This document shows, piece after piece, positions 1 to 64,000 of a stretch of DNA of 64,000 nt; within the stretch, counting starts at the first letter, position 1, and each line of letters starts with the position of its first letter. Made by a program: the position numbers and the translations under genes. The DNA is taken from NCBI RefSeq assembly GCF_033723955.1, contig NZ_CP137555.1:620001-684000 (forward strand). Reading direction: 5' to 3'. This DNA comes from Microbulbifer pacificus. GTDB taxonomy: Bacteria > Pseudomonadota > Gammaproteobacteria > Pseudomonadales > Cellvibrionaceae. A model generated the notes under the pieces. That model searched no databases. It worked only from the letters and a program-made list of their open reading frames with translations, and was not told the DNA's origin.

Positions 1-107
1 TCCTGCTGCAGAAACTGCCGCAGTTCGCCCATATAGTGTTTACTGAATTCCGGCTCGAGTACCGAGAGCCAGCTGGGGTGGATTTTTACCTTGTCGGAAA
101 CCTGCAT
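1..107 (-). CDS. ung: Uracil-DNA glycosylase (family 1), N-terminal fragment cut by window edge
   Basis: This is only the first 35 codons of a minus-strand gene that runs off the left edge. The ATG is at 107. The visible peptide has the pattern SWL-x-VL-x-x-EF then YM-x-x-LR-x-FL, which is typical of the N-terminus of family-1 uracil-DNA glycosylases, just before the conserved catalytic GQDPYHG region. The enzyme would remove uracil from DNA in base-excision repair. The catalytic part lies outside the window, so the call rests on this short N-terminal match. It is followed on the other side by a second UDG-fold gene on the same strand. Confidence 0.7.
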   Translation of the reverse strand, partial: MQVSDKVKIHPSWLSVLEPEFSKHYMGELRQFLQQ

Positions 108-127
108 CGTCTCTTTCTTGTTTAAAT

Positions 128-712
128 CTATAAAATTTTCTGCACCTGCGCCCTGAGTGCCGGCACCACTTCCTCATCAAACCAGGGGCGGCGTTTCAGC
201 CACAGGGTGTTTCTGGGGCTGGGGTGCGGCAACGGAAAAAACCCGTGGGGAAGTGCATCGATGTAGTGGTGAACATTCTTGCTAATGCTCCCATACCAGT
301 GGGGCAGATAGTAGCGCTGGGCGTACTGACCGATCAGCAGTGTCAGCTGGATATCCGGCAGTTCCGCCAGCAGGCGCGCGTGCCATGTCGGCGCGCACTC
401 CGGCCTGGGCGGCAGGTCGCCCCCCTTGCCGCGCCCGGGATAGCAAAACCCCATGGGCACGATGGCGATCCGGGACGTATCGTAGAAGGTATCGCGATCG
501 ACCTGCAGCCACTCGCGCAGGCGATCGCCGGAGGGATCATTCCAGGGAATCCCGGTTGCATGTACCTTGGTACCGGGCGCCTGACCGACGATCAATAATC
601 GGGCGGTGCGCGCCGCGCTCAGAACCGGATGCGGCCCCAGCGGCAGATTCGGTTCGCACAGGCGGCAGGCGCGCACCTCTTTTAACAGCAGATCCAGCTT
701 GGTCGCTGCCAA
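128..712 (-). CDS. Uracil-DNA glycosylase-superfamily protein
   Basis: A 194-residue protein with the UDG-superfamily fold signature: a GQAPG motif at residues 43-47, which supplies the nucleotide-binding loop, and HPSPRN at about 163-168 near the C-terminus, the usual motif-2 region. A Cys-x-x-Cys pair (C16, C19) near the N-terminus recalls the iron-sulphur families, but the full four-cysteine set is not evident. It belongs to the small gammaproteobacterial UDG-like family annotated only as 'uracil-DNA glycosylase family protein'; whether it cleaves uracil is unproven. It lies upstream of ung on the same strand, 20 bp away, so the two may be co-transcribed. Confidence 0.85.
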   Translation of the reverse strand: MAATKLDLLLKEVRACRLCEPNLPLGPHPVLSAARTARLLIVGQAPGTKVHATGIPWNDPSGDRLREWLQVDRDTFYDTSRIAIVPMGFCYPGRGKGGDLPPRPECAPTWHARLLAELPDIQLTLLIGQYAQRYYLPHWYGSISKNVHHYIDALPHGFFPLPHPSPRNTLWLKRRPWFDEEVVPALRAQVQKIL

Positions 713-718
713 AACCGC

Positions 719-1732
719 TTACCGTTCTTCCGAAGTCATTTCGGGAAATGCGAAATGCAACAGCAGTCCGCGGGAATCATCGGGAGCCACGGCGCGCCCA
801 ACACCATTGTTGTCCAGCACCACAAATATTCCCTGCTCATTCACTGCGAGCCCCTCGCCCTTGCCGAAACGAGTCTCGCGGTAGACATAGGTGGGCCCCT
901 CTTCGATATCCCGGTAGTGAATACACCACTCGGCCTGGAGGTTGTCGAGGTTGCGTCGGCAAACCGCAAAGGCATTGCGCTCCAGGGTATACAGCGCACC
1001 GCCGTATGCAGCAAGCCCCGCCAGATCTTCCGTGCGACCGTGAAAATCAAGACCGCTGACTGCCGGCAACGCGCGAAAATCACGCCCGACCTCATCGCCC
1101 GCGCTCAATTTAAGCAGCCCCCTTGGGTCCCGTTCCAGCGCCACCCAGAAATCCTCACCGACCCGGACCACACCTTCACTTTCCCCATTGAAGTGCCGCA
1201 GGAAGCCGCGTGCTTTCGCCGCTTCCGACCAGCGTACCGGCAGCCACTCGGCCCCTTGTTGCTCAGGGTTGAGTCGGGCAATGCGATTGTGTCGCTCACT
1301 CAGCAAATAAATTCCGCGTTCATCACAGGTGATGCCCTCAAAATCCATACTGAGTGGCACGCTGGCGTAGTGCAGCGCACGGGCTTTCAGCAGTACAGGC
1401 TGATCGTCCGGCAACGGCGGGCGGGCAAAATCCGCCTTGGCGGCAAGCGCGACGGAATCGCGGCCGGGCTCGGGAGATAAGCGATATATATGCTCCGAAA
1501 CCTTGTCGGCCACCGCCAGCAACTCTCCAGCGCAAAAACTCAGGCCGGAAATATCCAGCCCCTCGCTGCCGTCAATCCACCAGGCATCAATCAGTTTTGC
1601 GGGCAGCACCGGCGCCGGCACGCCCGCGACCGGTGCGGCCACCCCAGAAAGGCTCAACAGCACCGCCGCGGCAATGCGCAATATCGGCTTGGGTAAATGC
1701 TTCAAAGGTCTGTCCCGTAATAAAGGGATCAC
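719..1732 (-). CDS. Secreted esterase-like/phytase-like beta-propeller protein
   Basis: A 337-residue protein with a hydrophobic segment at about residues 18-40 that looks like a signal peptide, followed by a repetitive beta-rich region with several DxxGIxxLSE or GEGLAV-type blades. This is the pattern of the 'esterase-like activity of phytase' (SdiA-regulated/phytase-like) propeller family. It probably acts in the periplasm; the substrate cannot be read from sequence. It ends 6 bp before the UDG-fold gene and begins 1 bp after yajQ stops, so it sits in a tight minus-strand run with them. Function is by family only. Confidence 0.7.
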   Translation of the reverse strand: MIPLLRDRPLKHLPKPILRIAAAVLLSLSGVAAPVAGVPAPVLPAKLIDAWWIDGSEGLDISGLSFCAGELLAVADKVSEHIYRLSPEPGRDSVALAAKADFARPPLPDDQPVLLKARALHYASVPLSMDFEGITCDERGIYLLSERHNRIARLNPEQQGAEWLPVRWSEAAKARGFLRHFNGESEGVVRVGEDFWVALERDPRGLLKLSAGDEVGRDFRALPAVSGLDFHGRTEDLAGLAAYGGALYTLERNAFAVCRRNLDNLQAEWCIHYRDIEEGPTYVYRETRFGKGEGLAVNEQGIFVVLDNNGVGRAVAPDDSRGLLLHFAFPEMTSEER

Positions 1733-1733
1733 C

Positions 1734-2216
1734 TCAATCGCGGAAGTTCTCGAACTGCAGCGGCTGCTCCAGCTCCTTGCTCCGCAACATGGCGATCACC
1801 TGCTGCAGGTCGTCGCGTTTCTTACCGGTAACGCGCACGGCATCGCCCTGAATCGCCGCCTGCACCTTGAGTTTTTCATCCTTGATGATCTTGACGATCT
1901 TTTTTGATAGCTCTTTGTCGAGACCGTTTTTCAGTTTGATCTCCTGCTTTACCTGCTTGCCGGACTGCACCGGCTCGCCCACATCCATCACCAGCGGGTC
2001 GATGCTGTACTTGATCAGGGCCTGGCGCACCAGATCCTCCATCTGGCTGATTTGCATATCGGAATCGGCGCGCAGCGTCAGCACAAACTCGCTGCGTTCC
2101 ACTTCCGCATCCACACCCTTGAAGTCATAGCGGGTAGTGATGGTGCGATTGACCTGATCCACCGCATTGGTCAGCTGGTGCTTATCCACTTCGGAAACGA
2201 TATCGAAAGACGGCAT
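1734..2216 (-). CDS. yajQ: YajQ family nucleotide-binding protein
   Basis: A 160-residue protein matching YajQ over its full length. It starts MPSFDIVSEVD, has the conserved TTRYDFKG segment near residue 30, and the second half carries the KIIKDxKLKVQAxIQG strand-loop typical of the duplicated ferredoxin-like fold. Members bind nucleotides, and some bind cyclic di-GMP and act as effectors with LysR regulators. Length is that of the family. It lies just upstream of the phytase-like gene in the same direction and 47 bp downstream of yaeQ, so the three may form one transcription unit. Confidence 0.95.
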   Translation of the reverse strand: MPSFDIVSEVDKHQLTNAVDQVNRTITTRYDFKGVDAEVERSEFVLTLRADSDMQISQMEDLVRQALIKYSIDPLVMDVGEPVQSGKQVKQEIKLKNGLDKELSKKIVKIIKDEKLKVQAAIQGDAVRVTGKKRDDLQQVIAMLRSKELEQPLQFENFRD

Positions 2217-2263
2217 AGTAAGACTCCTTTAATCTCCCCCGCGCACCGCGGGCCGTAAAAATT

Positions 2264-2800
2264 TTATTTCCAGCGCTCTGGCAGGACTTCAATGTTGTTA
2301 TCGCTACTTGCGAACCACAGGTGCCCGTCCTGGATGGTGACGGACAGATCCATGGTGCGCTCCGCCATCGCTGCCAGTTGCGCGCAACTGTCGGCGGGCA
2401 GATAAAAAATATCCAGGTTGTCGAAGCGCGCACTGGCGGATTCCATTTTCTGCCACCACACGGAGGCGGAGCGCTGACCATAGGCGTATACCAGCACCTT
2501 GCGCGCGCGTCCGCAGGCCTTGCGGATGCGATCTTCCGCCGGCAAGCCTACCTCAATCCAGGTTTCAATCTCGCCGCTCAGGGTGTGTTGCCAAAGATCG
2601 GCCTCCTCGTCACTGGAGAGACCGCGGGTAAATTCCAGCTGCTCGCTTGCATTGTGGGCGAAGGCCAGCAGCCGGATCATCATGCGCTCATCGGTCTCCG
2701 ACGGATGGCGCGCCAGCGTCAGCAGATGCTCCGCGTAATAATCCCGGTCCATATCCGCGATCTGTACGCGGGCTTTGAATATCGTCGCTTTTAATGCCAT
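2264..2800 (-). CDS. yaeQ: YaeQ family protein
   Basis: A 178-residue protein that fits the YaeQ family in length and sequence: it opens with MALKATIFKARVQIADMDR and has the DERMMIRLLAFA segment around residue 37 and the LPAEDRIRKACGRA segment around residue 90. YaeQ has a PD-(D/E)XK nuclease-like fold; older reports that it suppresses loss of RfaH are doubtful, so the cellular role remains unsettled. It is the first gene of the minus-strand run yaeQ-yajQ-esterase-UDG-ung, divergent from the LemA gene across an 87-bp gap. Confidence 0.93.
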   Translation of the reverse strand: MALKATIFKARVQIADMDRDYYAEHLLTLARHPSETDERMMIRLLAFAHNASEQLEFTRGLSSDEEADLWQHTLSGEIETWIEVGLPAEDRIRKACGRARKVLVYAYGQRSASVWWQKMESASARFDNLDIFYLPADSCAQLAAMAERTMDLSVTIQDGHLWFASSDNNIEVLPERWK

Positions 2801-2887
2801 TACTGCTCTCTGAAACGGTAGCCTACCGGAACTTGCCGGATACAGGCCTTTGGGAGTCTATTATTGTCTTGTTCGGAACCAATATGG

Positions 2888-3526
2888 ATGAACGGAATGA
2901 TCACAGCACTCACAGGCAAACTGAATTTCCCGCAACGTCGTTTCTGGCAAACCCTGTTGCTGTCACTGCTGGCGTTTGGCCTGACTGGCTGCGGTATCAA
3001 CGCCATCCCCACCTACGACGAGAATGTGAAGGCCACCTGGGCCCAGGTACAGAACCAGTACCAGCGCCGCGCGGATCTGATCCCCAATCTGGTAAAAACC
3101 GTCAAGGCCTACGCCGCCCACGAGCAGGAAACCCTGCAGGCTGTCACCGAGGCGCGCGCCAAGGTCAATTCCATGCAAGTGGACTCCGGCATCATCAACG
3201 ATCCTGAAAAGCTGAAGCAGTTCGAAGCGGCCCAGGCCCAGCTCAGCAGCGCCCTCTCCCGCCTAATGGTGGTGGTAGAGCGCTACCCGGACCTGAAGGC
3301 CAACCAGAATTTCCTCGCCCTGCAGTCCCAGCTGGAAGGCACCGAAAACCGCATCAGCGTGGCCCGGCGGGATTATATCGCTGCGGTCGAGCGCTACAAC
3401 CGCGAGATTCGCACCTTCCCCGGTCGTATCTGGCACACCATCATGTACAGCGACATGCCCATTCGCGACACCTTTGAGGCCACCTCGGAAAATGCCGACA
3501 AGGCACCTGAAGTCGACTTCCAGTAG
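2888..3526 (+). CDS. LemA family lipoprotein
   Basis: About 212 residues. The N-terminus has a hydrophobic stretch ending in LTGC, a lipobox, so the protein is probably an inner- or outer-membrane lipoprotein. The LemA core follows, with YDENVKATWAQVQNQYQRRADLIPNL, a helical repeat that is highly conserved in the family. A TTG at 2864 is also in frame, but ATG 2888 places the signal peptide in the usual position. It leads a plus-strand set with two TPM-domain genes; LemA and TPM proteins are often neighbours and are linked to membrane stress or protein quality control, but the mechanism is not established. Confidence 0.9.
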   Translation: MNGMITALTGKLNFPQRRFWQTLLLSLLAFGLTGCGINAIPTYDENVKATWAQVQNQYQRRADLIPNLVKTVKAYAAHEQETLQAVTEARAKVNSMQVDSGIINDPEKLKQFEAAQAQLSSALSRLMVVVERYPDLKANQNFLALQSQLEGTENRISVARRDYIAAVERYNREIRTFPGRIWHTIMYSDMPIRDTFEATSENADKAPEVDFQ

Positions 3527-3562
3527 CGGCAATTCTCTGTACATGTGTCAGCGGAGCCCTGA

Positions 3563-4318
3563 ATGACGATCCGGAGGATCGCCCTACTGCTTCTCCTGTG
3601 CCCTGCCCTGTTGTGGGCCGGGCTCGCCGCCGCTGAGGTGAAATTCCCGACCCTCAGTGGTCGGGTGGTGGATAACGCCAACCTGCTGCATCAGGCCACC
3701 CGCTACCAGCTCACGGAACTTTTACAACGCCACGAGAAGGAAGGCAGCAACCAGATCGTGGTGGTCACGCTCCCGGACCTGCAGGGGCTCACCATCGAAG
3801 AGTATGGGTACCAGCTGGGCAGGCACTGGCAGATCGGCCAAAAAGGCAAGGACAACGGCATACTGTTGATCGTGGCCCCCAATGAACGCGAAGTGCGCAT
3901 CGAGGTGGGTTACGGCCTCGAAGGCGCCATGACCGATGCGCTTTCCTCCAACATCATCCACACCAAGATCCTGCCCTACTTCCGCGCGGGTAACTTCGAC
4001 GCCGGCGTCATGTCCGGCGTAGAGTCCATCATTGCCGTGATCAAAAACGAATATGTGCCCGAGCCGACCGAGTCCAAGGGCGACCGCCAGCTGGCACTGC
4101 TGGTAGGTATTTTCCTGCTGTTTATCATGCTGCAGATCTTCGGCTCCTCGGTGCTCGGCTCGCCCGCCAACAATGGCAACTATCGCCGAGGCCGCTACGG
4201 CGGCTACTACGGCGGCGGTGGCTTCGGTGGTGGCGGATTCGGTGGCGGAGGCTTTGGCGGTGGCTTCGGGGGCGGGGGCGGCGGTTTCGGGGGCGGCGGC
4301 GCCTCTGGTGGCTGGTAA
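3563..4318 (+). CDS. TPM-domain protein with glycine-rich tail (YgcG type)
   Basis: A 251-residue protein with a signal peptide at about residues 1-24, a TPM domain at about 30-150 (LSGRVVDNANLL start, then the IVVVTLPDLQG strand and VGYGLEGAMTDA), a transmembrane helix at about 175-195, and a tail made almost only of Gly, with Phe and Tyr. This is the YgcG architecture, in which the TPM domain faces the periplasm. A purine-rich GCGGAG about ten bases before ATG 3563 can serve as ribosome site. It follows the LemA gene by 36 bp and precedes a second TPM gene by 27 bp, so the three are very likely an operon. Confidence 0.92.
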   Translation: MTIRRIALLLLLCPALLWAGLAAAEVKFPTLSGRVVDNANLLHQATRYQLTELLQRHEKEGSNQIVVVTLPDLQGLTIEEYGYQLGRHWQIGQKGKDNGILLIVAPNEREVRIEVGYGLEGAMTDALSSNIIHTKILPYFRAGNFDAGVMSGVESIIAVIKNEYVPEPTESKGDRQLALLVGIFLLFIMLQIFGSSVLGSPANNGNYRRGRYGGYYGGGGFGGGGFGGGGFGGGFGGGGGGFGGGGASGGW

Positions 4319-4345
4319 AGGGGGGCTGGTTGTCAGGCGGCAAAC

Positions 4346-4966
4346 ATGGAAAACAACATGCTGAACGCGAGTGAAAGACGCAAAGTCGCCGAAACTATCA
4401 AGGCGGTGGAATCCGGTACCGATGCCGAACTGGTGACGGTGCTGGCGCGCCGCTCCGACAACTACCTCTACATCTCCACCCTGTGGGCAGCGTTTCTCGC
4501 CCTGCTGCTGGCTCCGCTGATGCAGTTCCTGCCCTGGTGGATTGAATACCAGCAGGCATTCACCCTGCAGTGGATACTGTTCATCGTCCTCGCGGTGCTG
4601 TTCCGCTGGCGTCCGCTGACCATGCTGCTGATCCCCAAGTCCGTAAAATACTGGCGCGCATCCAATCTCGCCCGCCGCCAGTTCCTGGAACAGGAACTGC
4701 ACCACACCAAGGACCGGCTGGGCCTGCTGATCTTTGTCTCCCAGGCAGAGCACTATGTGGAAATACTTGCCGACCGCGGTCTCGCGGAACACATCACCAA
4801 TGAGCGCTGGCAGGAAATCGTGGAGAACTTTATCCGCGAGGTAAAGAAAGGGAAAACGGCCGCGGCCTTTGTGCACTGCGTGGAAAAATGTGGCGAATTG
4901 CTGGAAGAGGCGGCACCCGCCACCGTTGTCAAGAACGAACTGCCCAATCACCTGGTGCTTCTATAA
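4346..4966 (+). CDS. TPM-domain membrane protein
   Basis: A 206-residue protein. Residues about 8-35 (RRKVAETIKAVESGTDAELV) and 125-180 form a TPM-like domain interrupted by two hydrophobic helices at about 45-65 and 74-92. There is no signal peptide. Proteins of this layout regularly follow LemA and YgcG genes, and here it is third in that plus-strand cluster. The role in the cell is not known; membrane-protein maintenance is a reasonable inference from the neighbours. An alternative start is the ATG four codons later at 4358. Confidence 0.85.
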   Translation: MENNMLNASERRKVAETIKAVESGTDAELVTVLARRSDNYLYISTLWAAFLALLLAPLMQFLPWWIEYQQAFTLQWILFIVLAVLFRWRPLTMLLIPKSVKYWRASNLARRQFLEQELHHTKDRLGLLIFVSQAEHYVEILADRGLAEHITNERWQEIVENFIREVKKGKTAAAFVHCVEKCGELLEEAAPATVVKNELPNHLVLL

Positions 4967-5011
4967 TTGGCTGATACCGCCTTTTGAAGTGAGAAGTGAA
5001 TTGGTGACTCC

Positions 5012-5884
5012 ATGAAACTGCCCAGACGCGCCATTCCAGTGGCGGTTTCCCTGCTTCTTGTCGGCGCCGCGGTGGCTCACTGGGCCGGCTCGGAAAACCC
5101 CACATCATCTGCCCTCCAGCAATCTTTGTTTTCCAATAACACAGATGCACCATTATCTCCCGGCGATTTGACGGCGCGGGTACAGCAGCTGGAAGAATCC
5201 CTGGAACAGACCCTTAAAATCCAGGGCCAGTTGCTGGAACTGGTAAACGATCTCAGTGAGCATCTCGATCCGGAGTCCACATATGGCGACGTCCGCCAGG
5301 CCTCACTGGAATCCCCGGTGGAGCAGGAGCAAGCCAACCGTCGCCGGCGTGCGCGGGACCACGCGAGTGGCAACCGTTTTGAGCGCATTAGGGAAAACCA
5401 GATCAGGCAGTTTACGGATGCGGGCCTCAGCTACGAGCGGGCTGCGTATATTGTCGACAGGCAGGAACGAATTCCGTATGAGCAGATGCAGTTCAGCTAC
5501 GAATACCAGCATCTGCAAGACAAACGCTCCAAGCGCGCCAAGGAATTGCAGGAAAAGCTGCAGACCTACAGCAATCCACACCGGGTATTCGAGCAGGAAC
5601 TGAATCGCGAAGAATATGACCAGTACCTTGACGCCACTGGCGGGCGGACGGAGTTCCAGATAGGGGGACTGCTGGAATCCGCACCGGCCTATGAAGCCGG
5701 CCTGCGCAGCGGAGACAAGATCATTCGCTACAACAACCAGCGGGTATTCCATATGGGAGACCTGCGCACCCAGGTCTACCAGGTGCCACCGGGCACCTCG
5801 GTGCCAGTGGAAATCCAGCGCCAGGGCAGCTCCTCCACGGAAACCATTTATTTACCGGCGGGGCCGCTGGGAATTCGCCACTGA
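5012..5884 (+). CDS. PDZ-domain periplasmic protein, copy 1
   Basis: A 290-residue protein. Residues 1-25 form a signal peptide or N-terminal membrane anchor. Residues about 50-90 are a predicted coiled coil (VQQLEESLEQTLKIQGQLLELV). A charged helical middle follows, and a PDZ domain occupies about 210-285, with AYEAGLRSGDKIIRYNNQRV as its ligand-loop region. No protease motif is present, so it probably binds C-terminal peptides rather than cutting them. It starts 46 bp after the TPM gene and is followed by a diverged second copy of itself. I do not recognise a named family. Confidence 0.8.
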   Translation: MKLPRRAIPVAVSLLLVGAAVAHWAGSENPTSSALQQSLFSNNTDAPLSPGDLTARVQQLEESLEQTLKIQGQLLELVNDLSEHLDPESTYGDVRQASLESPVEQEQANRRRRARDHASGNRFERIRENQIRQFTDAGLSYERAAYIVDRQERIPYEQMQFSYEYQHLQDKRSKRAKELQEKLQTYSNPHRVFEQELNREEYDQYLDATGGRTEFQIGGLLESAPAYEAGLRSGDKIIRYNNQRVFHMGDLRTQVYQVPPGTSVPVEIQRQGSSSTETIYLPAGPLGIRH

Positions 5885-6054
5885 GACAAGTCACCCCTCA
5901 CCCGTTATTCCACACCTTACTTGGCTATCGAAAGCTTTTCCCGCCTTCTTGTGCGCGCGCTGAGAACTTACTACCTCTGTGGTATTCCAACACGCTGACT
6001 GATTGAAGTTCACCAATTTGATCGGGCTCCCGCGGCACTCGGATAACAATAGCC

Positions 6055-6919
6055 ATGACCTCCATTGACCAGCCCAGACTCGCCACTCTTTGCTTCCTGC
6101 TGTTTGCCACGGCCAGCGGCGGTCAAATAGCCGCTCAGCTGATATCGCCCAGCGGCCAGGTATTCGATACCCCTACGGCAACGGCCTCCGCCTTGGGCAA
6201 CAGCCCTGCCGACTGGGAAGCTATCTGGCAAGCCGATAGGCAAACCGAGCTGGATAGCAGGATTACGCACCTCGAATCCACCCTTGCTGACAGTTTGGAA
6301 TTTCAGAACCGCCTGCTGGAGCTTGTGGAGGAACTCACCCACCAACAGTCAGATACCCGCGCTGACCGTTCTGCAAAGCAGACCATCAACAGTCCCGCTG
6401 CTGTTGAACTTCCCACCCCCCCCCCGTCAGCGCAACCCGAAAGGTCGCAGCTTTAACAACTCGATTCTCAGCAACCTGCTAAACGCAGGATTCAACGCAG
6501 CCCAAGTGGAATTCATACTCAAACATGAAAAGCGACTTTCGAGGCCAATCACCGCATCAACAAATGGCGAATTCGCTGACCCATTGCTCGCACAGTACGA
6601 TTTTTTCAAATCCGAGCTGTCCAGTGACGAACTGAACCGTTACCTCGAGGCCACACACAAAAGAAAGGTAATTCTAATCGTTGGCATATACTCGGGAAGC
6701 ACGGCGGCCAATATCGGCCTGCAGCCAGGGGATCGCATTCTGAGTGTAAATGGTGAGCCAATTTTCAGCCCGCAATACACGATGTCACAAATAAATACGG
6801 TTCCCCCAGGCGTCGTAATACCGATAGAAATTCGCCGCCCTGGCAGCACCAGCAGCGAAACCCTGTATATACCGGGCGGAAGACTGGGAATAGAGGCGCA
6901 ACTTCAATCCTGGCAGTAA
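6055..6919 (+). pseudogene. PDZ-domain protein, copy 2, split by a C10 tract (frameshifted or phase-variable)
   Basis: Two overlapping plus-strand reading frames together make one homologue of the preceding gene. The first (6055-6456) gives the signal peptide and coiled coil (LESTLADSLEFQNRLLELVEE); the second frame, entered at a run of ten C at 6416-6425, gives the helical middle and a PDZ domain (ANIGLQPGDRILSVNGEP) up to 6919. With nine C instead of ten, one uninterrupted protein of about 287 residues results, close to the 290 of copy 1. It could be a sequencing error in a homopolymer, a recent pseudogene, or slipped-strand phase variation; sequence alone cannot decide. Confidence 0.75.
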
Positions 6920-7181
6920 ATTCTGCGAGGGCAACGCTATCGTTTACTCACATAACTTGTAGGTCGTACTCCAGCGCGCGCCTGTCGAAAGATCAACCGT
7001 GTACGCTTTGCCATCTTCCCGATTTACCCCCGCCTTCCTGAAATTATGCCATTCGACACTTACTAATTAAGCCGCCGGCAGTTTAAATTGCGCCACAGGA
7101 CATAGGAAATCTGTACAACAGCGCAATCACCGCAATACTTGGAAATCCCACACCGGTAATCTCATTACGGAGGATGAGACG

Positions 7182-8669
7182 TTGGGTCGGATATCTGTTT
7201 TGTGCGGGCTACTCGCTTTCACCAATCTCTTGCTTACGGGCTGCGACACAGGCAACAGCCGGACACCCCCGAAAAAAAACGAATCCGTTCTTGACGCTGC
7301 GTTGGCTTCAGAAATCCAGCAGCACGGTCTTACCGGTATCCCCGAGCCCAGCCACGAACCTCCGGATATCCAGGCGCCGCTGGCACAGCTCGGTATGCAG
7401 CTGTTCTTCACCAAAGCCCTGAGCGGCAATATGGATACTGCCTGCGCCTCATGCCATCACCCGTCCCTTGCCGGCGGCGACGCCCTTTCGCTGTCGGTGG
7501 GCGTGGAAGCCGATATCCCCGACCTGCTGGGACCCGGCCGCACCCACTCCAGTGGCGGTACCAATTTCGATGGTGGCCCCACGGTACCGCGCAACGCCCC
7601 CAGCACCTTCAATATTGTCTTCTACCGACACTCCATTTTTCTCGACGGTCGTATTGAACTGCTCGCGGATGGCACCTACCGTACACCGGACAGCGCCTTA
7701 GGTACGGAAGATCCCAATGCCGGAGACAGTCTCAGCGCCGCCCAGGCACGCTTCCCGGTCACCTCCCGGGAGGAGATGCGCGGATTCAGTTTCGAATCCG
7801 ATGGCAACAATTCGACGGCGCGGGAACAACTGGCCCTGCGCCTGCGGGGTGAGCGCCCCGAGTTGCCCGGAAGCCATTGGCTGGCGGCTTTCCAGCAAGG
7901 ATTTGAATCGCCCCTGGGCACCGCTGAGGAGCTGATCACTTACGACAATATTGCCGCCGCCCTTGCCGCCTATCAGGACTCCCAGCTTTTGGTCGACAAT
8001 TCCTGGCTGGCATATCTGGATGGCGACCTCGGTGCAATCAGCGACGAAGCAAAACAGGGCGCACTGCTCTTCCTGCGCAGCCCCGCAAATGGCGGCGCCG
8101 GTTGTGCCAGCTGCCACAGTGGCGATTTTTTCAGTGACGAGCAATTCCATGTACTCGCGATGCCTCAGGTCGGCCGCGGCAAAGGCAATGACAATGGCGA
8201 AACCACCAGCGACGACTTCGGCCGCTTTCGCGAAACCGGAATGGAGACCGATCGCTATGCCTTCCGCACCCCGACCCTGCTAAATGTGGCGACCACTGGT
8301 CCCTGGGGCCACGACGGAGCCTATACCACGCTGGAGGCGGTCATCCGCCATCACCTTGATCCGCAAACCGCCGTCGATCAATACGACCTCAACCAGCTGG
8401 AAGCCAGTGTCCAGATTGGCGACTGGTTCGCCAATACCCGGCTGGCACTGGCACAACTCCAAGCCCTCAGGGCCGCAGGCGCTTCTGCTCTGCCCAGGGT
8501 CGAGCTTGCGGACACCCAGATTGCACAGCTGCAAGCATTCCTAAATACCCTTACCGACCCCTGCACCAGCAACCGGGACTGCACCGGAATCTGGGTACCG
8601 GGCGAATCACTCAGCGACCCGGACGGCCTGCGCCTGAGCGCGGTGGATATCAATGGTGATCCGCTGTAA
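7182..8669 (+). CDS. Di-haem cytochrome c peroxidase/MauG-like lipoprotein
   Basis: A 495-residue protein with two haem-c sites, CASCH at residues 88-92 and again at 308-312, spaced as in bacterial di-haem peroxidases. The second is followed by the family's FRTPTLLNVATTGPWGHDGAY region, which bears the distal loop. The N-terminus is a lipoprotein signal (LLLTGC), so it should be anchored in the periplasm, reducing peroxide with electrons from small c-type cytochromes or oxidising a partner as MauG does. The start is TTG 7182 with CGGAGGA at 7168-7174; an ATG at 7174 is in another frame. A bidirectional terminator follows. The C-terminal Cys-rich tail is longer than usual. Confidence 0.9.
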   Translation: MGRISVLCGLLAFTNLLLTGCDTGNSRTPPKKNESVLDAALASEIQQHGLTGIPEPSHEPPDIQAPLAQLGMQLFFTKALSGNMDTACASCHHPSLAGGDALSLSVGVEADIPDLLGPGRTHSSGGTNFDGGPTVPRNAPSTFNIVFYRHSIFLDGRIELLADGTYRTPDSALGTEDPNAGDSLSAAQARFPVTSREEMRGFSFESDGNNSTAREQLALRLRGERPELPGSHWLAAFQQGFESPLGTAEELITYDNIAAALAAYQDSQLLVDNSWLAYLDGDLGAISDEAKQGALLFLRSPANGGAGCASCHSGDFFSDEQFHVLAMPQVGRGKGNDNGETTSDDFGRFRETGMETDRYAFRTPTLLNVATTGPWGHDGAYTTLEAVIRHHLDPQTAVDQYDLNQLEASVQIGDWFANTRLALAQLQALRAAGASALPRVELADTQIAQLQAFLNTLTDPCTSNRDCTGIWVPGESLSDPDGLRLSAVDINGDPL

Positions 8670-8699
8670 CTCGACCCAGGGACAGACTGCCAAAAAAAA

Positions 8700-8724
8700 G
8701 GCGATAACCTCAGAGGTTATCGCC
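8700..8724. terminator. Bidirectional rho-independent terminator
   Basis: A ten-base-pair perfect stem (arms 8700-8709 and 8715-8724) with a five-base loop is preceded by a run of A and followed by six T. It lies between the converging peroxidase and lysS genes and can stop transcription from both sides. Confidence 0.9.
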
Positions 8725-8763
8725 TTTTTTGTATCGGTCCCGGTTACTAACCGGAATCCCGAA

Positions 8764-10257
8764 TTACTCGACGGAAGCTTCCGGACGCATATGCGGGAAC
8801 AGCAGTACGTCACGGATGGACGGCGAGTTGGTAAACAGCATTACCAGACGGTCGATGCCGATACCTTCACCGGCGGTGGGCGGCAGGCCGTATTCCAGCG
8901 CGCGCACGTAGTCGGCGTCGTAGTGCATGGCTTCGTCGTCACCGGCGTCCTTCTCGGCCACCTGTGCCATGAAGCGCTCTGCCTGGTCTTCGGCATCATT
9001 CAGCTCGGAGAAGCCGTTGGCAATCTCGCGGCCGCCAATGAAAAACTCGAAGCGGTCGGTAACGAACGGGTTGTCGTCGTTGCGGCGTGCCAGCGGTGAC
9101 ACTTCGGTGGGGTACTCGGTGATGAAGGTCGGCTGGTCGAGCAGGTGCTCAACGGTCGCTTCGAAGATTTCGATCTGTACCTTGCCGAGGCCCCAGGTTT
9201 CCTTGACCTGAATATTCAGTTTTTCCGCTACCTTGCGCGCGCCTTCCATGTTGTCGATATCTGACGCGCTCAGTTCCGGGTTGTACTTCAGGATCGAGTC
9301 GAACACGCTGATGCGCGCAAACGGCTGGGCGAAGTCGTAGTTCTTGCCCTGATACTCGACGGTGGTGCTCCCGAGTACGTCGGTGCAGATACCGCGCAGC
9401 ATGGCTTCGGTGTGATCCATCATGTCGCGGTAGTCCGCGTACGCCTGGTAGAACTCGAGCATGGTGAACTCGGGATTGTGGCGGGTGGACAGACCTTCGT
9501 TGCGGAAGTTGCGGTTGATTTCGTACACGCGCTCAAAGCCACCTACCACAAGACGCTTGAGGTAGAGTTCCGGCGCGATGCGCAGGTACATGTCGATGTC
9601 GAGCGCGTTGTGGTGGGTAACGAACGGGCGCGCGGCGGCACCGCCGGGGATGACCTGCAGCATGGGGGTTTCCACTTCCATGAAGTGGTTGTTGTTCAGG
9701 TACTGGCGGATGTAGTTGATGATCTTGACGCGCAGCTGGAATACCTTGCGGGATTCCGGGGTGGCGATCAGGTCGACATAGCGCTGGCGGTAGCGCATTT
9801 CCTGGTCGGCGATGCCGTGGAATTTTTCCGGCAGCGGGCGCAGGGCTTTGGTCAGCAGGCTGTACTCTTCGCAGTTGACGTAGAGGTCGCCTTTGCCGGA
9901 CTTGTGCAGTGCGCCTTTGACGCCGACGATGTCGCCGATATCCCAGGTACCCCAGCGCTCTTTGATGTCTGCCTGGGCTTCTTTATCGGCGTACAGCTGG
10001 ATGCGATCGGAGGCGTCCTGGATCACCAGGAACGGGCCGCGCTTGGCAACTACACGGCCGGCCACGCAGGCGTTGTTGCCTTCGGCTTCCAGCTCTTCCT
10101 TGGTCTTTTCACCAAACTCTTTTTGCAGGTCGGCGGCGAGGTGATCGCGGCGAAAGCTGTTCGGGAAGGCATTGCCCTTCTCGCGCATGGCGCTGAGTTT
10201 GGCGCGGCGCTCGGCGATCAGTTTGTTTTCGTCTTGCTGAGTTGGTGTATTGCTCAT
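8764..10257 (-). CDS. lysS: Lysyl-tRNA synthetase (class II)
   Basis: A 497-residue class II enzyme that charges tRNA-Lys. The N-terminal OB-fold anticodon-binding domain covers about residues 55-150, and the catalytic domain follows, with motif 2 around [18 protein letters not shown] and motif 3 around [20 protein letters not shown] close to the C-terminus. It lies downstream of prfB on the same strand, the conserved prfB-lysS arrangement of gammaproteobacteria, but here a 120-bp repeat element fills most of the 238-bp gap and could affect read-through. Confidence 0.98.
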
Positions 10258-10325
10258 GATCTGTCACATGTCGATTTGGGTGTGTTGCGGACTTCGTAGC
10301 TTGTATAGAGCTCTGTTGGAGCACC

Positions 10326-10446
10326 GTGGCGGCTTGAGCGCCGGGTATCCCTTTTCGAAACCGCTGTGAATACATCCCTGTACGCTGCGTCGGCAACATC
10401 CATGTTGCCGACGCTTTCGAAAAGGGATACCAGGCACTCTGCCTTC
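10326..10446 (-). repeat. Intergenic nested inverted-repeat element, copy A
   Basis: About 121 bp in the prfB-lysS gap. The outer arms are 10344-10360 and 10415-10431, essentially perfect over 17 bases. The inner arms, 10387-10398 and 10403-10414, give a 12-bp stem with a 4-base loop. On the minus strand it has the same order of modules as the copies at 27922 and 40404, including a conserved unpaired block of about 25 bases (GCGTACAGGGATGTATTCAC) and the end GCCGCCAC. See the finding on this repeat family. Confidence 0.85.
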
Positions 10447-10495
10447 AATTCAAAGTAATTTGCTTCGTTGGCCGAATACGATCACTTCTTCTGAA

Positions 10496-11591
10496 TTAGA
10501 GGCCGGCCTTCAGGCTCGCTTCAATAAACTGATCCAGGTCTCCATCCAGCACTGCCTGGCAGTTGCTGGTCTGGACGCTGGTGCGCAGGTCTTTGATGCG
10601 CTGGTCGTCCAGTACGTAGGAGCGGATCTGGCTGCCCCAGCCGATGTCGGATTTGCTTTCTTCCAGCGCCTGCTTTTCCGCATTGCGCTTCTGCATTTCC
10701 TGTTCGTAGAGTCGTGCCCGCAGCATTTTCCAGGCCTTGTCGCGGTTCTGGTGCTGGGAGCGTTCGCTCTGGCACGCCACCACAATACCGGTGGCGATGT
10801 GGGTCAGACGTACGGCGGAGTCCGTCTTGTTCACGTGCTGACCACCGGCGCCGGAGGCGCGGTAGGTGTCTTCACGCACCTGGGACTTGTCCACTTCGAT
10901 CTCGATGTTGTCGTCAATCTCCGGGGAGACAAACACGGAGGAGAAAGACGTGTGACGGCGGTTGCCGGAGTCGAATGGGGATTTCCGCACCAGGCGGTGT
11001 ACGCCGGTTTCGGTACGCAGCCAGCCGTAGGCGTATTCGCCCTGGAAGTGGATGGTGGCACTTTTGATCCCGGCAACGTCGCCCGCGGAAGCTTCTTCCA
11101 GGGTGGTTTTGAAGCCGTGGGCTTCGCCCCAGCGCAGGTACATACGCAGCAGGATTTCCGCCCAGTCCTGGGCTTCGGTACCACCGGAGCCGGCCTGGAT
11201 GTCCAGGTAAGCGTTGTTGGGGTCGGTTTCGCCGGAGAACATGCGGCGGAACTCAAGGGTCTCGAGCTGCTGCTCGAGGTTGCCGAGTTCGCTGGCCACT
11301 TCGGCTACGGAGTCTTCGTCGCCCTCTTCCACTGCCATTTCCAGCAGTTCGCGGCAGTCACTCAGTCCGCTGTCGAGGTCTTCGATGGTTTTTACTACGG
11401 CTTCCAGGGAGGAGCGCTCGCGGCCCAGTTCCTGGGCGCGGTCGGGGTCATCCCAGACGCTGGGTTCGGCCAGTTCGAGTTCGACTTCGGTCAGGCGTTC
11501 TTTCTTGCCAGCGTAGTCAAAGATACCCCCTGAGAACGTCGGTGCGCTCTGCGAGGTCTTTCATCTGGTTGAGAAGCGGATTGATTTCCAT
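10496..11591 (-). CDS. prfB: Peptide chain release factor 2, with programmed +1 frameshift
   Basis: RF2 recognises UGA and UAA. The ATG at 11591 opens a 24-codon frame that ends in an in-frame TGA at 11519-11517. The context is AGGGGG, TAT, CTT, TGA C, the classical RF2 recoding site with an internal Shine-Dalgarno. Skipping the T at 11519 leads into the long frame ending at 10496, for 364 residues in total, matching the E. coli length. The SPF tripeptide (in VRKSPFDSG) and the catalytic GGQ (in GAGGQHVN) are both present. The recoding makes RF2 regulate its own level. Any annotation starting at the internal ATG 11338 would truncate the protein. Confidence 0.97.
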
Positions 11592-11756
11592 AGAGCTGTC
11601 GGCTTTGGTCGGTTAAAGCGGGCGCGCATTCTACCTCAGGAAGTCCAGCAAAATAAGGGTCTCGGGGGGATGGATGGGCGGATTTGACCTCGATTTCAGG
11701 TGTAGGGGCACGCGCGCGGCGGGTTGAGCCCCTTGAGGGGCGGGCGCTAGAATGGC

Positions 11757-11787
11757 CTGACCAATAAAAATCACGATCTGACCAATA
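11757..11787 (+). promoter_or_regulatory. Tandem 10-bp direct repeat upstream of pectinesterase
   Basis: CTGACCAATA occurs twice, at 11757-11766 and 11778-11787, exactly 21 bp apart, that is two helical turns on the same DNA face. The second copy ends 19 bp before the pectinesterase ATG. It could be an activator or repressor site; no known regulator motif is recognised. Confidence 0.4.
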
Positions 11788-11806
11788 TCTAGACGGAGCT
11801 GTAAAC

Positions 11807-12979
11807 ATGGTGATATTCACGGCGATGCGCGCAATGGGAGTGGGACTGCGCGCTGCACTCTCAATGAAGACCGGCCTGTGGCTGCTGACCCTGCTTTTGG
11901 TCACTTCCTGTGCCCAGACCGGCGATCCGCGCAAATATGACGCCGTGGTCGGCACCGCTTCCGCCGGGTTCGGCAATGCCCTGGCCTTCCTAACCATCGC
12001 CGAAGCACTGGCGGCGGCGCCCGAGAACAGTGCCACGCCGTTCGTGATCTACCTGCCGGAGGGCACCTACCGGGAGAAGCTGCTGGTCAGCAAGCCCAAT
12101 ATCCACCTGGTCGGCGCCGGGCGTGACAAGTCCATCATCACCTATGGAGATTATGCGGGGATGCCCGCCGTGGGCGCGGAGCCAGGCTCCGGTGCCAAAA
12201 TGGGGACCTTCGATACCGCAACCCTGACGGTTGAGGCGAGCGACTTCCGCGCCGAGAACCTCACCATCGAGAACAGCTTTGATTTCCTCGCCACCGATGC
12301 CCTGCCCAGTGACCACACCGACAAGATCAATGGCACCCAGGCGGTGGCACTGGAAACAGGTCTAAGCAGTGACCGCACAGCGTTTCGCAATGTTCGCCTT
12401 CTGGGTTACCAGGACACCCTGTTCGTGCAGGCCGGCCGCAGCTATTTTGTGGACAGTGTGATCGAGGGCAATGTGGATTTCATTTTTGGTGCCGGTCAGG
12501 CGCTGTTTGAAAACACCGATATCGTCACCCGCCCCCGCGGCGCCGAGCGCGAAACGGTCGGCTATGTCACCGCGCCCAGCACCAATATCGGCAATGAATT
12601 CGGGCTGGTATTTCTCAACTGTCGCCTGCTGAAGGCAGAGGGTGTACCGGCCAACTCGACCCCGCTGGGCCGCCCCTGGCATCCCACCACCGACTTTGCC
12701 GATGGCCGTTACGCGGACCCGGACGCGATTGGCGCAACGGTGTATATCAACGCATTTATGGACGACCACATCACCACCGCTGGCTGGGACTCGATGCGCG
12801 GCACCAGCCGCGACGGCACCAAGTCCACGGTGTTTATGCCGGAAGACACACGCTTCTTTGAATTCCAAAGCCATGGCCCGGGCGCCGCAGTCAGCGGCAA
12901 ACGCCGCCAGCTGACCAAAGAACAGGCCGCGGCCTACACCCGCGAGCGGATTCTCGCCGGCTGGGAGCCGCACTTCTGA
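11807..12979 (+). CDS. Pectinesterase (carbohydrate esterase family 8) lipoprotein
   Basis: A 390-residue protein. Residues about 20-35 form a lipoprotein signal ending LVTSC (C35). The rest is a right-handed parallel beta-helix pectin methylesterase: GYQDTLF at about 200-206 and GNVDFIFG at about 221-228 carry the two catalytic aspartates, and LGRPWHP near 285 carries the conserved Arg and Trp. It de-methylates pectin at the cell surface, opening it to lyases, which fits a polysaccharide-degrading marine bacterium. No other pectin gene is in the window. The ATG at 11807 has a GGAG; ATG 11864 would also leave an intact signal peptide. Confidence 0.92.
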   Translation: MVIFTAMRAMGVGLRAALSMKTGLWLLTLLLVTSCAQTGDPRKYDAVVGTASAGFGNALAFLTIAEALAAAPENSATPFVIYLPEGTYREKLLVSKPNIHLVGAGRDKSIITYGDYAGMPAVGAEPGSGAKMGTFDTATLTVEASDFRAENLTIENSFDFLATDALPSDHTDKINGTQAVALETGLSSDRTAFRNVRLLGYQDTLFVQAGRSYFVDSVIEGNVDFIFGAGQALFENTDIVTRPRGAERETVGYVTAPSTNIGNEFGLVFLNCRLLKAEGVPANSTPLGRPWHPTTDFADGRYADPDAIGATVYINAFMDDHITTAGWDSMRGTSRDGTKSTVFMPEDTRFFEFQSHGPGAAVSGKRRQLTKEQAAAYTRERILAGWEPHF

Positions 12980-12984
12980 GCGCC

Positions 12985-13374
12985 CTAATCCCGATTGGCC
13001 AATTGCGAGAGGATCGCACATTCCGGTGAGTCATCGCCGGCGCAGCTGTCTGCCAGCTCACGCAGTGTCACCTTCATGGCTTTCAGCGCCTGCAGCTGCA
13101 GCTCGATCTGCTGCAGCTTCTCTTCCACCAACTGTTTCGCGTCGTGACTTTGCCGCGCCGGGTCCCGATGCAGCGCGAGCAACTGGCGCACTTCGTCCAC
13201 GGAAAATCCGCAGGCCCGCGCCCGCTGGATAAACTGCAGGGTTTCCACATCAGCACGAGAGTATTCCCGGTAACCGTTGGGGCCGCGCGCGGGTTGCAGC
13301 AGGTCAATGGATTCGTAGTAGCGCAAAGTCTTGGTAGAAAGCCCCGATCGCTGTGCTGCCTGTGAAATATTCAT
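12985..13374 (-). CDS. cueR: MerR-family copper-responsive regulator (CueR type)
   Basis: 129 residues. The N-terminal winged helix-turn-helix starts MNISQAAQRSGLSTKTLRYYE, followed by a dimerisation helix at about 75-108. The metal-binding loop has Cys111 and Cys119 in the arrangement C-A-G-D-D-S-P-E-C, almost identical to the Cu(I)-binding loop of CueR (C112 and C120 in E. coli). It should sense Cu(I), Ag(I) or Au(I) and activate by untwisting a 19-bp-spaced promoter; such a promoter lies directly upstream of this gene. No copper ATPase or oxidase gene is visible nearby. The ATG is 13374; longer upstream extensions are not supported. Confidence 0.88.
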   Translation of the reverse strand: MNISQAAQRSGLSTKTLRYYESIDLLQPARGPNGYREYSRADVETLQFIQRARACGFSVDEVRQLLALHRDPARQSHDAKQLVEEKLQQIELQLQALKAMKVTLRELADSCAGDDSPECAILSQLANRD

Positions 13375-13414
13375 AACTCGCCTCCCGTTGCTCCCGTCTC
13401 GGTCATGGTGGTAG

Positions 13415-13445
13415 AGCCTCGAGGTTACCGCAAGGGGAAGGTCAA
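13415..13445 (-). promoter_or_regulatory. CueR-type promoter/operator for the merR-like gene
   Basis: Reading the minus strand, a -35 TTGACC (13445-13440) is separated by 19 bp from a weak -10 GAGGCT (13420-13415). Between and overlapping them is the dyad ACCTTCCCCTTGCGGTAACCT (13442-13422), very close to the copper-regulated operators of copA and cueO. The long 19-bp spacer is the hallmark of MerR-family control, so this is probably an autoregulatory promoter. Confidence 0.8.
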
Positions 13446-13680
13446 CCCCACTAAACCGGTCGGCACGGCGCCATTTTTGCCTTCGCAAATATTTTTTTGA
13501 ACCGCTGCATCCAGAAAGCCCTCCCATCCAGTCCATCTACCATACAGCCCGGACGTTCGCCGCCAATTCTGCTCGTCCCGGCTTCTGACCAATAGCTATC
13601 AAATGGACTTCGTGATCCCATGGAAACTGCAAATCTGGCAGTCCCCATTGGCGAACTCGCAAACAGGCAAAACAAGACAC

Positions 13681-14856
13681 ATGAACAATAAACTCCTGAA
13701 AGCCGCCGCACCTGTACTGGTACTGGCTGTGGGCTTTGGTACGGTGCAATGGATGTCCGCTGCAAAACCGCAGCCGGAAAAGAAAGAGGAAGAACAGCGA
13801 CTGGTTTCCCTGGTGTACTCCGAGGCCCGCGAAGAGTCCGTGGCCCTCAGCGTCACCACCCAGGGGGAAGTGCGCCCGCATACCGAGATCGACCTCACCC
13901 CGCAGATTTCCGGACGCATTGTTGCCATCGCCGACAGCTTCGCCGAGGGCGCCGGATTTGAAGCGGGCGAAACATTGATTCAGCTCGACGACGCGGATTA
14001 CCAGCTGCAGGTCGCACAGGCCAAGGCCCGCGTGGCACAGGCGGAGGTTCTGCTGCTGCAGGCCGAGGCTGCCGCCACCATCAAGCGCCAGCAGTGGCTT
14101 AACCTGAACCCGAACAAGGAGCCGACGCCGCTGCAGGTCAACAAGCCGCAGGTGATCGAAGCGCAAGCCAACCTGCGCGCAGCCCAGGCGGAGCTCACGG
14201 ACGCCGAACTGAATCTCTCCCGCACCAAGATCCGCCTGCCCTATCGCGGCCGCGTGGTTAGCCGTGAAGTGGGTGTCGGTCAGTACGTCACCGCCAGCAC
14301 ATCCCTCGGTCGCATCTTTGCCACTGATAAGGTGGAAGTACGCCTGCCGCTGACTGACAGCCAGCTGCTGGAGCTGGGACTGCCTATGGGCTTTGTCGCC
14401 AACCGCAAAAGCCCCGGTCCGGCAGTCACCCTCTCCGCCCTGGTCGGCACCCACGAACAACACTGGCAGGGTCGCATTGTGCGCACCCAGGCGGCGGTGG
14501 ATCAGCAGACCCGGCTGATTTACGCGGTGGCAGAAGTGCAGGATCCCTATGGCGCCGGAGCCAGCAACGGTGTACCGCTGGCAGTCGGGCTATTTGTCAC
14601 TGCCGACGCCGAGTCAACCGAACAGCGCCAGGCCGTCGTGGTCCCCAGAGAAGCACTGCGCAGTGCCGACAAGGTTTATGTTGTCGACGAGAACAATCGC
14701 CTGAATATCCGCACTGTGGATGTACTTTCCACTTCTGAGGACCGCGTGGTACTCGCCTCCGGTGTCGCAGATGGCGAGCGCGTAGTGACTTCCACCGTCG
14801 CCAACCCGGTAGACGGCATGGAAGTGCAGCCCATCACCCACCTGGCCCGCCGTTAA
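13681..14856 (+). CDS. RND efflux periplasmic adaptor (membrane fusion protein)
   Basis: About 391 residues starting at ATG 13681. An N-terminal hydrophobic anchor at about residues 5-22 is followed by a lipoyl/barrel-sandwich domain split around a coiled-coil hairpin (VAQAKARVAQAEVLLLQAEAA to about 180), then beta-barrel and membrane-proximal domains. This is the HlyD/MexA-like adaptor that links an inner-membrane RND pump to an outer-membrane channel. It ends 12 bp before the pump gene, so the two are co-transcribed. No outer-membrane factor gene accompanies them; a TolC-like protein encoded elsewhere would be needed. Substrates are unknown. Confidence 0.93.
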   Translation: MNNKLLKAAAPVLVLAVGFGTVQWMSAAKPQPEKKEEEQRLVSLVYSEAREESVALSVTTQGEVRPHTEIDLTPQISGRIVAIADSFAEGAGFEAGETLIQLDDADYQLQVAQAKARVAQAEVLLLQAEAAATIKRQQWLNLNPNKEPTPLQVNKPQVIEAQANLRAAQAELTDAELNLSRTKIRLPYRGRVVSREVGVGQYVTASTSLGRIFATDKVEVRLPLTDSQLLELGLPMGFVANRKSPGPAVTLSALVGTHEQHWQGRIVRTQAAVDQQTRLIYAVAEVQDPYGAGASNGVPLAVGLFVTADAESTEQRQAVVVPREALRSADKVYVVDENNRLNIRTVDVLSTSEDRVVLASGVADGERVVTSTVANPVDGMEVQPITHLARR

Positions 14857-14868
14857 GGGAGTACGTTC

Positions 14869-17800
14869 ATGAACAGTCTCATTGCCTGGTGGGCCCGCAA
14901 CAGCGTGGCCGCCAACCTCGCCATGATCGGGATTCTGGTTGCCGGCGTGATTGGTTTCTTCAGCATGGAGCGGGAAATGGACCCGCAGGTGCGTTTCCCC
15001 GGCCTCGAAATCCGCGTTTCCTGGCCTGGCGCCGCGCCGCAGGAAGTGGAAGAGCAGATCGTCTCCCGCATCGAGGAAGCGGTGAGCGATCTCGACAATA
15101 TCGACTGGGTGCGCTCCAGTTCCGGCGAGGGCATGGGCGAGGTATATATCCTCGCGGAAACCTCCGTGGACTTTTCCCGCTTCATGAATGACGTGAAGAT
15201 CCGTGTGGATGGTATTTCGTCTTTCCCCCGCGACATCGAACCGCCGCAGGTGCACCAGTGGGTGAACCGCGAGGAATTTATTCGCGTGGCGGTACATGGC
15301 GATGTAGGCGAGCGGGAACTGAAGCGCCTGGCGGAACAACTGCGCCGCGAAGTGGCCACCCTGCCGGCGATTTCGGTGGTGGAGCTGTTCGGCACACGCA
15401 TGGAAGAAGTTTCCATCGAAGTCAGTGAGCAGGCACTACGCCGCTATGGTATGACCTTCCAGGAACTGGCGAACGCGATTCGCAACAGCTCCATCAACCA
15501 GTCCGCCGGCACCGTGCGCACCGAAGTGGGCAGCTACCAGCTGAAAGTACGCAAGCAGGCGGACAGCGAACAGGAATTTGCCAACATCATCGTGCGCCAG
15601 ACCGCCGACGGCGGCACCATCCGCGTGGGCGATGTGGCGAAAGTCATCGACGGCTTTGAGGACAACGAGATCCTCGCCACCCTGAACGGTGAACCCGCGG
15701 TACTGCTGCAGGTGATGAGCACCGAGACCATGGACATCGTCACTGCTTCGGATTCCATCCGCAAGTGGATTGAGGATCGCAGCAAAACCCTGCCCACCGG
15801 GGTAAAGCTCACCCTGTGGACCGACAATGCGGTTGAATTCAAAGGCCGCATGGAGACCATCGGCAGTTCCGCACTCCAGGGGCTTGTCCTGGTATTGCTG
15901 GTGCTGGTTTTCAGCCTGCGGCCGAAAGTGGCCTTCTGGGTGTCCATCGGTATCGGCACCGCCTACGCCGGCGCCTTTGTGTTGCTGCCGAGCATGGGTG
16001 TATCCCTGAACATGCTCTCGACCTTCGCCTTCCTGCTGGTGCTCGGTATCGTGGTGGACGATGCCATCGTGGTGGGCGAAAGCATTCACACCGAATCCCA
16101 CAACCCGGAACACCAGCATCCGGGCGGCGGTCTCAACGCGGCCATTCTCGGTACGCAACTGGTGGCGAAGCCGGTGATCTTCGCGGTGGCCACTACCATC
16201 CTTGCGTTCCTGCCGTGGATCTTTATCAGCGGCTCCACCAGCGAATTCACCCGACACATCACCTGGGTGGTCATCCTGGCACTGGCGTTCTCGCTGGTTG
16301 AAGCGCTGTTTATCCTGCCGGCGCACCTGAGCAACCTGAAACCACAGACCAATCTTGGGCGCTTCGGACGCGTACAGAACCGTATCGCTGACAGCATTAT
16401 TCACTTCGCGCAGAACCACTACCGCCGCATCGGCAACTGGGTGGTGGAGCGCCGCTATCTCACCTTGAGCATTTTTGTCGCGGTACTGATGATCGGCTTC
16501 GGCATGTTTGGCAGTGGCTGGGTGAAAAAAGGCTTTATGCCGGACATCGAATCCGATCAGGTAATTGTGAACGTGACCATGCCGGAGGGCGCACCCTATA
16601 GCCGCGCGCTGGAAGTGCTGGCGCAATTGCAGGATGCAGAAAAACAACTCGAGGAAGAGGTCAATCAGCGCACCAACGGTGAAGGCGCCCTGATCGAAAA
16701 CTGGTACACCCGCTCCCGCCGCGACAGCGTCATGGCCATCGTGCAGCTGGCGCCGCCGGAAACCCGCGACATGTCCGCCAAGGACGCCGCCCTGCGCCTG
16801 CGCGAACTGCTCGGCGATATACCGGACGCAAAGGAAGTCTCGGTTCAGTACTCCTTCAACAACAACGGCCCCGGTTTTGAACTCTCCATCCGCCACCCCG
16901 ACCTCGACGTACTGCGCGAGGCCACCGCGGACCTGGAGGCAAAACTGCGCACCTTCGAGAGCCTGTACGATGTCCGCAATAACCTTGAGAGCGCCTCGGA
17001 GGAAATCCGTATCGACCTCAAGCCCGGTGCCGCCAAGCTCGGTCTGACCCTCGCTGACGTCAACCACCAGGTGCGCCAGGCGTATTTCGGAGAAGAGGTA
17101 CAGCGCCTGCCCCGCGCTGGCCAGGACGTGAAGGTCATGGTGCGCTACCCGCTGGAATCCCGCCGCTCCATCGAGAGTCTCAAGGATTTCCGTGTGCGTA
17201 CCGCCGACGGCCGCGAAGTACCTTTGCTGGCCATCGCCGATCTCGAATACGCACCGGGTATCAAACGTATCCAGCGCTGGAACGGCAACCGTGCCGCGCG
17301 GGTGATGGCGGACCTCAAAGACGATGTGCGCGGCGAGATCATGAAAGACCTGGACGAAAACTTCTTTCCCGAGTGGGAGAAGCGCTACCCCGGGATCATC
17401 CGCGGCGCCATCGGCCAGGCCGAAGGTGAAAAACGCTTCGTTCAGGAAGTCCTCGGCCTCTACACCATCGCCTTCTTCGCCATGTACAGCCTGCTGGCGG
17501 TGGCTTTCCGCAGCTATTCGCAACCGATCCTGATTCTGGTGGCCATTCCGTTCGCGTTTATCGGTGCCATCTTCGGCCACGCGGTGATGGGCATGACGAT
17601 GGCCATCTTCAGTTACTTCGGTATTGCCGCAGCGGCGGGCGTGGTGGTCAATGACAACCTGGTATTGATGGACCAGTGCAACCGCCTGCGGGAAAAAGGC
17701 ATGGAGCCCTTGAAGGCCATCGTGGAAGCCGGTGTTTCCCGCTTCCGCCCCATCCTGCTGACCACCGTTACCACCATTGTCGGCCTGTTGCCGATGATGA

Positions 17801-18009
17801 TGGAGCGCAGTATTCAGGCGGCGTTCCTGAAGCCTATCGTGATCGCACTGGCATTCGGGGTATTCATCGCTTTCTTCGTCACCCTGCTGCTGGTCCCAGC
17901 GATGTACGGGATTGGAGTGGATATTCGTACCGTTTCCGCGCGGGTGAAGAACCGGATTGTGTCTGCACTTGGCGGCAAGCCAGCGGACAGTATTGCCGTT
18001 CCGGAATAA
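14869..18009 (+). CDS. RND efflux pump permease
   Basis: A 1046-residue proton-driven exporter. TM1 is at about residues 12-30, a large periplasmic loop to about 330 and a second from about 560 to 860 contain the porter and docking domains, and TM helices 2-6 and 8-12 make up the rest. TM4 contains the conserved pair of acidic residues in GIVVDDAIVVGESI, part of the proton relay of the AcrB/HAE1 family. A GSGWVKKGFMPDIESDQ segment marks the start of the second repeat. Directly downstream of its adaptor; a strong terminator follows, so this ends the operon. Confidence 0.95.
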   Translation: MNSLIAWWARNSVAANLAMIGILVAGVIGFFSMEREMDPQVRFPGLEIRVSWPGAAPQEVEEQIVSRIEEAVSDLDNIDWVRSSSGEGMGEVYILAETSVDFSRFMNDVKIRVDGISSFPRDIEPPQVHQWVNREEFIRVAVHGDVGERELKRLAEQLRREVATLPAISVVELFGTRMEEVSIEVSEQALRRYGMTFQELANAIRNSSINQSAGTVRTEVGSYQLKVRKQADSEQEFANIIVRQTADGGTIRVGDVAKVIDGFEDNEILATLNGEPAVLLQVMSTETMDIVTASDSIRKWIEDRSKTLPTGVKLTLWTDNAVEFKGRMETIGSSALQGLVLVLLVLVFSLRPKVAFWVSIGIGTAYAGAFVLLPSMGVSLNMLSTFAFLLVLGIVVDDAIVVGESIHTESHNPEHQHPGGGLNAAILGTQLVAKPVIFAVATTILAFLPWIFISGSTSEFTRHITWVVILALAFSLVEALFILPAHLSNLKPQTNLGRFGRVQNRIADSIIHFAQNHYRRIGNWVVERRYLTLSIFVAVLMIGFGMFGSGWVKKGFMPDIESDQVIVNVTMPEGAPYSRALEVLAQLQDAEKQLEEEVNQRTNGEGALIENWYTRSRRDSVMAIVQLAPPETRDMSAKDAALRLRELLGDIPDAKEVSVQYSFNNNGPGFELSIRHPDLDVLREATADLEAKLRTFESLYDVRNNLESASEEIRIDLKPGAAKLGLTLADVNHQVRQAYFGEEVQRLPRAGQDVKVMVRYPLESRRSIESLKDFRVRTADGREVPLLAIADLEYAPGIKRIQRWNGNRAARVMADLKDDVRGEIMKDLDENFFPEWEKRYPGIIRGAIGQAEGEKRFVQEVLGLYTIAFFAMYSLLAVAFRSYSQPILILVAIPFAFIGAIFGHAVMGMTMAIFSYFGIAAAAGVVVNDNLVLMDQCNRLREKGMEPLKAIVEAGVSRFRPILLTTVTTIVGLLPMMMERSIQAAFLKPIVIALAFGVFIAFFVTLLLVPAMYGIGVDIRTVSARVKNRIVSALGGKPADSIAVPE

Positions 18010-18039
18010 GTAACTTAACGACCACCTGTATACAAAAAA

Positions 18040-18073
18040 CGCCGGCAGTCTCAACAGCTGCCGGCGTTTTTTT
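18040..18073 (+). terminator. Rho-independent terminator of the RND operon
   Basis: Nine-base-pair stem (CGCCGGCAG, 18040-18048, with 18058-18066), nine-base loop, then seven T. It begins 31 bp after the permease stop codon. Confidence 0.9.
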
Positions 18074-18413
18074 ATGTCTGGGCAAAATTCATTTCGCAGT
18101 GGTTTTCACCCACGTTAATTCGCGAACGATTTTGTACACTTTATTGCTGGGGACTGAATCCTGTCAGCAATTGAGATTGCTGGCAGCTCGTGGCGGGGCA
18201 GAGCATTTCTATAATGTTGGAGTCGAACGCAATCAAATGAGTTCGCCCAGAACCAAGTTAGGAGTGAACAGCAACCCCGGTCGGGATTGACTCAAAACAC
18301 GCTCGCGCGTGTTTTGACCCTGCGGGCTCGGCTGCGCCTCGGTCTCAACTCGCTGCGCGAGTTGATCGAACCCGCGAGGTTTCTCACCCGACCTCGGCGA
18401 CATTAAACGAAAA
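18074..18413. other. Gene-free stretch with clustered hairpins
   Basis: No credible gene in this 340-bp stretch. The right half is unusually structured: a 10-bp perfect stem with a 4-base loop at 18293-18316, an 8-bp stem at 18345-18365, and both lie beside a wider near-match GCGGGCTCG ... CGAACCCGC that brackets the second. It lies downstream of tRNA-Ser and downstream of the RND operon terminator. It could be a small RNA or decayed repeat; nothing more can be said. Confidence 0.4.
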
Positions 18414-18434
18414 AGCCCGGCATATAGCCGGGCT
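18414..18434 (-). terminator. Terminator of tRNA-Ser
   Basis: An eight-base-pair GC stem AGCCCGGC paired with GCCGGGCT, with a short loop and a run of T on the minus strand, placed 11 bp past the 3' end of the tRNA. Confidence 0.85.
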
Positions 18435-18444
18435 CTTCGTTTAA

Positions 18445-18532
18445 TGGCGGTGAGGGAGGGATTCGAACCCTCGATACCTTTCGATATACACACTTTCCAG
18501 GCGTGCTCCTTCGACCACTCGGACACCTCACC
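18445..18532 (-). tRNA. tRNA-Ser (anticodon GGA)
   Basis: An 88-base class II tRNA with encoded CCA. The acceptor GGTGAGG pairs with CCTCACC, the anticodon loop is CTGGAAA (anticodon GGA, reads UCC/UCU), there is a long variable arm as required for serine tRNAs, and the T-loop GGTTCGAATCC is intact. Nearly identical to the E. coli tRNA-Ser(GGA). Confidence 0.97.
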
Positions 18533-18647
18533 AAATTGTATGCGTTGTCACGGTTTGTTTAGCGAGCTTACCGTCCGCACGCTAGCGGGCTCGTCGGCAT
18601 TTTTGCCTTGCTAATCAGTAACATAGCGCCCCGATCAGCGAGCGCGC

Positions 18648-18676
18648 ACTTTACAAAAAGGCGGCGGCTGGTGCAA
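18648..18676 (-). promoter_or_regulatory. Sigma-70 promoter of tRNA-Ser
   Basis: On the minus strand, -35 TTGCAC (18676-18671), 17-bp spacer, -10 TAAAGT (18653-18648), then a GC-rich discriminator GCGCGC as in stringently controlled stable-RNA promoters. It lies about 115 bp upstream of the mature tRNA. Confidence 0.7.
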
Positions 18677-18720
18677 GCCTATTTTGAAAAAAAACCTGCC
18701 ACTCACCAAGCCGCTAGCGA

Positions 18721-19293
18721 TCACTGCCCCTGCCAGTCGGCAAAAAAATCGCTCACCGCAAGCGCTGGCGCGGGGCGCGGCGTTTTTTGCGGGGTGCCCA
18801 TATAGATGAAGCCGCTGATCTCTTCGTTGTCCGCCAGACCGAGGGCGCGCGCGACCTGGCGGTTTTCGGCAAGCTCGCCGGTGCGCCAGTAAGCACCCAC
18901 CCCTTCGGCGAAGGCGGCGGTGAGCATGGCCTGCACGGCGCCGGCGGTGGACATGCGCTGTTCGCTCTGCGGGACCTTGGGGTGCTCCTGCAGGCGGGTG
19001 ATGGCCACAAGGATCAGGGGCGCGCGCAGCGGCATGGCCAGGAAGCGCTCACGCTGGGCATCACTCAACGGCTCGCCCTCGGTGTCGCCGCTCTCGCTGG
19101 CGTCGAGGTAGATCTCCCCCAGGCGGTTGCGGGCCTCGCCTTCCACCACCAGAAAACGCCAGGGGCGCAGATTGCCGTGGTCGGCGGCGCGCAGCGCGGC
19201 GCGGAAGATGTTGTCGCGCTGCGCGCTAGAGGGGGCGGGATCGGTGAGTACACCGACGGATACCCGATTGTGCAATGCTTCCAGCGCGTCCAT
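18721..19293 (-). CDS. YdjA-type nitroreductase family protein
   Basis: 190 residues, close in length and sequence to E. coli YdjA: MDALEALHNRVSV start, AADHGNLRPWRFLVVEGEAR FMN-binding stretch near residue 37, and the GAYWRTGEL and FIYMGTPQ segments in the second half. Such proteins are FMN-dependent, NAD(P)H-using oxidoreductases; the natural substrate is not known. ATG 19293 is preceded by a perfect AGGAGG; the longer upstream frame has no support. It stands alone between tRNA-Ser's promoter and the adenylate cyclase gene. Confidence 0.9.
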   Translation of the reverse strand: MDALEALHNRVSVGVLTDPAPSSAQRDNIFRAALRAADHGNLRPWRFLVVEGEARNRLGEIYLDASESGDTEGEPLSDAQRERFLAMPLRAPLILVAITRLQEHPKVPQSEQRMSTAGAVQAMLTAAFAEGVGAYWRTGELAENRQVARALGLADNEEISGFIYMGTPQKTPRPAPALAVSDFFADWQGQ

Positions 19294-19622
19294 GGTTGCC
19301 TCCTGATTCTGGCACGGTATTGGCGCCGAAACTCTGGGTGTCGGGCCGTGAAAGGTGTGGGAGTTTACCCCAAGGCGCGGAGATTCCGATGCCAGACGAA
19401 TACTCAATTTTAGGAACTTGTCCCTATTGACCGTCGCTTTCCGGGGTGCCAGAGGGTAAACTTTGCGCCTGTCCGTGATCCACCCCTCGAAATGGCGACC
19501 ACAGCGCCTAATGTAACGTCGGGGGGTGCGCTGCATCGAGCCAGCTGGCTGGTCAGCAAGAAAAAAAGACTAAAGACTCCCGGACGACTCAAACCCAGCT
19601 ATCAAAATAAGACCAAGCGTTC
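19294..19622. other. Divergent intergenic region, no gene seen
   Basis: This 329-bp stretch separates the divergent nitroreductase and adenylate cyclase genes and must hold both promoters. I see no tRNA, riboswitch, terminator or coding frame in it that I can support. Confidence 0.4.
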
Positions 19623-21017
19623 ATGCAGAATCCGCCAGAAGAAACCAGCGGCCGCCAGACGGAATCCAGGTATCCGCTCTATTTCCGTGCCCTGATCTGC
19701 TTCGCGGCTTCAGGGACCTTACTGAACAGTATCAACTGGTCCGCTGTCTTTTCCCAGAACACGCTGTTACAACTCGCCATGGCCGCCCTGCTGCTGGGCT
19801 ATATTCCTGTTGCCTACCAGATCGCTCGCCGCAGCGACCCGGACAACAGCGACGTCGTGCGTCGCTGGCTCGCGTTTACCGATGCGTTGCTGATCGGCAT
19901 GGCGATGGCCATGTCCAACTTCAATCTTCTGCCCAGCCTGCTGTTCCTTACCATGATCCAGTTCAACGCCCTAACCCAGGGCGGTGGGCGCAGCTGGTTT
20001 GAGCACAATACGGCAATGCTGCTGGGCGTGGCCATCGGCTATCTGATTCACCGTCCGGCACTGGTAGTGAATGCTGACCTGAATATCAGCGCCGCCAGCC
20101 TGATCGGTGTTTTTACCTATTTCTGCTGCTACGCCTTTTACACCCACAACCAGATCGCGCGACTGAAGGCGGACAGCCAGCAATTGCAACAGGAACAGCG
20201 CGCCGCCAACCTGGCCAGTTACAAACTGTCCCGCTACCTGCCCAAGCGCCTGTGGCGGGCAGTGACCACTGGCAAGGAAAAGGAAATTGTCACCGAGCGC
20301 AAGCTGCTGACGGTGTTCTTTTCCGATATCAAGGATTTCAGCCAGCTCACCGAAGAGATGGAGGCGGAGACCCTCACCCGCCTGCTGAACAACTACCTGA
20401 CCGAAATGTCACGCATCGTCGCCCACTACGGCGGCACCATCGACAAGTTCATCGGTGACGCGGTGATGGTGGTGTTCGGGGACGATCAGAGCAAAGGGCC
20501 AAAATCCGATGCCCTGCGCTGCGTGGCCATGGCGCTGGCGATGCGCAAGCGGGTGCGGGAAATGATGCAGGAGTGGTACGACCAGGGTATTTCCCACCCG
20601 CTGCAGATCCGCATTGGTATCAACACCGGCTACTGCACCGTGGGGGTTTTCGGCACCGCCGACTACCACACCTATACGGTGATGGGTACCCATGTGAACC
20701 TGGCGGCGCGACTGGAAAGCGCGGCGGAGCCGGGCGAGATCCTAATCAGCCATGAAACCTGGTCGATGATCAAACAGACGGTGATGTGCCGCGACAAGGG
20801 GCATGTGAGCGTTAAGGGCTTCAGCACCCCGGTGAAGGTCTACTCGGTGACCGACCTGCGCAAGAATCTCGGCGGCCAGCTGAGCTATCTCGAAGAGCAC
20901 GCACCGGGATTTGCCATGCACCTGGATCTGGACAAGATCCGCAATTACGACAAGGAAAAAGTCATGCAGGCGCTGCAAACCGCGCAGGCACGCCTGAAGA
21001 GCAAAGTCATTATCTGA
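19623..21017 (+). CDS. Membrane adenylate cyclase, class III (MASE2-like sensor)
   Basis: 464 residues. Six hydrophobic helices in residues about 20-175, arranged in pairs as in the MASE2 sensor domain, are followed by a short linker helix and a class III cyclase domain from about 225 to 410. FSDIKDFS (D235) and DKFIGDAVMVVFGD (D279) supply the two metal-binding aspartates; the Asn-Arg pair of transition-state residues is in VNLAARLES near 360. It makes cAMP (possibly cGMP) at the inner membrane, like CyaB of Pseudomonas. The N-terminal ligand is unknown. It stands as a single gene. Confidence 0.9.
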   Translation: MQNPPEETSGRQTESRYPLYFRALICFAASGTLLNSINWSAVFSQNTLLQLAMAALLLGYIPVAYQIARRSDPDNSDVVRRWLAFTDALLIGMAMAMSNFNLLPSLLFLTMIQFNALTQGGGRSWFEHNTAMLLGVAIGYLIHRPALVVNADLNISAASLIGVFTYFCCYAFYTHNQIARLKADSQQLQQEQRAANLASYKLSRYLPKRLWRAVTTGKEKEIVTERKLLTVFFSDIKDFSQLTEEMEAETLTRLLNNYLTEMSRIVAHYGGTIDKFIGDAVMVVFGDDQSKGPKSDALRCVAMALAMRKRVREMMQEWYDQGISHPLQIRIGINTGYCTVGVFGTADYHTYTVMGTHVNLAARLESAAEPGEILISHETWSMIKQTVMCRDKGHVSVKGFSTPVKVYSVTDLRKNLGGQLSYLEEHAPGFAMHLDLDKIRNYDKEKVMQALQTAQARLKSKVII

Positions 21018-21025
21018 CGCGTATA

Positions 21026-21053
21026 AAGCGCCCCCCACTATCACGGGGCGCTT
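21026..21053. terminator. Stem-loop between convergent genes
   Basis: A nine-base-pair stem AAGCGCCCC paired with GGGGCGCTT (21026-21034 and 21045-21053) lies between the convergent adenylate cyclase and queF genes. The T-run is weak, so termination efficiency is uncertain. Confidence 0.55.
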
Positions 21054-21084
21054 GTCGCACCCCGTTACCTCCCAAACCCCACAC

Positions 21085-21915
21085 TTACTGCCGGGCAAAA
21101 CGCCCGGGAAATACGATTTCGCCGGTTGAGGTGCGCAGTGGATTGATATCCAGGCCACCGCGGCGGGTATACCGCGCGCAAACGGTGAGCTTTTCAAATT
21201 CTGCCAGCTTCTGCAGATCGCAGTAGATGCGCTCCACGCAGTGCTCATGGAAGTCCTGGTGCTCGCGGAAGGAGATGATGTAGGCCAGCAGCGCCGCACG
21301 CTTCAGCGCGGGGCCACGGTACTCGATCACCACTGTGGCCCAGTCCGGCTGGCCGGTTACCGGGCAGTTGCTGCGCAGCAGATGGCTGTAAAGCACCTCC
21401 TCTGCCACCTCGCCGCTCTCTTCCAGTTTGAGCAATGCTGCATCCGGCTGATAGGTGCGCGCCTCGATATCGAGCCCGTCCAGACAAACGCCGGTCGGCC
21501 TGTGCACGTCGAGCGCGACATCCTCCACATCGAACAGGGTCACGGCCACGTCGCTGCCCGCCGCTGAACTCAAATCCCGCTCAAGCGTTGCCTGTACTGC
21601 ATCCCTGGACGGGAACTCGGTCTGGTTGTAGGAGTTCAGATACAGCTTGAAGGATTTGGACTCGATCATCGCCGGGCTCGAAGCCGCAAAGCGGAAGCGA
21701 ACCACCGCCACCTGTGGCACCCCCTTTGGATTCAACCAGGAAAGTTCAAATCCCCACCATTCGTCCGCACCCGAGAATGGTAGCGCCTGCCCCTCCAGCC
21801 CCAGCTGCGCGCGGGAAACCGAGCGCGGGATCGGGTGCAGCAGCTTGGGGTTGTAGCTGGATTCATAGCGGGTTTCCTGCCCCAGGGGGAGGTTTTGCCA
21901 GTCTTCTCGATTCAT
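21085..21915 (-). CDS. queF: NADPH-dependent 7-cyano-7-deazaguanine reductase (long form)
   Basis: 276 residues, the bimodular QueF of gammaproteobacteria that reduces preQ0 to preQ1 in queuosine biosynthesis. The catalytic Cys184 lies in RSNCPVTGQPDW and the partner Asp191 follows; the family-specific ESKSFKLYLNSYNQTEF motif, which binds NADPH, is at residues about 85-101 in the N-terminal half, as in E. coli QueF. 25 bp separate it from the ABC permease gene upstream. Confidence 0.97.
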   Translation of the reverse strand: MNREDWQNLPLGQETRYESSYNPKLLHPIPRSVSRAQLGLEGQALPFSGADEWWGFELSWLNPKGVPQVAVVRFRFAASSPAMIESKSFKLYLNSYNQTEFPSRDAVQATLERDLSSAAGSDVAVTLFDVEDVALDVHRPTGVCLDGLDIEARTYQPDAALLKLEESGEVAEEVLYSHLLRSNCPVTGQPDWATVVIEYRGPALKRAALLAYIISFREHQDFHEHCVERIYCDLQKLAEFEKLTVCARYTRRGGLDINPLRTSTGEIVFPGRFARQ

Positions 21916-21940
21916 GCAACGTTAACTCAGTCGAACAATT

Positions 21941-22714
21941 TCAGTGGCGCAGGCGCTTACCGTGACGCATCAGATACAGGGACCAGGCAGACAGCAGTGC
22001 GATAAACACCAGCACGCCGGCAAAAGCCCAGCCCACATTGATATCGGAAACACCCAACACGCCATAGCGGAAAGCGTTGACCATATAAAGAATGGGATTC
22101 AGCTTTGACAGTCCCTGCCAGAACGGCGACAGCAGCTCGATGGAATAAAACACCCCGCCCAGATAGGTCAGCGGCGTAAGCACAAAGGTTGGAATGATGG
22201 ATATGTCATCGAAGCTGTTGGCATAGATGGCATTGATAAACCCCGCAAGGGAAAACAGCACCGAAGTCAGGAACACGATCAGGATCGTCAGCCCAATATG
22301 CTGTACCGTCAATGAGGTGAAAATCAGCGCGATCACGGTAACGATCAGCCCCACGATCAACCCGCGGGCCACACCACCCAGCACATAACCGGCCATCACC
22401 ACCCAGTTAGGCGTCGGCGACACCAGTAGTTCCTCGACATTGCGCTGGAATTTGGCACTGTAAAACGACGACACCACATTCGCGTAGGAGTTGGTGATCA
22501 CCGACATCATGATCAACCCGGGCACCACGAACTCCATGTAGGAGTAGCCGCCCATATCGCCGATACGGCTGCCGATCAGCGAGCCGAAGATCACGAAATA
22601 CAGTGACATGGTGATCACCGGCGGCACCAGGGTCTGTGGCCAGATACGCGTGAAGCGCCGCACCTCGCGGCGGAAAATCGTCGAGAAGGAAGTCCAGATC
22701 AGTTGCGGGCTCAC
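21941..22714 (-). CDS. ABC-2 type exporter permease (YadH-like)
   Basis: 257 residues with six hydrophobic segments and the ABC-2 membrane-domain signature near residues 95-120 (FQRNVEELLVSPTPNWVVMAGYVLGG), as in E. coli YadH. It overlaps the ATPase gene by 4 bp (ATGA) and is translated with it. The exported substrate is not known. Confidence 0.93.
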   Translation of the reverse strand: MSPQLIWTSFSTIFRREVRRFTRIWPQTLVPPVITMSLYFVIFGSLIGSRIGDMGGYSYMEFVVPGLIMMSVITNSYANVVSSFYSAKFQRNVEELLVSPTPNWVVMAGYVLGGVARGLIVGLIVTVIALIFTSLTVQHIGLTILIVFLTSVLFSLAGFINAIYANSFDDISIIPTFVLTPLTYLGGVFYSIELLSPFWQGLSKLNPILYMVNAFRYGVLGVSDINVGWAFAGVLVFIALLSAWSLYLMRHGKRLRH

Positions 22715-23661
22715 GACTTCACCTCCTTGCCGGCAGTTTCCTGCACCTTGTTCTGTGCCAACAGGGAAACAAACAGTTCTTCCAGGCGGTTGGCGCGATT
22801 GCGCATGCTGGTCACGGAAATATTCTGCGCACTCAGGTGTGCAAACAGGTCGGACAGGCTCTGCCCCTTCTCCACCGTCACTTCCACGCTGTGTTCGTCC
22901 AGCAGTCGCCCCACGAAATCGCCGAAATCTGGCGCCTCGAGCAGGGTTTCGCGACAGTCGAGAATAAACACCTCCCTGCTCAGGGTCTTGATCAGGGACT
23001 TGATGGAAGTGTTTTCAATAATGTCGCCCTTGTCGATGATGGCGATATTGCGGCACAGGCTCTCCGCCTCTTCCAGGTAGTGGGTGGTGAGAATGATGGT
23101 AGTACCCTGGGCGTTGATCTCCTGCAGGAACTCCCACATGGAGCGGCGCAGTTCGATATCCACACCGGCAGTGGGCTCATCGAGAATCAGCAGGCGCGGC
23201 TCGTGAATCAGCGCACGGGCGATCATCAGCCGCCGCTTCATACCGCCGGAGAGCATCCGCGCCTGGGAATCGCGCTTGTCCCACAGGCCCAGCTTGCGCA
23301 GGTACTTCTCAGTGCGCTCTTCCGCCAGTGCGCGCGGCATACCGTAAAAGCCGCCCTGGGTGCAGACGATGTCGAACACCTTTTCAAACTGGCTGAAATT
23401 GAATTCCTGCGGCACTACACCGAGCATCTGCTTGGCTGCCGGAAAATCCCGGTCGATGTCGATACCGAAGATCGACACCTCACCGCCGGTCTTGCGCACC
23501 AGTGAGCAAAGAATACCGATGGTAGTGGACTTGCCGGCGCCGTTCGGTCCCAGCAGAGCAAAGAAATCACCCGGCTGCACCTCAAAGCTGATGCCCTTCA
23601 GCGCCCGAAAGCCGTTGTCGTAGGTTTTTTCAAGATTTTTGATGGAGAGCGCAGCAGTCAT
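22711..23661 (-). CDS. ABC exporter ATP-binding protein (YadG-like)
   Basis: 316 residues. Walker A LGPNGAGKST at about 38-47, signature LSGGMKRRL at about 139-147, Walker B LLILDEPTAGVD at about 158-169, and a switch histidine in TTHYLEEAE. The C-terminal 80 residues are an extra domain common in this family. It supplies ATP hydrolysis for the adjacent permease; the pair resembles E. coli YadG/YadH. A good AGGAGG sits 7 bp upstream of the ATG. Confidence 0.95.
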   Translation of the reverse strand: MTAALSIKNLEKTYDNGFRALKGISFEVQPGDFFALLGPNGAGKSTTIGILCSLVRKTGGEVSIFGIDIDRDFPAAKQMLGVVPQEFNFSQFEKVFDIVCTQGGFYGMPRALAEERTEKYLRKLGLWDKRDSQARMLSGGMKRRLMIARALIHEPRLLILDEPTAGVDIELRRSMWEFLQEINAQGTTIILTTHYLEEAESLCRNIAIIDKGDIIENTSIKSLIKTLSREVFILDCRETLLEAPDFGDFVGRLLDEHSVEVTVEKGQSLSDLFAHLSAQNISVTSMRNRANRLEELFVSLLAQNKVQETAGKEVKS

Positions 23662-23773
23662 GGAGCCTCCTGAAATGGGTGACGTTATTCAACGCCCATA
23701 TCCTGCAGATTTCAACGGCAGGCCATATTCACAGCACCCTGACGGTACCCTCAATGGTCAACCGGTAAAAAAA

Positions 23774-23796
23774 AAAGCCGCTCATTGAGCGGCTTT
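23774..23796 (-). terminator. Terminator of the Glu-Gly tRNA operon
   Basis: An 11-bp perfect stem with a one-base centre (effectively a 3- to 5-base loop) at 23774-23796 is followed on the minus strand by a long T-run (A run on the + strand at 23767-23776). It lies just beyond the last tRNA-Gly. Confidence 0.9.
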
Positions 23797-23801
23797 GAAA
23801 T

Positions 23802-23877
23802 TGGAGCGGGAAACCGGGTTCGAACCGGCGACCTCAACCTTGGCAAGGTTGCGCTCTACCAACTGAGCTATTCCCGC
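23802..23877 (-). tRNA. tRNA-Gly (anticodon GCC), copy 1
   Basis: A 76-base tRNA with encoded CCA. Acceptor GCGGGAA/TTCCCGC, anticodon loop CTTGCCAAG gives GCC, T-loop GGTTCGAACC. Identical to the other two glycine copies of this operon. Confidence 0.97.
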
Positions 23878-23918
23878 TTTTTTCTGTCACCAGAACCGCA
23901 TGTGCAGCCCCGATAAAA

Positions 23919-23994
23919 TGGCATCCCCAAGGGGAGTCGAACCCCTGTTACCGCCGTGAAAGGGCGGTGTCCTAGGCCTCTAGACGATGGGGAC
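23919..23994 (-). tRNA. tRNA-Glu (anticodon TTC), copy 1
   Basis: A 76-base tRNA with encoded CCA. Acceptor GTCCCCA/TGGGGAT, anticodon loop CCTTTCACG gives TTC. Separated from glycine copy 1 by 41 bp, unlike the one-base spacing of the other two pairs. Confidence 0.97.
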
Positions 23995-24110
23995 AGAAAC
24001 TTTGCTTCAATTTGGTATTTGAAGCATCCGGCCTGTCAGACCGGCTTGGCGAAACAACGACTGCCCCACCGGCTCACCCGCACCCTAGAGTGGTGCGCCT
24101 GAGCGAAATT

Positions 24111-24186
24111 TGGAGCGGGAAACCGGGTTCGAACCGGCGACCTCAACCTTGGCAAGGTTGCGCTCTACCAACTGAGCTATTCCCGC
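24111..24186 (-). tRNA. tRNA-Gly (anticodon GCC), copy 2
   Basis: Identical to copy 1. One base from tRNA-Glu copy 2, and 116 bp from tRNA-Glu copy 1 through a spacer that resembles the one between pairs 2 and 3. Confidence 0.97.
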
Positions 24187-24187
24187 A

Positions 24188-24263
24188 TGGCATCCCCAAG
24201 GGGAGTCGAACCCCTGTTACCGCCGTGAAAGGGCGGTGTCCTAGGCCTCTAGACGATGGGGAC
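24188..24263 (-). tRNA. tRNA-Glu (anticodon TTC), copy 2
   Basis: Same sequence as copy 1, with encoded CCA. Directly abuts tRNA-Gly copy 2, so the pair is probably processed from one transcript. Confidence 0.97.
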
Positions 24264-24371
24264 AGAATTTGCTTCAACTTCCTGAAGCATCCGACCTGTC
24301 GATCGGCTTGGCGAAACATAACTGTTTTACCGGCTCAACCGCACTCTAGAGTGGTGCGCCTGAACAAAAAT

Positions 24372-24447
24372 TGGAGCGGGAAACCGGGTTCGAACCGGCG
24401 ACCTCAACCTTGGCAAGGTTGCGCTCTACCAACTGAGCTATTCCCGC
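24372..24447 (-). tRNA. tRNA-Gly (anticodon GCC), copy 3
   Basis: Identical to copies 1 and 2. Followed by 108 bp of spacer before tRNA-Glu copy 2. Confidence 0.97.
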
Positions 24448-24448
24448 G

Positions 24449-24524
24449 TGGCATCCCCAAGGGGAGTCGAACCCCTGTTACCGCCGTGAAAGGGCGGTGT
24501 CCTAGGCCTCTAGACGATGGGGAC
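24449..24524 (-). tRNA. tRNA-Glu (anticodon TTC), copy 3
   Basis: First tRNA of the operon as transcribed. Same sequence as the other glutamate copies, with encoded CCA, one base from tRNA-Gly copy 3. Confidence 0.97.
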
Positions 24525-24589
24525 CCAGAATCCTTCTCGGCAATCGTCGCTGCGTTTCCGCGAGCGCCCAGTGCGTCGAAGTGGGGCGG

Positions 24590-24618
24590 ATTCTATGGAC
24601 CCCCCCGAAGACTGTCAA
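24590..24618 (-). promoter_or_regulatory. Strong sigma-70 promoter of the Glu-Gly tRNA operon
   Basis: On the minus strand, a consensus -35 TTGACA (24618-24613), 17-bp spacer, -10 TAGAAT (24595-24590), and a GC-rich discriminator CCGCCCC, as in stringently regulated stable-RNA promoters. Confidence 0.88.
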
Positions 24619-24756
24619 CACTTCGCTGCAAAAAAATTTAAGAATTTTCCCTTTGCATACAGACACTTACCGAAATCCCGCAACAATACGAGACAAACAG
24701 GTCAAACTTAGACAACCGGCAATTGATATTTGTTGCGCCAACAGGCGGCTAGCTGG

Positions 24757-25518
24757 TCAGCGCCGTTCCGTCCTCCTGCGCATCTGATGCAGAAAAGTAC
24801 GGATGCGCTCGCCGTTGCTGCCAAGATCGAAGGTCCTGGCACGGGACGCAGAACGCACATCCACTTTTACACCATCTCCCTCTTTCTTCACCCGCACCAC
24901 CACATCTTCGGTAAACCCAAGCACCGGCGTGCGCGCCACGGCCTCTATACGCCCCTGATTGGGACTCTTCGCCACCACCCGCCAGCCGAGCTTCTGCGCC
25001 ACCTCAGCAGCCAGCTCGGTGGCCTCGGCCACAGTCATCTTGAGCGGCAGCGGCTGGATATCCTGGTACAGCGGTGAGTTGCGCTGCTGACTGGCCACTT
25101 CGGCGCCGGCGTAGTCCGGGCTGTTATCGCCCGGGCCGCGCAGGGACAGAATCGCCTCGAACGCCGGTGGGTCCTGCAGATCGGTGGAGATATCGTGGAT
25201 GGGCGGGGCGCGGAAATTGTGCTCTCCCACCACAAACAACGGGATTGCCACCGGAATCGCCCCCAGGACCGCGGCCCACAGGGCGGCGCTGCGCGCCTCC
25301 GGGTGACGTTTTACCAAGCCCCAGATAAACACCAGGATCGAAATCAGCGCCACCACCACCGCAGCCAGCCCGGCGTACTTGAACACCTCAAAGGCCGTCA
25401 TATAGTGGAGCAGCCCTAACCTGACCGCCGTCACCGCCAGCGCAATGATTGCAAGCAGCAGCCACTGAATACGGTACAGCCACCGGCTCCAGTGGCGTTT
25501 TCGGCCTGATCGGATCAT
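24757..25518 (-). CDS. DUF1499 domain membrane protein
   Basis: 253 residues. Three hydrophobic helices at about residues 16-36, 44-67 and 77-97 are followed by a soluble DUF1499 domain from about 110 (start of DLQDPPAF) to the end, with the conserved GRIEAVARTPVLGFTEDVVVR strand. The domain has no established function. It lies 27 bp downstream of msrB on the same strand. The stop is close to the tRNA operon promoter. Confidence 0.85.
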   Translation of the reverse strand: MIRSGRKRHWSRWLYRIQWLLLAIIALAVTAVRLGLLHYMTAFEVFKYAGLAAVVVALISILVFIWGLVKRHPEARSAALWAAVLGAIPVAIPLFVVGEHNFRAPPIHDISTDLQDPPAFEAILSLRGPGDNSPDYAGAEVASQQRNSPLYQDIQPLPLKMTVAEATELAAEVAQKLGWRVVAKSPNQGRIEAVARTPVLGFTEDVVVRVKKEGDGVKVDVRSASRARTFDLGSNGERIRTFLHQMRRRTERR

Positions 25519-25545
25519 CGGAGCCCTCCGGTCATTTTCTAGAGG

Positions 25546-25959
25546 TCACTCTTTGTCGGCGCCCTCCTCTCGTTCGGGATCGTGCTGTACCGACAGTGAA
25601 TTAACACAATAGCGCAGCCCCGTGGCAGTCGGCCCATCCGGAAATACATGCCCCAGGTGGCAGCCGCAATTGGCACACAGGATCTCTACACGCTGCATAC
25701 CGAAACTGTAATCCTGCTGCTCCGCCACCACGCCGGCCTTGGCCTCGGCGTCGAAGCTCGGCCATCCACAACCGGATTCGAACTTGGATTCCGAGTCAAA
25801 CAGCACCTCACCGCAACAGCGGCAGCGGTACAGGCCATCCTCGAAGTGTGCCCAGTACTCGCCGGAAAATGGCCGCTCAGTCCCCCCTTCCCGGCAAACG
25901 TGAAATTCTTCCGGTGTCAGGCGTTCGCGCCAGTAGTTATCGTCTTTTTCTTTTGACAT
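25546..25959 (-). CDS. msrB: Peptide-methionine (R)-S-oxide reductase
   Basis: 137 residues. Reduces methionine R-sulfoxide in damaged proteins. The zinc site has two CxxC pairs (C46/C49 in CRCCG and C95/C98 in CANCG), the catalytic Cys118 lies in RYCVNS, and C64 in SGCGWPSF is the usual resolving position. ATG 25959 gives the normal MsrB length; the longer open frame upstream is not supported. Divergent from alaA across a 271-bp gap. Confidence 0.96.
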   Translation of the reverse strand: MSKEKDDNYWRERLTPEEFHVCREGGTERPFSGEYWAHFEDGLYRCRCCGEVLFDSESKFESGCGWPSFDAEAKAGVVAEQQDYSFGMQRVEILCANCGCHLGHVFPDGPTATGLRYCVNSLSVQHDPEREEGADKE

Positions 25960-26230
25960 ACTGTAGTTCCTTTTTTCGCCAGACAAGTCAGTATCCAGCG
26001 GCATTATCCTGCCCGGCAAAACGCTTAGCGGCAGCATCGCAATTATCCACGGTGCCAGCCCCATCGCGCCCGGTTCATCAAACCAGTTCACGATGGCCCA
26101 ACCCGCCCCGCAACAGTTAGCGCAGCCTACAAGAAACCCGGGCGCAGGTTGGAAAAATTTGCCCACAAGATTGTCTCCCGCAGACACTCTTCCACCAACA
26201 TCAGTTGAAGGCTCTACGAAGTACGCAGCA

Positions 26231-27445
26231 ATGAAGGATATTCACAAGTCGGAAAAACTCCATGGCGTCTGTTACGAAATCCGCGGTCCGGTCATGGAAC
26301 AGGCATCGCGCATGGAGGAAGAAGGCCACCGGATCATGAAGCTGAACATCGGCAATCCGGCCCCGTTCGGTTTTGACGCGCCGGACGAAATTTTGCAGGA
26401 CGTGATCTATAACCTGTCCCAGGCACAGGGCTATGTGGAATCCAAGGGCTTGTTTGCGGCGCGCAAGGCGATCATGCACGAGTGCCAGAACCTGGGTGTA
26501 CCCGGTGTCGACATCGACGATATCTACCTGGGCAATGGCGTCTCCGAGCTGATCTCCATGTCCACCCAGGCGCTGCTGAACAACGGCGATGAGATGCTGT
26601 TGCCGATGCCCAACTACCCGCTGTGGATGGCCGCCACCAACCTGACCGGTGCCAAACCGGTACTTTACCGCTGCGACGAACAGGCGGGCTGGCTGCCGGA
26701 TATCGAAGACATCAAATCCAAGATCACCCCCCGCACCCGCGGCATTGTGGTGATCAACCCGAACAACCCCACCGGTGCGGTCTATCCGAAAGAGCTGCTG
26801 GAGCAGATCGTCGAGGTCGCGCGCCAGCACAACCTGGTGATTTTTGCCGACGAGATTTACAGCAAGATCCTGTACGACGATGCGGTATTCACCCCCATGG
26901 GCTCCCTCGCCCACGATGTGCTGTGCCTGAGTTTCAACGGCCTGTCCAAATCCTACCGCCTCGCGGGCTTCCGCTCTGGCTGGATGATAATAAGCGGGGC
27001 CAAGCACCGCGCGCGCGGTTTTATCGAGGGCATGGATATCCTTTCCTCCATGCGTCTGTGCGGCAACGTGCCGGCGATGTTTGCGGTGCAGACGGCTCTC
27101 GGCGGCTACCAGAGCATCAACGACCTGGTACTACCCGGCGGCCGCCTGCGCAAGCAGCGGGACCTGGCCTGGCAGATGCTGAACGACATCCCCGGTGTCA
27201 GCTGCGTTAAGCCCCAGGGCGCAATTTACATGTTCCCGCGCATCGACCTGGACCGTCACAAGATCGAGAACGATGAGAAATTCGTGCTCGACTTCCTGCG
27301 TCAGGAAAAAATCCTGCTGGTTCAGGGCAGCGCCTTTCACTGGGATGCGCCGGACCACCTGCGCATTGTGTTCCTGCCCCGTCTAGATGACCTGGGCCAC
27401 GCGATTGATCGGCTGGGCAACTTCTTAGAGCGTTACACGGGTTAA
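26231..27445 (+). CDS. alaA: Alanine aminotransferase (class I/II PLP enzyme)
   Basis: 404 residues from ATG 26231, the same length as E. coli AlaA, which transfers an amino group between glutamate and pyruvate. The fold type I hallmarks are present: NPNNPTGAVYPKELLEQI, FADEIYSKILYDD (PLP-binding Asp and Tyr), and the Schiff-base lysine in SFNGLSKSYRLAGFRSGW near residue 240. The open frame extends upstream to 26093, but that part has no homology and lies over the msrB promoter side. A small conserved gene follows after 32 bp. Confidence 0.95.
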   Translation: MKDIHKSEKLHGVCYEIRGPVMEQASRMEEEGHRIMKLNIGNPAPFGFDAPDEILQDVIYNLSQAQGYVESKGLFAARKAIMHECQNLGVPGVDIDDIYLGNGVSELISMSTQALLNNGDEMLLPMPNYPLWMAATNLTGAKPVLYRCDEQAGWLPDIEDIKSKITPRTRGIVVINPNNPTGAVYPKELLEQIVEVARQHNLVIFADEIYSKILYDDAVFTPMGSLAHDVLCLSFNGLSKSYRLAGFRSGWMIISGAKHRARGFIEGMDILSSMRLCGNVPAMFAVQTALGGYQSINDLVLPGGRLRKQRDLAWQMLNDIPGVSCVKPQGAIYMFPRIDLDRHKIENDEKFVLDFLRQEKILLVQGSAFHWDAPDHLRIVFLPRLDDLGHAIDRLGNFLERYTG

Positions 27446-27477
27446 CAACAAACAGGTTAGGAATCATCAGACGATCT

Positions 27478-27873
27478 ATGCTGGACGATCTGCATATTCA
27501 CGATTTTTACCGCGATGCGGGGCGGATTCTGCTGGCACTATTCCAGCAGTTTCCGGCCCCGGCCACGATATATGTGGAAGACATCGCCGGCCCCGATACC
27601 CCGGACGAATTCGGCCTCCACTCCCACCGCCACCTCGCCTGCCTGGGTGCGATGACCTGGCTCATGCAATGCGGCTACATCCATTTTTCCCAGCTGGTGC
27701 GCCAGGAAGCCATTGAAGACGCGACGCTTTCCCACCGGAGTTTTCTAGTGCTGGTCAGTCGCGGGGAGGATGGGGTCAGCAATGCGGAAAAATTGGACCA
27801 AATAGTGCGCGGAGGGTCTTCACCTCAGCTGGAAGAGCTGATGGTGGGGCTGATGCGGCACCTCGAAGTCTGA
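27478..27873 (+). CDS. Conserved hypothetical protein
   Basis: 131 residues, acidic, without signal peptide or membrane helix. It starts MLDDLHIHDFYRDAGRILL and is mostly alpha-helical by inspection (LACLGAMTWLMQCGYIHFSQLVR). I do not recognise the family. It begins 32 bp after alaA in the same direction and is followed by the 120-bp repeat, so it probably ends the alaA transcript. A regulatory or accessory role linked to alaA is possible but unsupported. Confidence 0.7.
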   Translation: MLDDLHIHDFYRDAGRILLALFQQFPAPATIYVEDIAGPDTPDEFGLHSHRHLACLGAMTWLMQCGYIHFSQLVRQEAIEDATLSHRSFLVLVSRGEDGVSNAEKLDQIVRGGSSPQLEELMVGLMRHLEV

Positions 27874-27921
27874 ATTCTGGTGGCTTGAAAAATTGATGGT
27901 TTCGAAGTGAGCGCGCGATGC

Positions 27922-28041
27922 GAAGGCTAAGTGCTGGGTGCGGGTTTTCAGGATCGTCGGCAACAGGGATGTTGCCGACGAAGCGTACAGGAACGTATTC
28001 ACAGCGGTCCTGAAAACCCGCACCCAGTGCTTTGCCGCCAC
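27922..28041 (+). repeat. Intergenic nested inverted-repeat element, copy B
   Basis: About 120 bp between two convergent genes. Outer arms 27935-27953 and 28008-28026 match perfectly over 19 bases; inner arms 27954-27965 and 27970-27981 pair over 12 bases around GGGA. Between the inner stem and the right outer arm is the conserved block GCGTACAGGAACGTATTCAC. The arm sequence of the outer stem differs from copies A and D but the pairing is kept. Confidence 0.88.
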
Positions 28042-28059
28042 TAAACCATCTACGAAGCC

Positions 28060-28998
28060 CTACGAGGCTCGACGAAACCTCACGTGCAACATCTTCAATG
28101 CTGCATCCGGATCACTATCCGGAAAGTCCGGGTTCTGCGGCAACCGCTCAACTACCGAATAACCGGGATTCGCTGCAGTAATCAGCTCCCGGAAATCCGC
28201 CTCACTGATCCGGGGCGAGTTTACTACCAGCAACAAATCCGCCTCATCCGCCAAACAAGCCGGCAACAGCTCCAACTGGCGGGCGTAGTTCTCCCCCACG
28301 TCAAAACTGCCCTTCTGGAATGTGGGTGGATCAACCACCGCCAACTGGAAAGGCCCTCGACGGTCAAAACTCCGGAAATCCCGCAGCGCATCTTTGGCCA
28401 GAAAACTGATGCCCTTCAGAGGTAATCCATTCGCGCGATGATTGGCCTCGCCGCGTCTCAGCACACCCTTGTTGAGGTCTACATTAAGTACCCCCAACTC
28501 ACCGGCCGCGCGCGCTACCACAGAGAACGCACAGGTAAACGCAAACAGGTTCAACAGCTTGAGATTGTCCACCTGCCCCGCCCTCTCCCGCACTTGCTGT
28601 TCCAGCCAGCGGCGCCCGGGTTCAATGTCGAGAAAGAACCCCACATTCTGACGATCAAAGGTCAGCGGAATTTCGAGATCGCCACGCCTGGCTACCGGTG
28701 ACTCCACCGGCGCGCCCGCCTGCCACACAATCGGCGCACCGCGCTCGTAGCGCCGCTGCACCGCCACGCCGGTGTAACCGAGCGGCTCAGAGAGTGCCCA
28801 CAGCGAAGCCACCAGACCTTCCTCATCTTCACAGGCATCAAACAGCGTCACCAGAAGGGCTGGCTGATAACTGTCTACGCAGATGCTCTCAAAGCCTGGG
28901 TAGCAGCGCCCGCGACCGTGAAACAGACGGCGGCTGTCGCTAAGGTTTTCTTCCAGTTTGCCGCGTACAACCTGCAGCAACGGTTCCCAATCCATCAT
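28060..28998 (-). CDS. Class I SAM-dependent methyltransferase (rRNA methyltransferase-like)
   Basis: 312 residues. Motifs match the RlmI/RlmK-type methyltransferases: NVGFFLDIEPGRRW near residue 117, the SAM-binding NLFAFTCAFSV near 147, and the catalytic VVDPPTFQKG near 223. This group modifies cytosine or guanine bases in 23S rRNA; the exact target is not decidable here. There is no N-terminal THUMP or PUA domain to specify it. It abuts the kinase gene with no gap and is the last gene of a five-gene minus-strand operon. Confidence 0.88.
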   Translation of the reverse strand: MMDWEPLLQVVRGKLEENLSDSRRLFHGRGRCYPGFESICVDSYQPALLVTLFDACEDEEGLVASLWALSEPLGYTGVAVQRRYERGAPIVWQAGAPVESPVARRGDLEIPLTFDRQNVGFFLDIEPGRRWLEQQVRERAGQVDNLKLLNLFAFTCAFSVVARAAGELGVLNVDLNKGVLRRGEANHRANGLPLKGISFLAKDALRDFRSFDRRGPFQLAVVDPPTFQKGSFDVGENYARQLELLPACLADEADLLLVVNSPRISEADFRELITAANPGYSVVERLPQNPDFPDSDPDAALKMLHVRFRRAS

Positions 28999-30192
28999 TT
29001 ACTCGCCTGTATTCTGTACTGCCGGGACTTCGCCGCTGCCATCGCCAGACAGGGGGTAGAGAATCTCATCGCGGTAGCCGGTCACCACCCGCACAAAGCC
29101 ACTCCAGGCTTCATCCAGAGAAGGTTCGCCGCTGTCGATCAGCAGCGGGCGCCCGCCCAGTTCGGTGATCTTGGTTTTGGTGGCGATCACTATCAGGTTC
29201 TCGCGGCCAACCGCGCGCAGTACCCGCGGGCTCAGTTGCTGGTTGCCGCGCCCGATCAGGTGGCCCTGGCCACCGATGGCAGTGAGGATGATTTTGATCG
29301 GGACATGGGGCTGTGCTGCGCGGTGCTCCGCGATGGCCGTTTCGATCGCTGGTGCGCTCACATCAGCGGCCATCAAACCACCCTCGTGCCACAGGTCCAC
29401 CCCCAACAGCGTGCCGTCTTCTCCCAGCTCGGAAAGTACCGCCAGAGTGGTGGAGCCAGGGCCAAAAATACAGAGTGTTTCCGGCGCCAGATGATTAATT
29501 TCCTCTACCACCTGCGCGGCAATGTCGGCCACCGCCAGCTCTTCCACTTCACGTCCGGCATTTTTCACCGCCTGCAGGAAATGCCCCTCTTCCGGCACCA
29601 GCAACTCACCGTAGTAACGGGTGCTGACACGGCCTTCGCGGAAGGAGTTTTCGTCGATGTCACGCACTTCACGCTGGTGCAGGTCGACAAGCTCACCCGC
29701 CATCAACCGACGCAGTACTTCGCCGCCCGCCTTGGGGGAAATGGCAAAGCACGCGGAGTGCATTTTGACTCCGGCCGGAATACCGAGCACCGGGAAGGCG
29801 TCGCCGAGGGCGTTGACCATATTGCGGGCGGTACCGTCGCCGCCGGCGAATACAATCAGGTCGGCACCGGCATCACGGATAGCGCGTGCGGCGGCCTCAC
29901 TGTCTTCCGGTGTGGATCGCTCGCCCTGCGCCTCACCGGCCAGCACAACATTGAATCCCAGCTCGCGTGCGAGGTTTTCCCCCATATCGCCGGCGAAGGT
30001 CACCAGCTCCAGTTGTGCAGCATAGGGTTTGAGCGCTTCCAGAGCGATGGCCACGCGCTTGTGCGACTGCGGCTGGATACCCGCCGCCAGTGCGCGTTCG
30101 ACAGTTTCCGCTCCGTCACTGCCTTTTAGGCCCGCGGGGCCGCCGATACCGGCCCAGGGGTTGATGATGAGTCCGAGTTTCTTCAGTTTCAC
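28999..30192 (-). CDS. ATP-NAD kinase family protein
   Basis: 397 residues, longer than typical NadK (about 290). The kinase fold is visible from LGLIINPWAGIGGPAG at the N-terminus through the nucleotide-binding FAGGDGTARNM near residue 115 and LGIPAGVKMHSA near 135. It belongs to the COG3199 branch rather than to classical NadK, and its substrate may differ from NAD. It directly follows pdxB by 15 bp and precedes the methyltransferase without a gap, so it is part of that operon. Confidence 0.88.
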   Translation of the reverse strand: MKLKKLGLIINPWAGIGGPAGLKGSDGAETVERALAAGIQPQSHKRVAIALEALKPYAAQLELVTFAGDMGENLARELGFNVVLAGEAQGERSTPEDSEAAARAIRDAGADLIVFAGGDGTARNMVNALGDAFPVLGIPAGVKMHSACFAISPKAGGEVLRRLMAGELVDLHQREVRDIDENSFREGRVSTRYYGELLVPEEGHFLQAVKNAGREVEELAVADIAAQVVEEINHLAPETLCIFGPGSTTLAVLSELGEDGTLLGVDLWHEGGLMAADVSAPAIETAIAEHRAAQPHVPIKIILTAIGGQGHLIGRGNQQLSPRVLRAVGRENLIVIATKTKITELGGRPLLIDSGEPSLDEAWSGFVRVVTGYRDEILYPLSGDGSGEVPAVQNTGE

Positions 30193-30207
30193 TATTTGGC
30201 CTGATAC

Positions 30208-31359
30208 TTAGTTGAGCCCGAGAATCGCAAGCTGGTGAAGGGTCGCCTCGTCCAGTTGCGGCGCCTGTACCTGGTAATGGGAAAATTCCAGGCGCTGCGG
30301 GTAGTGTTTGCGCAGCGTGTCGAAGGATTTCGCCATCGTTTCCCCACCCGCGGCCGCCACCATAGCGGCGTCCCGCAGCCTGCGATCGTCTTCTCTCGGG
30401 TCGTAAATTTTTAGCAGCAGCTCGCGGATAGCGACGAAGCCGGATTGCTCGGTGGCAACCCGCTGTTTCACCTCAGCGCCACTGTCCTGCTGCTCTGTTT
30501 CCGGCAATTCGAGTGCGCGGTTAAGCGCGTCGCGGATCATGCGTGTGCCCGCCAGCTTGCCGTCGTGGCTGTAGCCAGCGATATGTGGGCTGCCCAGATC
30601 CACTTTTGCCAGTAGATCGGTGCGGATATCTGGTTCGTTTTCCCATACATCGAGCGCCGCGGTAAACCCGGGGGTTTGCTCGAGACACTCAAGACATTGG
30701 AGCAGTGCGCCGTTGTCGATAACCGCTCCACGCCCGGCACTGATCAGCACCGCGCCGGGCTTGATGGTCGCGAGCGCCACCGCATCGATCATATGGTGAC
30801 TGGGGTGCGGCCCGTCTTTAACCAGTGGCACGTGCAGGCAAATCACGTCCTGCTGCAACACACTGGGCAAATCGCTGCTGTCGGGGTTATCGGCAAGCCA
30901 GGGATCGTAGATCTTGCAGGGGATATCGAGGGCATGGAGCCTGCGCTGCAGCAGGCCGCCCACGTTGCCGCAGCCGACAATACCGAAGCTGCGGGTGCGC
31001 CAGTCGATATCCAGCGCGGCGAGCGTACAGAATACGTATTCCACCACCGAATTGGCGTTACAGCCCGGTGCGGCGCTCCAGGCAATACCCTGCGATTCCA
31101 GCCAGGGAATATCCAGGTGATCGGTACCGATGGTGCAGCTGCCGACAAACCGCACTGGGGTATCCCGCAGCAACGTCTCATTCACTTCGGTGACGGAGCG
31201 CACCAGCAGCACATCGGCCATTGCCAGCTGCGCCCGCGACAAATTGCGCCCGGGGACCCTGGTAATATTCCCGAGATCACCAAACCAGGTTTCCAGACCC
31301 GGAATATTTTCGTCGGCGACGATGTTGAGCGGTGTCTCTACCTTCCTGTCACTGTTCAT
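30208..31359 (-). CDS. pdxB: Erythronate-4-phosphate dehydrogenase
   Basis: 383 residues. Oxidises 4-phosphoerythronate in the DXP-dependent pathway to pyridoxal phosphate. The N-terminus (LNIVADENIPGLETWFG) and the region CTIGTDHLDI, AAPGCNANSVVEYV, the NAD-binding FGIVGCGNVGGLLQRRL and the His in SPHIAGYS are typical of PdxB. Its start overlaps the end of the exonuclease gene (ATGA). Confidence 0.95.
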   Translation of the reverse strand: MNSDRKVETPLNIVADENIPGLETWFGDLGNITRVPGRNLSRAQLAMADVLLVRSVTEVNETLLRDTPVRFVGSCTIGTDHLDIPWLESQGIAWSAAPGCNANSVVEYVFCTLAALDIDWRTRSFGIVGCGNVGGLLQRRLHALDIPCKIYDPWLADNPDSSDLPSVLQQDVICLHVPLVKDGPHPSHHMIDAVALATIKPGAVLISAGRGAVIDNGALLQCLECLEQTPGFTAALDVWENEPDIRTDLLAKVDLGSPHIAGYSHDGKLAGTRMIRDALNRALELPETEQQDSGAEVKQRVATEQSGFVAIRELLLKIYDPREDDRRLRDAAMVAAAGGETMAKSFDTLRKHYPQRLEFSHYQVQAPQLDEATLHQLAILGLN

Positions 31360-32309
31360 TGGGATGCGGACTCCATGTGCGCGCGCTCTCGGTGTGCGCC
31401 ATCGGTATAAGTGTGGCTATCGGCCATAAGGGTGAGAGTACGGCGTATTTTGTTGGCGAGACCGCCAATGCCGAACTCCTCCGCCAATGCAACGGCAAAC
31501 TCCGGCTCCACCGTTTTGCGGGCCAGGCCGCTAAAGTCGGTACTGAGGGGCACGTCGTATTCCAGCCGCGCCAGTTGCAGCGCCATGCGGATCTGGCCCG
31601 CATGGCTGGCAATTTTTTCCGCGATGCCTTTTGCCCCTCGCAGTTTAAGGTCCGCGATCTGATCCACATTGGCGATCAACGCTTCCACATCGGCAAACGC
31701 CGCCAGCAGCTTTGCCGCAGTCTTGGCGCCGATTCCAGGCACGCCGGGAATATCGTCGATACTGTCGCCCACCAGCGCGAGATAATCCGCGATCTGTGCG
31801 GGCTCCACGCCAAATTTCTGGCGAATGCTGTCCCGCTCCAGGGTCTGGTTCGCGGCGAAGTCCCACAGACTGGCGGCGCCCCGGTCCAGCAGTTGCCCCA
31901 GGTCCTTGTCACGGGTAACGATCACCGGTGCCCGCTGGTGAGCATCACACAGCCGGGTAAGCGTCGCCAGGATATCGTCCGCTTCGAAGCGCTCGCTGGC
32001 GAAACTCGCGATCCCGAGCGCCTCCGCCATCTCCCGGCAGGCGGTCAGCTGATAGGCGAGCGCCTCATCCGGCAGTGCGCGGCTGCATTTGTAGTCTGGA
32101 TAGATCTCGTTGCGAAAACAGTTGCCGAGGGATTCATCGAAGGCGCAGGCAATATGACTGGGATTGCGGGCGAGGAGATCCAGCAGGAAATTGCTGAAAC
32201 CATATACCGCCTCGGTACTGTAACCGGCGCGACTCTCCCAGTTCGGCGGCAGCGCGAAGTAGTAGCGAAAGATATAGACCGACGCGTCTACCAGGTAGAT
32301 CTCGCTCAC
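31356..32309 (-). CDS. 5'-3' exonuclease/flap endonuclease domain protein
   Basis: 317 residues. A stand-alone PolA N-terminal-type 5' nuclease: the VDASVYIFRYYFAL start, the metal-binding acidic clusters in AFDESLG, SERFEADDILATLTR and VTRDKDLGQLL, and a helix-hairpin-helix GVPGIGAKTAAKLLAAF near 195. It acts on RNA-DNA flaps; it could be a counterpart of E. coli Xni (ExoIX). It overlaps pdxB on one side and epmC on the other by 4 bp each. Confidence 0.9.
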   Translation of the reverse strand: MSEIYLVDASVYIFRYYFALPPNWESRAGYSTEAVYGFSNFLLDLLARNPSHIACAFDESLGNCFRNEIYPDYKCSRALPDEALAYQLTACREMAEALGIASFASERFEADDILATLTRLCDAHQRAPVIVTRDKDLGQLLDRGAASLWDFAANQTLERDSIRQKFGVEPAQIADYLALVGDSIDDIPGVPGIGAKTAAKLLAAFADVEALIANVDQIADLKLRGAKGIAEKIASHAGQIRMALQLARLEYDVPLSTDFSGLARKTVEPEFAVALAEEFGIGGLANKIRRTLTLMADSHTYTDGAHRERAHMESASQ

Positions 32310-32941
32310 CCGAGCTCCTCCAGCCTGTAGTGCTCTGCTAATAGAGGATCAGGCTGCGCAAAGGCGCTGGCGAGTGCAAGGGCAAACCGATAGGCCCGGG
32401 GATTCACGCCCTCGCGGCAGTAACGCTGCACCTGCCGCCAGATATTGCGCTTGAATGCGTCACTGGGCCCCAGACCCGCGTCGAGATTGTCGGCACTGAC
32501 GCGGAACTTGAGGCCGCTGGCGCGGGCAAAGATCCACTCCAGCGCCTGCGGTTTAACTTCCACCACCTCAAACTCCACCTGCTGCGCGGCCGAGCGGCCA
32601 TCCGGTGCGTACCAGTACCCATAATCGGGCAACTCGCGGCGCTCGGCCCCGGCGACACACCAGTGTGCGGTCTCATGCAGGGCGCTGGCGGGGTAGTCGC
32701 GGGTGAACTCCACCTGGTGCCAGTGCGCACCATTTTCCGACGCGGGACGGTAATAGGGTTCCGCATGCCCACCCACCAGGCGTGTATTCAGCCCCGCTGG
32801 CGAAGAAAAGCAATGATCAAAGACCGCGACTATTCGTTCAGTCACAGTGGCTGGCGGCGCAATACGCACGGCCTCACCAAGTGCTGCAGACTGGTATGAA
32901 ACTTGCTGGTTTTGAATGTCTACCGGAGAAAGGTGTGACAA
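32306..32941 (-). CDS. epmC: Elongation factor P hydroxylase
   Basis: 211 residues, matching YfcM/EpmC, which hydroxylates lysyl-lysine on elongation factor P in gammaproteobacteria. A metal-binding HETAH motif is at residues 89-93, followed by the conserved ERRELPDYGYWYAPDGR region. It implies that EF-P is lysylated here, so epmA and epmB should exist elsewhere. First gene of the epmC-exonuclease-pdxB-kinase-methyltransferase operon. Confidence 0.92.
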   Translation of the reverse strand: MSHLSPVDIQNQQVSYQSAALGEAVRIAPPATVTERIVAVFDHCFSSPAGLNTRLVGGHAEPYYRPASENGAHWHQVEFTRDYPASALHETAHWCVAGAERRELPDYGYWYAPDGRSAAQQVEFEVVEVKPQALEWIFARASGLKFRVSADNLDAGLGPSDAFKRNIWRQVQRYCREGVNPRAYRFALALASAFAQPDPLLAEHYRLEELG

Positions 32942-33385
32942 CAGCGACTCCTGTGCCTGAACCTGTAATTGGCGCGGACTATAACAGCGAGCGCGAGGGG
33001 ATCAAGGCCAGGCCTCTGGGGACAATATGTCCAATTCGGTGACGATGCGGACAACCCCCGCCAGCACTAGCGTTTACAAAGATAAAAAGGAGGAAATTCC
33101 AGACAAAGAACCCGTTTCCGCTGGTTGTATTTCCGCGGATCAGAATATACCTTTGAACTCAGGGATACCGGAAACCTGCTGCCGCTCAGCGCGACCCTCA
33201 CAGGGGCTTTGAGTGGTTGTTTTCGGTTGCGGTACCGGCTTCCCAGGGAGGCAAAAAAGGCGCTCCCGGAGTCAGGATTCGGCGATTGGTCGCCCGGCCT
33301 TCGCTCGGTATCTCTACGCCGGTTGCACTTAATAAGTAGTACAAGACCTTCCCGCCCTACTACCGGCCCTGCAAGGAGGTGCTCT
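32942..33385. other. Divergent intergenic region, 444 bp, no gene supported
   Basis: This region separates the divergent epmC operon and the 228-residue hypothetical gene. An open frame runs from 33125 into the latter, but the strong AAGGAGG just before ATG 33386 decides the start there. A GGACA-ata-TGTCC dyad sits at 33019-33031, possibly an operator for the epmC side. No RNA gene is recognised. Confidence 0.4.
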
Positions 33386-34072
33386 ATGACCGACCACCGC
33401 AACAGCAACGTGGTTGACCTCTTCACCGGCAAGCCTATCGAAACTTCAGAGAGTCGGCGGTTTATTCGCCTATCTCCGGAGCTGGATGGCTTGGAAATGC
33501 TCTACTCCAACAATTCCAGTGGAACTGATCTCTACAGCCTGAAAATCCTTTGCTGGGGCCTGCGTGCCAATGGCGAGGTCGTCGGGCTGGTTCCCTGGTT
33601 GAACTCCATTACGGCCTGCCCGGATATCCAGGATCCCCTGGACGGCCGGTTTGAAGGCTACTACGACCCGGGAATCGAGGAAATTTTCCACGAGCCCCCC
33701 ATCCACAAAATCGTCGAGCTGGAGACTGCGGCGGAATACTTCGAGTTCGAAAGCAATCAGGCGGATGAGGTTGTGCAGGAGATCCCCGATACCATTGGTA
33801 CCCACGCGGTATTCATGGATGCGGACCGGGAGAACCTGACCCTTTCCGAAGTCGTGAGCTGGCGGCTGTTCGCCAGCGGTGAGATCCACGGCATGCTGAT
33901 TGATCACAGCAGTGTAGAGACAACGCCGGTTCTTCCCGGGGACGACTGCCTGTACTCGGCCCAAGAGTCGGAGTGTTTCCGATACTTCTTCCAACACCAC
34001 ATCGCCAACAAGATCAAATCCGAGGACCCGGAGGCCCTCGCTGCGATCGCGGCGCTAGTCACATCGCCCTGA
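33386..34072 (+). CDS. Conserved hypothetical protein (acidic, 228 residues)
   Basis: 228 residues from ATG 33386, with an excellent AAGGAGG eight bases upstream. It is strongly acidic, has no signal peptide, begins MTDHRNSNVVDLFTGKPIE, and contains about 20% Asp plus Glu by eye, with repeated short DPLDGRFEGYYDPGIEEIF and CLYSAQESECFRYFFQ motifs. I do not recognise the family; it resembles small uncharacterised proteins restricted to this order. It stands alone with its own terminator. Confidence 0.75.
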   Translation: MTDHRNSNVVDLFTGKPIETSESRRFIRLSPELDGLEMLYSNNSSGTDLYSLKILCWGLRANGEVVGLVPWLNSITACPDIQDPLDGRFEGYYDPGIEEIFHEPPIHKIVELETAAEYFEFESNQADEVVQEIPDTIGTHAVFMDADRENLTLSEVVSWRLFASGEIHGMLIDHSSVETTPVLPGDDCLYSAQESECFRYFFQHHIANKIKSEDPEALAAIAALVTSP

Positions 34073-34096
34073 ACACTTCCCTCAATTCCAGATAAC

Positions 34097-34123
34097 ACAA
34101 GGGCGACCAGTGGTCGCCCTTGT
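34097..34123 (+). terminator. Rho-independent terminator
   Basis: A 13-bp perfect stem with a one-base centre (34097-34109 and 34111-34123), followed by T-rich sequence, 24 bp after the stop of the 228-residue gene. Confidence 0.85.
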
Positions 34124-34168
34124 TGTTTATAAAACGTTGTCTAGGAACATGGTGGTCGGATCAAAAAA

Positions 34169-34402
34169 TCACTCGTCGGCCTTTTTAATCCAGTAAACAA
34201 ATTCATCGTTCTCCTCCGCATGCTTCACCAGCTCGTAGCCGAGAAACTGGCAGAACTTGGGTACATCTCGCTGGGTGGAGGGGTCGGTGGCGAACATCTG
34301 CAAAACCTCACCCGCGGCGACTTTACGCACCGCCGAGTGGAGCATCATGACAGGTTCCGGGCACAGCAGGCCGCGGGCATCTAGGGTGTGATCTGATTTC
34401 AT
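34169..34402 (-). CDS. tusA: Sulfur carrier protein TusA
   Basis: 77 residues. The persulfide-forming Cys14 lies in ARGLLCPEPVM, and the family's second block PSTQRDVPKFCQFLGYEL is at residues 40-58. It passes sulfur from IscS towards the TusBCD/E and MnmA route for 2-thiouridine at tRNA position 34. It is separated from the upstream hydrolase by 69 bp. MnmC, which works on the same nucleotide, is encoded about 4 kb away on the other strand. Confidence 0.95.
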   Translation of the reverse strand: MKSDHTLDARGLLCPEPVMMLHSAVRKVAAGEVLQMFATDPSTQRDVPKFCQFLGYELVKHAEENDEFVYWIKKADE

Positions 34403-34471
34403 GGAGCTATTGTCGGAGATTTGACCAGAGGCGTCACCTACAAAAAGTGAGCGGATAGCGCACTTGGCAGG

Positions 34472-35125
34472 CTAACCAGCCGCACACATAAACGCCGCCG
34501 CCCGTTCCGCCGCTGTCTGCCAGTGGTGCTGCTGGGTATGGCCACTGGATTTGCGCGGCTTGAAATCGTGATCGCCATCTTCTAGCCACAAAAGCCTAAT
34601 CTCAGAAGAAAGCCCATAGCCTTCCACTTCCGGGCGATCCCCCAGCTTGTCCCGAGTACCCTGCACAATCAGTGTGGGACAATCGAGGCTCTGGAGATGC
34701 TCAGTGCGCAGACTCTCCGGCTTGCCCGGCGGATGAAACGGATAGCCCAGACAAACCGCCCCGGCCACCTTCCCGGCCCGAACATTTTCCGCGACCAGCA
34801 TACTCGCCACCCGACCGCCCATGGACTTGCCGCCAACGAACAACCGCGCCCCGGGAAATACCTCACCGGCACGATCAATCTGCGCCTGAAACGCCTCCAG
34901 CAACACATCCATCTTGTTCGGCGGCCTACGCTTGCCGGTTTCCCTCCGCTCCGCCATATACGGAAACTCAAACCGGATTACCCCCACGCCGCGCTCCGCC
35001 AGCATCCCCGCAAGCGCCTGCATAAAGTCACTATCCATCGGCGCACCTGCGCCGTGGGCGAACAGAAACCAGCACTTGGGCGTATCTTGCGGCCGATCCA
35101 CCAGCCAACCGTCCACTTCAGCCAT
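34472..35125 (-). CDS. Alpha/beta hydrolase (KANL3/Tex30-like)
   Basis: 217 residues. Alpha/beta hydrolase core: oxyanion-side FAHGAGAPMDSDFM at residues 22-35, nucleophile Ser101 in GGKSMGGR, Asp near 165 in IVQGTRDKLGD, and His in EDGDHDFKP. Belongs to a bacterial hydrolase family of unknown substrate. Its ATG overlaps the stop of the YheU gene by one base (TGATG), so translation is coupled. Confidence 0.88.
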   Translation of the reverse strand: MAEVDGWLVDRPQDTPKCWFLFAHGAGAPMDSDFMQALAGMLAERGVGVIRFEFPYMAERRETGKRRPPNKMDVLLEAFQAQIDRAGEVFPGARLFVGGKSMGGRVASMLVAENVRAGKVAGAVCLGYPFHPPGKPESLRTEHLQSLDCPTLIVQGTRDKLGDRPEVEGYGLSSEIRLLWLEDGDHDFKPRKSSGHTQQHHWQTAAERAAAFMCAAG

Positions 35126-35355
35126 CAGTAATCGCCATCCTTGGGAATATCCTCGGCGAGAACCAGATTCACCGACTCCTCTCCCGGCTCAAACCAGATA
35201 ACCACGGTCTTGTTTTCCAGTTGACGCCGCAGGCTGGCGACCTTGCTCTCCAGACTCACCTCCTGCTCACCGTAGTCGGTGCCATCGCGGGTGGCGTATT
35301 CCTCCAACAGGTTTTGCAGGGTTTCAGGGTCTAGCTGTTGATGGGGAATAATCAT
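35125..35355 (-). CDS. YheU family (UPF0270) protein
   Basis: 76 residues, matching the YheU family: MIIPHQQLDPETLQNLLEEY start, then REGTDYGE-like TRDGTDYGEQEVSLESKV and the IWFEPGEESVNLV strand. Function unknown. In E. coli yheU also follows an alpha/beta hydrolase gene (yheT), and here it is translationally coupled to one, so the pairing may be meaningful. Confidence 0.92.
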   Translation of the reverse strand: MIIPHQQLDPETLQNLLEEYATRDGTDYGEQEVSLESKVASLRRQLENKTVVIWFEPGEESVNLVLAEDIPKDGDY

Positions 35356-35410
35356 TTCACTCTCACTACGCGTGAATGTATTAAAGCTTACGAAGCACAT
35401 GGCTTGAATT

Positions 35411-35519
35411 GAAGGACAGGTGGCGGGGATTCGTTTTCGAAAGCGTCGCAAACAGGGATGTATTTAAGGGGGGCGCCTAGCCCGGTTTCGCAAATACATC
35501 CCCAGCGCGCTACCGCCAC
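35411..35519 (+). repeat. Diverged copy C of the intergenic repeat
   Basis: Shares the left border, the CGTTTTCGAAAGCGTCG stretch and the right end TACCGCCAC with copies A, B and D, but the inner stem is replaced: GGGATGTATTT (35455-35465) pairs with AAATACATCCC (35492-35502) around a GC-rich loop. A degenerate or recombined copy. Confidence 0.55.
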
Positions 35520-35543
35520 CGAACTCGAAAAGAACCACCAACA

Positions 35544-35572
35544 AAAATGCCCCGGGGTCACCGGGGCATTTT
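35544..35572. terminator. Bidirectional terminator
   Basis: A stem AAAATGCCCCGG paired with CCGGGGCATTTT, short loop, and A/T runs at both ends. It lies 20 bp downstream of the stop of the methyltransferase gene on the minus strand. Confidence 0.85.
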
Positions 35573-35592
35573 AACTTCGCAAAAATAAATTA

Positions 35593-36423
35593 TCAGGACT
35601 TCGGCTTGCGGAACCGCAAAGTCATACGATCACTTTCACCGATCGCCAGGTACTTGTCCTTATCCTCATCCCCCAAACGCAGGGACGGCGGCAGCGTCCA
35701 TACACCTTTCGCGTAATCCGCCGAATCTTTCGGGTTTGCATTGATCTCACTGGATTCCTCCAGCACAAACCCGGCATTCTTCGCCAGCTCAATCACATAT
35801 TCCTGGGTCACATACCCGCTCTTGCCCATACCCTCGCGAGTGGTACCCGGCTTCGCCCGGTGCTCAACCACCCCCAGCACACCGCCCGGTTTCAGCGCAT
35901 CGTAAAACGCCTTGAAGGCCGCCTGCTCGTTATTGCCACCCATCCAGTTGTGCACATTGCGGAACGTCACCACCACATCCGCTGAACCCGCCGGCGCAAT
36001 CTCACTATCGCCACCCGGAACAAACTCCGTCAGCTTAACCGCACCATAGGTGTCCTTGTCCGCCGCCAACATCTCCTCGAACTTGGCCCGGGAATTCTTG
36101 TAATAGCCCACCTCGGTCGCCTTCGGGAAATGCGCCGCATACAGCGTGCCCTCATCCTTCAGCATCGGCGCCAGGATCTCGGTGTACCAGCCGCCGCCCG
36201 GCCAGATTTCCACCACCGTCATATTCGGCTCAATCTGGAAAAATGTCAGCGTCTCAGCCGGGTGGCGGTATTTGTCCCGCGCCACATTTGCCGGCGTGCG
36301 CTGATCCCCCTTGAGTGCGCTGTCGAGCGCCTTGTGCTGCGTGTCTGCGTTAACCGCGCCGGCAAAAGTCGCCGCGCAGGCAACGCCCGCCAGCCACAGT
36401 GCAATGTTCTTGGGGTATCTCAT
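35593..36423 (-). CDS. Predicted methyltransferase with signal peptide (COG4798 type)
   Basis: 276 residues from ATG 36423 (AAGGAGA seven bases upstream). Residues 1-26 form a clear signal peptide ending GAVNA. A Rossmann methyltransferase domain follows: IWPGGGWYTEILAP near residue 75 and the family's VVVTFRNVHNWMGG near 150. Members of this group are annotated as predicted methyltransferases and are exported, which is odd because S-adenosylmethionine is cytoplasmic. The acceptor and the site of action are unknown. It stands alone on the minus strand with its own terminator. Confidence 0.85.
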   Translation of the reverse strand: MRYPKNIALWLAGVACAATFAGAVNADTQHKALDSALKGDQRTPANVARDKYRHPAETLTFFQIEPNMTVVEIWPGGGWYTEILAPMLKDEGTLYAAHFPKATEVGYYKNSRAKFEEMLAADKDTYGAVKLTEFVPGGDSEIAPAGSADVVVTFRNVHNWMGGNNEQAAFKAFYDALKPGGVLGVVEHRAKPGTTREGMGKSGYVTQEYVIELAKNAGFVLEESSEINANPKDSADYAKGVWTLPPSLRLGDEDKDKYLAIGESDRMTLRFRKPKS

Positions 36424-36647
36424 CGGGTGTCTCCTTTTGAGAGGCTGTCTGGGCATGTTAGGAATTATTTTTCGCGAATACGGATTCAACACCGCCAATC
36501 CACCCTTGTAAAGGCCTCGACCAAGCCGTCCCGACTCCCCATGCCCAGGTTTGAGAATTTTGCCCACGCGGCGTCACACTGGCTACAATTCAGCTCAGCA
36601 ATGAGGTACCGCACTACAATTCAGAAACACCAATAAGGATATCCCCC

Positions 36648-37178
36648 ATGCAGCAACACCTTGTCATATCCATTATCAGCGATGACAAACCTGGCGTAGT
36701 GGAAATGCTCTCCGCCGCGGTAGCGGAAAATGGCGGTAACTGGGAAGACAGCCGCATGGCCCACTTTGCCGGCAAATTCGCCGGTATCCTGCGGGTCAGC
36801 GTGGCGGCAGAAGACAGTGGGCGACTCAAGGAAGCATTGAAAGGCCTCACCGGTGCCGACTTCAAACTGCAGGTGGAGGACGCCCTCGCCGTCGCCGCAG
36901 ACAGTCGCCAGACCTTGCAGCTCAAATTGGTGGGCAATGACCGCCCGGGGATCGTCAAGGAGATCTCCCGCGCCCTCGCCGCCCGCAGGATCAACGTGGA
37001 AACCCTGGACACCCGCTACGGCAGCACCCCCTGGAGCGGCGAGCCACTGTTCACCGCTGAGTGCACCATCAGCGTGGCGGAAGACATCGACCTCGACGGC
37101 CTCTACGACGAACTGGATGAGATTGCCGACGAACTCGGAGTCGAGATCGACTGCGAAGAGACCTCCTCCGCGCTATAA
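36648..37178 (+). CDS. ACT-domain regulator, GcvR-like
   Basis: 176 residues made of two ACT domains, about residues 5-75 and 90-165 ([20 protein letters not shown] and [22 protein letters not shown]). This is the layout of GcvR, which represses the glycine cleavage operon through GcvA. No gcv genes are near, so the target is uncertain. It leads a plus-strand set with trmL, a flavodoxin and mnmC. Confidence 0.85.
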
Positions 37179-37224
37179 TCCCCGCCCTTCGCGGCCCATC
37201 TGGTCAATTATCGACCTGGGCCGC
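37174..37224 (+). promoter_or_regulatory. Candidate promoter and leader hairpin of trmL
   Basis: TATAAT at 37174-37179, overlapping the stop codon of the ACT gene, with a weak -35 17 bp upstream. It is followed by a hairpin with arms GCGGCCCA (37191-37198) and TGGGCCGC (37217-37224), extended inward by GGTC/GACC. The 60-bp leader left before trmL could form an attenuator. Confidence 0.4.
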
Positions 37225-37284
37225 CTGTCTGACCGCCCCCAGTGGGGCATTCATGGTCGAACCCGATCCGTCCAAGTTGTAGCC

Positions 37285-37749
37285 ATGTTCAAAATAGTGC
37301 TCTACCAGCCCGAAATTGCCCCCAACACCGGCAATATCATCCGTCTGTGCGCCAATACCGGCGCCGAACTGCACCTGATCGAACCCCTCGGCTTCGATAT
37401 GGACGACAAGCGCCTGCGTCGCGCCGGACTCGACTATGCCGAGTACAGCCGCGTCGTGCGCCACCGGGACTGGCAGGCATTTGTGGAATCCGAGCAGCCT
37501 GCGCGGGTACTGGCACTGTCCACCAAAGGCAGCCGCGCCCATTCGGAGATCGAGTTCCGCGACGGCGACGCCATCGTCTTCGGCCCCGAAACCCGCGGCC
37601 TGCCCGCGGAATTCCTGGCCATGACCGGCAGCGAACACACCCTGCGCATCCCCATGTGCGCCAACAGCCGCAGCATCAATCTCTCCAATGCGGCGGCAAT
37701 TGTGATTTACGAGGCCTGGCGACAGCTGGGTTACAAAGGCGCGATTTGA
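37285..37749 (+). CDS. trmL: tRNA (cytidine/uridine-34-2'-O)-methyltransferase
   Basis: 154 residues. A minimal SPOUT methyltransferase: [21 protein letters not shown] start, [12 protein letters not shown] near residue 97, and the C-terminal knot [20 protein letters not shown]. TrmL methylates the ribose of wobble nucleotide 34 in tRNA-Leu isoacceptors. Upstream by 53 bp of the flavodoxin gene and in the same direction as mnmC, which acts on the same tRNA position. Confidence 0.95.
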
Positions 37750-37802
37750 TCGCCAGATACTTTATTTTTTGGGATTAATCCCACAGAACTCTGACCGGAA
37801 CC

Positions 37803-38324
37803 ATGCGCGCACCCATCGGACTTTTTTACGGCTCCAGCACCTGTTACACCGAAATGGCGGCGGAAAAAATCCGCGATCGCATCGGCGAGGATTGGATCGA
37901 CATCCACAACGTGGCAGATGAAGACATCACCCAGATACAGGAATACGACTTCCTGATCCTGGGTATTCCCACCTGGGACTACGGCGAACTGCAGGAAGAC
38001 TGGGAAAACTGCTGGGACCAGCTGGCGACGCTCGATCTCGGCGGCAAGACCATTGCGATCTACGGCCTCGGCGACCAAGCCGGCTACCCCCAGTGGTACC
38101 AGGACGCCCTCGGCTACCTGCACGCCCAGGTACTAGCCCTGGGCGCCAAAGCGGTGGGCTACTGGCCCGTGGAAGGCTACGAATTCGAGGAGTCCAAGGG
38201 GCTGACCGCGGACGGCAAATACTTTGTCGGCCTCGCCCTTGATGAGGAAAACGAATTCGACAAAAGCGACGAACGCCTCGACCAGTGGTGCGCGCAGATC
38301 ATGCGCGAATTTGGCCTGCGCTGA
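37803..38324 (+). CDS. Flavodoxin (FldB-like)
   Basis: 173 residues. The FMN phosphate-binding loop is [11 protein letters not shown] at residues 10-20; [16 protein letters not shown] at 54-69 forms the isoalloxazine loop, and [17 protein letters not shown] the second loop. This is the long-chain flavodoxin layout and resembles FldB of enterobacteria. It carries electrons to flavin or iron-sulphur enzymes. It sits between trmL and mnmC (53 and 12 bp away); whether it serves a tRNA-modifying enzyme is speculation. Confidence 0.93.
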
Positions 38325-38336
38325 ACGGTTGTCGCC

Positions 38337-40382
38337 ATGTCTGAACAGGAAAAAAAGCCGGTCAAGCTGGCGCAGCTCGAATGGCGGGACAATGGCCAGC
38401 CGGTGTCCTCCGCCTTCGACGACATTTACTTCTCCACCGCCTCCGGCCTCGAAGAAACCCGCCACGTATTCCTCGCCCACAACCACCTGAATGAGCGCTG
38501 GGCGAATCTCGCGGACGGCGCCACCTTTACCATCGGTGAAACCGGCTTTGGCACCGGCCTGAATTTCCTCGCCGCCTGGCAACTGTGGCAGCAGTGCGCC
38601 CCCGCATCGGCCCAGCTGCATTTTGTCAGCGTGGAAAAATTTCCCCTGCACCCCCAGGATCTCCGCCGCGCACTGGCGCTGTGGCCGGAATTGCGTGAAT
38701 TCAGCGCACAGCTGATTGCCCAGTACCCGACCTACCTGGCCCCCGGTGTACACCGGCTGAATTTTGCCGGCAATGTGCACCTGACCCTGATCATCGACGA
38801 GGCGAGCCGCGGCTTCGAAAGCGTGCAACTGGATGATCCGCAAAGAGACAGTACGGTAAATGCCTGGTTTCTGGACGGCTTCGCCCCGTCAAAAAACCCG
38901 GAGATGTGGAGCGACGAACTGTTCCAGGCCATCGCCCATCTCAGCGCAGCAGACTGCACATTTGCCACCTTTACCTGCGCAGGTATCGTCAAACGAGGTC
39001 TGAAGGCGGTCGGATTCGAACTGGAAAAAGTGCCGGGATTTGGCCACAAGCGGGAAATGCTGCGCGGCCAATTTGCAGCGGAGACACCCGCCGGGCAGCG
39101 CCCCCACCAGGCAACGCCCTGGCACCTGCCCGCTCCCGCCGGACAGGTACCAACCACCATCGCCGTGATCGGCGCGGGCATCGCCGGTGCCACTGCCGCG
39201 CGTGCGCTGGCGGAGCGCAATTTCCGGGTCACCGTGTTCGAACAGGGGGAAGAACCCGGCAGCGGCGCCTCCGGTAACGACCAGGGAATTCTCTACGCGA
39301 AGCTCTCGCCCAAACCGGGACCCAACGGTGACTTCAACCTGCTGGCACTGCAGTTTGCGCAGCGTTTCTACACCGCTCGCTGCGCCGACGCGATCCATTT
39401 CGACGGCCTGCTGCAACTGGCGGAGACGGAAAAAGAACAACAGCTGCAGCAGCATGTGGTGGACCATCTGGGACTGGATGCCGACGCCCTGCTCGCACAA
39501 CCCGTGTCCGCACCGCACGCGAGCGAGCTGGCGGGTGTCGCTCTCGCCATGCCCGGGCTCTACTTCCCCGATGCCGGCTGGCTGCGCCCCAAACAGGTGT
39601 GCCGCAGCCTGCTGCAGCACACGAACATCCACTTCCGGCCCGGCACGCAGGTTTGCAGCTTGCGGCAATCCGGCGAGCGCTGGGCGCTGGAAACAGACAG
39701 AGACGGTGCTAGCGAATCGCAAATGTTTGACGCGGTGATCCTGTGCAGCGCCAATTTCAATCGGCAATTCCCTCACACTGCACCACTGCCACTGCAGCCA
39801 ATCCGAGGCCAGGTCTCTTTCGCCGAAGCGACACCGCCATCGCGAGCACTGAAAATCGCCCTCTGCGGCGAAGGCTATATCGCCCCCGCGGCCCCGGTAT
39901 CAGGCACAGATGAAAAGCAGCAACACAGCTTTGGCGCGACCTTCAAACTGAAGCAGACGGATACCGAAATCCGCGAGGAAGAACACGAGGAGAACCTCGA
40001 AACCCTGGCTTCTCTGTTGCCAGAGATTGCGGAATCCTTCCGCCATCAGTCACTGCGCGGCCGCGCCGCACTGCGCGCGGCCACCCCCGACTACCTGCCC
40101 ATGGCCGGCCCGGTCGCGGAGTGGGATCAGTTGGAAAATAGCTACGGCGCGCTGCGCAAGAATCGCAAGCAATTGATTGACCGTCGCACGCCGTACCAGC
40201 AAAACCTGTACGTACTTGCCGGGCTCGGATCGCGCGGATTTGCCTACGCGCCGCTCGCTGCGGAGGTGCTGGCGGCGTGGATCAGCCAAGAGGTGATGCC
40301 AGTATCGGCAGATCTGGTGAAGGCTCTGCACCCAATGCGCTTTGCCATACGGAACTTGGGAAAGAACAGAGCAGCTCACTGA
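38337..40382 (+). CDS. mnmC: Bifunctional tRNA mnm5s2U biosynthesis enzyme MnmC
   Basis: 681 residues. The N-terminal half (to about residue 245) is the SAM-dependent methyltransferase MnmD, with GETGFGTGLNFLAAW near 65 and the catalytic WFLDGFAPSKNPEMWS near 177. The C-terminal half is the FAD-dependent oxidase, with the dinucleotide-binding IAVIGAGIAGATAARALAER near 275. Together they turn cmnm5s2U into mnm5s2U at wobble position 34 in the tRNA-Lys, -Glu and -Gln group. It starts 12 bp after the flavodoxin gene. Confidence 0.97.
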   Translation: MSEQEKKPVKLAQLEWRDNGQPVSSAFDDIYFSTASGLEETRHVFLAHNHLNERWANLADGATFTIGETGFGTGLNFLAAWQLWQQCAPASAQLHFVSVEKFPLHPQDLRRALALWPELREFSAQLIAQYPTYLAPGVHRLNFAGNVHLTLIIDEASRGFESVQLDDPQRDSTVNAWFLDGFAPSKNPEMWSDELFQAIAHLSAADCTFATFTCAGIVKRGLKAVGFELEKVPGFGHKREMLRGQFAAETPAGQRPHQATPWHLPAPAGQVPTTIAVIGAGIAGATAARALAERNFRVTVFEQGEEPGSGASGNDQGILYAKLSPKPGPNGDFNLLALQFAQRFYTARCADAIHFDGLLQLAETEKEQQLQQHVVDHLGLDADALLAQPVSAPHASELAGVALAMPGLYFPDAGWLRPKQVCRSLLQHTNIHFRPGTQVCSLRQSGERWALETDRDGASESQMFDAVILCSANFNRQFPHTAPLPLQPIRGQVSFAEATPPSRALKIALCGEGYIAPAAPVSGTDEKQQHSFGATFKLKQTDTEIREEEHEENLETLASLLPEIAESFRHQSLRGRAALRAATPDYLPMAGPVAEWDQLENSYGALRKNRKQLIDRRTPYQQNLYVLAGLGSRGFAYAPLAAEVLAAWISQEVMPVSADLVKALHPMRFAIRNLGKNRAAH

Positions 40383-40403
40383 ATAGTGCGGAAAACTTGA
40401 CGC

Positions 40404-40523
40404 GAAGGGGAAGTGCTGGGTATCCGTTTTTAGAAGCGTCGGCGACAGGGACGTCGCCGACGCAGCGTACAAGGACGTATTCACAGCGGTTCTAAAAACG
40501 GATTCCTAGTGCTTTCCCGCCAC
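40404..40523 (+). repeat. Intergenic nested inverted-repeat element, copy D
   Basis: About 120 bp between convergent mnmC and the DUF502 gene. Outer arms 40419-40435 and 40490-40506 (one mismatch in 17), inner arms 40436-40446 and 40453-40463 (11 perfect), followed by the conserved block GCGTACAAGGACGTATTCAC. It ends with CCCGCCAC. Confidence 0.88.
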
Positions 40524-40547
40524 CAGGCTTTCTAGAACCCAAAGGAC

Positions 40548-41174
40548 TCAGGAATCCACGGAAGCAGGTGCCTGCAACAGGGCACCGCTACCGGAGCCAC
40601 AGGACACAATGGATTTCATCGCCGCCTCCACGGTCACGTGCGGAAGAATCTCCACACACTCCGGCGGCAGGTGGTACACAAATCCGGAAGTCGGCACCGG
40701 CGCCGTCGGCACATACACGGTGAAATCGCCATTCGGATGCTGCGAGGTCACGATCGCCGTCACCGACAGCGGATTATCCGCCCCGTGAATCCGCGCCCTT
40801 GCCACCGGCCCCGACAGCACCCCTTCACTGCCCGCACCGCCGATAAACTGCAGTACCACGTCCTTGATGGTGCTGTACCCCGGCGCCAGCCTGCCCAGCC
40901 AGTGGTCCAGATGCCGGTGCATCCAGCGCCCCACACTGGTTTTAACCAGCAGGCCAATCACAAAACACAGGCCGAGAATCAGCGCTAGGACGATCAGGCG
41001 CGCAAAGTTATCCTTGAAATCCGTATGAGCCTGCATCCACTCCGTGGCCGGTGCCACCAGCTCACTGATCTGGCCGAACAGCCACTGAAACAGCAGGATG
41101 AAAATGGCAATGGGCAACACCACCGCCAGGCCACCGAGCAATGTCAAAGTGACAAATGCCTTTATTCTGGTCAT
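40548..41174 (-). CDS. DUF502 family membrane protein
   Basis: 208 residues. Two membrane helices at about 8-32 and 57-78 are followed by a soluble domain with FIGGAGSEGVLSGPVARARI and the conserved TAPVPTSGFVYHLPPECV. This is the DUF502 pattern; the function is unknown. It is divergent from the glutaminyl cyclase gene across 51 bp. Confidence 0.9.
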   Translation of the reverse strand: MTRIKAFVTLTLLGGLAVVLPIAIFILLFQWLFGQISELVAPATEWMQAHTDFKDNFARLIVLALILGLCFVIGLLVKTSVGRWMHRHLDHWLGRLAPGYSTIKDVVLQFIGGAGSEGVLSGPVARARIHGADNPLSVTAIVTSQHPNGDFTVYVPTAPVPTSGFVYHLPPECVEILPHVTVEAAMKSIVSCGSGSGALLQAPASVDS

Positions 41175-41225
41175 AAACTACTGTACCGATAAAAAACGAT
41201 TAAACAGGGACACGCTCAGTCAACC

Positions 41226-42008
41226 ATGAAATCCGCCATTACCGCACTGCTGTCGCTGCTGGTTTTCCCTCTGGCCGGGCTCGCCGCGGCAAAGCCGGCC
41301 CCGCTGCAACTCGACTACCAGCTGCTCGACAGCAAAACCCGCCCCGCGGATCACTTTACCCAGGGGCTGTATTTTGACGGCGAGCGCTGGCTGGAAAGCA
41401 GCGGGCTCTACGGCCGTTCATGGCTGGCGGAGTATACCGACCCGGGCGCCAATCCCGTAAGACGCAAATGGCTGGCGGGGAATCGCTTTGCGGAGGGACT
41501 CGCAGTTTTCGGCGAGCGCCTGTACCTGCTCACCTACCGCGCGGGTGAGGTGCAGATCTATCGCCGGGGAGATTTTTCGCTGGAGAAGGTACTGAACTAC
41601 AGCGGCGAAGGCTGGGGTCTCACCAGCGACGACAAACAGCTGATCATGAGCAATGGCAGCGACACCCTCACCTTCCGCGATCCGGAAACCTTTGCCATTA
41701 CCCGCAAGCTTCAGGTGCGAGGCGGTGGCGAAAACTGGACGCGGCTGAATGAACTGGAATACGCCAACGGCCTCATCTGGGCCAATATCTGGCAGGATCC
41801 GAGGGTTATTGCCATTGATCCGCTGAGCGGTGAAGTGAAGGGGGTTCTGGATCTGGCGGCATTGCGCCGGGACAGCGCGATGGATGAGTGGAACGTCGAT
41901 GCGGTGGCCAACGGTATCGCCTGGGACCAGGCCCGCAACGGGCTCTGGGTGACGGGAAAATACTGGCCCAAGCTCTATCTGATCCGCCCGCAGGGGCTCG
42001 GTTTCTGA
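41226..42008 (+). CDS. Glutaminyl-peptide cyclotransferase family protein
   Basis: 260 residues with a signal peptide (about 1-21). Matches the bacterial glutamine cyclotransferase (beta-propeller) family: FTQGLYFDGERWLESSGLYG near residue 45, the repeated GL-type blades, and ELEYANGLIWANIWQDPRVIAIDPLSGEV near 175. It converts N-terminal glutamine of exported peptides to pyroglutamate in the periplasm. It is a single gene. Confidence 0.9.
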   Translation: MKSAITALLSLLVFPLAGLAAAKPAPLQLDYQLLDSKTRPADHFTQGLYFDGERWLESSGLYGRSWLAEYTDPGANPVRRKWLAGNRFAEGLAVFGERLYLLTYRAGEVQIYRRGDFSLEKVLNYSGEGWGLTSDDKQLIMSNGSDTLTFRDPETFAITRKLQVRGGGENWTRLNELEYANGLIWANIWQDPRVIAIDPLSGEVKGVLDLAALRRDSAMDEWNVDAVANGIAWDQARNGLWVTGKYWPKLYLIRPQGLGF

Positions 42009-42064
42009 GCCGCGGCGCAGTCCATACGCCGTGTCAGTCGCCGCGCCGTCGATGGCACCGCTAA

Positions 42065-42550
42065 TCAGTGGCGATAGTAATCAATCACCGTGAGGAAGCC
42101 GCCGCTGCGCATGGACTCCAGCGCGGCGCCCTGTAGCTGCAGACGGTAACCACGCTGCTGGCGCTCCAGGGTCACACCGTCGGCCCCTTCCGCTCCGTCA
42201 AACAGCATTGCGTGCTGGCCACTGGCGGCGCGCCACTGCACCCCTTCTACATTGCGCATGCCCGGCAGTTCAATGGTGACCGCTAGCAGGTCCGCCGGCA
42301 GCTCGCGCATTTCCATACGGGCGATGCCGCTGGAGGTGGCCAGTGAATAGTTGAGCTGGTGTTCCGGCGCCGGCTTCCAGCCGAGGTGGGTGTCCGCCAC
42401 CGCGGACTGGGCGAGATTGCGGGGATTGAGAGAATTGCCGCTGTTTGTGGCGCAGCCCGCAACCCAGATCAGTGCACAGGAGATCAGCACACGGACCCAA
42501 ATTGAAGATGATGTTGATGTGGTGGATGACGTCACTGTCTTGGCGCGCAT
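42065..42550 (-). CDS. Lipoprotein of unknown function
   Basis: 161 residues from ATG 42550. An unusually long, Thr/Ser-rich N-terminus leads into a lipobox ending VAGC (Cys33). The mature part is beta-rich without recognised motifs (MEMRELPADLLAVTIELPG; QLQGAALESMRSGGFLTVI). I do not recognise the family. It is convergent with the cyclotransferase gene and divergent from recQ. Confidence 0.7.
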   Translation of the reverse strand: MRAKTVTSSTTSTSSSIWVRVLISCALIWVAGCATNSGNSLNPRNLAQSAVADTHLGWKPAPEHQLNYSLATSSGIARMEMRELPADLLAVTIELPGMRNVEGVQWRAASGQHAMLFDGAEGADGVTLERQQRGYRLQLQGAALESMRSGGFLTVIDYYRH

Positions 42551-42723
42551 AGCTTTATCCCTGTCTATGTCTGCGGTGGAGGGATTATAGACCAGTATCA
42601 CACTCCCTGAAGAAAACAGGCGCCATCGCCGGGCGAATTAGCGCAATCGGGCGTCAACAATTCGACCCCAGACAGCCAGATACGGTTCACACCCCACCGA
42701 GGGCAAACGGTATACTGCCGCCC

Positions 42724-44616
42724 ATGACAGAATCACACTCGTTTTCCGGCACAGACGCCGGGATTTCAGCACCGCAGCCCGCCGCGGGCAGCCCCCATTT
42801 CATTCTCGAGCATACCTTCGGCTACACCGGATTCCGCGGTGACCAGGAAGCCATTATCAGCACCCTGGTGGCCGGTGACGATGCGCTGGTGCTGATGCCC
42901 ACCGGCGGCGGCAAATCCTTGTGTTACCAGATCCCGGCGCTGGCGCGCCCCGGATGCGGAATTGTGATTTCACCTCTGATCGCGCTGATGCAGGATCAGG
43001 TCGAAGCCCTGCGGGCGGCCGGCGTGGCGGCGGCGTTCCTGAACTCCTCCCTCGGTTTCGACGAAGCCCAGCAGATCGAAAACCGGCTGCTCGGTGGCGA
43101 GCTGGAGCTGCTGTACCTGGCCCCGGAACGACTGCTTCAGCCGCGTACGCTGGATCTTCTGCAGCGCGCCAACATATCCCTGTTCGCCATCGACGAGGCC
43201 CACTGTGTCAGCCAGTGGGGGCACGACTTCCGCGCCGACTACCTGCAGCTGTCCTGCCTGCACCAGCGCTTCCCCCACGTTCCCCGGGTCGCCCTTACCG
43301 CCACCGCAGACCAACGCACCCGCCGCGAGATCGCCCAGCGGCTGGACCTGGAAAACGCGCGGCATTTCGTCAGCAGCTTCGACCGCCCCAATATCCAGTA
43401 CCGCATCGCGCCCAAGGACAATCCCAAGCGGCAGCTGCTGCAGTTCCTCAACAGCGAGCAACAGGGCAGCGCCGGTGTGGTTTACTGCCTCTCCCGCGGC
43501 AAGGTGGAGTCCACCGCGGAATGGCTACAGCAGCTGGGGTTCAATGCCCTGCCCTATCACGCGGGCCTGCCGGCGCCGCTGCGCGCGGAACACCAGCGCC
43601 GCTTCCTGCGGGAAGACGGCGTGATCATGGTGGCCACCATCGCCTTCGGTATGGGAATCGACAAACCCGACGTGCGCTTTGTCGCCCACCTGGATCTGCC
43701 CAAGAGTATCGAGGCGTATTACCAGGAGACCGGGCGCGCCGGCCGCGACGGCGAACCCGCCACCGCGCTGCTGCTGTATGGCCTGGAAGATGTGGTGAAG
43801 CTCAGCCAGATGGCCGCCACGTCCGAGGGCAGCGAGGAACACAAGCGTCAGGAGCGCCAGCGGCTCGACGCCATGCTGGGGCTGTGCGAGATCACCAGCT
43901 GTCGGCGCCGGGCGCTGCTGCGCTACTTCGAGGAGGAGCTGGCGGCGGACTGCGGCAACTGTGACACCTGCCTGGAACCACCCGCCACCTGGGATGCCAC
44001 CGAGCCCGCGCGCAAGCTGATGTCGGGGATTTACCGCAGTGGCCAGCGCTTTGGCGCCGCCCATGTGATCGATATATTGCGGGGCGCGGATACCGAGAAG
44101 GTCCGCCAGTTCGGTCACGACAAGCTGTCCACTTACGGTATCGGCGCGGACATGAGCGCCAACGAATGGCGCGCGATCATCCGCCAACTGGTGGTGCGCG
44201 GTTACCTGCGGGTCAACGCCGAGGCATTCAATGCGCTGCAACTGACCGAGCAGTGCCGAACTGTGCTGCGCGGTGAGGAAAGCGTGCAACTCCGCACCCT
44301 GCCCAAAGCCGCCCCGGCCAAGGCCACCAGGCGGGATAGCGGTGCTGGCGAAGCCCGCGCAGAAATTTCCGCCACAGACCAACCGCTGTGGGATGCACTG
44401 CGCGCCCTGAGAAAGTCCCTCGCCGAGGAGCGCGGCGTCCCCCCCTATGTGGTATTCCACGATGCCACACTGCGGGAAATGCTCAGCGCCCGCCCGCGCA
44501 ATGCCGCAGAGATGCTGGCCATCTCCGGTATCGGCGACAGCAAACTGGCGAAATTCGGCGAGCCCTTCCTGGCGTTACTGCGGGAGTTTGACGCCGAATA
44601 CAGTTCGGGCGACTGA
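42724..44616 (+). CDS. recQ: ATP-dependent DNA helicase RecQ
   Basis: 630 residues. Walker [11 protein letters not shown] (residues 59-68), DEAHC box near 157, motif [14 protein letters not shown] near 338, RecQ zinc-binding cysteines ([16 protein letters not shown]) near 390-420, winged helix, and a C-terminal HRDC domain at about 545-615. A 3'-5' helicase of the RecF recombination pathway. The ATG is 42724, and the normal length of the family is kept. Confidence 0.97.
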
Positions 44617-44730
44617 CGAGATTCCAGGTACCTCGCCATCGGCAGCGCCAAAAGCTGGCCGCCGATAACCTGCCGGCGCCCAATACCCCATTGTTAGAAT
44701 CCCGCCAACACGCTCAACCGGGTCAAAACC

Positions 44731-46083
44731 GTGAAAAAAATAATACTGACTCTGCTCGCGACACTTGCCACCCTCGGCCTGGCGCTCGCGCTGCTGGCAC
44801 CGACTCTGCTCGGCTTTTCCATCACCCAGCTCGGCAGCGCGGTCAATGTGGCCACCGGCATGGGTGCCAAGCTGGCCTGCTCCGGGCGCTATGTGTCCGG
44901 CTTCAGTGAAGCGCAAAACCTCAAGGACCTGGCCTCCTACTCCCCCGCCAACCGCTTGCTGGACCTGCGCTATGAAGACAACCCGAAACGGGTAACCGCC
45001 ACCCTGCTCGGGCTCGGAGAAACCAGCGCGAGTTATCGCCCGGGCCTCGGTTGCACCTTGGATATCGGCGATACCAGTGCACTGGAGCGCATTGCATTCG
45101 CGCCGCCGGCAGCGAACGATGCCGAGTGGCCGGCGGGCAGCAATGCACCGCATATCGATAGCAAGCTGCAGCAGAAACTCGACGGCTTGGTGGCCAGCGA
45201 CAATGCCGCCGGCCTGCAGACTCGTGCATTAGCGGTGGTGCAGAACGGCAAACTGGTGGCAGAGTCCTACGCGGAAGGCATCGGCGCGCAAACGCCGCTG
45301 CTGGGGTGGTCGATGGGGAAAAGCCTGACGTCGATGATGATCGGACGCCTGCAGGCGCTGCAGCCAGAACAGCCTATTTCGCAGCCGCTGTTCCCCCAGT
45401 GGAGTGACGCGCGCGCGGATATCTCGCTGGAAAACCTGCTGCAGATGTCGTCCGGGCTCGACTTCGACGAAACCTATGCCCCGGGCAGCGATGCCACCCG
45501 CATGCTGTTCAATGCCCACAGTGCTTCCGGCGTTGCGCTGCAAAGCCCACTGAAATACAACCCCGGCGAACACTTCTCCTATTCCTCCGGCACCACCAAC
45601 CTGCTGGCGCGCTGGGTCTACGAGCAACTGGGCAGCTCGCCCCAGGCCAGTGCGGACTTTTTCCAACAGCAGATTCTCGCACCGCTCGGCATGCGCAATA
45701 CCGTATTCGAGGTCGATGCCAGCGGCGTTTTCGTGGGCAGTTCCTATATCTACGCTTCCGCCCGCGACTGGGCGCGGCTGGGCCTGTTGATGCTGAACCG
45801 GGGCAACTGGAACGGAGAGCAACTGCTTGCGGAGAGCTGGGTGGATGCCGCCCAGCGCCCGAACCACAGCAGCAACGACCCGCGCTACGGCTACCAGTTC
45901 TGGCTGAACGGCGGTGGGGACCAGCTGCGCTTTCCGGAGCTGCCGCAAGACAGCTACTTTATGCTGGGCAACCGCCAGCAGGTGGTCATGATCTCCCCCT
46001 CCACCAATACCGTGATTGTGCGCCTGGGGTGGACTGCGGGCGATTATCCGACGGGTGAAAACTTCGCGCAGTTACTTCCCTGA
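44731..46083 (+). CDS. Serine hydrolase of the beta-lactamase/esterase family
   Basis: 450 residues from a GTG start. One N-terminal membrane anchor or signal peptide (about 5-28) precedes a beta-lactamase fold: the nucleophile S194-x-x-K197 in GWSMGKSLT and the Y284-S-S motif in FSYSSGTT. The class C/DD-peptidase-like family includes esterases and 6-aminohexanoate hydrolases, so the substrate is open. It begins 114 bp after recQ and could share its transcript. Confidence 0.9.
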   Translation: MKKIILTLLATLATLGLALALLAPTLLGFSITQLGSAVNVATGMGAKLACSGRYVSGFSEAQNLKDLASYSPANRLLDLRYEDNPKRVTATLLGLGETSASYRPGLGCTLDIGDTSALERIAFAPPAANDAEWPAGSNAPHIDSKLQQKLDGLVASDNAAGLQTRALAVVQNGKLVAESYAEGIGAQTPLLGWSMGKSLTSMMIGRLQALQPEQPISQPLFPQWSDARADISLENLLQMSSGLDFDETYAPGSDATRMLFNAHSASGVALQSPLKYNPGEHFSYSSGTTNLLARWVYEQLGSSPQASADFFQQQILAPLGMRNTVFEVDASGVFVGSSYIYASARDWARLGLLMLNRGNWNGEQLLAESWVDAAQRPNHSSNDPRYGYQFWLNGGGDQLRFPELPQDSYFMLGNRQQVVMISPSTNTVIVRLGWTAGDYPTGENFAQLLP

Positions 46084-46120
46084 TACGACCATTTCAACTT
46101 ACTCCCGAAATTTCCGCGAA

Positions 46121-46138
46121 GGTGCCGCTAGCGGCACC
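46121..46138. other. Perfect 18-bp palindrome between convergent genes
   Basis: GGTGCCGCTAGCGGCACC, located 38 bp past the serine hydrolase stop and 24 bp before the TerB-domain gene's stop. It lacks a T-run, so termination is uncertain. Confidence 0.4.
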
Positions 46139-46161
46139 GCCACAGAACTTTCCAACCGCAA

Positions 46162-47106
46162 CTATCCCGGCAACTGCCGCTCAATCAGTTGCGCCGCCTG
46201 CTCGGAAATTCCCAGTTTTTCCGCCAGCGCATCGAGATACTGACGCTCCTGCGCGTTGTCCGGGTTGGCGGTCATCGCCGATACCAGGTACAGGTTGAAC
46301 GCGGTGGCCGGATTGTCGGCGGCCGCTACCACTTCATCGACACTGACCGGCTGGGTCAAGAAATCGCGGAATTCATCCAGGTCGGAGGAATCCAGCTGGC
46401 CGCCCAGCGCCTGCAGAATATTGCGCTGCTCCGCCTCGTCGATGCGACCGTCCGCCTGGGCCGCGGCCACCATCGCCTTCAGCATGGCGTCTGCCTGCAG
46501 CTCGCCGTCGGGCTCGCCGCTCTCATCGGCGGTATTCACAAAGCCAAACAGGCCGCCCTTTCCCCGCGGCGACATGCTCTGCCAGCTGCCAGGATTGGTC
46601 TGCGGCCCCTGCGGGCCCTGCTGCCCGAACTTGCCGTTGGCGCGACCAAATATCTGCCCGAGAATATCGCCGAGGCCACCCATATTGCCTCCGCCGGCGC
46701 CGCCCCCCGGCGCCTGAGTACCGCCGGGCATCTGCCCCGGCACACCTCCGGACTGCTGCATCTGCTCGAAAATCCGGCGTGCGATTTCCACCAACACCGC
46801 CGCACCTCCGGCACCGGCGCCGGCGGGGATGGCCCCGCCAAAGATATCGCCACCGGGAGCCTGCCCACCCGGGCTTGCGCCGCCCCGGTTCCAACCACCC
46901 GGCTGGCCAGCGCGGGCGAGGATATCGTCAAGGCTCGGTGCATCTGTCTCACTTCCGGACTGCTGGGGCGGCGGCACCTGACTGAAGTCCGGGCGCTTGA
47001 AGTCCGGTGTAGTGCCCGGTGCCGGTGCAGACTGCTGGCGCATTTTCTTGTTGAGCATCGACATACCCGCACCAATCAGCGCGCCCAGAAGTAATTTCTT
47101 GTTCAT
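46162..47106 (-). CDS. DUF533/TerB-domain protein
   Basis: 314 residues. Begins MNKKLLLGALIGAGMSMLNKKM, one membrane segment, then a long low-complexity stretch rich in Gly, Pro and Gln up to about residue 185, and a C-terminal TerB-like helical domain at about 205-310 (VAAAQADGRIDEAEQRNIL). This is the YebE/DUF533 layout; the function is unknown. The Gly-rich linker is longer than in the enterobacterial protein. Confidence 0.88.
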   Translation of the reverse strand: MNKKLLLGALIGAGMSMLNKKMRQQSAPAPGTTPDFKRPDFSQVPPPQQSGSETDAPSLDDILARAGQPGGWNRGGASPGGQAPGGDIFGGAIPAGAGAGGAAVLVEIARRIFEQMQQSGGVPGQMPGGTQAPGGGAGGGNMGGLGDILGQIFGRANGKFGQQGPQGPQTNPGSWQSMSPRGKGGLFGFVNTADESGEPDGELQADAMLKAMVAAAQADGRIDEAEQRNILQALGGQLDSSDLDEFRDFLTQPVSVDEVVAAADNPATAFNLYLVSAMTANPDNAQERQYLDALAEKLGISEQAAQLIERQLPG

Positions 47107-47283
47107 TGATCACGTCCTCAGCCCGTAGCGAAACAGTGCAAACTGTAGAGTCCGCAATATCGCGCCACCACCGCCGGCAAAGCGCCATTCAGCCCTGCAA
47201 GGTGTCCACAGAGTCGCTACAATCGCCCCCCGAAACGGCTGCCCGCCGCAGCTACACTGAAGTACCAGAAATTAAGGATGCCC

Positions 47284-48267
47284 ATGATTCTTCCCCTGCT
47301 CGCCATCGTTGCCGGCTTTGCCATCTTGGTCTGGAGCGCCGATCGCTTTGTGGAGGGCGCCGCCGCAACCGCCAGGCACGCCGGAATGCCGCCATTGCTA
47401 ATCGGCATGGTGATCGTGGGTTTTGGCACTTCCGCGCCGGAAATGGTGGTTTCCGCGATCGCCGCACTGGACGGCAGCCCCGGCCTCGCGCTGGGCAACG
47501 CCTACGGCTCCAACATCGCCAATACCGGCCTGATCCTCGGCGCCACCGCAATGCTGATTCCGTTGACCGTGAACAGTAAAATCATCCGCAAGGAACTGCC
47601 GCTACTGCTGGCGATCACCTGTGTCACCGCGGTGTTTTTCTGGAATGGCGGCCTGAGCCGCATCGAGTCCCTGCTGCTGCTCGCCGGCTTTTTCGCGCTG
47701 ATTGGCTGGTCAATCTACTCGGCCCTGCGGGGAAAAGGGGATATCGTCGAAAGTGAAATTGAGAGCGAGCTGGCGGAACACGACATGCCGCTGGGCAAGG
47801 CCCTGTTCTGGGTAGTCGCCGGCCTGATCCTGCTGATTTTGAGTTCTCGCCTGCTGGTATGGGGTGCCGTCAGCATTGCCCAGCAACTGGGGGTCAGTGA
47901 TCTCGTCATCGGTCTGACCATTGTTGCCCTCGGTACCTCCCTGCCGGAACTCGCCGCCACCGTGATCGCCGCACGCAAGGGCGAACACGATATCGCCATT
48001 GGCAATGTGGTCGGCTCCAACATGTTCAACCTGCTGGCGGTGGTGGGGATCGCCGGTGCCATTGCGCCCATGCCCACTATCCCGCCGGAACTGCTCACCC
48101 GCGACTGGCCGATGGTTGTTGGATTGACTCTGGCGCTGTTCGTGTTTGGGTATGGCTTCGGCAAGCCGCACGGCCGCATCAACCGCTTCGAAGGTGCCCT
48201 GCTGCTAACCGCCTATGTGGCCTACACCACCTATCTGGTGGTGGAAATCACCGGCAAGGCTGCGTAA
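47284..48267 (+). CDS. Calcium/sodium antiporter (YrbG-like, CaCA family)
   Basis: About 327 residues, ten hydrophobic segments. The two inverted alpha repeats GFGTSAPEMVVSAIAALDG and ALGTSLPELAATVIAARKG contain the conserved ion-binding Glu residues, and the paired GNAYGSNIANTGLILG and GNVVGSNMFNLLAVVG complete the pattern of the Na+/Ca2+ exchangers. ATG 47284 with AAGGA six bases upstream is preferred over ATG 47278. Sodium-linked, so it fits with the sodium pump encoded downstream. Confidence 0.95.
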   Translation: MILPLLAIVAGFAILVWSADRFVEGAAATARHAGMPPLLIGMVIVGFGTSAPEMVVSAIAALDGSPGLALGNAYGSNIANTGLILGATAMLIPLTVNSKIIRKELPLLLAITCVTAVFFWNGGLSRIESLLLLAGFFALIGWSIYSALRGKGDIVESEIESELAEHDMPLGKALFWVVAGLILLILSSRLLVWGAVSIAQQLGVSDLVIGLTIVALGTSLPELAATVIAARKGEHDIAIGNVVGSNMFNLLAVVGIAGAIAPMPTIPPELLTRDWPMVVGLTLALFVFGYGFGKPHGRINRFEGALLLTAYVAYTTYLVVEITGKAA

Positions 48268-48279
48268 AGGCAGCAAACA

Positions 48280-48597
48280 TCAACGCCGCTCCAGGCGGCG
48301 TATACGCGCCCGGAGCTGTTCGATTTCCTCGAGCAGCTCCAGCGCCAGCGCAGCACCGGCATGGTTGACGCCGAGATCCTGCTCCAGCCGCACCACGCGA
48401 CGCACCCTGCCGACGCAGACGCCGCTGAACAGCATGGTCCCGGAGACCTGCCGCGCCTCAATAATCCCCTCGTCCACCAGCGCGATAACCTGCTCCGCAT
48501 TCAGCGCACACGCGGAACACAACTCCCGCAAGGTTATCTGACTGCCCTCGTCCAGGATGATTGCCGCCATCTCGGTGCTGTGGTTTCCCTGCGTCAT
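48280..48597 (-). CDS. cbpM: Chaperone modulator CbpM
   Basis: 105 residues from ATG 48597 with AGGAGG upstream. The N-terminal MerR-like helix-turn-helix (ITLRELCSACALNAEQVIALVDEGII) and the coiled-coil tail ending RARIRRLERR are those of CbpM, the inhibitor of CbpA's J-domain and DNA binding. It follows cbpA by 19 bp, the standard cbpAM operon. Confidence 0.93.
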   Translation of the reverse strand: MTQGNHSTEMAAIILDEGSQITLRELCSACALNAEQVIALVDEGIIEARQVSGTMLFSGVCVGRVRRVVRLEQDLGVNHAGAALALELLEEIEQLRARIRRLERR

Positions 48598-48616
48598 CGC
48601 TAGAATCCTCCTGCTG

Positions 48617-49558
48617 TCATCCGCGCGGATCAAACTGGAATGCGTCGCGGAAATTTTGGTAGGCCTCGCGCTCCGCTTCCGAATTGGCCTCTGGCGTCAC
48701 AATATCGAGCACCACGTAAAGGTCTCCCGGCTCCCTGGCGGGCAGCCCCCGCCCCTTGAGACGCAGCTTGCTGCCGCTTTTGCTGTTGGGCGGGAGAGTC
48801 AGGTTTACCAGACCATCGGGTGTTTTCACCGGCACCTTGCCGCCGAGCGCAGCCTCCCACGGAGACACCGGTAAATTCAGGTACACCGTGCTGCCCTCGA
48901 CGCTGAAACGCGGATCGGGGTTAAACACAATTTCCAGGTACAAGTCCCCGGGCTTGCCATCTCCCACTCCGGGCTCCCCCTGCCCCGCCAGGCGAATCTG
49001 CTGCCCCTCGATTACGCCCTTCGGAATCGTCACGTTCAGCTTGCGCTCCTTCACCACCGGACGCCCATCCTCGCCCAACACAGAATGCTTCAAAGTGATC
49101 TGGCGCTTGCTGCCCGCATAACTGTCTGCAATATCAATGGCAATGCGCGCGTAGGTATTTTCCCCATGGGCATGGTAGCGATGGCCGCCATGGCGAAAAT
49201 CCGCACGAGTGAAGCCACCGCGGCCAAACAGGCTTTCGAAGAAATCACTGAATGCTTCCGGGTTCGCCTCGGTGTAGCCGCCACCGTGAAATTCGAATCC
49301 CTGATCCCAGTTGGGCGGCGGCCTGAATTCCTGGCCGCTATTCCAGCTGCTCCCGAGCTGGTCGTAGGCGGCGCGCTTTTCCGGGTCTTTCAGTACTTCG
49401 TAGGCCTCATTGACTTCCTTGAAGCGCTCTTCCGCATCTTGCTCCTTGCTCACATCCGGGTGGTATTTGCGTGCGAGCTTGCGGTAGGAGCGCTTGATGT
49501 CATCCTGCGCGGCGCTGCGTTCGACCCCGAGAATTTTGTAGTAGTCGCGGTATTCCAT
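48617..49558 (-). CDS. cbpA: Curved DNA-binding protein / DnaJ-type co-chaperone CbpA
   Basis: 313 residues. J-domain at residues 1-70 with HPD at 33-35; Gly/Phe-rich linker near 80-120; two C-terminal beta domains from about 125 (the client-binding DnaJ C-terminal domain). It has no zinc-finger region, which distinguishes it from DnaJ and is typical of CbpA. Works with DnaK and binds DNA. Confidence 0.96.
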   Translation of the reverse strand: MEYRDYYKILGVERSAAQDDIKRSYRKLARKYHPDVSKEQDAEERFKEVNEAYEVLKDPEKRAAYDQLGSSWNSGQEFRPPPNWDQGFEFHGGGYTEANPEAFSDFFESLFGRGGFTRADFRHGGHRYHAHGENTYARIAIDIADSYAGSKRQITLKHSVLGEDGRPVVKERKLNVTIPKGVIEGQQIRLAGQGEPGVGDGKPGDLYLEIVFNPDPRFSVEGSTVYLNLPVSPWEAALGGKVPVKTPDGLVNLTLPPNSKSGSKLRLKGRGLPAREPGDLYVVLDIVTPEANSEAEREAYQNFRDAFQFDPRG

Positions 49559-49607
49559 AAAGAAATGGTCGCTTCCCTATCACGTTTTTTGATGATCATA
49601 TTGTAGA

Positions 49608-49634
49608 AATGAAAAAGGCACCCGCAGGTGCCTT
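49608..49634 (-). terminator. Terminator of the ompW-like gene
   Basis: A nine-bp stem AAAGGCACC with GGTGCCTTT (49613-49634), loop CGCA, followed on the minus strand by five T. It is 50 bp downstream of the outer-membrane protein gene. Confidence 0.8.
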
Positions 49635-49683
49635 TCCGTTCTTCCATGAACGCTACTCGTGATTAACCGATCACATCACGTGA

Positions 49684-50445
49684 TCAGAAAGAGTAGCCAA
49701 CGCCCAGGTTGAATACCCAGGGGCTGTAGTCCACATCGCTCACCGAAATGCGGCGAGTGACATTTGGATCCAGGGACTGTGCATCCTTGTAGTAAATGTT
49801 GAAGTCGGTATCTGCATCAATGTACAGAACCGCGGCATTTACCAGGAAGGCACTTTCACGACCAAAGCGGAAATCCACACCGATTTGACCGGTGAAGCCC
49901 CAGGAGTGACCCAGCCCAACACTGGCATCGTCCACAATGATGTCATTATCGATCAAGAGGTCATTGAACCGGCGAGAGAAGCTTTCATCGCTGAAGTCGG
50001 TGTAGTTCACACCGATGCCAACGTAGGGCTGTCCCATGCAATCACGGCTCAGCGGATACCAGTTAAGGAACAGATTGGAGTAACTTGCATCGAAGCTGCC
50101 TACGTCATAGTTGTCGATGTCATAAACAACGTCACCGGTACGAAGACGTTGAAGCTCCATATCACTGGAAGTATCACCGATATACATCAGTTCAACACCC
50201 CAGTGCTCTACCGGCAGCCAGGCGCCGGAGATGTTCCAGGTGGTATCACTATCCAGATCGAAATCTTCCTTGATCCAGTTTTCATCAAAGCGAAGATTGT
50301 TGTCGCTGTTATCCGGATCGACCCAGCTGGCGCCAACACGGACAACAAAGTCACCATCACTCCACCAATCGGCTGCTGCCTGTTGGGCACTAACCATTGC
50401 AGCTACAGCGATTGCAAGCGGTGTCAGAACGCGTGTCATTTTCAT
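49684..50445 (-). CDS. OmpW-like outer-membrane beta-barrel protein
   Basis: 253 residues. A signal peptide (about residues 1-25, ending QQAAA) precedes a beta-barrel with alternating aromatic strands (WWSDGDFVVRVGASWVDP, WGVELMYIGDTS) and a C-terminal Phe as required by the BAM machinery. It resembles OmpW but carries longer acidic loops. ATG 50445 has GGAG seven bases upstream; two upstream methionines in the open frame lack one. An eight-stranded barrel for small hydrophobic molecules is the known role of the family. Confidence 0.85.
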   Translation of the reverse strand: MKMTRVLTPLAIAVAAMVSAQQAAADWWSDGDFVVRVGASWVDPDNSDNNLRFDENWIKEDFDLDSDTTWNISGAWLPVEHWGVELMYIGDTSSDMELQRLRTGDVVYDIDNYDVGSFDASYSNLFLNWYPLSRDCMGQPYVGIGVNYTDFSDESFSRRFNDLLIDNDIIVDDASVGLGHSWGFTGQIGVDFRFGRESAFLVNAAVLYIDADTDFNIYYKDAQSLDPNVTRRISVSDVDYSPWVFNLGVGYSF

Positions 50446-50976
50446 TGAGAACTCCATCGTATTCGGCAAATTAAACAGCAATTAACCCAATCACTGTCAG
50501 TCTAGACACGGAACTATTCGACTGTAGAAAAAACAACCAAAAAAAATCTTGATCTGTGGAACTTTTGCGCGATTTCGTCGCCAGATTACTTTATTTAAAT
50601 GCGCCGCACGCCAGGCATAAAAATCCTCTACACAATGAGGGCGTGTCCGGAAGGGAAAATAACCGCCAATAAGGAAATTTTTCACGCCAAACCGGGCACG
50701 CAAAAATGTTTTTTGCGACAGCGCGTTTAAAGAGCAAACCCGTGACGAAAAACAATAGAAAAATTTCCGTCAGCCATTCAGACGACATTCAGGTCAAAAA
50801 TTCGGCGGCGCGGCGAAGGTAAAGAAATGTTTTCGACAGAAAAAAGGCGGGAAAAACAGCGTGCAGACAGAAGGCGAGATAACAGGTAGGGATTAAATAG
50901 AAGGGAAAAAATGAACACCCGGGGCAGAATCCGCGAGCCGATGCATCGGCTCGCGGATTCTCGCATACAGCCGCAC
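50446..50976. other. Gene-free AT-rich stretch with hairpins (531 bp)
   Basis: No supportable gene. It holds the ompW-like promoter side. Two structured spots stand out: arms GCGTGTCCGG (50641-50650) and CCGGGCACGC (50692-50701), which pair over ten bases, followed by a perfect hairpin at 50699-50717 with a T6 run; and the long palindrome at 50927-50960. A small RNA is possible but unsupported. Confidence 0.35.
50927..50960. terminator. 34-bp perfect palindrome downstream of bolA
   Basis: The two 17-base halves are exactly complementary with no loop interruption, 16 bp past the bolA stop on the minus strand. There is no T-run, so it may stabilise the 3' end rather than terminate; alternatively it is a protein-binding dyad. 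Confidence 0.6.
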
Positions 50977-51282
50977 TCAGGCCTTGCTGCCGCCCATGCA
51001 CTGCGGACTGGCAGGCGCCTGGCCTTCCCACTCTTCCGCGGTGTATAGATGTAGGGCCAGTGCGTGAATCGGGCCGGCCATTTCTTCCGCCAGCACCGCG
51101 TACACCTTCTGGTGCCGCTGTACTTTGCGCACGCCGGAGAAGGCATCGCTGACCAGCACCACGCGGAAATGCATTTCCGAACCTGCGGGCACATTGTGCA
51201 TATGGCTCTCGCACGCGACTTCAATGTGCGAGGGGCTCAACGCCTCACTCAGTTTCTGCTGAATCTGTTGCGCCAGTGACAT
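50977..51282 (-). CDS. bolA: BolA family protein
   Basis: 101 residues. The class II KH-like BolA fold is visible: IQQKLSEALSPSHIEV then the conserved SHMHNVPAGSEMHFRVVLVSDAF region and GVRKVQRHQKVYAVL. BolA proteins pair with monothiol glutaredoxins in iron-sulphur trafficking and act in morphology and stress control. It lies downstream of djlA on the same strand with a 32-bp gap. Confidence 0.95.
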   Translation of the reverse strand: MSLAQQIQQKLSEALSPSHIEVACESHMHNVPAGSEMHFRVVLVSDAFSGVRKVQRHQKVYAVLAEEMAGPIHALALHLYTAEEWEGQAPASPQCMGGSKA

Positions 51283-51314
51283 TTGCTGTTCCTTTATTAA
51301 ATCCCGTCAACCAA

Positions 51315-52103
51315 TCACACCTGGTCCACCGCAGCCTGGCGCTTGCGCGCGGCAACAATGGTGTCGTACGCCACGGTAATACTCTTCATCTGGTCTTCCG
51401 CGTGGCGCATGAATTCATCTGGCAAGCCTTTGGCGGCGATCTTGTCCGGGTGGAACTCCGCGGCCTTGCGGCGATAGGCCAGTTTCAGGTCCTTGTCGCT
51501 CACCTCCGCGCTGCAGCCGAGCACATCGTAATGGGCCTGCAGCGCGTCGCCGCGGGCGCCGGGGCTGCGATGCGTGAACTCATTGAACATGGCGGTAAAA
51601 ATCGAGTCGTGTAGTCCCAGCGCCTCGGGAATCCGGCGCAGGATCTGCTCTTCTGCCGGGTGCAGCTCGCCATCGGCAAAGGCCACCGCAAACAGCAGCC
51701 GGTACACCATCTCCCGCATTGCCTGGTTGCGAATCAGCTGGCGGTACTGGTTGGCGTAATCGTAAATGCTGAACTGGTCGTCCTTGGCATTCTGGAAAAT
51801 CTTGATCGCCTGCTGGCGGTCTTCGGCATTGAGGCGCAGGTTGTTGTTGATGAAGTCATCAACCAGCTGGATTTCCGCTTTGGAGACCTGACCATCGGCC
51901 TTGGCCATTTTGGCCAGCATGGAAAACAGCGCGACGATAAATACCGTCTGCGCACCGTCGCGATTCAGGGTAATCCCGGCCTCACTGAGCTTTTTCAGGC
52001 CGGAACCGAAGGAGCTGCCGACCCACGCACCCAGCGCCGCACCAATGGGGCCACCAAACATCATGCCGATACCGGCGCCGATACCCGCACCCAACCAGGA
52101 CAT
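51315..52103 (-). CDS. djlA: Co-chaperone DjlA (TerB plus J-domain)
   Basis: 262 residues. A glycine-zipper membrane segment at residues 1-35, a TerB-like helical domain at about 55-175, and a C-terminal J-domain at about 190-258 with HPD at 218-220. This order is the hallmark of DjlA, the inner-membrane partner of DnaK. ATG 52103 has AGGAGAGG upstream; upstream methionines are not needed. Confidence 0.93.
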   Translation of the reverse strand: MSWLGAGIGAGIGMMFGGPIGAALGAWVGSSFGSGLKKLSEAGITLNRDGAQTVFIVALFSMLAKMAKADGQVSKAEIQLVDDFINNNLRLNAEDRQQAIKIFQNAKDDQFSIYDYANQYRQLIRNQAMREMVYRLLFAVAFADGELHPAEEQILRRIPEALGLHDSIFTAMFNEFTHRSPGARGDALQAHYDVLGCSAEVSDKDLKLAYRRKAAEFHPDKIAAKGLPDEFMRHAEDQMKSITVAYDTIVAARKRQAAVDQV

Positions 52104-52229
52104 AACCTCTCCTACCGGCACCCAATAGTGGCGCCACTTTACTGACAAAAAAGGGCCGCCATCTTAGCACGTCCTCCCCGCTTGCCCGGAACCCTTGGTG
52201 ACCAATCGGTCTCGACTGAATTGCGCACA

Positions 52230-52259
52230 TGAAAAACCCCGCCGTAGCGGGGTTTTTCA
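52230..52259 (-). terminator. Terminator of the oad operon
   Basis: A 13-bp stem with a four-base CGTA loop (52230-52242 and 52247-52259) with A and T runs at the two ends. It lies 19 bp downstream of oadB on the minus strand and may work both ways. Confidence 0.92.
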
Positions 52260-52277
52260 GGACATGGCGCCAACCGA

Positions 52278-53591
52278 TCAGCCGGTCATCGCGCGCACCA
52301 TGGTGATCATCACCCCCGCCGCCACCGCGGAACCGATCACCCCGGCCACATTCGGCCCCATGGCGTGCATCAGCAGGAAGTTGTGCGGGTTCGACTCCAA
52401 GCCGAGCTTGTTGGACACCCGCGCCGCCATCGGCACCGCAGATACCCCGGCGGAGCCAATCAACGGGTTGATCTTGTTCTGGCTGAAGACATTCAGCAAT
52501 TTGGCCATCAGCACGCCGGCCGCGGTACCGATCGCGAAAGCGGCAATACCCAGTGCCAGAATGCCGAGGGTTTTCGGGTCGAGGAATTTGTCCGCCGCCA
52601 GCTTGGAGCCCACGGAGAGACCGAGGAAGATGGTGGTGATATTGATCAGCGCATTCTGCGCGGTATCCGACAGGCGGTTGACCACCCCACTCTCGCGCAT
52701 CAGGTTGCCAAAACAGAACATTCCCAGCAGCGGCGCCGCGTCCGGCAGGAACAGCGCCACCAGAATCAGCAGCACCAGCGGGAACACGATTTTCTCGCGC
52801 TTGCTGACCGGGCGCAGTTGCACCATCTCGATCCGGCGCTCCTGCTCCGTGGTGAGCGCGCGCATGATCGGCGGCTGAATCAGCGGCACCAGCGCCATAT
52901 AGGAATAGGCCGCCACGGCGATGGCGCCGAGCAGATCCGGCGCCAGCATGCTGGACACATAAATGGCGGTAGGGCCGTCGGCGCCGCCAATGATGCCAAT
53001 CGCCGCCGCATCGGCAATGGAGAAATCCATGATTCCGGCTGCGGACATCGCCACCGCCCCCAGCACCGTGGCAAAGATACCGAACTGAGCCGCCGCCCCC
53101 AGGAACAGGGTGCGGGGGTTCGCGAGCAGAGGGCCGAAATCGGTCATCGCACCCACGCCCATAAATATCACCAGCGGGGCAACGCCAGAGGCAATGGCGA
53201 CACTGTAGAAGTTGTACAGCATGCCATTGTTAAAGCCCGCATCCGCCGCTACCTGTACCGCGCGCTCGTGAACCGCAGCAGGCGCGTGCTCGAGGGCGAC
53301 TTTCAGCGCTTCAATGGATTCGAAGCCGGCAAGCCCAAGCGCATGTGCCAGCTGTGTCAGCACCCCGACATCGCCGGAATGGAGGGCGGCCTCCACCGCC
53401 GGTGCGGCCATGTTGGCCCCGGGGATATTCGCGAGGATGCCGCCAAAACCGATGGGCACCAGCAGCAGCGGCTCGAAATTCTTGCGGATGGCCAAGAACA
53501 GCAGCAACAGCCCGACAAGAATCATGATGAACTGCCCGGAGGTCATCTGGTAGACCCCGGACGAGAACCAGAGATTGGTGAGATTATCCAC
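52278..53591 (-). CDS. oadB: Sodium-pumping oxaloacetate decarboxylase, beta subunit
   Basis: 437 residues, about nine to eleven hydrophobic segments. It matches the beta subunit that decarboxylates carboxybiotin and moves Na+ outward: [20 protein letters not shown] start, the conserved [17 protein letters not shown] near residue 140, and the [22 protein letters not shown] stretch near 200, which holds the Na+-binding Asp. Third gene of the oadGAB operon; 10 bp after oadA. Confidence 0.96.
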
Positions 53592-53601
53592 GAGGCCCCC
53601 G

Positions 53602-55389
53602 TTATGCGATGGTCAGCAGGGCATCGCCCACGGCCACGGAATCGCCTTCCTTGATAGTGACCCCGGTGATACTGCCGGCACGGGGGGCGCTGATCGCCGT
53701 CTCCATTTTCATGGCCTCGAGGATCACAATATTCTGGCCTTCCGTCACCCGGTCACCGGGCTTCACCAGCACCTTGAAAATATTGCCGGCAAGCGGCGCC
53801 TTCACCGGAGCGCCGCTGCCGGCGGTGGGCGCCGGCGCACTGACCCCGGCAGCGGTACCACCGCCAATCCGCACCATACCGGTCAGGTCGCCGCCATCGG
53901 AAACGGTAACGGTGTAGCTCTGCCCTTCCACGGTCACGGTATAAACACTTTCGCCCTGATCGTTCTTGACCTCAGACGCCTCTTTACCGGTGGGCACCGG
54001 TTCGAAGGCCGACGGGTTGCCGCGATTTTTCAGGAACTTGAGACCGATCTGCGGGAACAGCGCATAGGTCAGCACGTCATCGATTTCGCCGTCACCGCTG
54101 GTCAGCGCAATGTCGTCTTCCACCGCCTTTTGCTGCAGCTCGGCCGCCAGCTTGTCCAGCTCCGGCGACAGCAGGTCGGCCGGACGACAGGTTACCGGCT
54201 CTGCACCATCCAGAATGCGATCCTGCAGCTCCCGGTTCACTTCCGCCGGCGTCGCGCCGTACTCGCCCTTGAGTACCGCCGCGGTCTCTTTGGAAATGGA
54301 CTTGTAACGCTCGCCGGTCAGCACGTTGAGTACCGCCTGGGTACCCACGATCTGGGACGTGGGTGTCACCAGCGGGATGAAACCGAGGTCCTGGCGTACC
54401 CGCGGAATTTCTTCCAATACCTCGTCGAGGCGATCGCCAGCGCCCTGCTCCCGCAGTTGGTTTTCCATATTGGTCAGCATGCCGCCCGGCACCTGCGCCA
54501 CCAGGATGCGGGAGTCCACACCGCGCAGCGAGCCTTCAAATTTCGCGTATTTCTTGCGCACCTCGCGGAAGTACGCCGCGATCTCTTCCAGCAGGTTGAT
54601 ATCAAGACCGGTATCGCGATCGGTGCCTTCGAGAATCGCAACCACGGCCTCGGTGGGGCTGTGGCCATAGGTCATGGACATGGAGGAAATGGCGGTGTCG
54701 ATATTGTCGATACCGGCCTCCACGCACTTCAGCGCGGTAGCCGTCGACAGACCGGTGGTCGCGTGACACTGCATGTGAATCGGAATATCCACCGCCGCCT
54801 TGAGTCGGGTAACCAGCTCGAAGCCCTCGTACGGGCGCAGCAGGCCGGCCATATCCTTGATCGCAATGGAATCCGCACCCATGTCCTCGATCTGACGGCC
54901 GAGGTCCACCCACATGTCCATGGTGTGTACCGGGCTCACGGTATAGGAGATGGTGCCCTGCGCATGCTTGCCCTGCTTTTTCACCGCGGCCAGCGCGGTC
55001 TGCAGGTTGCGCATATCGTTCATCGCATCGAACACACGGAATACGTCCACACCGTTGGTGGCCGCGCGCTCGACAAATTTTTCCACCACGTCATCCGCGT
55101 AGTGGCGGTAGCCGAGAATATTCTGGCCGCGGAACAGCATCTGCTGCGGCGTATTCGGCATGGCCTTTTTCAGCTCGCGGATACGCTCCCAGGGATCTTC
55201 CCCCAGGTAGCGGATACACGCATCGAAAGTAGCCCCGCCCCAGGATTCAAGAGACCAGAAACCGACCTTATCCAGCTTCTCCGCAATCGGCAGCATGTCA
55301 TCCAGGCGCAGGCGGGTAGCGAACAGCGACTGGTGGGCGTCGCGCAGGACTACATCGGTAATCCCCAGTGGCTTTTTAACCTCAGTCAT
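53602..55389 (-). CDS. oadA: Sodium-pumping oxaloacetate decarboxylase, alpha subunit
   Basis: 595 residues from ATG 55389. The carboxyltransferase TIM-barrel opens with [17 protein letters not shown] (metal-binding Asp), with the [10 protein letters not shown] region near residue 205. A Gly/Pro/Ala-rich linker near 510-530 leads to the biotinyl domain, whose lysine is in EAMKMET (residue about 561). Transfers CO2 from oxaloacetate to biotin. Between oadG and oadB in the operon. Confidence 0.96.
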
Positions 55390-55508
55390 GGGTCGTCTCT
55401 CTCGGAAAATTGATCTTGGCAAGTTGGGGGTTGAAAACCTTGCCCGCTATTGCCATCGGCATACACGGGCAAATCAATATTTATTGGCTTTTTTAAAGTG
55501 ACTTCCGC

Positions 55509-55760
55509 TCAGCGGCGCTTGTTGCGATGCTGCTCGATCGCGGCCTCGATGATCTTTCTGACGCGTGAATCGTTCTCGGGGGCGGAGTGGGCAATCCCGG
55601 CCGGTGGCGTTACGGCTGCGGGTTCCGGCTCAGGGAAGTAACGTGTCATCACGCGGGACATGATGGTGGTGCAGATCACGAGCAGCAGCAAAAACGTGAA
55701 TACGATTCCCATCCCGAATAAGGTGATATCGAGACCTTGCTGTAACAGTGATTCCTGCAC
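55509..55760 (-). CDS. oadG: Sodium-pumping oxaloacetate decarboxylase, gamma subunit
   Basis: 83 residues. One membrane helix at about 12-34 (ITLFGMGIVFTFLLLLVI) followed by a Pro/Ala-rich and charged tail, as in the gamma subunit that holds the complex together and binds zinc. Its place directly before oadA confirms the call. The tail lacks an obvious His cluster at its end. Confidence 0.88.
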   Translation of the reverse strand: MQESLLQQGLDITLFGMGIVFTFLLLLVICTTIMSRVMTRYFPEPEPAAVTPPAGIAHSAPENDSRVRKIIEAAIEQHRNKRR

Positions 55761-56063
55761 TTTTCCCCTCGCTTATTTGAATATTGTTGAGCTTGTTATG
55801 GCACTGCGGTGAATCAAGCGAGCCACATTATCGATACAAGATCCTTTCAAAATCAAACACTTATTAGTTACAGAAGCAACCAAGATCCCACCAAAAATCG
55901 GTATTTTCGTTCATTTTCATTGCCAGATTCGACCAGCCAGCAAAAACACCGAAAGAGACGCCAGGGGGGAACGTCAGCCACTGATGAAAAATTGCGCAAG
56001 CGGAAAGCATATTACGTACAATGCGCCCCCAAACCTTTCAACGCAGTAAGTCGTAACCTGCCT
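55761..56063. other. Divergent intergenic region, 303 bp
   Basis: Holds the promoters of the oadGAB operon and of dusC. An in-frame extension of dusC reaches 55809 but has no ribosome site and an unusual composition. A TACAAT at 56017-56022 is a weak -10 candidate for dusC. Nothing else is evident. Confidence 0.35.
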
Positions 56064-57101
56064 ATGCGCGACCAGCCCAAACTACCCACACCGAAAATCT
56101 ATCAGGCACCGATGGAAGGGGTCATCGACCACCATGTGCGGGCCCTGCTGTCCGCTATCGGCGGCATTGACGTGTGCGTGACAGAGTTTGTGCGGGTGAC
56201 CCACACGCGCCTGCCGCGCAAGGTCTTTACCCGCTTTTGCCCCGAACTGGAGCAAGGCGCAACGACCCCAAGCGGCACTCCGGTAAAGCTGCAACTGCTC
56301 GGGGGCAACCCGGAGTCCATGGCGCACAATGCCGCCCGTGCCGTGGAAGCCGGCGCCCGCGCCATCGACCTGAACTTCGGCTGCCCGGCCAAATCCGTCA
56401 ACAACAGCGATGGTGGAGCCTGCCTGCTGCAGTCTCCATCACGGGTGGAAGGCATTATTGCCGCTGTGCGCAAGGCCCTGCCGGCAGAGATTCCGGTATC
56501 CGCCAAAATCCGCCTGGGCTACGAAGACCGCAGCAGCTATCTTGACAACGCCCGCGCCGCAGAAGCCGGCGGTGCCTCGGAACTCGCCGTCCACGCCCGC
56601 TCCAAGGTGGATGGCTATCGCCCCCCCGCCTACTGGGAGTACATCGGCGAGATTCGCCAGCAGATCGGTATCCCCGTCATCGCCAACGGCGACCTGTGGA
56701 CCGTCGACGACTTCCTGCGCTGTCGCGCAGTGACCGGCTGCGACGCCTTCATGTTCGGGCGCAGCCTGCTCGCGCGCCCGGATATCGGCCTGCAGATCCG
56801 CGCCCAGTGCGAAGGACGGGACTATCAACCACTGCAATGGCACGAAATCGTCGCCCGCCTCTATAACTACTACAACGCCACCAAGGCCGAGTACCCCGCC
56901 AAGTACCTGGGCAACCGGATCAAACAGTGGCTCGCCTACCTGAAACTCAGCTATCCCCAGGCGGAAGTGTTCTTCGAGCAGATCAAGCGTCATCGGGAAC
57001 CGGAGTTGCTGGAGCTCGCATTCGCACAACATCTGAACCCTAATGCCGAGCGCGAGGCACCCGCGCCCGAGCGCTTAGCGGCAGAATGCAGCGCGGCCTG
57101 A
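56064..57101 (+). CDS. dusC: tRNA-dihydrouridine(16) synthase
   Basis: 345 residues from ATG 56064. FMN-dependent TIM barrel with YQAPMEGVIDHHVRALL at the start, DLNFGCPAKSVNNSDGGACLL near residue 115 (catalytic Cys in GCPAK), IPVSAKIRLGY near 150, VHARSK near 180, and IPVIANGDLWTVDDFL. The short MEGV start and the ADG-type motifs fit DusC rather than DusA or DusB. It lies just upstream of tRNA-Arg. Confidence 0.93.
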   Translation: MRDQPKLPTPKIYQAPMEGVIDHHVRALLSAIGGIDVCVTEFVRVTHTRLPRKVFTRFCPELEQGATTPSGTPVKLQLLGGNPESMAHNAARAVEAGARAIDLNFGCPAKSVNNSDGGACLLQSPSRVEGIIAAVRKALPAEIPVSAKIRLGYEDRSSYLDNARAAEAGGASELAVHARSKVDGYRPPAYWEYIGEIRQQIGIPVIANGDLWTVDDFLRCRAVTGCDAFMFGRSLLARPDIGLQIRAQCEGRDYQPLQWHEIVARLYNYYNATKAEYPAKYLGNRIKQWLAYLKLSYPQAEVFFEQIKRHREPELLELAFAQHLNPNAEREAPAPERLAAECSAA

Positions 57102-57302
57102 GGGCGTCCAAGAGACGAATGTGGCGCTGAAAAGGCAAACCCAGCCAAGAAAAAGCGGAAATTGAAAAAGTGCTTGCAATAGCCCCACCCCAGAGGCAGA
57201 ATGCGCGCCCTATCGAGCTGAACCGGCCTTCCCCGGAACGCCCACAAGTTCGGTAACCTGCGGATTTTTAAAGAGTTTTTGAAAAAAATCTTTAAAAACA
57301 AG

Positions 57303-57331
57303 TTGACGAAGCCAAGGCAAGTCACTATAGT
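57303..57331 (+). promoter_or_regulatory. Sigma-70 promoter of tRNA-Arg
   Basis: -35 TTGACG (57303-57308), 17-bp spacer, -10 TATAGT (57326-57331), 16 bp before the mature tRNA start. Confidence 0.85.
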
Positions 57332-57347
57332 TCGCAACCACAACGAC

Positions 57348-57424
57348 GCACTCGTAGCTCAGCTGGATAGAGTACTCGGCTACGAACCGAGCGGTCGGAG
57401 GTTCGAATCCTCCCGAGTGCGCCA
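57348..57424 (+). tRNA. tRNA-Arg (anticodon ACG)
   Basis: 77 bases with encoded CCA. Acceptor GCACTCG pairs with CGAGTGC; the anticodon loop CTACGAA gives ACG (inosine at 34 after TadA); T-loop GGTTCGAATCC. It marks the left border of the integron cassette array. Confidence 0.97.
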
Positions 57425-57431
57425 AATAGCA

Positions 57432-57463
57432 AAGCCCGATCCGAAAGGATCGGGCTTTTTTAT
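57432..57463 (+). terminator. Terminator of tRNA-Arg
   Basis: An 11-bp perfect stem AAGCCCGATCC with GGATCGGGCTT, GAAA tetraloop and a following T-run, 7 bp after the tRNA. Confidence 0.95.
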
Positions 57464-57571
57464 TTCCCCTGCCTATGCACCTTCTGCCCTAATATCCCGC
57501 CAAGAACGCAACAAGGCCAGGCACTCAACGCAACCCGAACCCAATGACCAGCACAATACTCCTTACCCATC

Positions 57572-57632
57572 AGTGAACGTGTCTGAGTGTGCTGAGTGGC
57601 GACACGAAGAAATTAGGCTGCGCGCAATTATG
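57572..57632 (-). repeat. Candidate degenerate terminal attC site
   Basis: About 60 bases between AGTGAAC and ATTATGG, with CGTGTC ... GACACG able to pair inside. It would be the last attC of the array, attached to the RcsF-like cassette, but both core triplets are altered compared with the clear sites. Below 57572 there is no sign of further cassettes. Confidence 0.3.
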
Positions 57633-58002
57633 GCCTGCTCTGCCGCGGCGGCACTGCATACGCGACACCCCGACACTCCATGTATTCATGGCACATGTCA
57701 TAGGCAGTTTTACCACACGCCTCAAGTACTACGCCGTTACCACCCAAGCTATGGGTTCTAACCTTTAGATCGCTTACCAAGGCCGCTTTACTTGGCTTTG
57801 GCTGATCTAAACGCTCCTGGCAGTAAGAAGCCTCAACAAATCCCAGAGAAGTCGCGTCGTACTTTGAGATCTCTGCCAGCGAATACTCTTCAACGATTAC
57901 CGTTTTTACTTTATTTGTTGCGTACGGTCCCAGATTTGTATTAAAGGTCATACCATTGCATGCGGATATCAGGACAGCAAAAATTATTACAAATATCTTC
58001 AT
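57628..58002 (-). CDS. RcsF-like outer-membrane lipoprotein on an integron cassette
   Basis: 124 residues with a lipobox ending LISAC (Cys15). The mature domain has four cysteines, C61, C96, C104 and C110, spaced 35, 8 and 6 apart; E. coli RcsF has C74, C109, C118 and C124, spaced 35, 9 and 6, and forms two disulfides from them. The LGFVEASYCQ ... GGNGVVLEAC ... C-x5-C pattern also matches RcsF in order. RcsF senses envelope stress for the Rcs phosphorelay. No other rcs gene is visible. GGAGGAAA lies before ATG 58002. It is the leftmost cassette. Confidence 0.75.
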   Translation of the reverse strand: MKIFVIIFAVLISACNGMTFNTNLGPYATNKVKTVIVEEYSLAEISKYDATSLGFVEASYCQERLDQPKPSKAALVSDLKVRTHSLGGNGVVLEACGKTAYDMCHEYMECRGVAYAVPPRQSRP

Positions 58003-58013
58003 TGTTGTTTCCT

Positions 58014-58131
58014 CCATTACGCCGCCCCCAAGGACGCCTTACTTTATACCCCTTTTGCGCGAAAATTGAAGCGCAGCAACTGCGCAAAAGGCGCATAACG
58101 TAAGACGTTGACTGAAGCACCATGTTAACCG
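58014..58131 (-). repeat. attC site 1 (about 118 bp)
   Basis: + strand begins CATTACGCC and ends GTTAACC. It contains the inner paired segments around TTTTGCGCGAAAAT and GCGCAAAAGGCG. The left core has a T for A in the TAAC triplet (TTAC), so it may be poorly active. It is the attC of the GNAT cassette. Confidence 0.7.
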
Positions 58132-58541
58132 CTGATGCTCCTATCGCGATCCAGCACCCAACAACGCTCGTTATTTTGAAAACCTAAATGTTCATAGTAA
58201 GAATTTGCTGCGGGAGCCGCGATCAAGATTAGTTTACATTTTGGACCAAGCTGCTCTTGCGTAAGGACTTGTAAATTTCGCCCTACTCCCATTCCTTGAT
58301 AGCGTTTATCTACCGCCAAATCAGAAAGATAACATGCATAATGAAAATCTGTGACGCTCCGCGCAATACCCACAAGGCGATCTCCATCCCAGGCACTTAC
58401 CGTGAGATTGCTATTTTTTAGCATACCTTGAAGACACTCTCTGTCCTCTACCGGCCTACGCTCGGCTAAAGTTGAGCTTTCCAGCAAGTTCAGGAACTGC
58501 TCGACTGATACTTCTTTATCAATTCTATATTCGATGTTCAT
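58125..58541 (-). CDS. GNAT-family N-acetyltransferase on an integron cassette
   Basis: 138 residues. The acetyl-CoA loop is RYQGMGVGRNLQVL at about residues 80-93, preceded by the conserved beta-4 strand YACYLSDLAVD and followed by ANSYYEHLGF. The substrate is unknown; GNAT enzymes are among the commonest integron cargo. The stop lies inside the attC to its left, which is typical for cassettes, since the open frame fills nearly the whole cassette. Confidence 0.88.
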   Translation of the reverse strand: MNIEYRIDKEVSVEQFLNLLESSTLAERRPVEDRECLQGMLKNSNLTVSAWDGDRLVGIARSVTDFHYACYLSDLAVDKRYQGMGVGRNLQVLTQEQLGPKCKLILIAAPAANSYYEHLGFQNNERCWVLDRDRSISG

Positions 58542-58552
58542 CGTTACCAGAG

Positions 58553-58696
58553 CCGTTAACGTCCACAGCGGGATGGCTTATCTTACGTGCTTTTTGCGCG
58601 AAAATGGGACCGAAGCGAGCACGCGACATGCACACAAGTTAGGTTGCCCCACGGAAGGCCGCAAGCCTGGAACAAATTACCCGACCTTGCTATGCA
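58553..58696 (-). repeat. attC site 2 (about 144 bp)
   Basis: + strand begins CCGTTAACGTCCACAG and ends GCTATGC (a C replaces the second base of the usual GTTAKGC). Long-type attC: an inner TTTTGCGCGAAAATGGGA hairpin half followed by a 60-base block like the short attC sites. Belongs to the cassette of the gene at 58716-58937. Confidence 0.78.
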
Positions 58697-58715
58697 TTGC
58701 CCGGAGATACACGTT

Positions 58716-58937
58716 CTATTGCCCAGGAAGGTCATTGCACAACTTACATGCGACCCGCCTTTTGTAGTTACGCACACGTACAATCAAGAAGATGCATGAG
58801 CTGATCAAGGCCCAAAATACACCGAACTTTAACGCGTAAACTAGATCCCTTCCTTTTAGATACTGTACACCGGAAAATAGTGCGAAAAGCGCCAGCACCA
58901 TCACGACAGTTTGAAAACTCCATTTTCTAATTGGCAT
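58716..58937 (-). CDS. Small membrane protein on an integron cassette
   Basis: 73 residues with two hydrophobic helices at about 9-27 and 37-55, ending with a basic and Cys-containing tail. No family is recognised. A GGA lies eight bases before the ATG. Its cassette is bounded by attC sites 2 and 3. Small membrane proteins of unknown role are frequent in such arrays. Confidence 0.65.
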   Translation of the reverse strand: MPIRKWSFQTVVMVLALFALFSGVQYLKGRDLVYALKFGVFWALISSCIFLIVRVRNYKRRVACKLCNDLPGQ

Positions 58938-58966
58938 ATCGAAATTCCACTAGTGTTGATTACGAT

Positions 58967-59025
58967 GCTTAACGCGCCCCACGGAGGCCCAACGGGTCGG
59001 AGTATACTGCCTGTGATTGTTAGGC
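58967..59025 (-). repeat. attC site 3 (59 bp, short type)
   Basis: + strand begins GCTTAACGCGCCCC and ends GATTGTTAGGC. Perfect core triplets on both sides. Its 60-base type is almost the same as site 11 and as the right half of site 6. It belongs to the cassette of the MBOAT-like gene. Confidence 0.9.
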
Positions 59026-59469
59026 ATACTTACCCTCTACGAAGCATGTTACCAACAGTGTACTACCGATAAAAAGTATATTTATTGCTGCACGGACAAT
59101 CCACGGATATGAGCGATAAGAAATAGCAAAATACTTTGATAGAACAACTGCAACACCCATAAGGGAAAACCATGGTGTAAAAAATATAATTACTTTCCAT
59201 TTAACGAGAGAAACCGCTAAATCATGGAGCGCGCCACTAACAAGAAAGGTAAAAACGACCGCCAGCCAACTCGGCATAAATAAACCGAGCGGCTTCATGA
59301 TGTTGCGCGACAAATAGTAGCCCCATATTGGGTTCCAATAATGCCAAAAGACCGGGAATGAACCGGCACCCAAAGAGCGAGATAGCATATTTCTCATGGA
59401 ATGGTTTGCGCCCAGCGAAACACCGTTTCGCCTCCTAACGTACTGCGATAATGAAACTGTATTTTGCAT
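59020..59469 (-). CDS. MBOAT-like membrane acyltransferase, short form, on an integron cassette
   Basis: 149 residues, four hydrophobic helices. FWHYWNP (residues 41-47) followed, after about 30 residues, by SGALHDL with His82 resembles the MBOAT core, in which a tryptophan-rich motif and an invariant His in a membrane segment do O-acyl transfer. Typical MBOAT proteins have 350-500 residues, so this would be a truncated or minimal version; the wax-synthase-like branch is closest. The match is by motif only. Confidence 0.55.
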   Translation of the reverse strand: MQNTVSLSQYVRRRNGVSLGANHSMRNMLSRSLGAGSFPVFWHYWNPIWGYYLSRNIMKPLGLFMPSWLAVVFTFLVSGALHDLAVSLVKWKVIIFFTPWFSLMGVAVVLSKYFAISYRSYPWIVRAAINILFIGSTLLVTCFVEGKYA

Positions 59470-59482
59470 GATATTTCCGGAT

Positions 59483-59569
59483 GCCTAACGCTCGGTTTAG
59501 GGGCAGCTGGAGCGTAGTGTAAGCCGTTCCAGCCGCGTATTCCGCGGCGATTACAGCCGCTTTTTATGT
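59483..59569 (-). repeat. attC site 4 (about 87 bp)
   Basis: + strand begins GCCTAACGCTCGGTTTAGG; the right end TTTTATGTG has lost the G of the GTTA core. Internally almost identical to site 12 (about 87 bp), including the GCTGGAGCGTAG and CCAGCCGCGTATT arms. It belongs to the cassette of the gene at 59578-60024. Confidence 0.85.
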
Positions 59570-59577
59570 GAGCGAGG

Positions 59578-60024
59578 TCATCGCTTTAAATCGTGTGGAT
59601 CAAACCCAGTACCAAGCCGCTCACATAGCAGCCTAACCTTTGATTCATCCGCGAAACCTGCACGGTAGCATCTTAAAATAAATGCATACGCAGTATCACT
59701 TAGCTCTTTATGCATTTTTTTCAAATCAGAGCTAGGAACTCTTACCGGCGGGATTGGCACGCCATCTGAAAACTCACACCTTCCCATACAGATCGGGCAG
59801 TACTCATGAACTACCGTTCCATGTTCTCTTACCCAGGTTTTTTGAGCATCTCGCATACTCTCAAAACGATGGTGATATTCATTAAGAGCCGATAGTGCCG
59901 ATTCGATTTCACCTAGCCAGAACTCCAAATTGGCAAATTGTCCCGAAAGGTGGTGAACATATGACGTAGTAAAGCGCCTTATTTGCTCATTTATCAGCCC
60001 CGCTTTTTGAAGCGTATAAACCAT
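59578..60024 (-). CDS. Unknown cassette protein with a CxxC-x3-C motif
   Basis: 148 residues, helical at the N-terminus (LQKAGLINEQIRRFTTSYVHH), with EYCPICMGRCEFSDG at about 73-87, which resembles a zinc ribbon or knuckle, and a helical C-terminus. No family recognised and no signal peptide. Cassette bounded by attC sites 4 and 5; the TGA stop is just outside attC 4. Confidence 0.65.
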   Translation of the reverse strand: MVYTLQKAGLINEQIRRFTTSYVHHLSGQFANLEFWLGEIESALSALNEYHHRFESMRDAQKTWVREHGTVVHEYCPICMGRCEFSDGVPIPPVRVPSSDLKKMHKELSDTAYAFILRCYRAGFADESKVRLLCERLGTGFDPHDLKR

Positions 60025-60067
60025 AGTTCAACCCTCCAGCTTAAGCCTCCTGGCTCACAGGTAGCCC

Positions 60068-60139
60068 ACATAACGCTCGTAGCACGAGCAAATTTGTAGC
60101 GCAGCGGAAACTTTGTCGACGTGCTTACGTTTGTTATAT
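60068..60139 (-). repeat. attC site 5 (72 bp)
   Basis: + strand begins ACATAACGCTCG and ends GTTATAT. Left and right halves pair through CTCGTAGCACGAG and nearby segments. Belongs to the gene at 60134-60508. Confidence 0.85.
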
Positions 60140-60508
60140 TGCCGACGTATCAGGTTCACTCTGAACCCACCAAGACACGTCCATTCCTCTAAACCCTTCC
60201 GGAAAACCACATTGGTCATGGCTATTGATGTAAGGAAAACATTCTAGGGTAATTTCAGAATCTAAAAAAATTAACAAATACCCAGTTTCCAAACTCCCCG
60301 CAGATGCGCAAACCCAGGGAGTATCAATAATTGCATGTTCCTTCGGGAAAATCTCATCCGCAACAGTTAGATAATAGCCCCATCCAGTATATTCATACTG
60401 AGCATAATCTAGACATTGAGAAAGCTTCGCCCTTTGTTCACCAGACAGGTGAGCTTGAGCTAAAAATCGAATGATTTGCTGTTCGAAACTCTTGAGCTTA
60501 ACTTTCAT
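60134..60508 (-). CDS. Unknown cassette protein, acidic, 124 residues
   Basis: 124 residues from ATG 60508; a longer open frame runs into attC 6 and cannot be the real start. It begins MKVKLKSFEQQIIRFLAQAH, has mixed helix and strand (TGWGYYLTVADEIFPKEHAI, TGYLLIFLDSEITLECFPY) and no membrane segment. No family is recognised; the look is that of immunity-like or small stress proteins, which is only an impression. Confidence 0.6.
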   Translation of the reverse strand: MKVKLKSFEQQIIRFLAQAHLSGEQRAKLSQCLDYAQYEYTGWGYYLTVADEIFPKEHAIIDTPWVCASAGSLETGYLLIFLDSEITLECFPYINSHDQCGFPEGFRGMDVSWWVQSEPDTSAI

Positions 60509-60511
60509 GCA

Positions 60512-60655
60512 ATATAACGCCCACAGCAAGGGCAACTTACCTTATTCATGTTTTGAGCAAAAATGGGAGCGAAGCGACCGCACAAAACGTGCATAAGGTA
60601 AGCCGTCCCGCAGAGGCTCAAAGGGCCGGAGCTTCACTGCCTGTGATTGTTAAGC
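60512..60655 (-). repeat. attC site 6 (144 bp, long type)
   Basis: + strand begins ATATAACGCCCACAG and ends GTTAAGC. It has the long-type inner hairpin (TTTTGAGCAAAAATGGGAGC) and a right half that matches the 60-base type of sites 3 and 11. Belongs to the gene at 60650-61024. Confidence 0.88.
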
Positions 60656-61024
60656 ACTTGGCACTGGGCATGAAGGTTCTTTACCTTCCAGCGGTGACAA
60701 AAACTTAGCCAATTCCCCTGAGCATATTAAGTAGAAATTTGGATCAGAGTCAGCATCTTTCGCTTGCACCGCTGAATGAATGACTTTGCCATTAGAATAC
60801 AGAGTTGACTCAAGATTCTTAGAATTCTTGGGATTTACTATAACGGAGAGACGAAGCTCGTCCGTGAGCACAAGTTCTTGGGAGACATAAGAGTCTATAT
60901 CTATCAGAAACTCTTGGATTGAATTCTGATCAATTACAACTTTTAGCTTAAACGGTGCTCTCTCGTTTGCTGATGCTAAACCAGAAAGGAGCATGAAAAG
61001 TAACGATGCAGCTATGGTTTTCAT
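60650..61024 (-). CDS. Secreted protein of unknown function on an integron cassette
   Basis: 124 residues with a clean signal peptide (residues 1-19, ending ASA). The mature part starts NERAPFKLKVVIDQ, looks like a small beta-sandwich, and ends with one Cys pair (C101 and C118 region). No family is recognised. Confidence 0.6.
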   Translation of the reverse strand: MKTIAASLLFMLLSGLASANERAPFKLKVVIDQNSIQEFLIDIDSYVSQELVLTDELRLSVIVNPKNSKNLESTLYSNGKVIHSAVQAKDADSDPNFYLICSGELAKFLSPLEGKEPSCPVPSA

Positions 61025-61051
61025 TTTCTATTCCCTGATTGTGATTTCTGT

Positions 61052-61144
61052 GCTTAACGCCTTGCACACGGGCCGACTGAAGCGCAGCGTAAGGAGGTCC
61101 GGGCCGCCGCGCAGTGGCGGCTGAAGTGCTGCAAATTGTTATGC
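61052..61144 (-). repeat. attC site 7 (93 bp)
   Basis: + strand begins GCTTAACGCCTTGC and ends GTTATGC. The arms GGCCGACTGAAGCGCAGCG and GCGGCTGAAGTGCTGC pair imperfectly. Belongs to the gene at 61158-61556. Confidence 0.87.
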
Positions 61145-61157
61145 ATTTTACCTAAAT

Positions 61158-61556
61158 TCATTTTAGCCGGATTAGCTCTTTGGCATTTATCTCTCTATAT
61201 TCACCATAGACGTCACAATTAATAGTTTTCGAAGATTTTAATTCACACATAATTGTCACTTCACCTTGGTCTCTACCATTATCGCAAAATCCGCCAGTGC
61301 CACTTAAAAGAATAATCTCTTCACTTTTGTATTCTATATATGCCGGCTGGTAACACCGAGTAGGGTCCGACTCGATCGCTTTATTTGAATAATAAGTAGA
61401 AAGTGAACCTACTTTATGATTTACGCAAAGCGTAACTATATTTTCATATTCTCCAATTTCTGCTGTCCAACACCCCACAGCGTACTTATCTTCACCAGAA
61501 TGGGCCAACAACGGAATTAACAGACATACGACAAATACGGAGAATCTATATTTCAT
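61158..61556 (-). CDS. Secreted Cys-rich protein of unknown function on an integron cassette
   Basis: 132 residues. Signal peptide at 1-20 (ending AHSG). The mature protein has six cysteines (29, 44, 68, 91, 104, 114), enough for three disulfides, which suggests a rigid periplasmic or extracellular domain. No family is recognised. Confidence 0.65.
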   Translation of the reverse strand: MKYRFSVFVVCLLIPLLAHSGEDKYAVGCWTAEIGEYENIVTLCVNHKVGSLSTYYSNKAIESDPTRCYQPAYIEYKSEEIILLSGTGGFCDNGRDQGEVTIMCELKSSKTINCDVYGEYREINAKELIRLK

Positions 61557-61574
61557 ACTGGTATCCTATGACAT

Positions 61575-61655
61575 GCATAACGTTCGCCGCACAGGCGAGC
61601 AACTTGTTGCGAGTCCAGCGCACGTAGTGCGCGATTGTGCCGGTGCTTGTTAGGC
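61575..61655 (-). repeat. attC site 8 (81 bp)
   Basis: + strand begins GCATAACGTTCGCCGC and ends GTTAGGC. Good cores, internal pairing through GCGCACGTAGTGCGC. Belongs to the gene at 61660-62322. Confidence 0.9.
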
Positions 61656-61659
61656 TGGC

Positions 61660-62322
61660 TTACCCCCAAAATTTCCACCATGGCCTTGGGGTAACTTCTT
61701 CTACGTCGACAATATTGATACTTTTACAAACCTGATTCATTTTAGAGCGGACTTTACTTAAAGGATGCTCTGGGAATTGGCTATCATATTCCTCAGAGTC
61801 TGCATTATTCCTCAGGCTTGGCCCTTTATATTCAGGAAAATAAGGATCGCATGCCCAACCAGATGGAATTCCATCGTCATTGAGAACATCATCTCCACTT
61901 TCAGATAAATATTTATCAAAAACTATGGCATCCCTAAGGCCAGTCATTCCATCTTCTCTGGAGTAAAGCGACAATACAAATGATCGATCCATAAGCGGCA
62001 TTGAAAGTGATGCAATATATTGCGCTGATTCACCAGAAGCGACTATTTTCCCAATCGCTCTCGCGGATGGGTAACCAGAAATAATGACTGAATCACATTC
62101 GACCACGCCCACACCCTGCGCGGCCAGATTAGCTCTAAAATACTCTCTCATAGCATTTTCATCAGAGAGCAAGTCGCTTAGTTCTTTATCTGGGCCAATA
62201 CATTGCAGTCGCATGAGAACGCCATTTCCATCGTGCCAATTCTTTACATTTTCTCCTGAACTCTTTTCGTCAAAGATCCACTCCTTATCAGAAAATTTGA
62301 AATATTTTGGCATTTTTACCAT
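61660..62322 (-). CDS. Unknown cassette protein, 220 residues
   Basis: 220 residues from ATG 62322, the longest cassette gene here. No signal peptide, mixed alpha/beta, acidic, and with a conserved-looking IGKIVASGESAQYIASLSMPLMDRSFVLSL core in the middle and a Trp-rich end (PRPWWKFWG). No family recognised. Its cassette is bounded by attC sites 8 and 9. Confidence 0.65.
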   Translation of the reverse strand: MVKMPKYFKFSDKEWIFDEKSSGENVKNWHDGNGVLMRLQCIGPDKELSDLLSDENAMREYFRANLAAQGVGVVECDSVIISGYPSARAIGKIVASGESAQYIASLSMPLMDRSFVLSLYSREDGMTGLRDAIVFDKYLSESGDDVLNDDGIPSGWACDPYFPEYKGPSLRNNADSEEYDSQFPEHPLSKVRSKMNQVCKSINIVDVEEVTPRPWWKFWG

Positions 62323-62332
62323 CTCCTTGGCT

Positions 62333-62476
62333 GCCTAACGCCGCCGACAGGGGCAGCTTACCTTGTGCGCGTTTTGCGCGAAAATGGGAGCGCAGCGACC
62401 CGCGCAAAATGTGCACAAAGTAAGCTGTCCCGCGGAGGGCCCCAGGCCCGGAGCAAATTGCCCGGCCTTGTTATGC
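62333..62476 (-). repeat. attC site 9 (144 bp, long type)
   Basis: + strand begins GCCTAACGCCGCCGAC and ends GTTATGC. Long-type hairpin (GTTTTGCGCGAAAATGGGAG) and the same right-half layout as site 2, ending in TTGTTATGC. Belongs to the ABM-domain gene. Confidence 0.9.
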
Positions 62477-62527
62477 CTAGGGGCTATGGGATAACTACAA
62501 TCCACCACATACGCCTCAGATCTGTAC

Positions 62528-62809
62528 TTAGCCCTGCTCAAAAATTTGGTAATGACGCTCTACATTTTTTGTGACTTTACCCCAGTGCGAACTTTTGACT
62601 CGCTGCTGATGGTAAGCAAATGCTTCTTTGTTAGAAAATTCTTCGTATACGTTGAATCGACAAATATTATTTTTGTCTTGACTAACGTTGAATTTCTCGC
62701 AGCCAAATTCTTCTCTAGTGAGCTGAATATGACTAATCAATTCCTTTTTGACGATCTCAAGATCTGACTCAGGAACGACGATATACCCTTCCAATATTAC
62801 CTTGTTCAA
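62528..62809 (-). CDS. ABM-domain (putative quinol monooxygenase-like) protein on an integron cassette
   Basis: 93 residues from a TTG at 62809, chosen because the open frame further upstream runs through attC 10 and because AAGGA lies seven bases before this TTG. The pattern ILEGYIVVPESDLEIVKKEL, FNVYEEFSNKEAFAYHQQRV and SSHWGKVTKNVERHYQI is that of the antibiotic-biosynthesis-monooxygenase fold (a small dimeric barrel). The substrate is unknown. Confidence 0.8.
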   Translation of the reverse strand: MNKVILEGYIVVPESDLEIVKKELISHIQLTREEFGCEKFNVSQDKNNICRFNVYEEFSNKEAFAYHQQRVKSSHWGKVTKNVERHYQIFEQG

Positions 62810-62827
62810 TATTCGATCCTTGATGAC

Positions 62828-62946
62828 GCATAACGCCGCGCTCAGGGGCCGCTTGCTTTGGGCGCATTTTGCGCAAAAATGGGAGTGGAGCGACCTGCGC
62901 AAAAGGTGCATAAAGTAAGCCGTCGCTTTGCAGCGCCTTGTTAGGC
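62828..62946 (-). repeat. attC site 10 (119 bp)
   Basis: + strand begins GCATAACGCCGCGC and ends GTTAGGC. It has the long-type inner hairpin (CATTTTGCGCAAAAATGGGAG) but a shorter right half than sites 2, 6 and 9. Belongs to the VOC gene. Confidence 0.9.
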
Positions 62947-63329
62947 TGCTGGCTGTACCAAATTTATAAGATTGCCACAGCTATCTTCGAAAAGAACATT
63001 TGTAATAGGACCCATGTTCTTTGGTTCGCCGCGAAATTGCACCCCGAGCGCCTTAAGTCGAGTGTACTCAGCGGAAATGTCACTTGAGATAAACGCGGTA
63101 GCCGGAATTCCGGCTTCAAAAAGCGCCTTCTGATATGTAATCGCCGGTGGAAATGCAGCCGGTTCAAGAACAAGCTCAACTCCGGCAGCGCTTCCGGCGA
63201 AATTACCGTAAGCCAACGAAATTCACCAATCGGAATGTCATTCTTTACTTCAAAACCGAGCACTTTCGTATAGAAATTCAAAGCCCGATTTTGATCTTCT
63301 ACTGTAATGCTTGCCAACGTAATTTGCAT
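62941..63329 (-). pseudogene. VOC-family (glyoxalase/bleomycin resistance-like) gene with a one-base deletion, on an integron cassette
   Basis: The ATG at 63329 gives ITLASITVEDQNRALNFYTK and the first VOC module, up to WLTVISPE. A second frame ending at 62941 gives the rest of the module (GVELVLEP to GNLINLVQP), including the Glu and Asp positions of the VOC metal site. One missing base at about 63181-63185 (in CCGGAG, read on the minus strand) breaks the frame. With it restored, an intact protein of about 129 residues is obtained. Either a recent pseudogene or a sequencing artefact. Confidence 0.85.
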
Positions 63330-63353
63330 AAATATACCTGGATCAATTTTTAA

Positions 63354-63413
63354 GCCTAACGCCGTCCCGCGGAGGCCCGAAGGGCCGTAGCAAACTGCCT
63401 GCGATTGTTAGAG
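63354..63413 (-). repeat. attC site 11 (60 bp, short type)
   Basis: + strand begins GCCTAACGCCGTCC and ends GTTAGAG. Same 60-base type as site 3 and the right half of site 6. Belongs to the Excalibur-domain gene. Confidence 0.88.
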
Positions 63414-63422
63414 TTTGCTGAC

Positions 63423-63887
63423 TCAGAACCTGGAATCGTTCTCACATGGAACCCCGTCATTATCGCCATCCATTTTTGTATTTGGGCAGTTTCTTATAAA
63501 AAACACCGCCTCTTCTCTGGATGTCATTTGGCTACAATGCTGCCGGCCATCGCATTTGAAATGCGGACTTGAAAGATTGGATGAATAGAAATTTGAATTT
63601 TCAGGCCTTAATACGTTTAAGTTGGAGAAGCTTGAACTTACCGAGCCCGGCAATTCCAAACCGCCATTTGCATACGCCAACCCCAAGATTACAAGAATTC
63701 CCAAAAGTTGGAGCTTGAATGGACCTTTTGCATCTTGCCAATGGACGATTAAATAAATTATGGAAACTGGTGCAATGAGCAGTACTGCAAGCCCCCAGAG
63801 GATGCCTGTTCTAAAGGCCGCTATAAGTAGGCCGATTCCGCCGATAATAAATATCCCAAGGCCTACGTAAAAAATTATCTCTGCCAC
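63423..63887 (-). CDS. Membrane-anchored Excalibur calcium-binding domain protein on an integron cassette
   Basis: 154 residues. Three hydrophobic segments at about 2-24, 28-49 and 58-74, then a Ser/Asn-rich linker and an Excalibur domain at about 111-152 with Cys112, Cys118, Cys134 and Cys148 and the calcium-loop DGDNDGVPCE (140-149). The domain resembles an EF-hand-like loop and is common in secreted or surface proteins; here it is tethered to the membrane. The domain name is firm; the function is not known. Confidence 0.85.
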   Translation of the reverse strand: MAEIIFYVGLGIFIIGGIGLLIAAFRTGILWGLAVLLIAPVSIIYLIVHWQDAKGPFKLQLLGILVILGLAYANGGLELPGSVSSSFSNLNVLRPENSNFYSSNLSSPHFKCDGRQHCSQMTSREEAVFFIRNCPNTKMDGDNDGVPCENDSRF

Positions 63888-63905
63888 TCGATATTCCTTT
63901 GCGTA

Positions 63906-63992
63906 CTCTAACGCTCGGTTTAGGGGCGGCTGGAGCGTAGCGGAAGCCGTCCCAGCCGCGTATTTCGCGGCGATTACAACCGCTTGTTAGGC
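63906..63992 (-). repeat. attC site 12 (87 bp)
   Basis: + strand begins CTCTAACGCTCGGTTT and ends GTTAGGC. Nearly identical to site 4 except that its right core is intact, so site 4 looks like a decayed copy. The gene it belongs to lies beyond the right edge. Confidence 0.9.
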
Positions 63993-64000
63993 ATCTGGCT

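Follow-up and report, generated by a model that had tools for sequence, protein, structure and literature searches.

Distal part of a chromosomal integron in Microbulbifer pacificus and the relation of attC sites, integrases, and hosts in the genus

The window (the whole 64,000-nucleotide stretch of DNA analyzed here, which lies on a single contig of 4,194,096 bases) holds, between 57,574 and 64,000, 13 attC sites of 46 to 143 bp, which separate and bound 12 small genes on the minus strand (Table 1). The number of genes given in an earlier note on this DNA was borne out by a count in the list of open reading frames (57,628-63,887). The frames encode 73 to 220 aa; as a correction to the earlier gene list, one gene (at about 62,941-63,329) is divided between two of them. 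Site 13 is the attC of a cassette whose gene is located beyond the window edge. Two further claims, that the array is richer in AT than the rest and that it stops close to tRNA-Arg, also hold: the GC content is 0.454 (57,570-64,000) versus 0.594 (1-57,500), and the gap between tRNA-Arg and the distal end of the array is 150 bp. The repeats between the genes are indeed attC sites, but the clean TAACG...TGTTA form is missing at 57,574, 58,018, 58,555, and 59,481. Ten of the 22 cassette proteins of the whole array were compared with a defence library and gave no match.

The earlier note had placed intI and attI to the right of 64,000, and intI is indeed located there, at C1:689,082-690,119 on the plus strand, 5.1 kb past the window edge and beside groEL. 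Its product matches the integron integrase family TIGR02249 with 403 bits (cut-off, 265), and a second integrase of the same genome (see below) passes the same cut-off with 368 bits. Tyrosine recombinases have the catalytic set R, K, H-x-x-R, H, and Y, and all of these were found in the alignments of both integrases. The best solved relative is IntI4 of Vibrio cholerae (2a3v), to which the groEL-site integrase was aligned over residues 13-327. All 22 cassette genes are on the minus strand and thus point in one orientation away from intI, which is itself transcribed away from the array, towards groEL. Between the vicinity of tRNA-Arg and the intI leader, the array covers about 11.2 kb. The end of the window very probably belongs to a complete, sedentary chromosomal integron with 22 cassettes, of which it forms the part distal to attI.

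The leader between intI and the first cassette is about 300 nt long and is taken as holding the predicted attI. It carries a AACAGTTTATTC block at the junction to the first cassette; the exact attI is a prediction, and an attI-like motif written by hand is present in no more than 26 of 45 A-type leaders. A LexA-like box is located 35 nt upstream of the aligned intI start, and such boxes are present in 60 of 73 intI leaders compared to 43 of 6,096 background pieces. intI may be under SOS control, and the integron is probably able to recombine. DNA damage would then relieve the repression of intI by LexA; IntI would recognize attC sites folded from the plus (bottom) strand, excise cassettes, and insert them at attI, so that the right-hand side would receive the cassettes and their age would increase leftward. 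Consistent with the earlier proposal that the window holds the oldest end of the integron, 4 of the 5 most distal attC sites are eroded and none of the other 17.

Identification of the repeats as attC sites rests on their architecture. The intact sites of the whole array fall into several length classes (58 to 144 bp). An intact core is present in 40 of 46 sites picked by a regular expression in both integrons of the genome; two of these picks, both from the second array, were mis-set by the expression. In these 40 sites, the L stem, which follows a 2-nt spacer and is succeeded by a shift of one base in the 3' arm, is 93 to 100% paired with three to four pair types; because the sites were chosen for their R core, pairing of the R stem is fixed by selection, whereas the L stem and the shift are not. 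In 36 of the 40 sites, the better fold is that of the bottom strand; both the attC architecture and a strand asymmetry are confirmed. Several sites have R and L stems, an unpaired central spacer, and an extrahelical base. Fold z-scores of −2 or below were reached by only 3 of the 13 window sites, most folds being little better than shuffles. A structural scan with a grammar derived from the source genome itself (AACG, 2-nt spacer, 5-bp L stem, one-base shift, TGTT) found seven sites on the plus strand of the window, all within the array, and one elsewhere on the minus strand; 20 shuffled windows (single-base shuffles inside 100-bp blocks) gave a mean of 0.6 sites. Its minimum length and core rules make the scan miss short and eroded sites, and strict RYYYAAC/GTTRRRY pairs pick up very few sites in the source DNA. 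The covariance-model search proposed in the earlier note gave matches within the array, including the eroded site at 58555..58695. The model used (R2) was trained on eight sites of the window's array. With 150 of the 321 candidates scored, it matches the second integron at no fewer than 21 sites on the array strand. A previous model (R1) was rejected, since the MAFFT alignment of 11 window sites of mixed lengths was without consensus structure and the model sequence-only. In Rfam, the tRNA alone exceeded the gathering score on L009; microRNA-named matches below that score, overlapping the array, were taken for hairpin artefacts.

Table 1. Features at the end of the window (positions within the window)
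Feature	Position	Strand	Remarks
tRNA-Arg (ACG), distal boundary	57348..57424	+	ARAGORN; same tRNA beside dus in 6/6 fetched relatives holding that end
attC remnant of last cassette, eroded	57574..57619	-	
Cassette gene, weak RcsF match (below cut-off)	57628..58017	-	
attC, eroded	58018..58130	-	Covariance-model match over inner hairpin (58034-58108)
Cassette gene, GNAT acetyltransferase	58125..58541	-	
attC, eroded	58555..58695	-	Covariance-model match, 38.9 bits
Cassette gene, 73 aa, no family over cut-off	58716..58937	-	
attC, 58 bp	58968..59025	-	
Cassette gene, MBOAT-like part (below cut-off)	59020..59469	-	
attC, eroded	59481..59568	-	
Cassette gene, no family	59578..60024	-	
attC	60069..60139	-	Structural scan
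Cassette gene, no family, start codon uncertain	60134..60535	-	
attC, 143 bp class	60513..60655	-	Structural scan; training site of covariance model
Cassette gene, no family; relatives at 72-73% in two other arrays	60650..61024	-	
attC of cassette also present in second integron	61053..61144	-	Structural scan
Cassette gene, no family; cassette copy (98.2% nt) in second integron	61158..61556	-	Large protein search: one protein (92%)
attC, 80 bp class	61576..61655	-	Structural scan
Cassette gene, no family	61660..62322	-	
attC, 143 bp class	62334..62476	-	Structural scan; training site of covariance model; fold z -5.26
Cassette gene, antibiotic biosynthesis monooxygenase family, start codon uncertain	62528..62911	-	
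attC, 118 bp class	62829..62946	-	Structural scan and covariance model
Cassette gene, VOC/glyoxalase, split over two frames	62941..63329	-	
attC, 59 bp	63355..63413	-	
Cassette gene, Excalibur domain	63423..63887	-	
attC of next cassette (gene past window edge)	63907..63992	-	Structural scan

The second integron of the genome is also complete. Its integrase is 44% identical to the groEL-site enzyme (an apparent stop inside the match was the terminal stop, and the 340-aa frame is open), its attC types are alike, and one cassette is present in both arrays with 98.2% identity. Within Microbulbifer, 43 of 48 genomes have an intI match and 28 have two or three; integrases of the same genome are 43 to 51% identical in seven of nine pairs and 63% in two. 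With most arrays taken to about 15 kb and one host gene as the yardstick, 369 different-genome pairs from 28 arrays, which are not independent of each other, were compared. The effect of integrase identity on attC similarity was −0.031 (reached by 1,569 of 2,000 permutations), and that of host identity was 0.455 (0 of 2,000); the similarity of the leader/attI followed integrase identity with 0.700 (0 of 2,000). Hence, attC similarity tracks host relatedness and not integrase identity, whereas the attI/leader tracks the integrase. With the comparison restricted to near hosts (242 pairs), the effect of the host decreased to 0.097, so that attC sites seem to reflect broad groups of hosts and not a fine gradient. 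The mean attC similarity of same-genome pairs was not clearly higher than that of other pairs (0.661 versus 0.582), and sites were more alike where integrases were >80% identical (0.677).

At the groEL site, whose flank is common to 26 of 66 integrase rows of the genus, the integrase does not follow the host (r = 0.024 against host genes; 748 of 2,000 permutations; 17 genomes). Identity of groL alone was dropped as the host yardstick because its correlation with fxsA was only 0.132 (16 genomes), and dus was used instead. That low value also means that groL may itself recombine, and it is conceivable, with odds slightly short of even, that interspecies homologous recombination replaced the whole locus (flanks, intI, and array) rather than an intI-attI module. 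As no cassette covering half a gene is common to the array of the source genome and the array fetched for its nearest relative (G022), both array and integrase may have been exchanged at once. However, the host relations from dus match those from groL (r = 0.542; 0 of 2,000 permutations), whereas intI departs from them. The indifference of attC similarity to the integrase also speaks against a joint replacement, but cassette turnover alone would erase array similarity too, so this point is not decisive. Among 74 placed matches, no adjacent intI pair was found at groEL, weak evidence against an ancestral integrase tandem followed by loss.

Cassette bodies common at ≥98% were found in four of nine same-genome array pairs (none in the other five) and in 0 of 369 others. 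The best common cassette of G027 and G032, two different genomes, falls just short of this threshold (97.99%), and at ≥95%, the counts are four of nine and 5 of 369. In two genomes (G004 and G006), one copy of a shared cassette is first beside the leader/attI of the other integron. We read these observations, along with the attC comparison, as platforms that appear to share one cassette pool and to trade from it. We consider it unlikely that the shared cassettes were instead captured twice from the same outside donor pool: sharing across species does exist (64 of 369 different-genome array pairs have a common body at ≥75%), but sharing at ≥98% is restricted to same-genome pairs as described, and in G004 and G006, the other copy lies deep (ranks 6, 8, 11, and 17) and is not recent in both arrays. 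In G006, a 1,256-nt segment is also found near both arrays at 99.8%; its ends are not those of a cassette unit.

That the array is an orphan cluster (CALIN), the fallback of the earlier note in case no integrase was found, or part of a phage or plasmid is hardly credible: the window itself holds no integrase, but the intact intI close by excludes a CALIN, phage records gave no match, each plasmid match covers 2% of the query among the matches listed (20 of 32), and the array is on a single 4.19-Mb contig. Two small intI-less clusters are present elsewhere in the same genome.

In sum, we lean slightly toward a joint reading in which two or more Microbulbifer platforms with deeply diverged integrases draw on one host-group-wide attC pool and trade cassettes within the cell, whereas intI, together with attI, moves as a module that can be replaced at fixed sites of the chromosome. 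If true, attC identity would be set by the host or the cassette pool and not by coevolution with the resident integrase. Coevolution of attC sites with their integrase is an explicit published proposal (PMC8352920). With two integrase lineages and the same attC types in one genome, it becomes directly testable, each integrase on both arrays, and the genus provides natural snapshots of events that resemble the copying of cassettes between platforms.

Integrons are an already known kind of element, to which the Microbulbifer case adds information. In the sedentary chromosomal integrons of Vibrio, intI is divergent from a one-way array, and attC sites are alike within the array. The Microbulbifer integron shares this layout, similar attC sites, a LexA(-like) box, and IntI4 as the nearest solved relative; unlike them, it has 22 cassettes, several attC length classes, and a second platform with another integrase. 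A LexA box at intI is described for Vibrio (V. cholerae; PMC3108266), and some Vibrio chromosomal integrons have hundreds of cassettes (PMC11023631). Xanthomonas integrons are located at ilvD and are reported to be mostly inherited vertically, with one in-place integrase substitution in X. arboricola clade B (PMC12444791); the conserved site and the substitution resemble the Microbulbifer case, whereas the groEL-site integrase of Microbulbifer is uncorrelated with host genes. Shewanella resembles Microbulbifer in having several intI groups, more than one integrase in some genomes, CALINs, and lateral transfer (PMC9229058), but a comparison of attC with integrase and same-genome cassette copies, as reported here, do not appear in the portion of that paper at hand. 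Similar in character is the marine array of Saccharophagus degradans 2-40, with genes on one strand, low GC, and a 140-bp repeat; it belongs to another genus, comprises 40 genes at a GC content of 37.9%, and is reported to have integrases next to both of its ends (PMC2386152).

The array at the right-hand end of the window is an integron array, as the earlier note had proposed, and by itself an ordinary one. On the single 4,194,096-base contig that holds the window (C1:620,001-684,000), the array runs on past the window edge for 4.75 kb, with 10 further genes and 9 further attC sites (22 in total). A leader of ~300 nt follows and then the intI predicted to the right of w64,000 (w-positions count from C1:620,001), which is on the plus strand and adjoins groEL and groES (neighbours by Pfam). 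The array had also been said to stop close to a tRNA-Arg gene; its distal end lies 150 bp from tRNA-Arg(ACG), next to the dihydrouridine synthase gene dus. In a profile search the groEL-site integrase is over the TIGR02249 cut-off, it can be aligned with IntI4 of Vibrio cholerae over residues 13-327, and on our reading it keeps the catalytic residues. Its closest relatives among named genomes are mostly from Microbulbifer. The intact attC core is lost at 4 of the 22 sites (w57,574, 58,018, 58,555, and 59,481), all within the five most distal positions, a clustering that random placement would produce 5 times in 7315 (our arithmetic). This erosion supports the proposal that the window holds the oldest end of the array.

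Positions of features in Microbulbifer pacificus (C1 and w) and in two relatives (C2 and C13)
Feature	Position	Strand	Remark
Cassette genes (12)	w57,574 to window edge	minus	13 attC sites in the same stretch
VOC/glyoxalase cassette gene	w62941-63329		in two reading frames
Excalibur cassette gene, plasmid-like part	w63433-63566		~130 bp
Second integrase	C1:3,541,411-3,542,433		over TIGR02249 cut-off
Small low-GC cluster	C1:2056858-2057541, on to ~2062 kb		attC matches of 93 and 48 bits
Lone eroded attC	C1:232746-232884		94.7 bits
groEL to tRNA-Arg interval, G024	C2:2193000-2240000		~42 kb of lower-GC DNA
Partial integron integrase match, G042	C13 ~109,378-109,653		53%, 92 aa

Four families were over the Pfam cut-off among the 22 cassette proteins: GNAT acetyltransferase, the antibiotic biosynthesis monooxygenase family, VOC/glyoxalase (in a split gene, by decay or sequence error), and Excalibur. 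The other proteins gave no or sub-threshold Pfam matches. Of the 22, the 10 compared with a defence library gave no match. Part of the Excalibur gene is 72 to 80% identical to plasmids of Spartinivicinus, Shewanella, and Acinetobacter; this likeness is that of the Excalibur domain rather than of the cassette.

The same chromosome carries a second integron, whose integrase is 44% identical to the first. As far as 3,557 kb, its array has at least 26 attC sites, 25 found by a structural scan for core, spacer, L stem, and shift (the grammar) and one more by a covariance model; judged by eye, their length and sequence classes are those of the first array. The two arrays have one cassette in common (547 bp, 98.2%), and since in each array the common stretch starts 3 bp ahead of its own core and stops 20 bp beyond the next one, it amounts to one cassette unit. 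More than one intI was reported for 20% of integron-bearing bacteria in a 2008 survey (PMC2426708). Two small intI-less clusters lie elsewhere on the chromosome. One, a CALIN, begins next to a second tRNA-Arg (CCG), with no integrase match in the stretch fetched around it; the other consists of a lone eroded attC within ~3 kb of low-GC genes.

Forty-six attC sites were picked by regular expression from both arrays together; the expression misplaced two of those in the second array (one a chance pair, the other with its true start at 3,549,032). The core is intact in 40. These were selected by the R core, and their L stem is paired to 93 to 100%, with 3 or 4 pair types. A two-base spacer, the L stem, and a one-base shift, the mark of the extrahelical base, follow in this order, and 36 of the 40 fold better on the plus strand than on the gene strand. 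Single folds reached a z of −2 in 3 of 13 window sites and are weak evidence. The covariance-model search suggested earlier as a check used a model trained on eight sites, all from the groEL-site array; the structure predicted for this model repeats the stems and spacer of the attC pairing table. Across the genome it gave at least 64 matches, of which 38 are on the array strands and the remaining 26 are these hairpins read from the opposite strand; because 150 of 321 candidates were scored, these counts are lower bounds. The 38 comprise 14 in the groEL-site array, 21 in the second array, and 3 elsewhere; four of the 14 are window sites outside the training set.

At E ≤ 1e-60, intI was matched in 43 of 48 genomes of the genus, with two or three matches in 28 and 74 overall, some of them fragments. 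In a tree built from 15 rows from elsewhere and the 66 Microbulbifer rows with 280 aa or more, clade A (41 Microbulbifer and 10 outside rows) includes the groEL-site integrase of M. pacificus. The other clade has 25 Microbulbifer rows, with long branches joined at its base according to the tree tool's warning; its supported subgroup B (n = 8) includes the second integrase, and C is a label for the remaining 17 rows, which the tree does not unite. The groEL site is occupied by A in 22 rows and by C in 4, and the M49 peptidase/ABC transporter site (provisionally msbA) by B in 4. The groEL-site array of G017 is much longer than that of M. pacificus (the 43.5 kb fetched have 59 grammar hits in array orientation). 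The corresponding interval of G024 had no integron integrase match and four scattered attC-like hits on both strands. G042, counted among the genomes without intI, has its partial match just downstream of groEL.

At the groEL site, integrase identity correlates with neither host gene used as a yardstick. In 17 genomes with a groEL-site integrase and a fetched dus, r was 0.024 against dus (748 of 2000 permutations reached that value) and 0.005 against groL (912 of 2000), while dus and groL correlated with each other (r = 0.542; 0 of 2000). An earlier control, groL against fxsA in 16 genomes, was poor (r = 0.132; 321 of 2000). G022, the nearest relative by dus, has groL 99.2%, dus 92%, and the integrase 68% identical to those of M. 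pacificus; for G016, the values are 99.1% for groL and 45% for the integrase. Replacement of the whole locus is a possible source of this turnover, because the fetched array of G022 and that of M. pacificus have no cassette covering half a gene in common.

Cassette bodies, compared with attC masked, were at least 98% identical in 4 of 9 same-genome array pairs versus 0 of 369 other pairs (one other pair had 97.99%), and at least 95% identical in 4 of 9 versus 5 of 369. At 75%, the counts were 6 of 9, 31 of 155 other pairs with integrases at least 62% identical, and 33 of 214 with less identical integrases. Ranks were counted as grammar hits from intI in 15 kb fetched; G004, G006, and G031 are single-contig genomes. 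In G004, rank 1 of array X equals rank 11 of array Y (99.7%, 707 nt), and rank 1 of array Y recurs at ranks 8 and 6 of array X (99.8 and 100%). In G006, rank 1 of the second array equals rank 17 of the groEL array (100%, 334 nt); this copy lies beyond a gap, outside the region behind the 4 of 9, for which the G006 entry rests on a different body of 401 nt. In G031, four bodies recur identically at scattered ranks. Insertion at the attI of the other integron would be expected to leave just such a pair, with one copy next to attI and the other deep. Semi-conservative recombination can leave the donor copy in place. As the working model of integrons it is named in PMC11551772. A 1,256-nt segment upstream of both integrases of G006 (99.8%) is not a cassette unit.

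The attI/leader tracks the integrase and attC does not. The attC regression drew on 19 genomes, with 28 arrays of at least five sites and 369 pairs of arrays from different genomes. With at most eight sites per array, one gene for the host, and non-independent array pairs, attC similarity had a standardised coefficient of −0.031 for integrase identity (1569 of 2000 permutations reached that) and of 0.455 for host identity (0 of 2000). For the leader with the putative attI, the coefficient was 0.700 for integrase identity (0 of 2000) and 0.102 for host identity (16 of 2000). Among near hosts (242 pairs), the host coefficient for attC fell to 0.097, and as a counter-trend, integrases more than 80% identical went with an attC similarity of 0.677, versus 0.52 to 0.585 in the other bands.

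None of the integron passages found for Microbulbifer and integron, as far as their text was available, concerns Microbulbifer, and no title or abstract opening among the matches listed, which mostly leave out subscription papers, describes two chromosomal integrons of one genome that trade cassettes. It is the genus-wide pattern, beyond the ordinary finding in the window, that deserves specialist attention. Co-evolution of IntI and attC has been proposed (PMC8352920); the attC result in Microbulbifer argues against a tight IntI-attC link within the genus.
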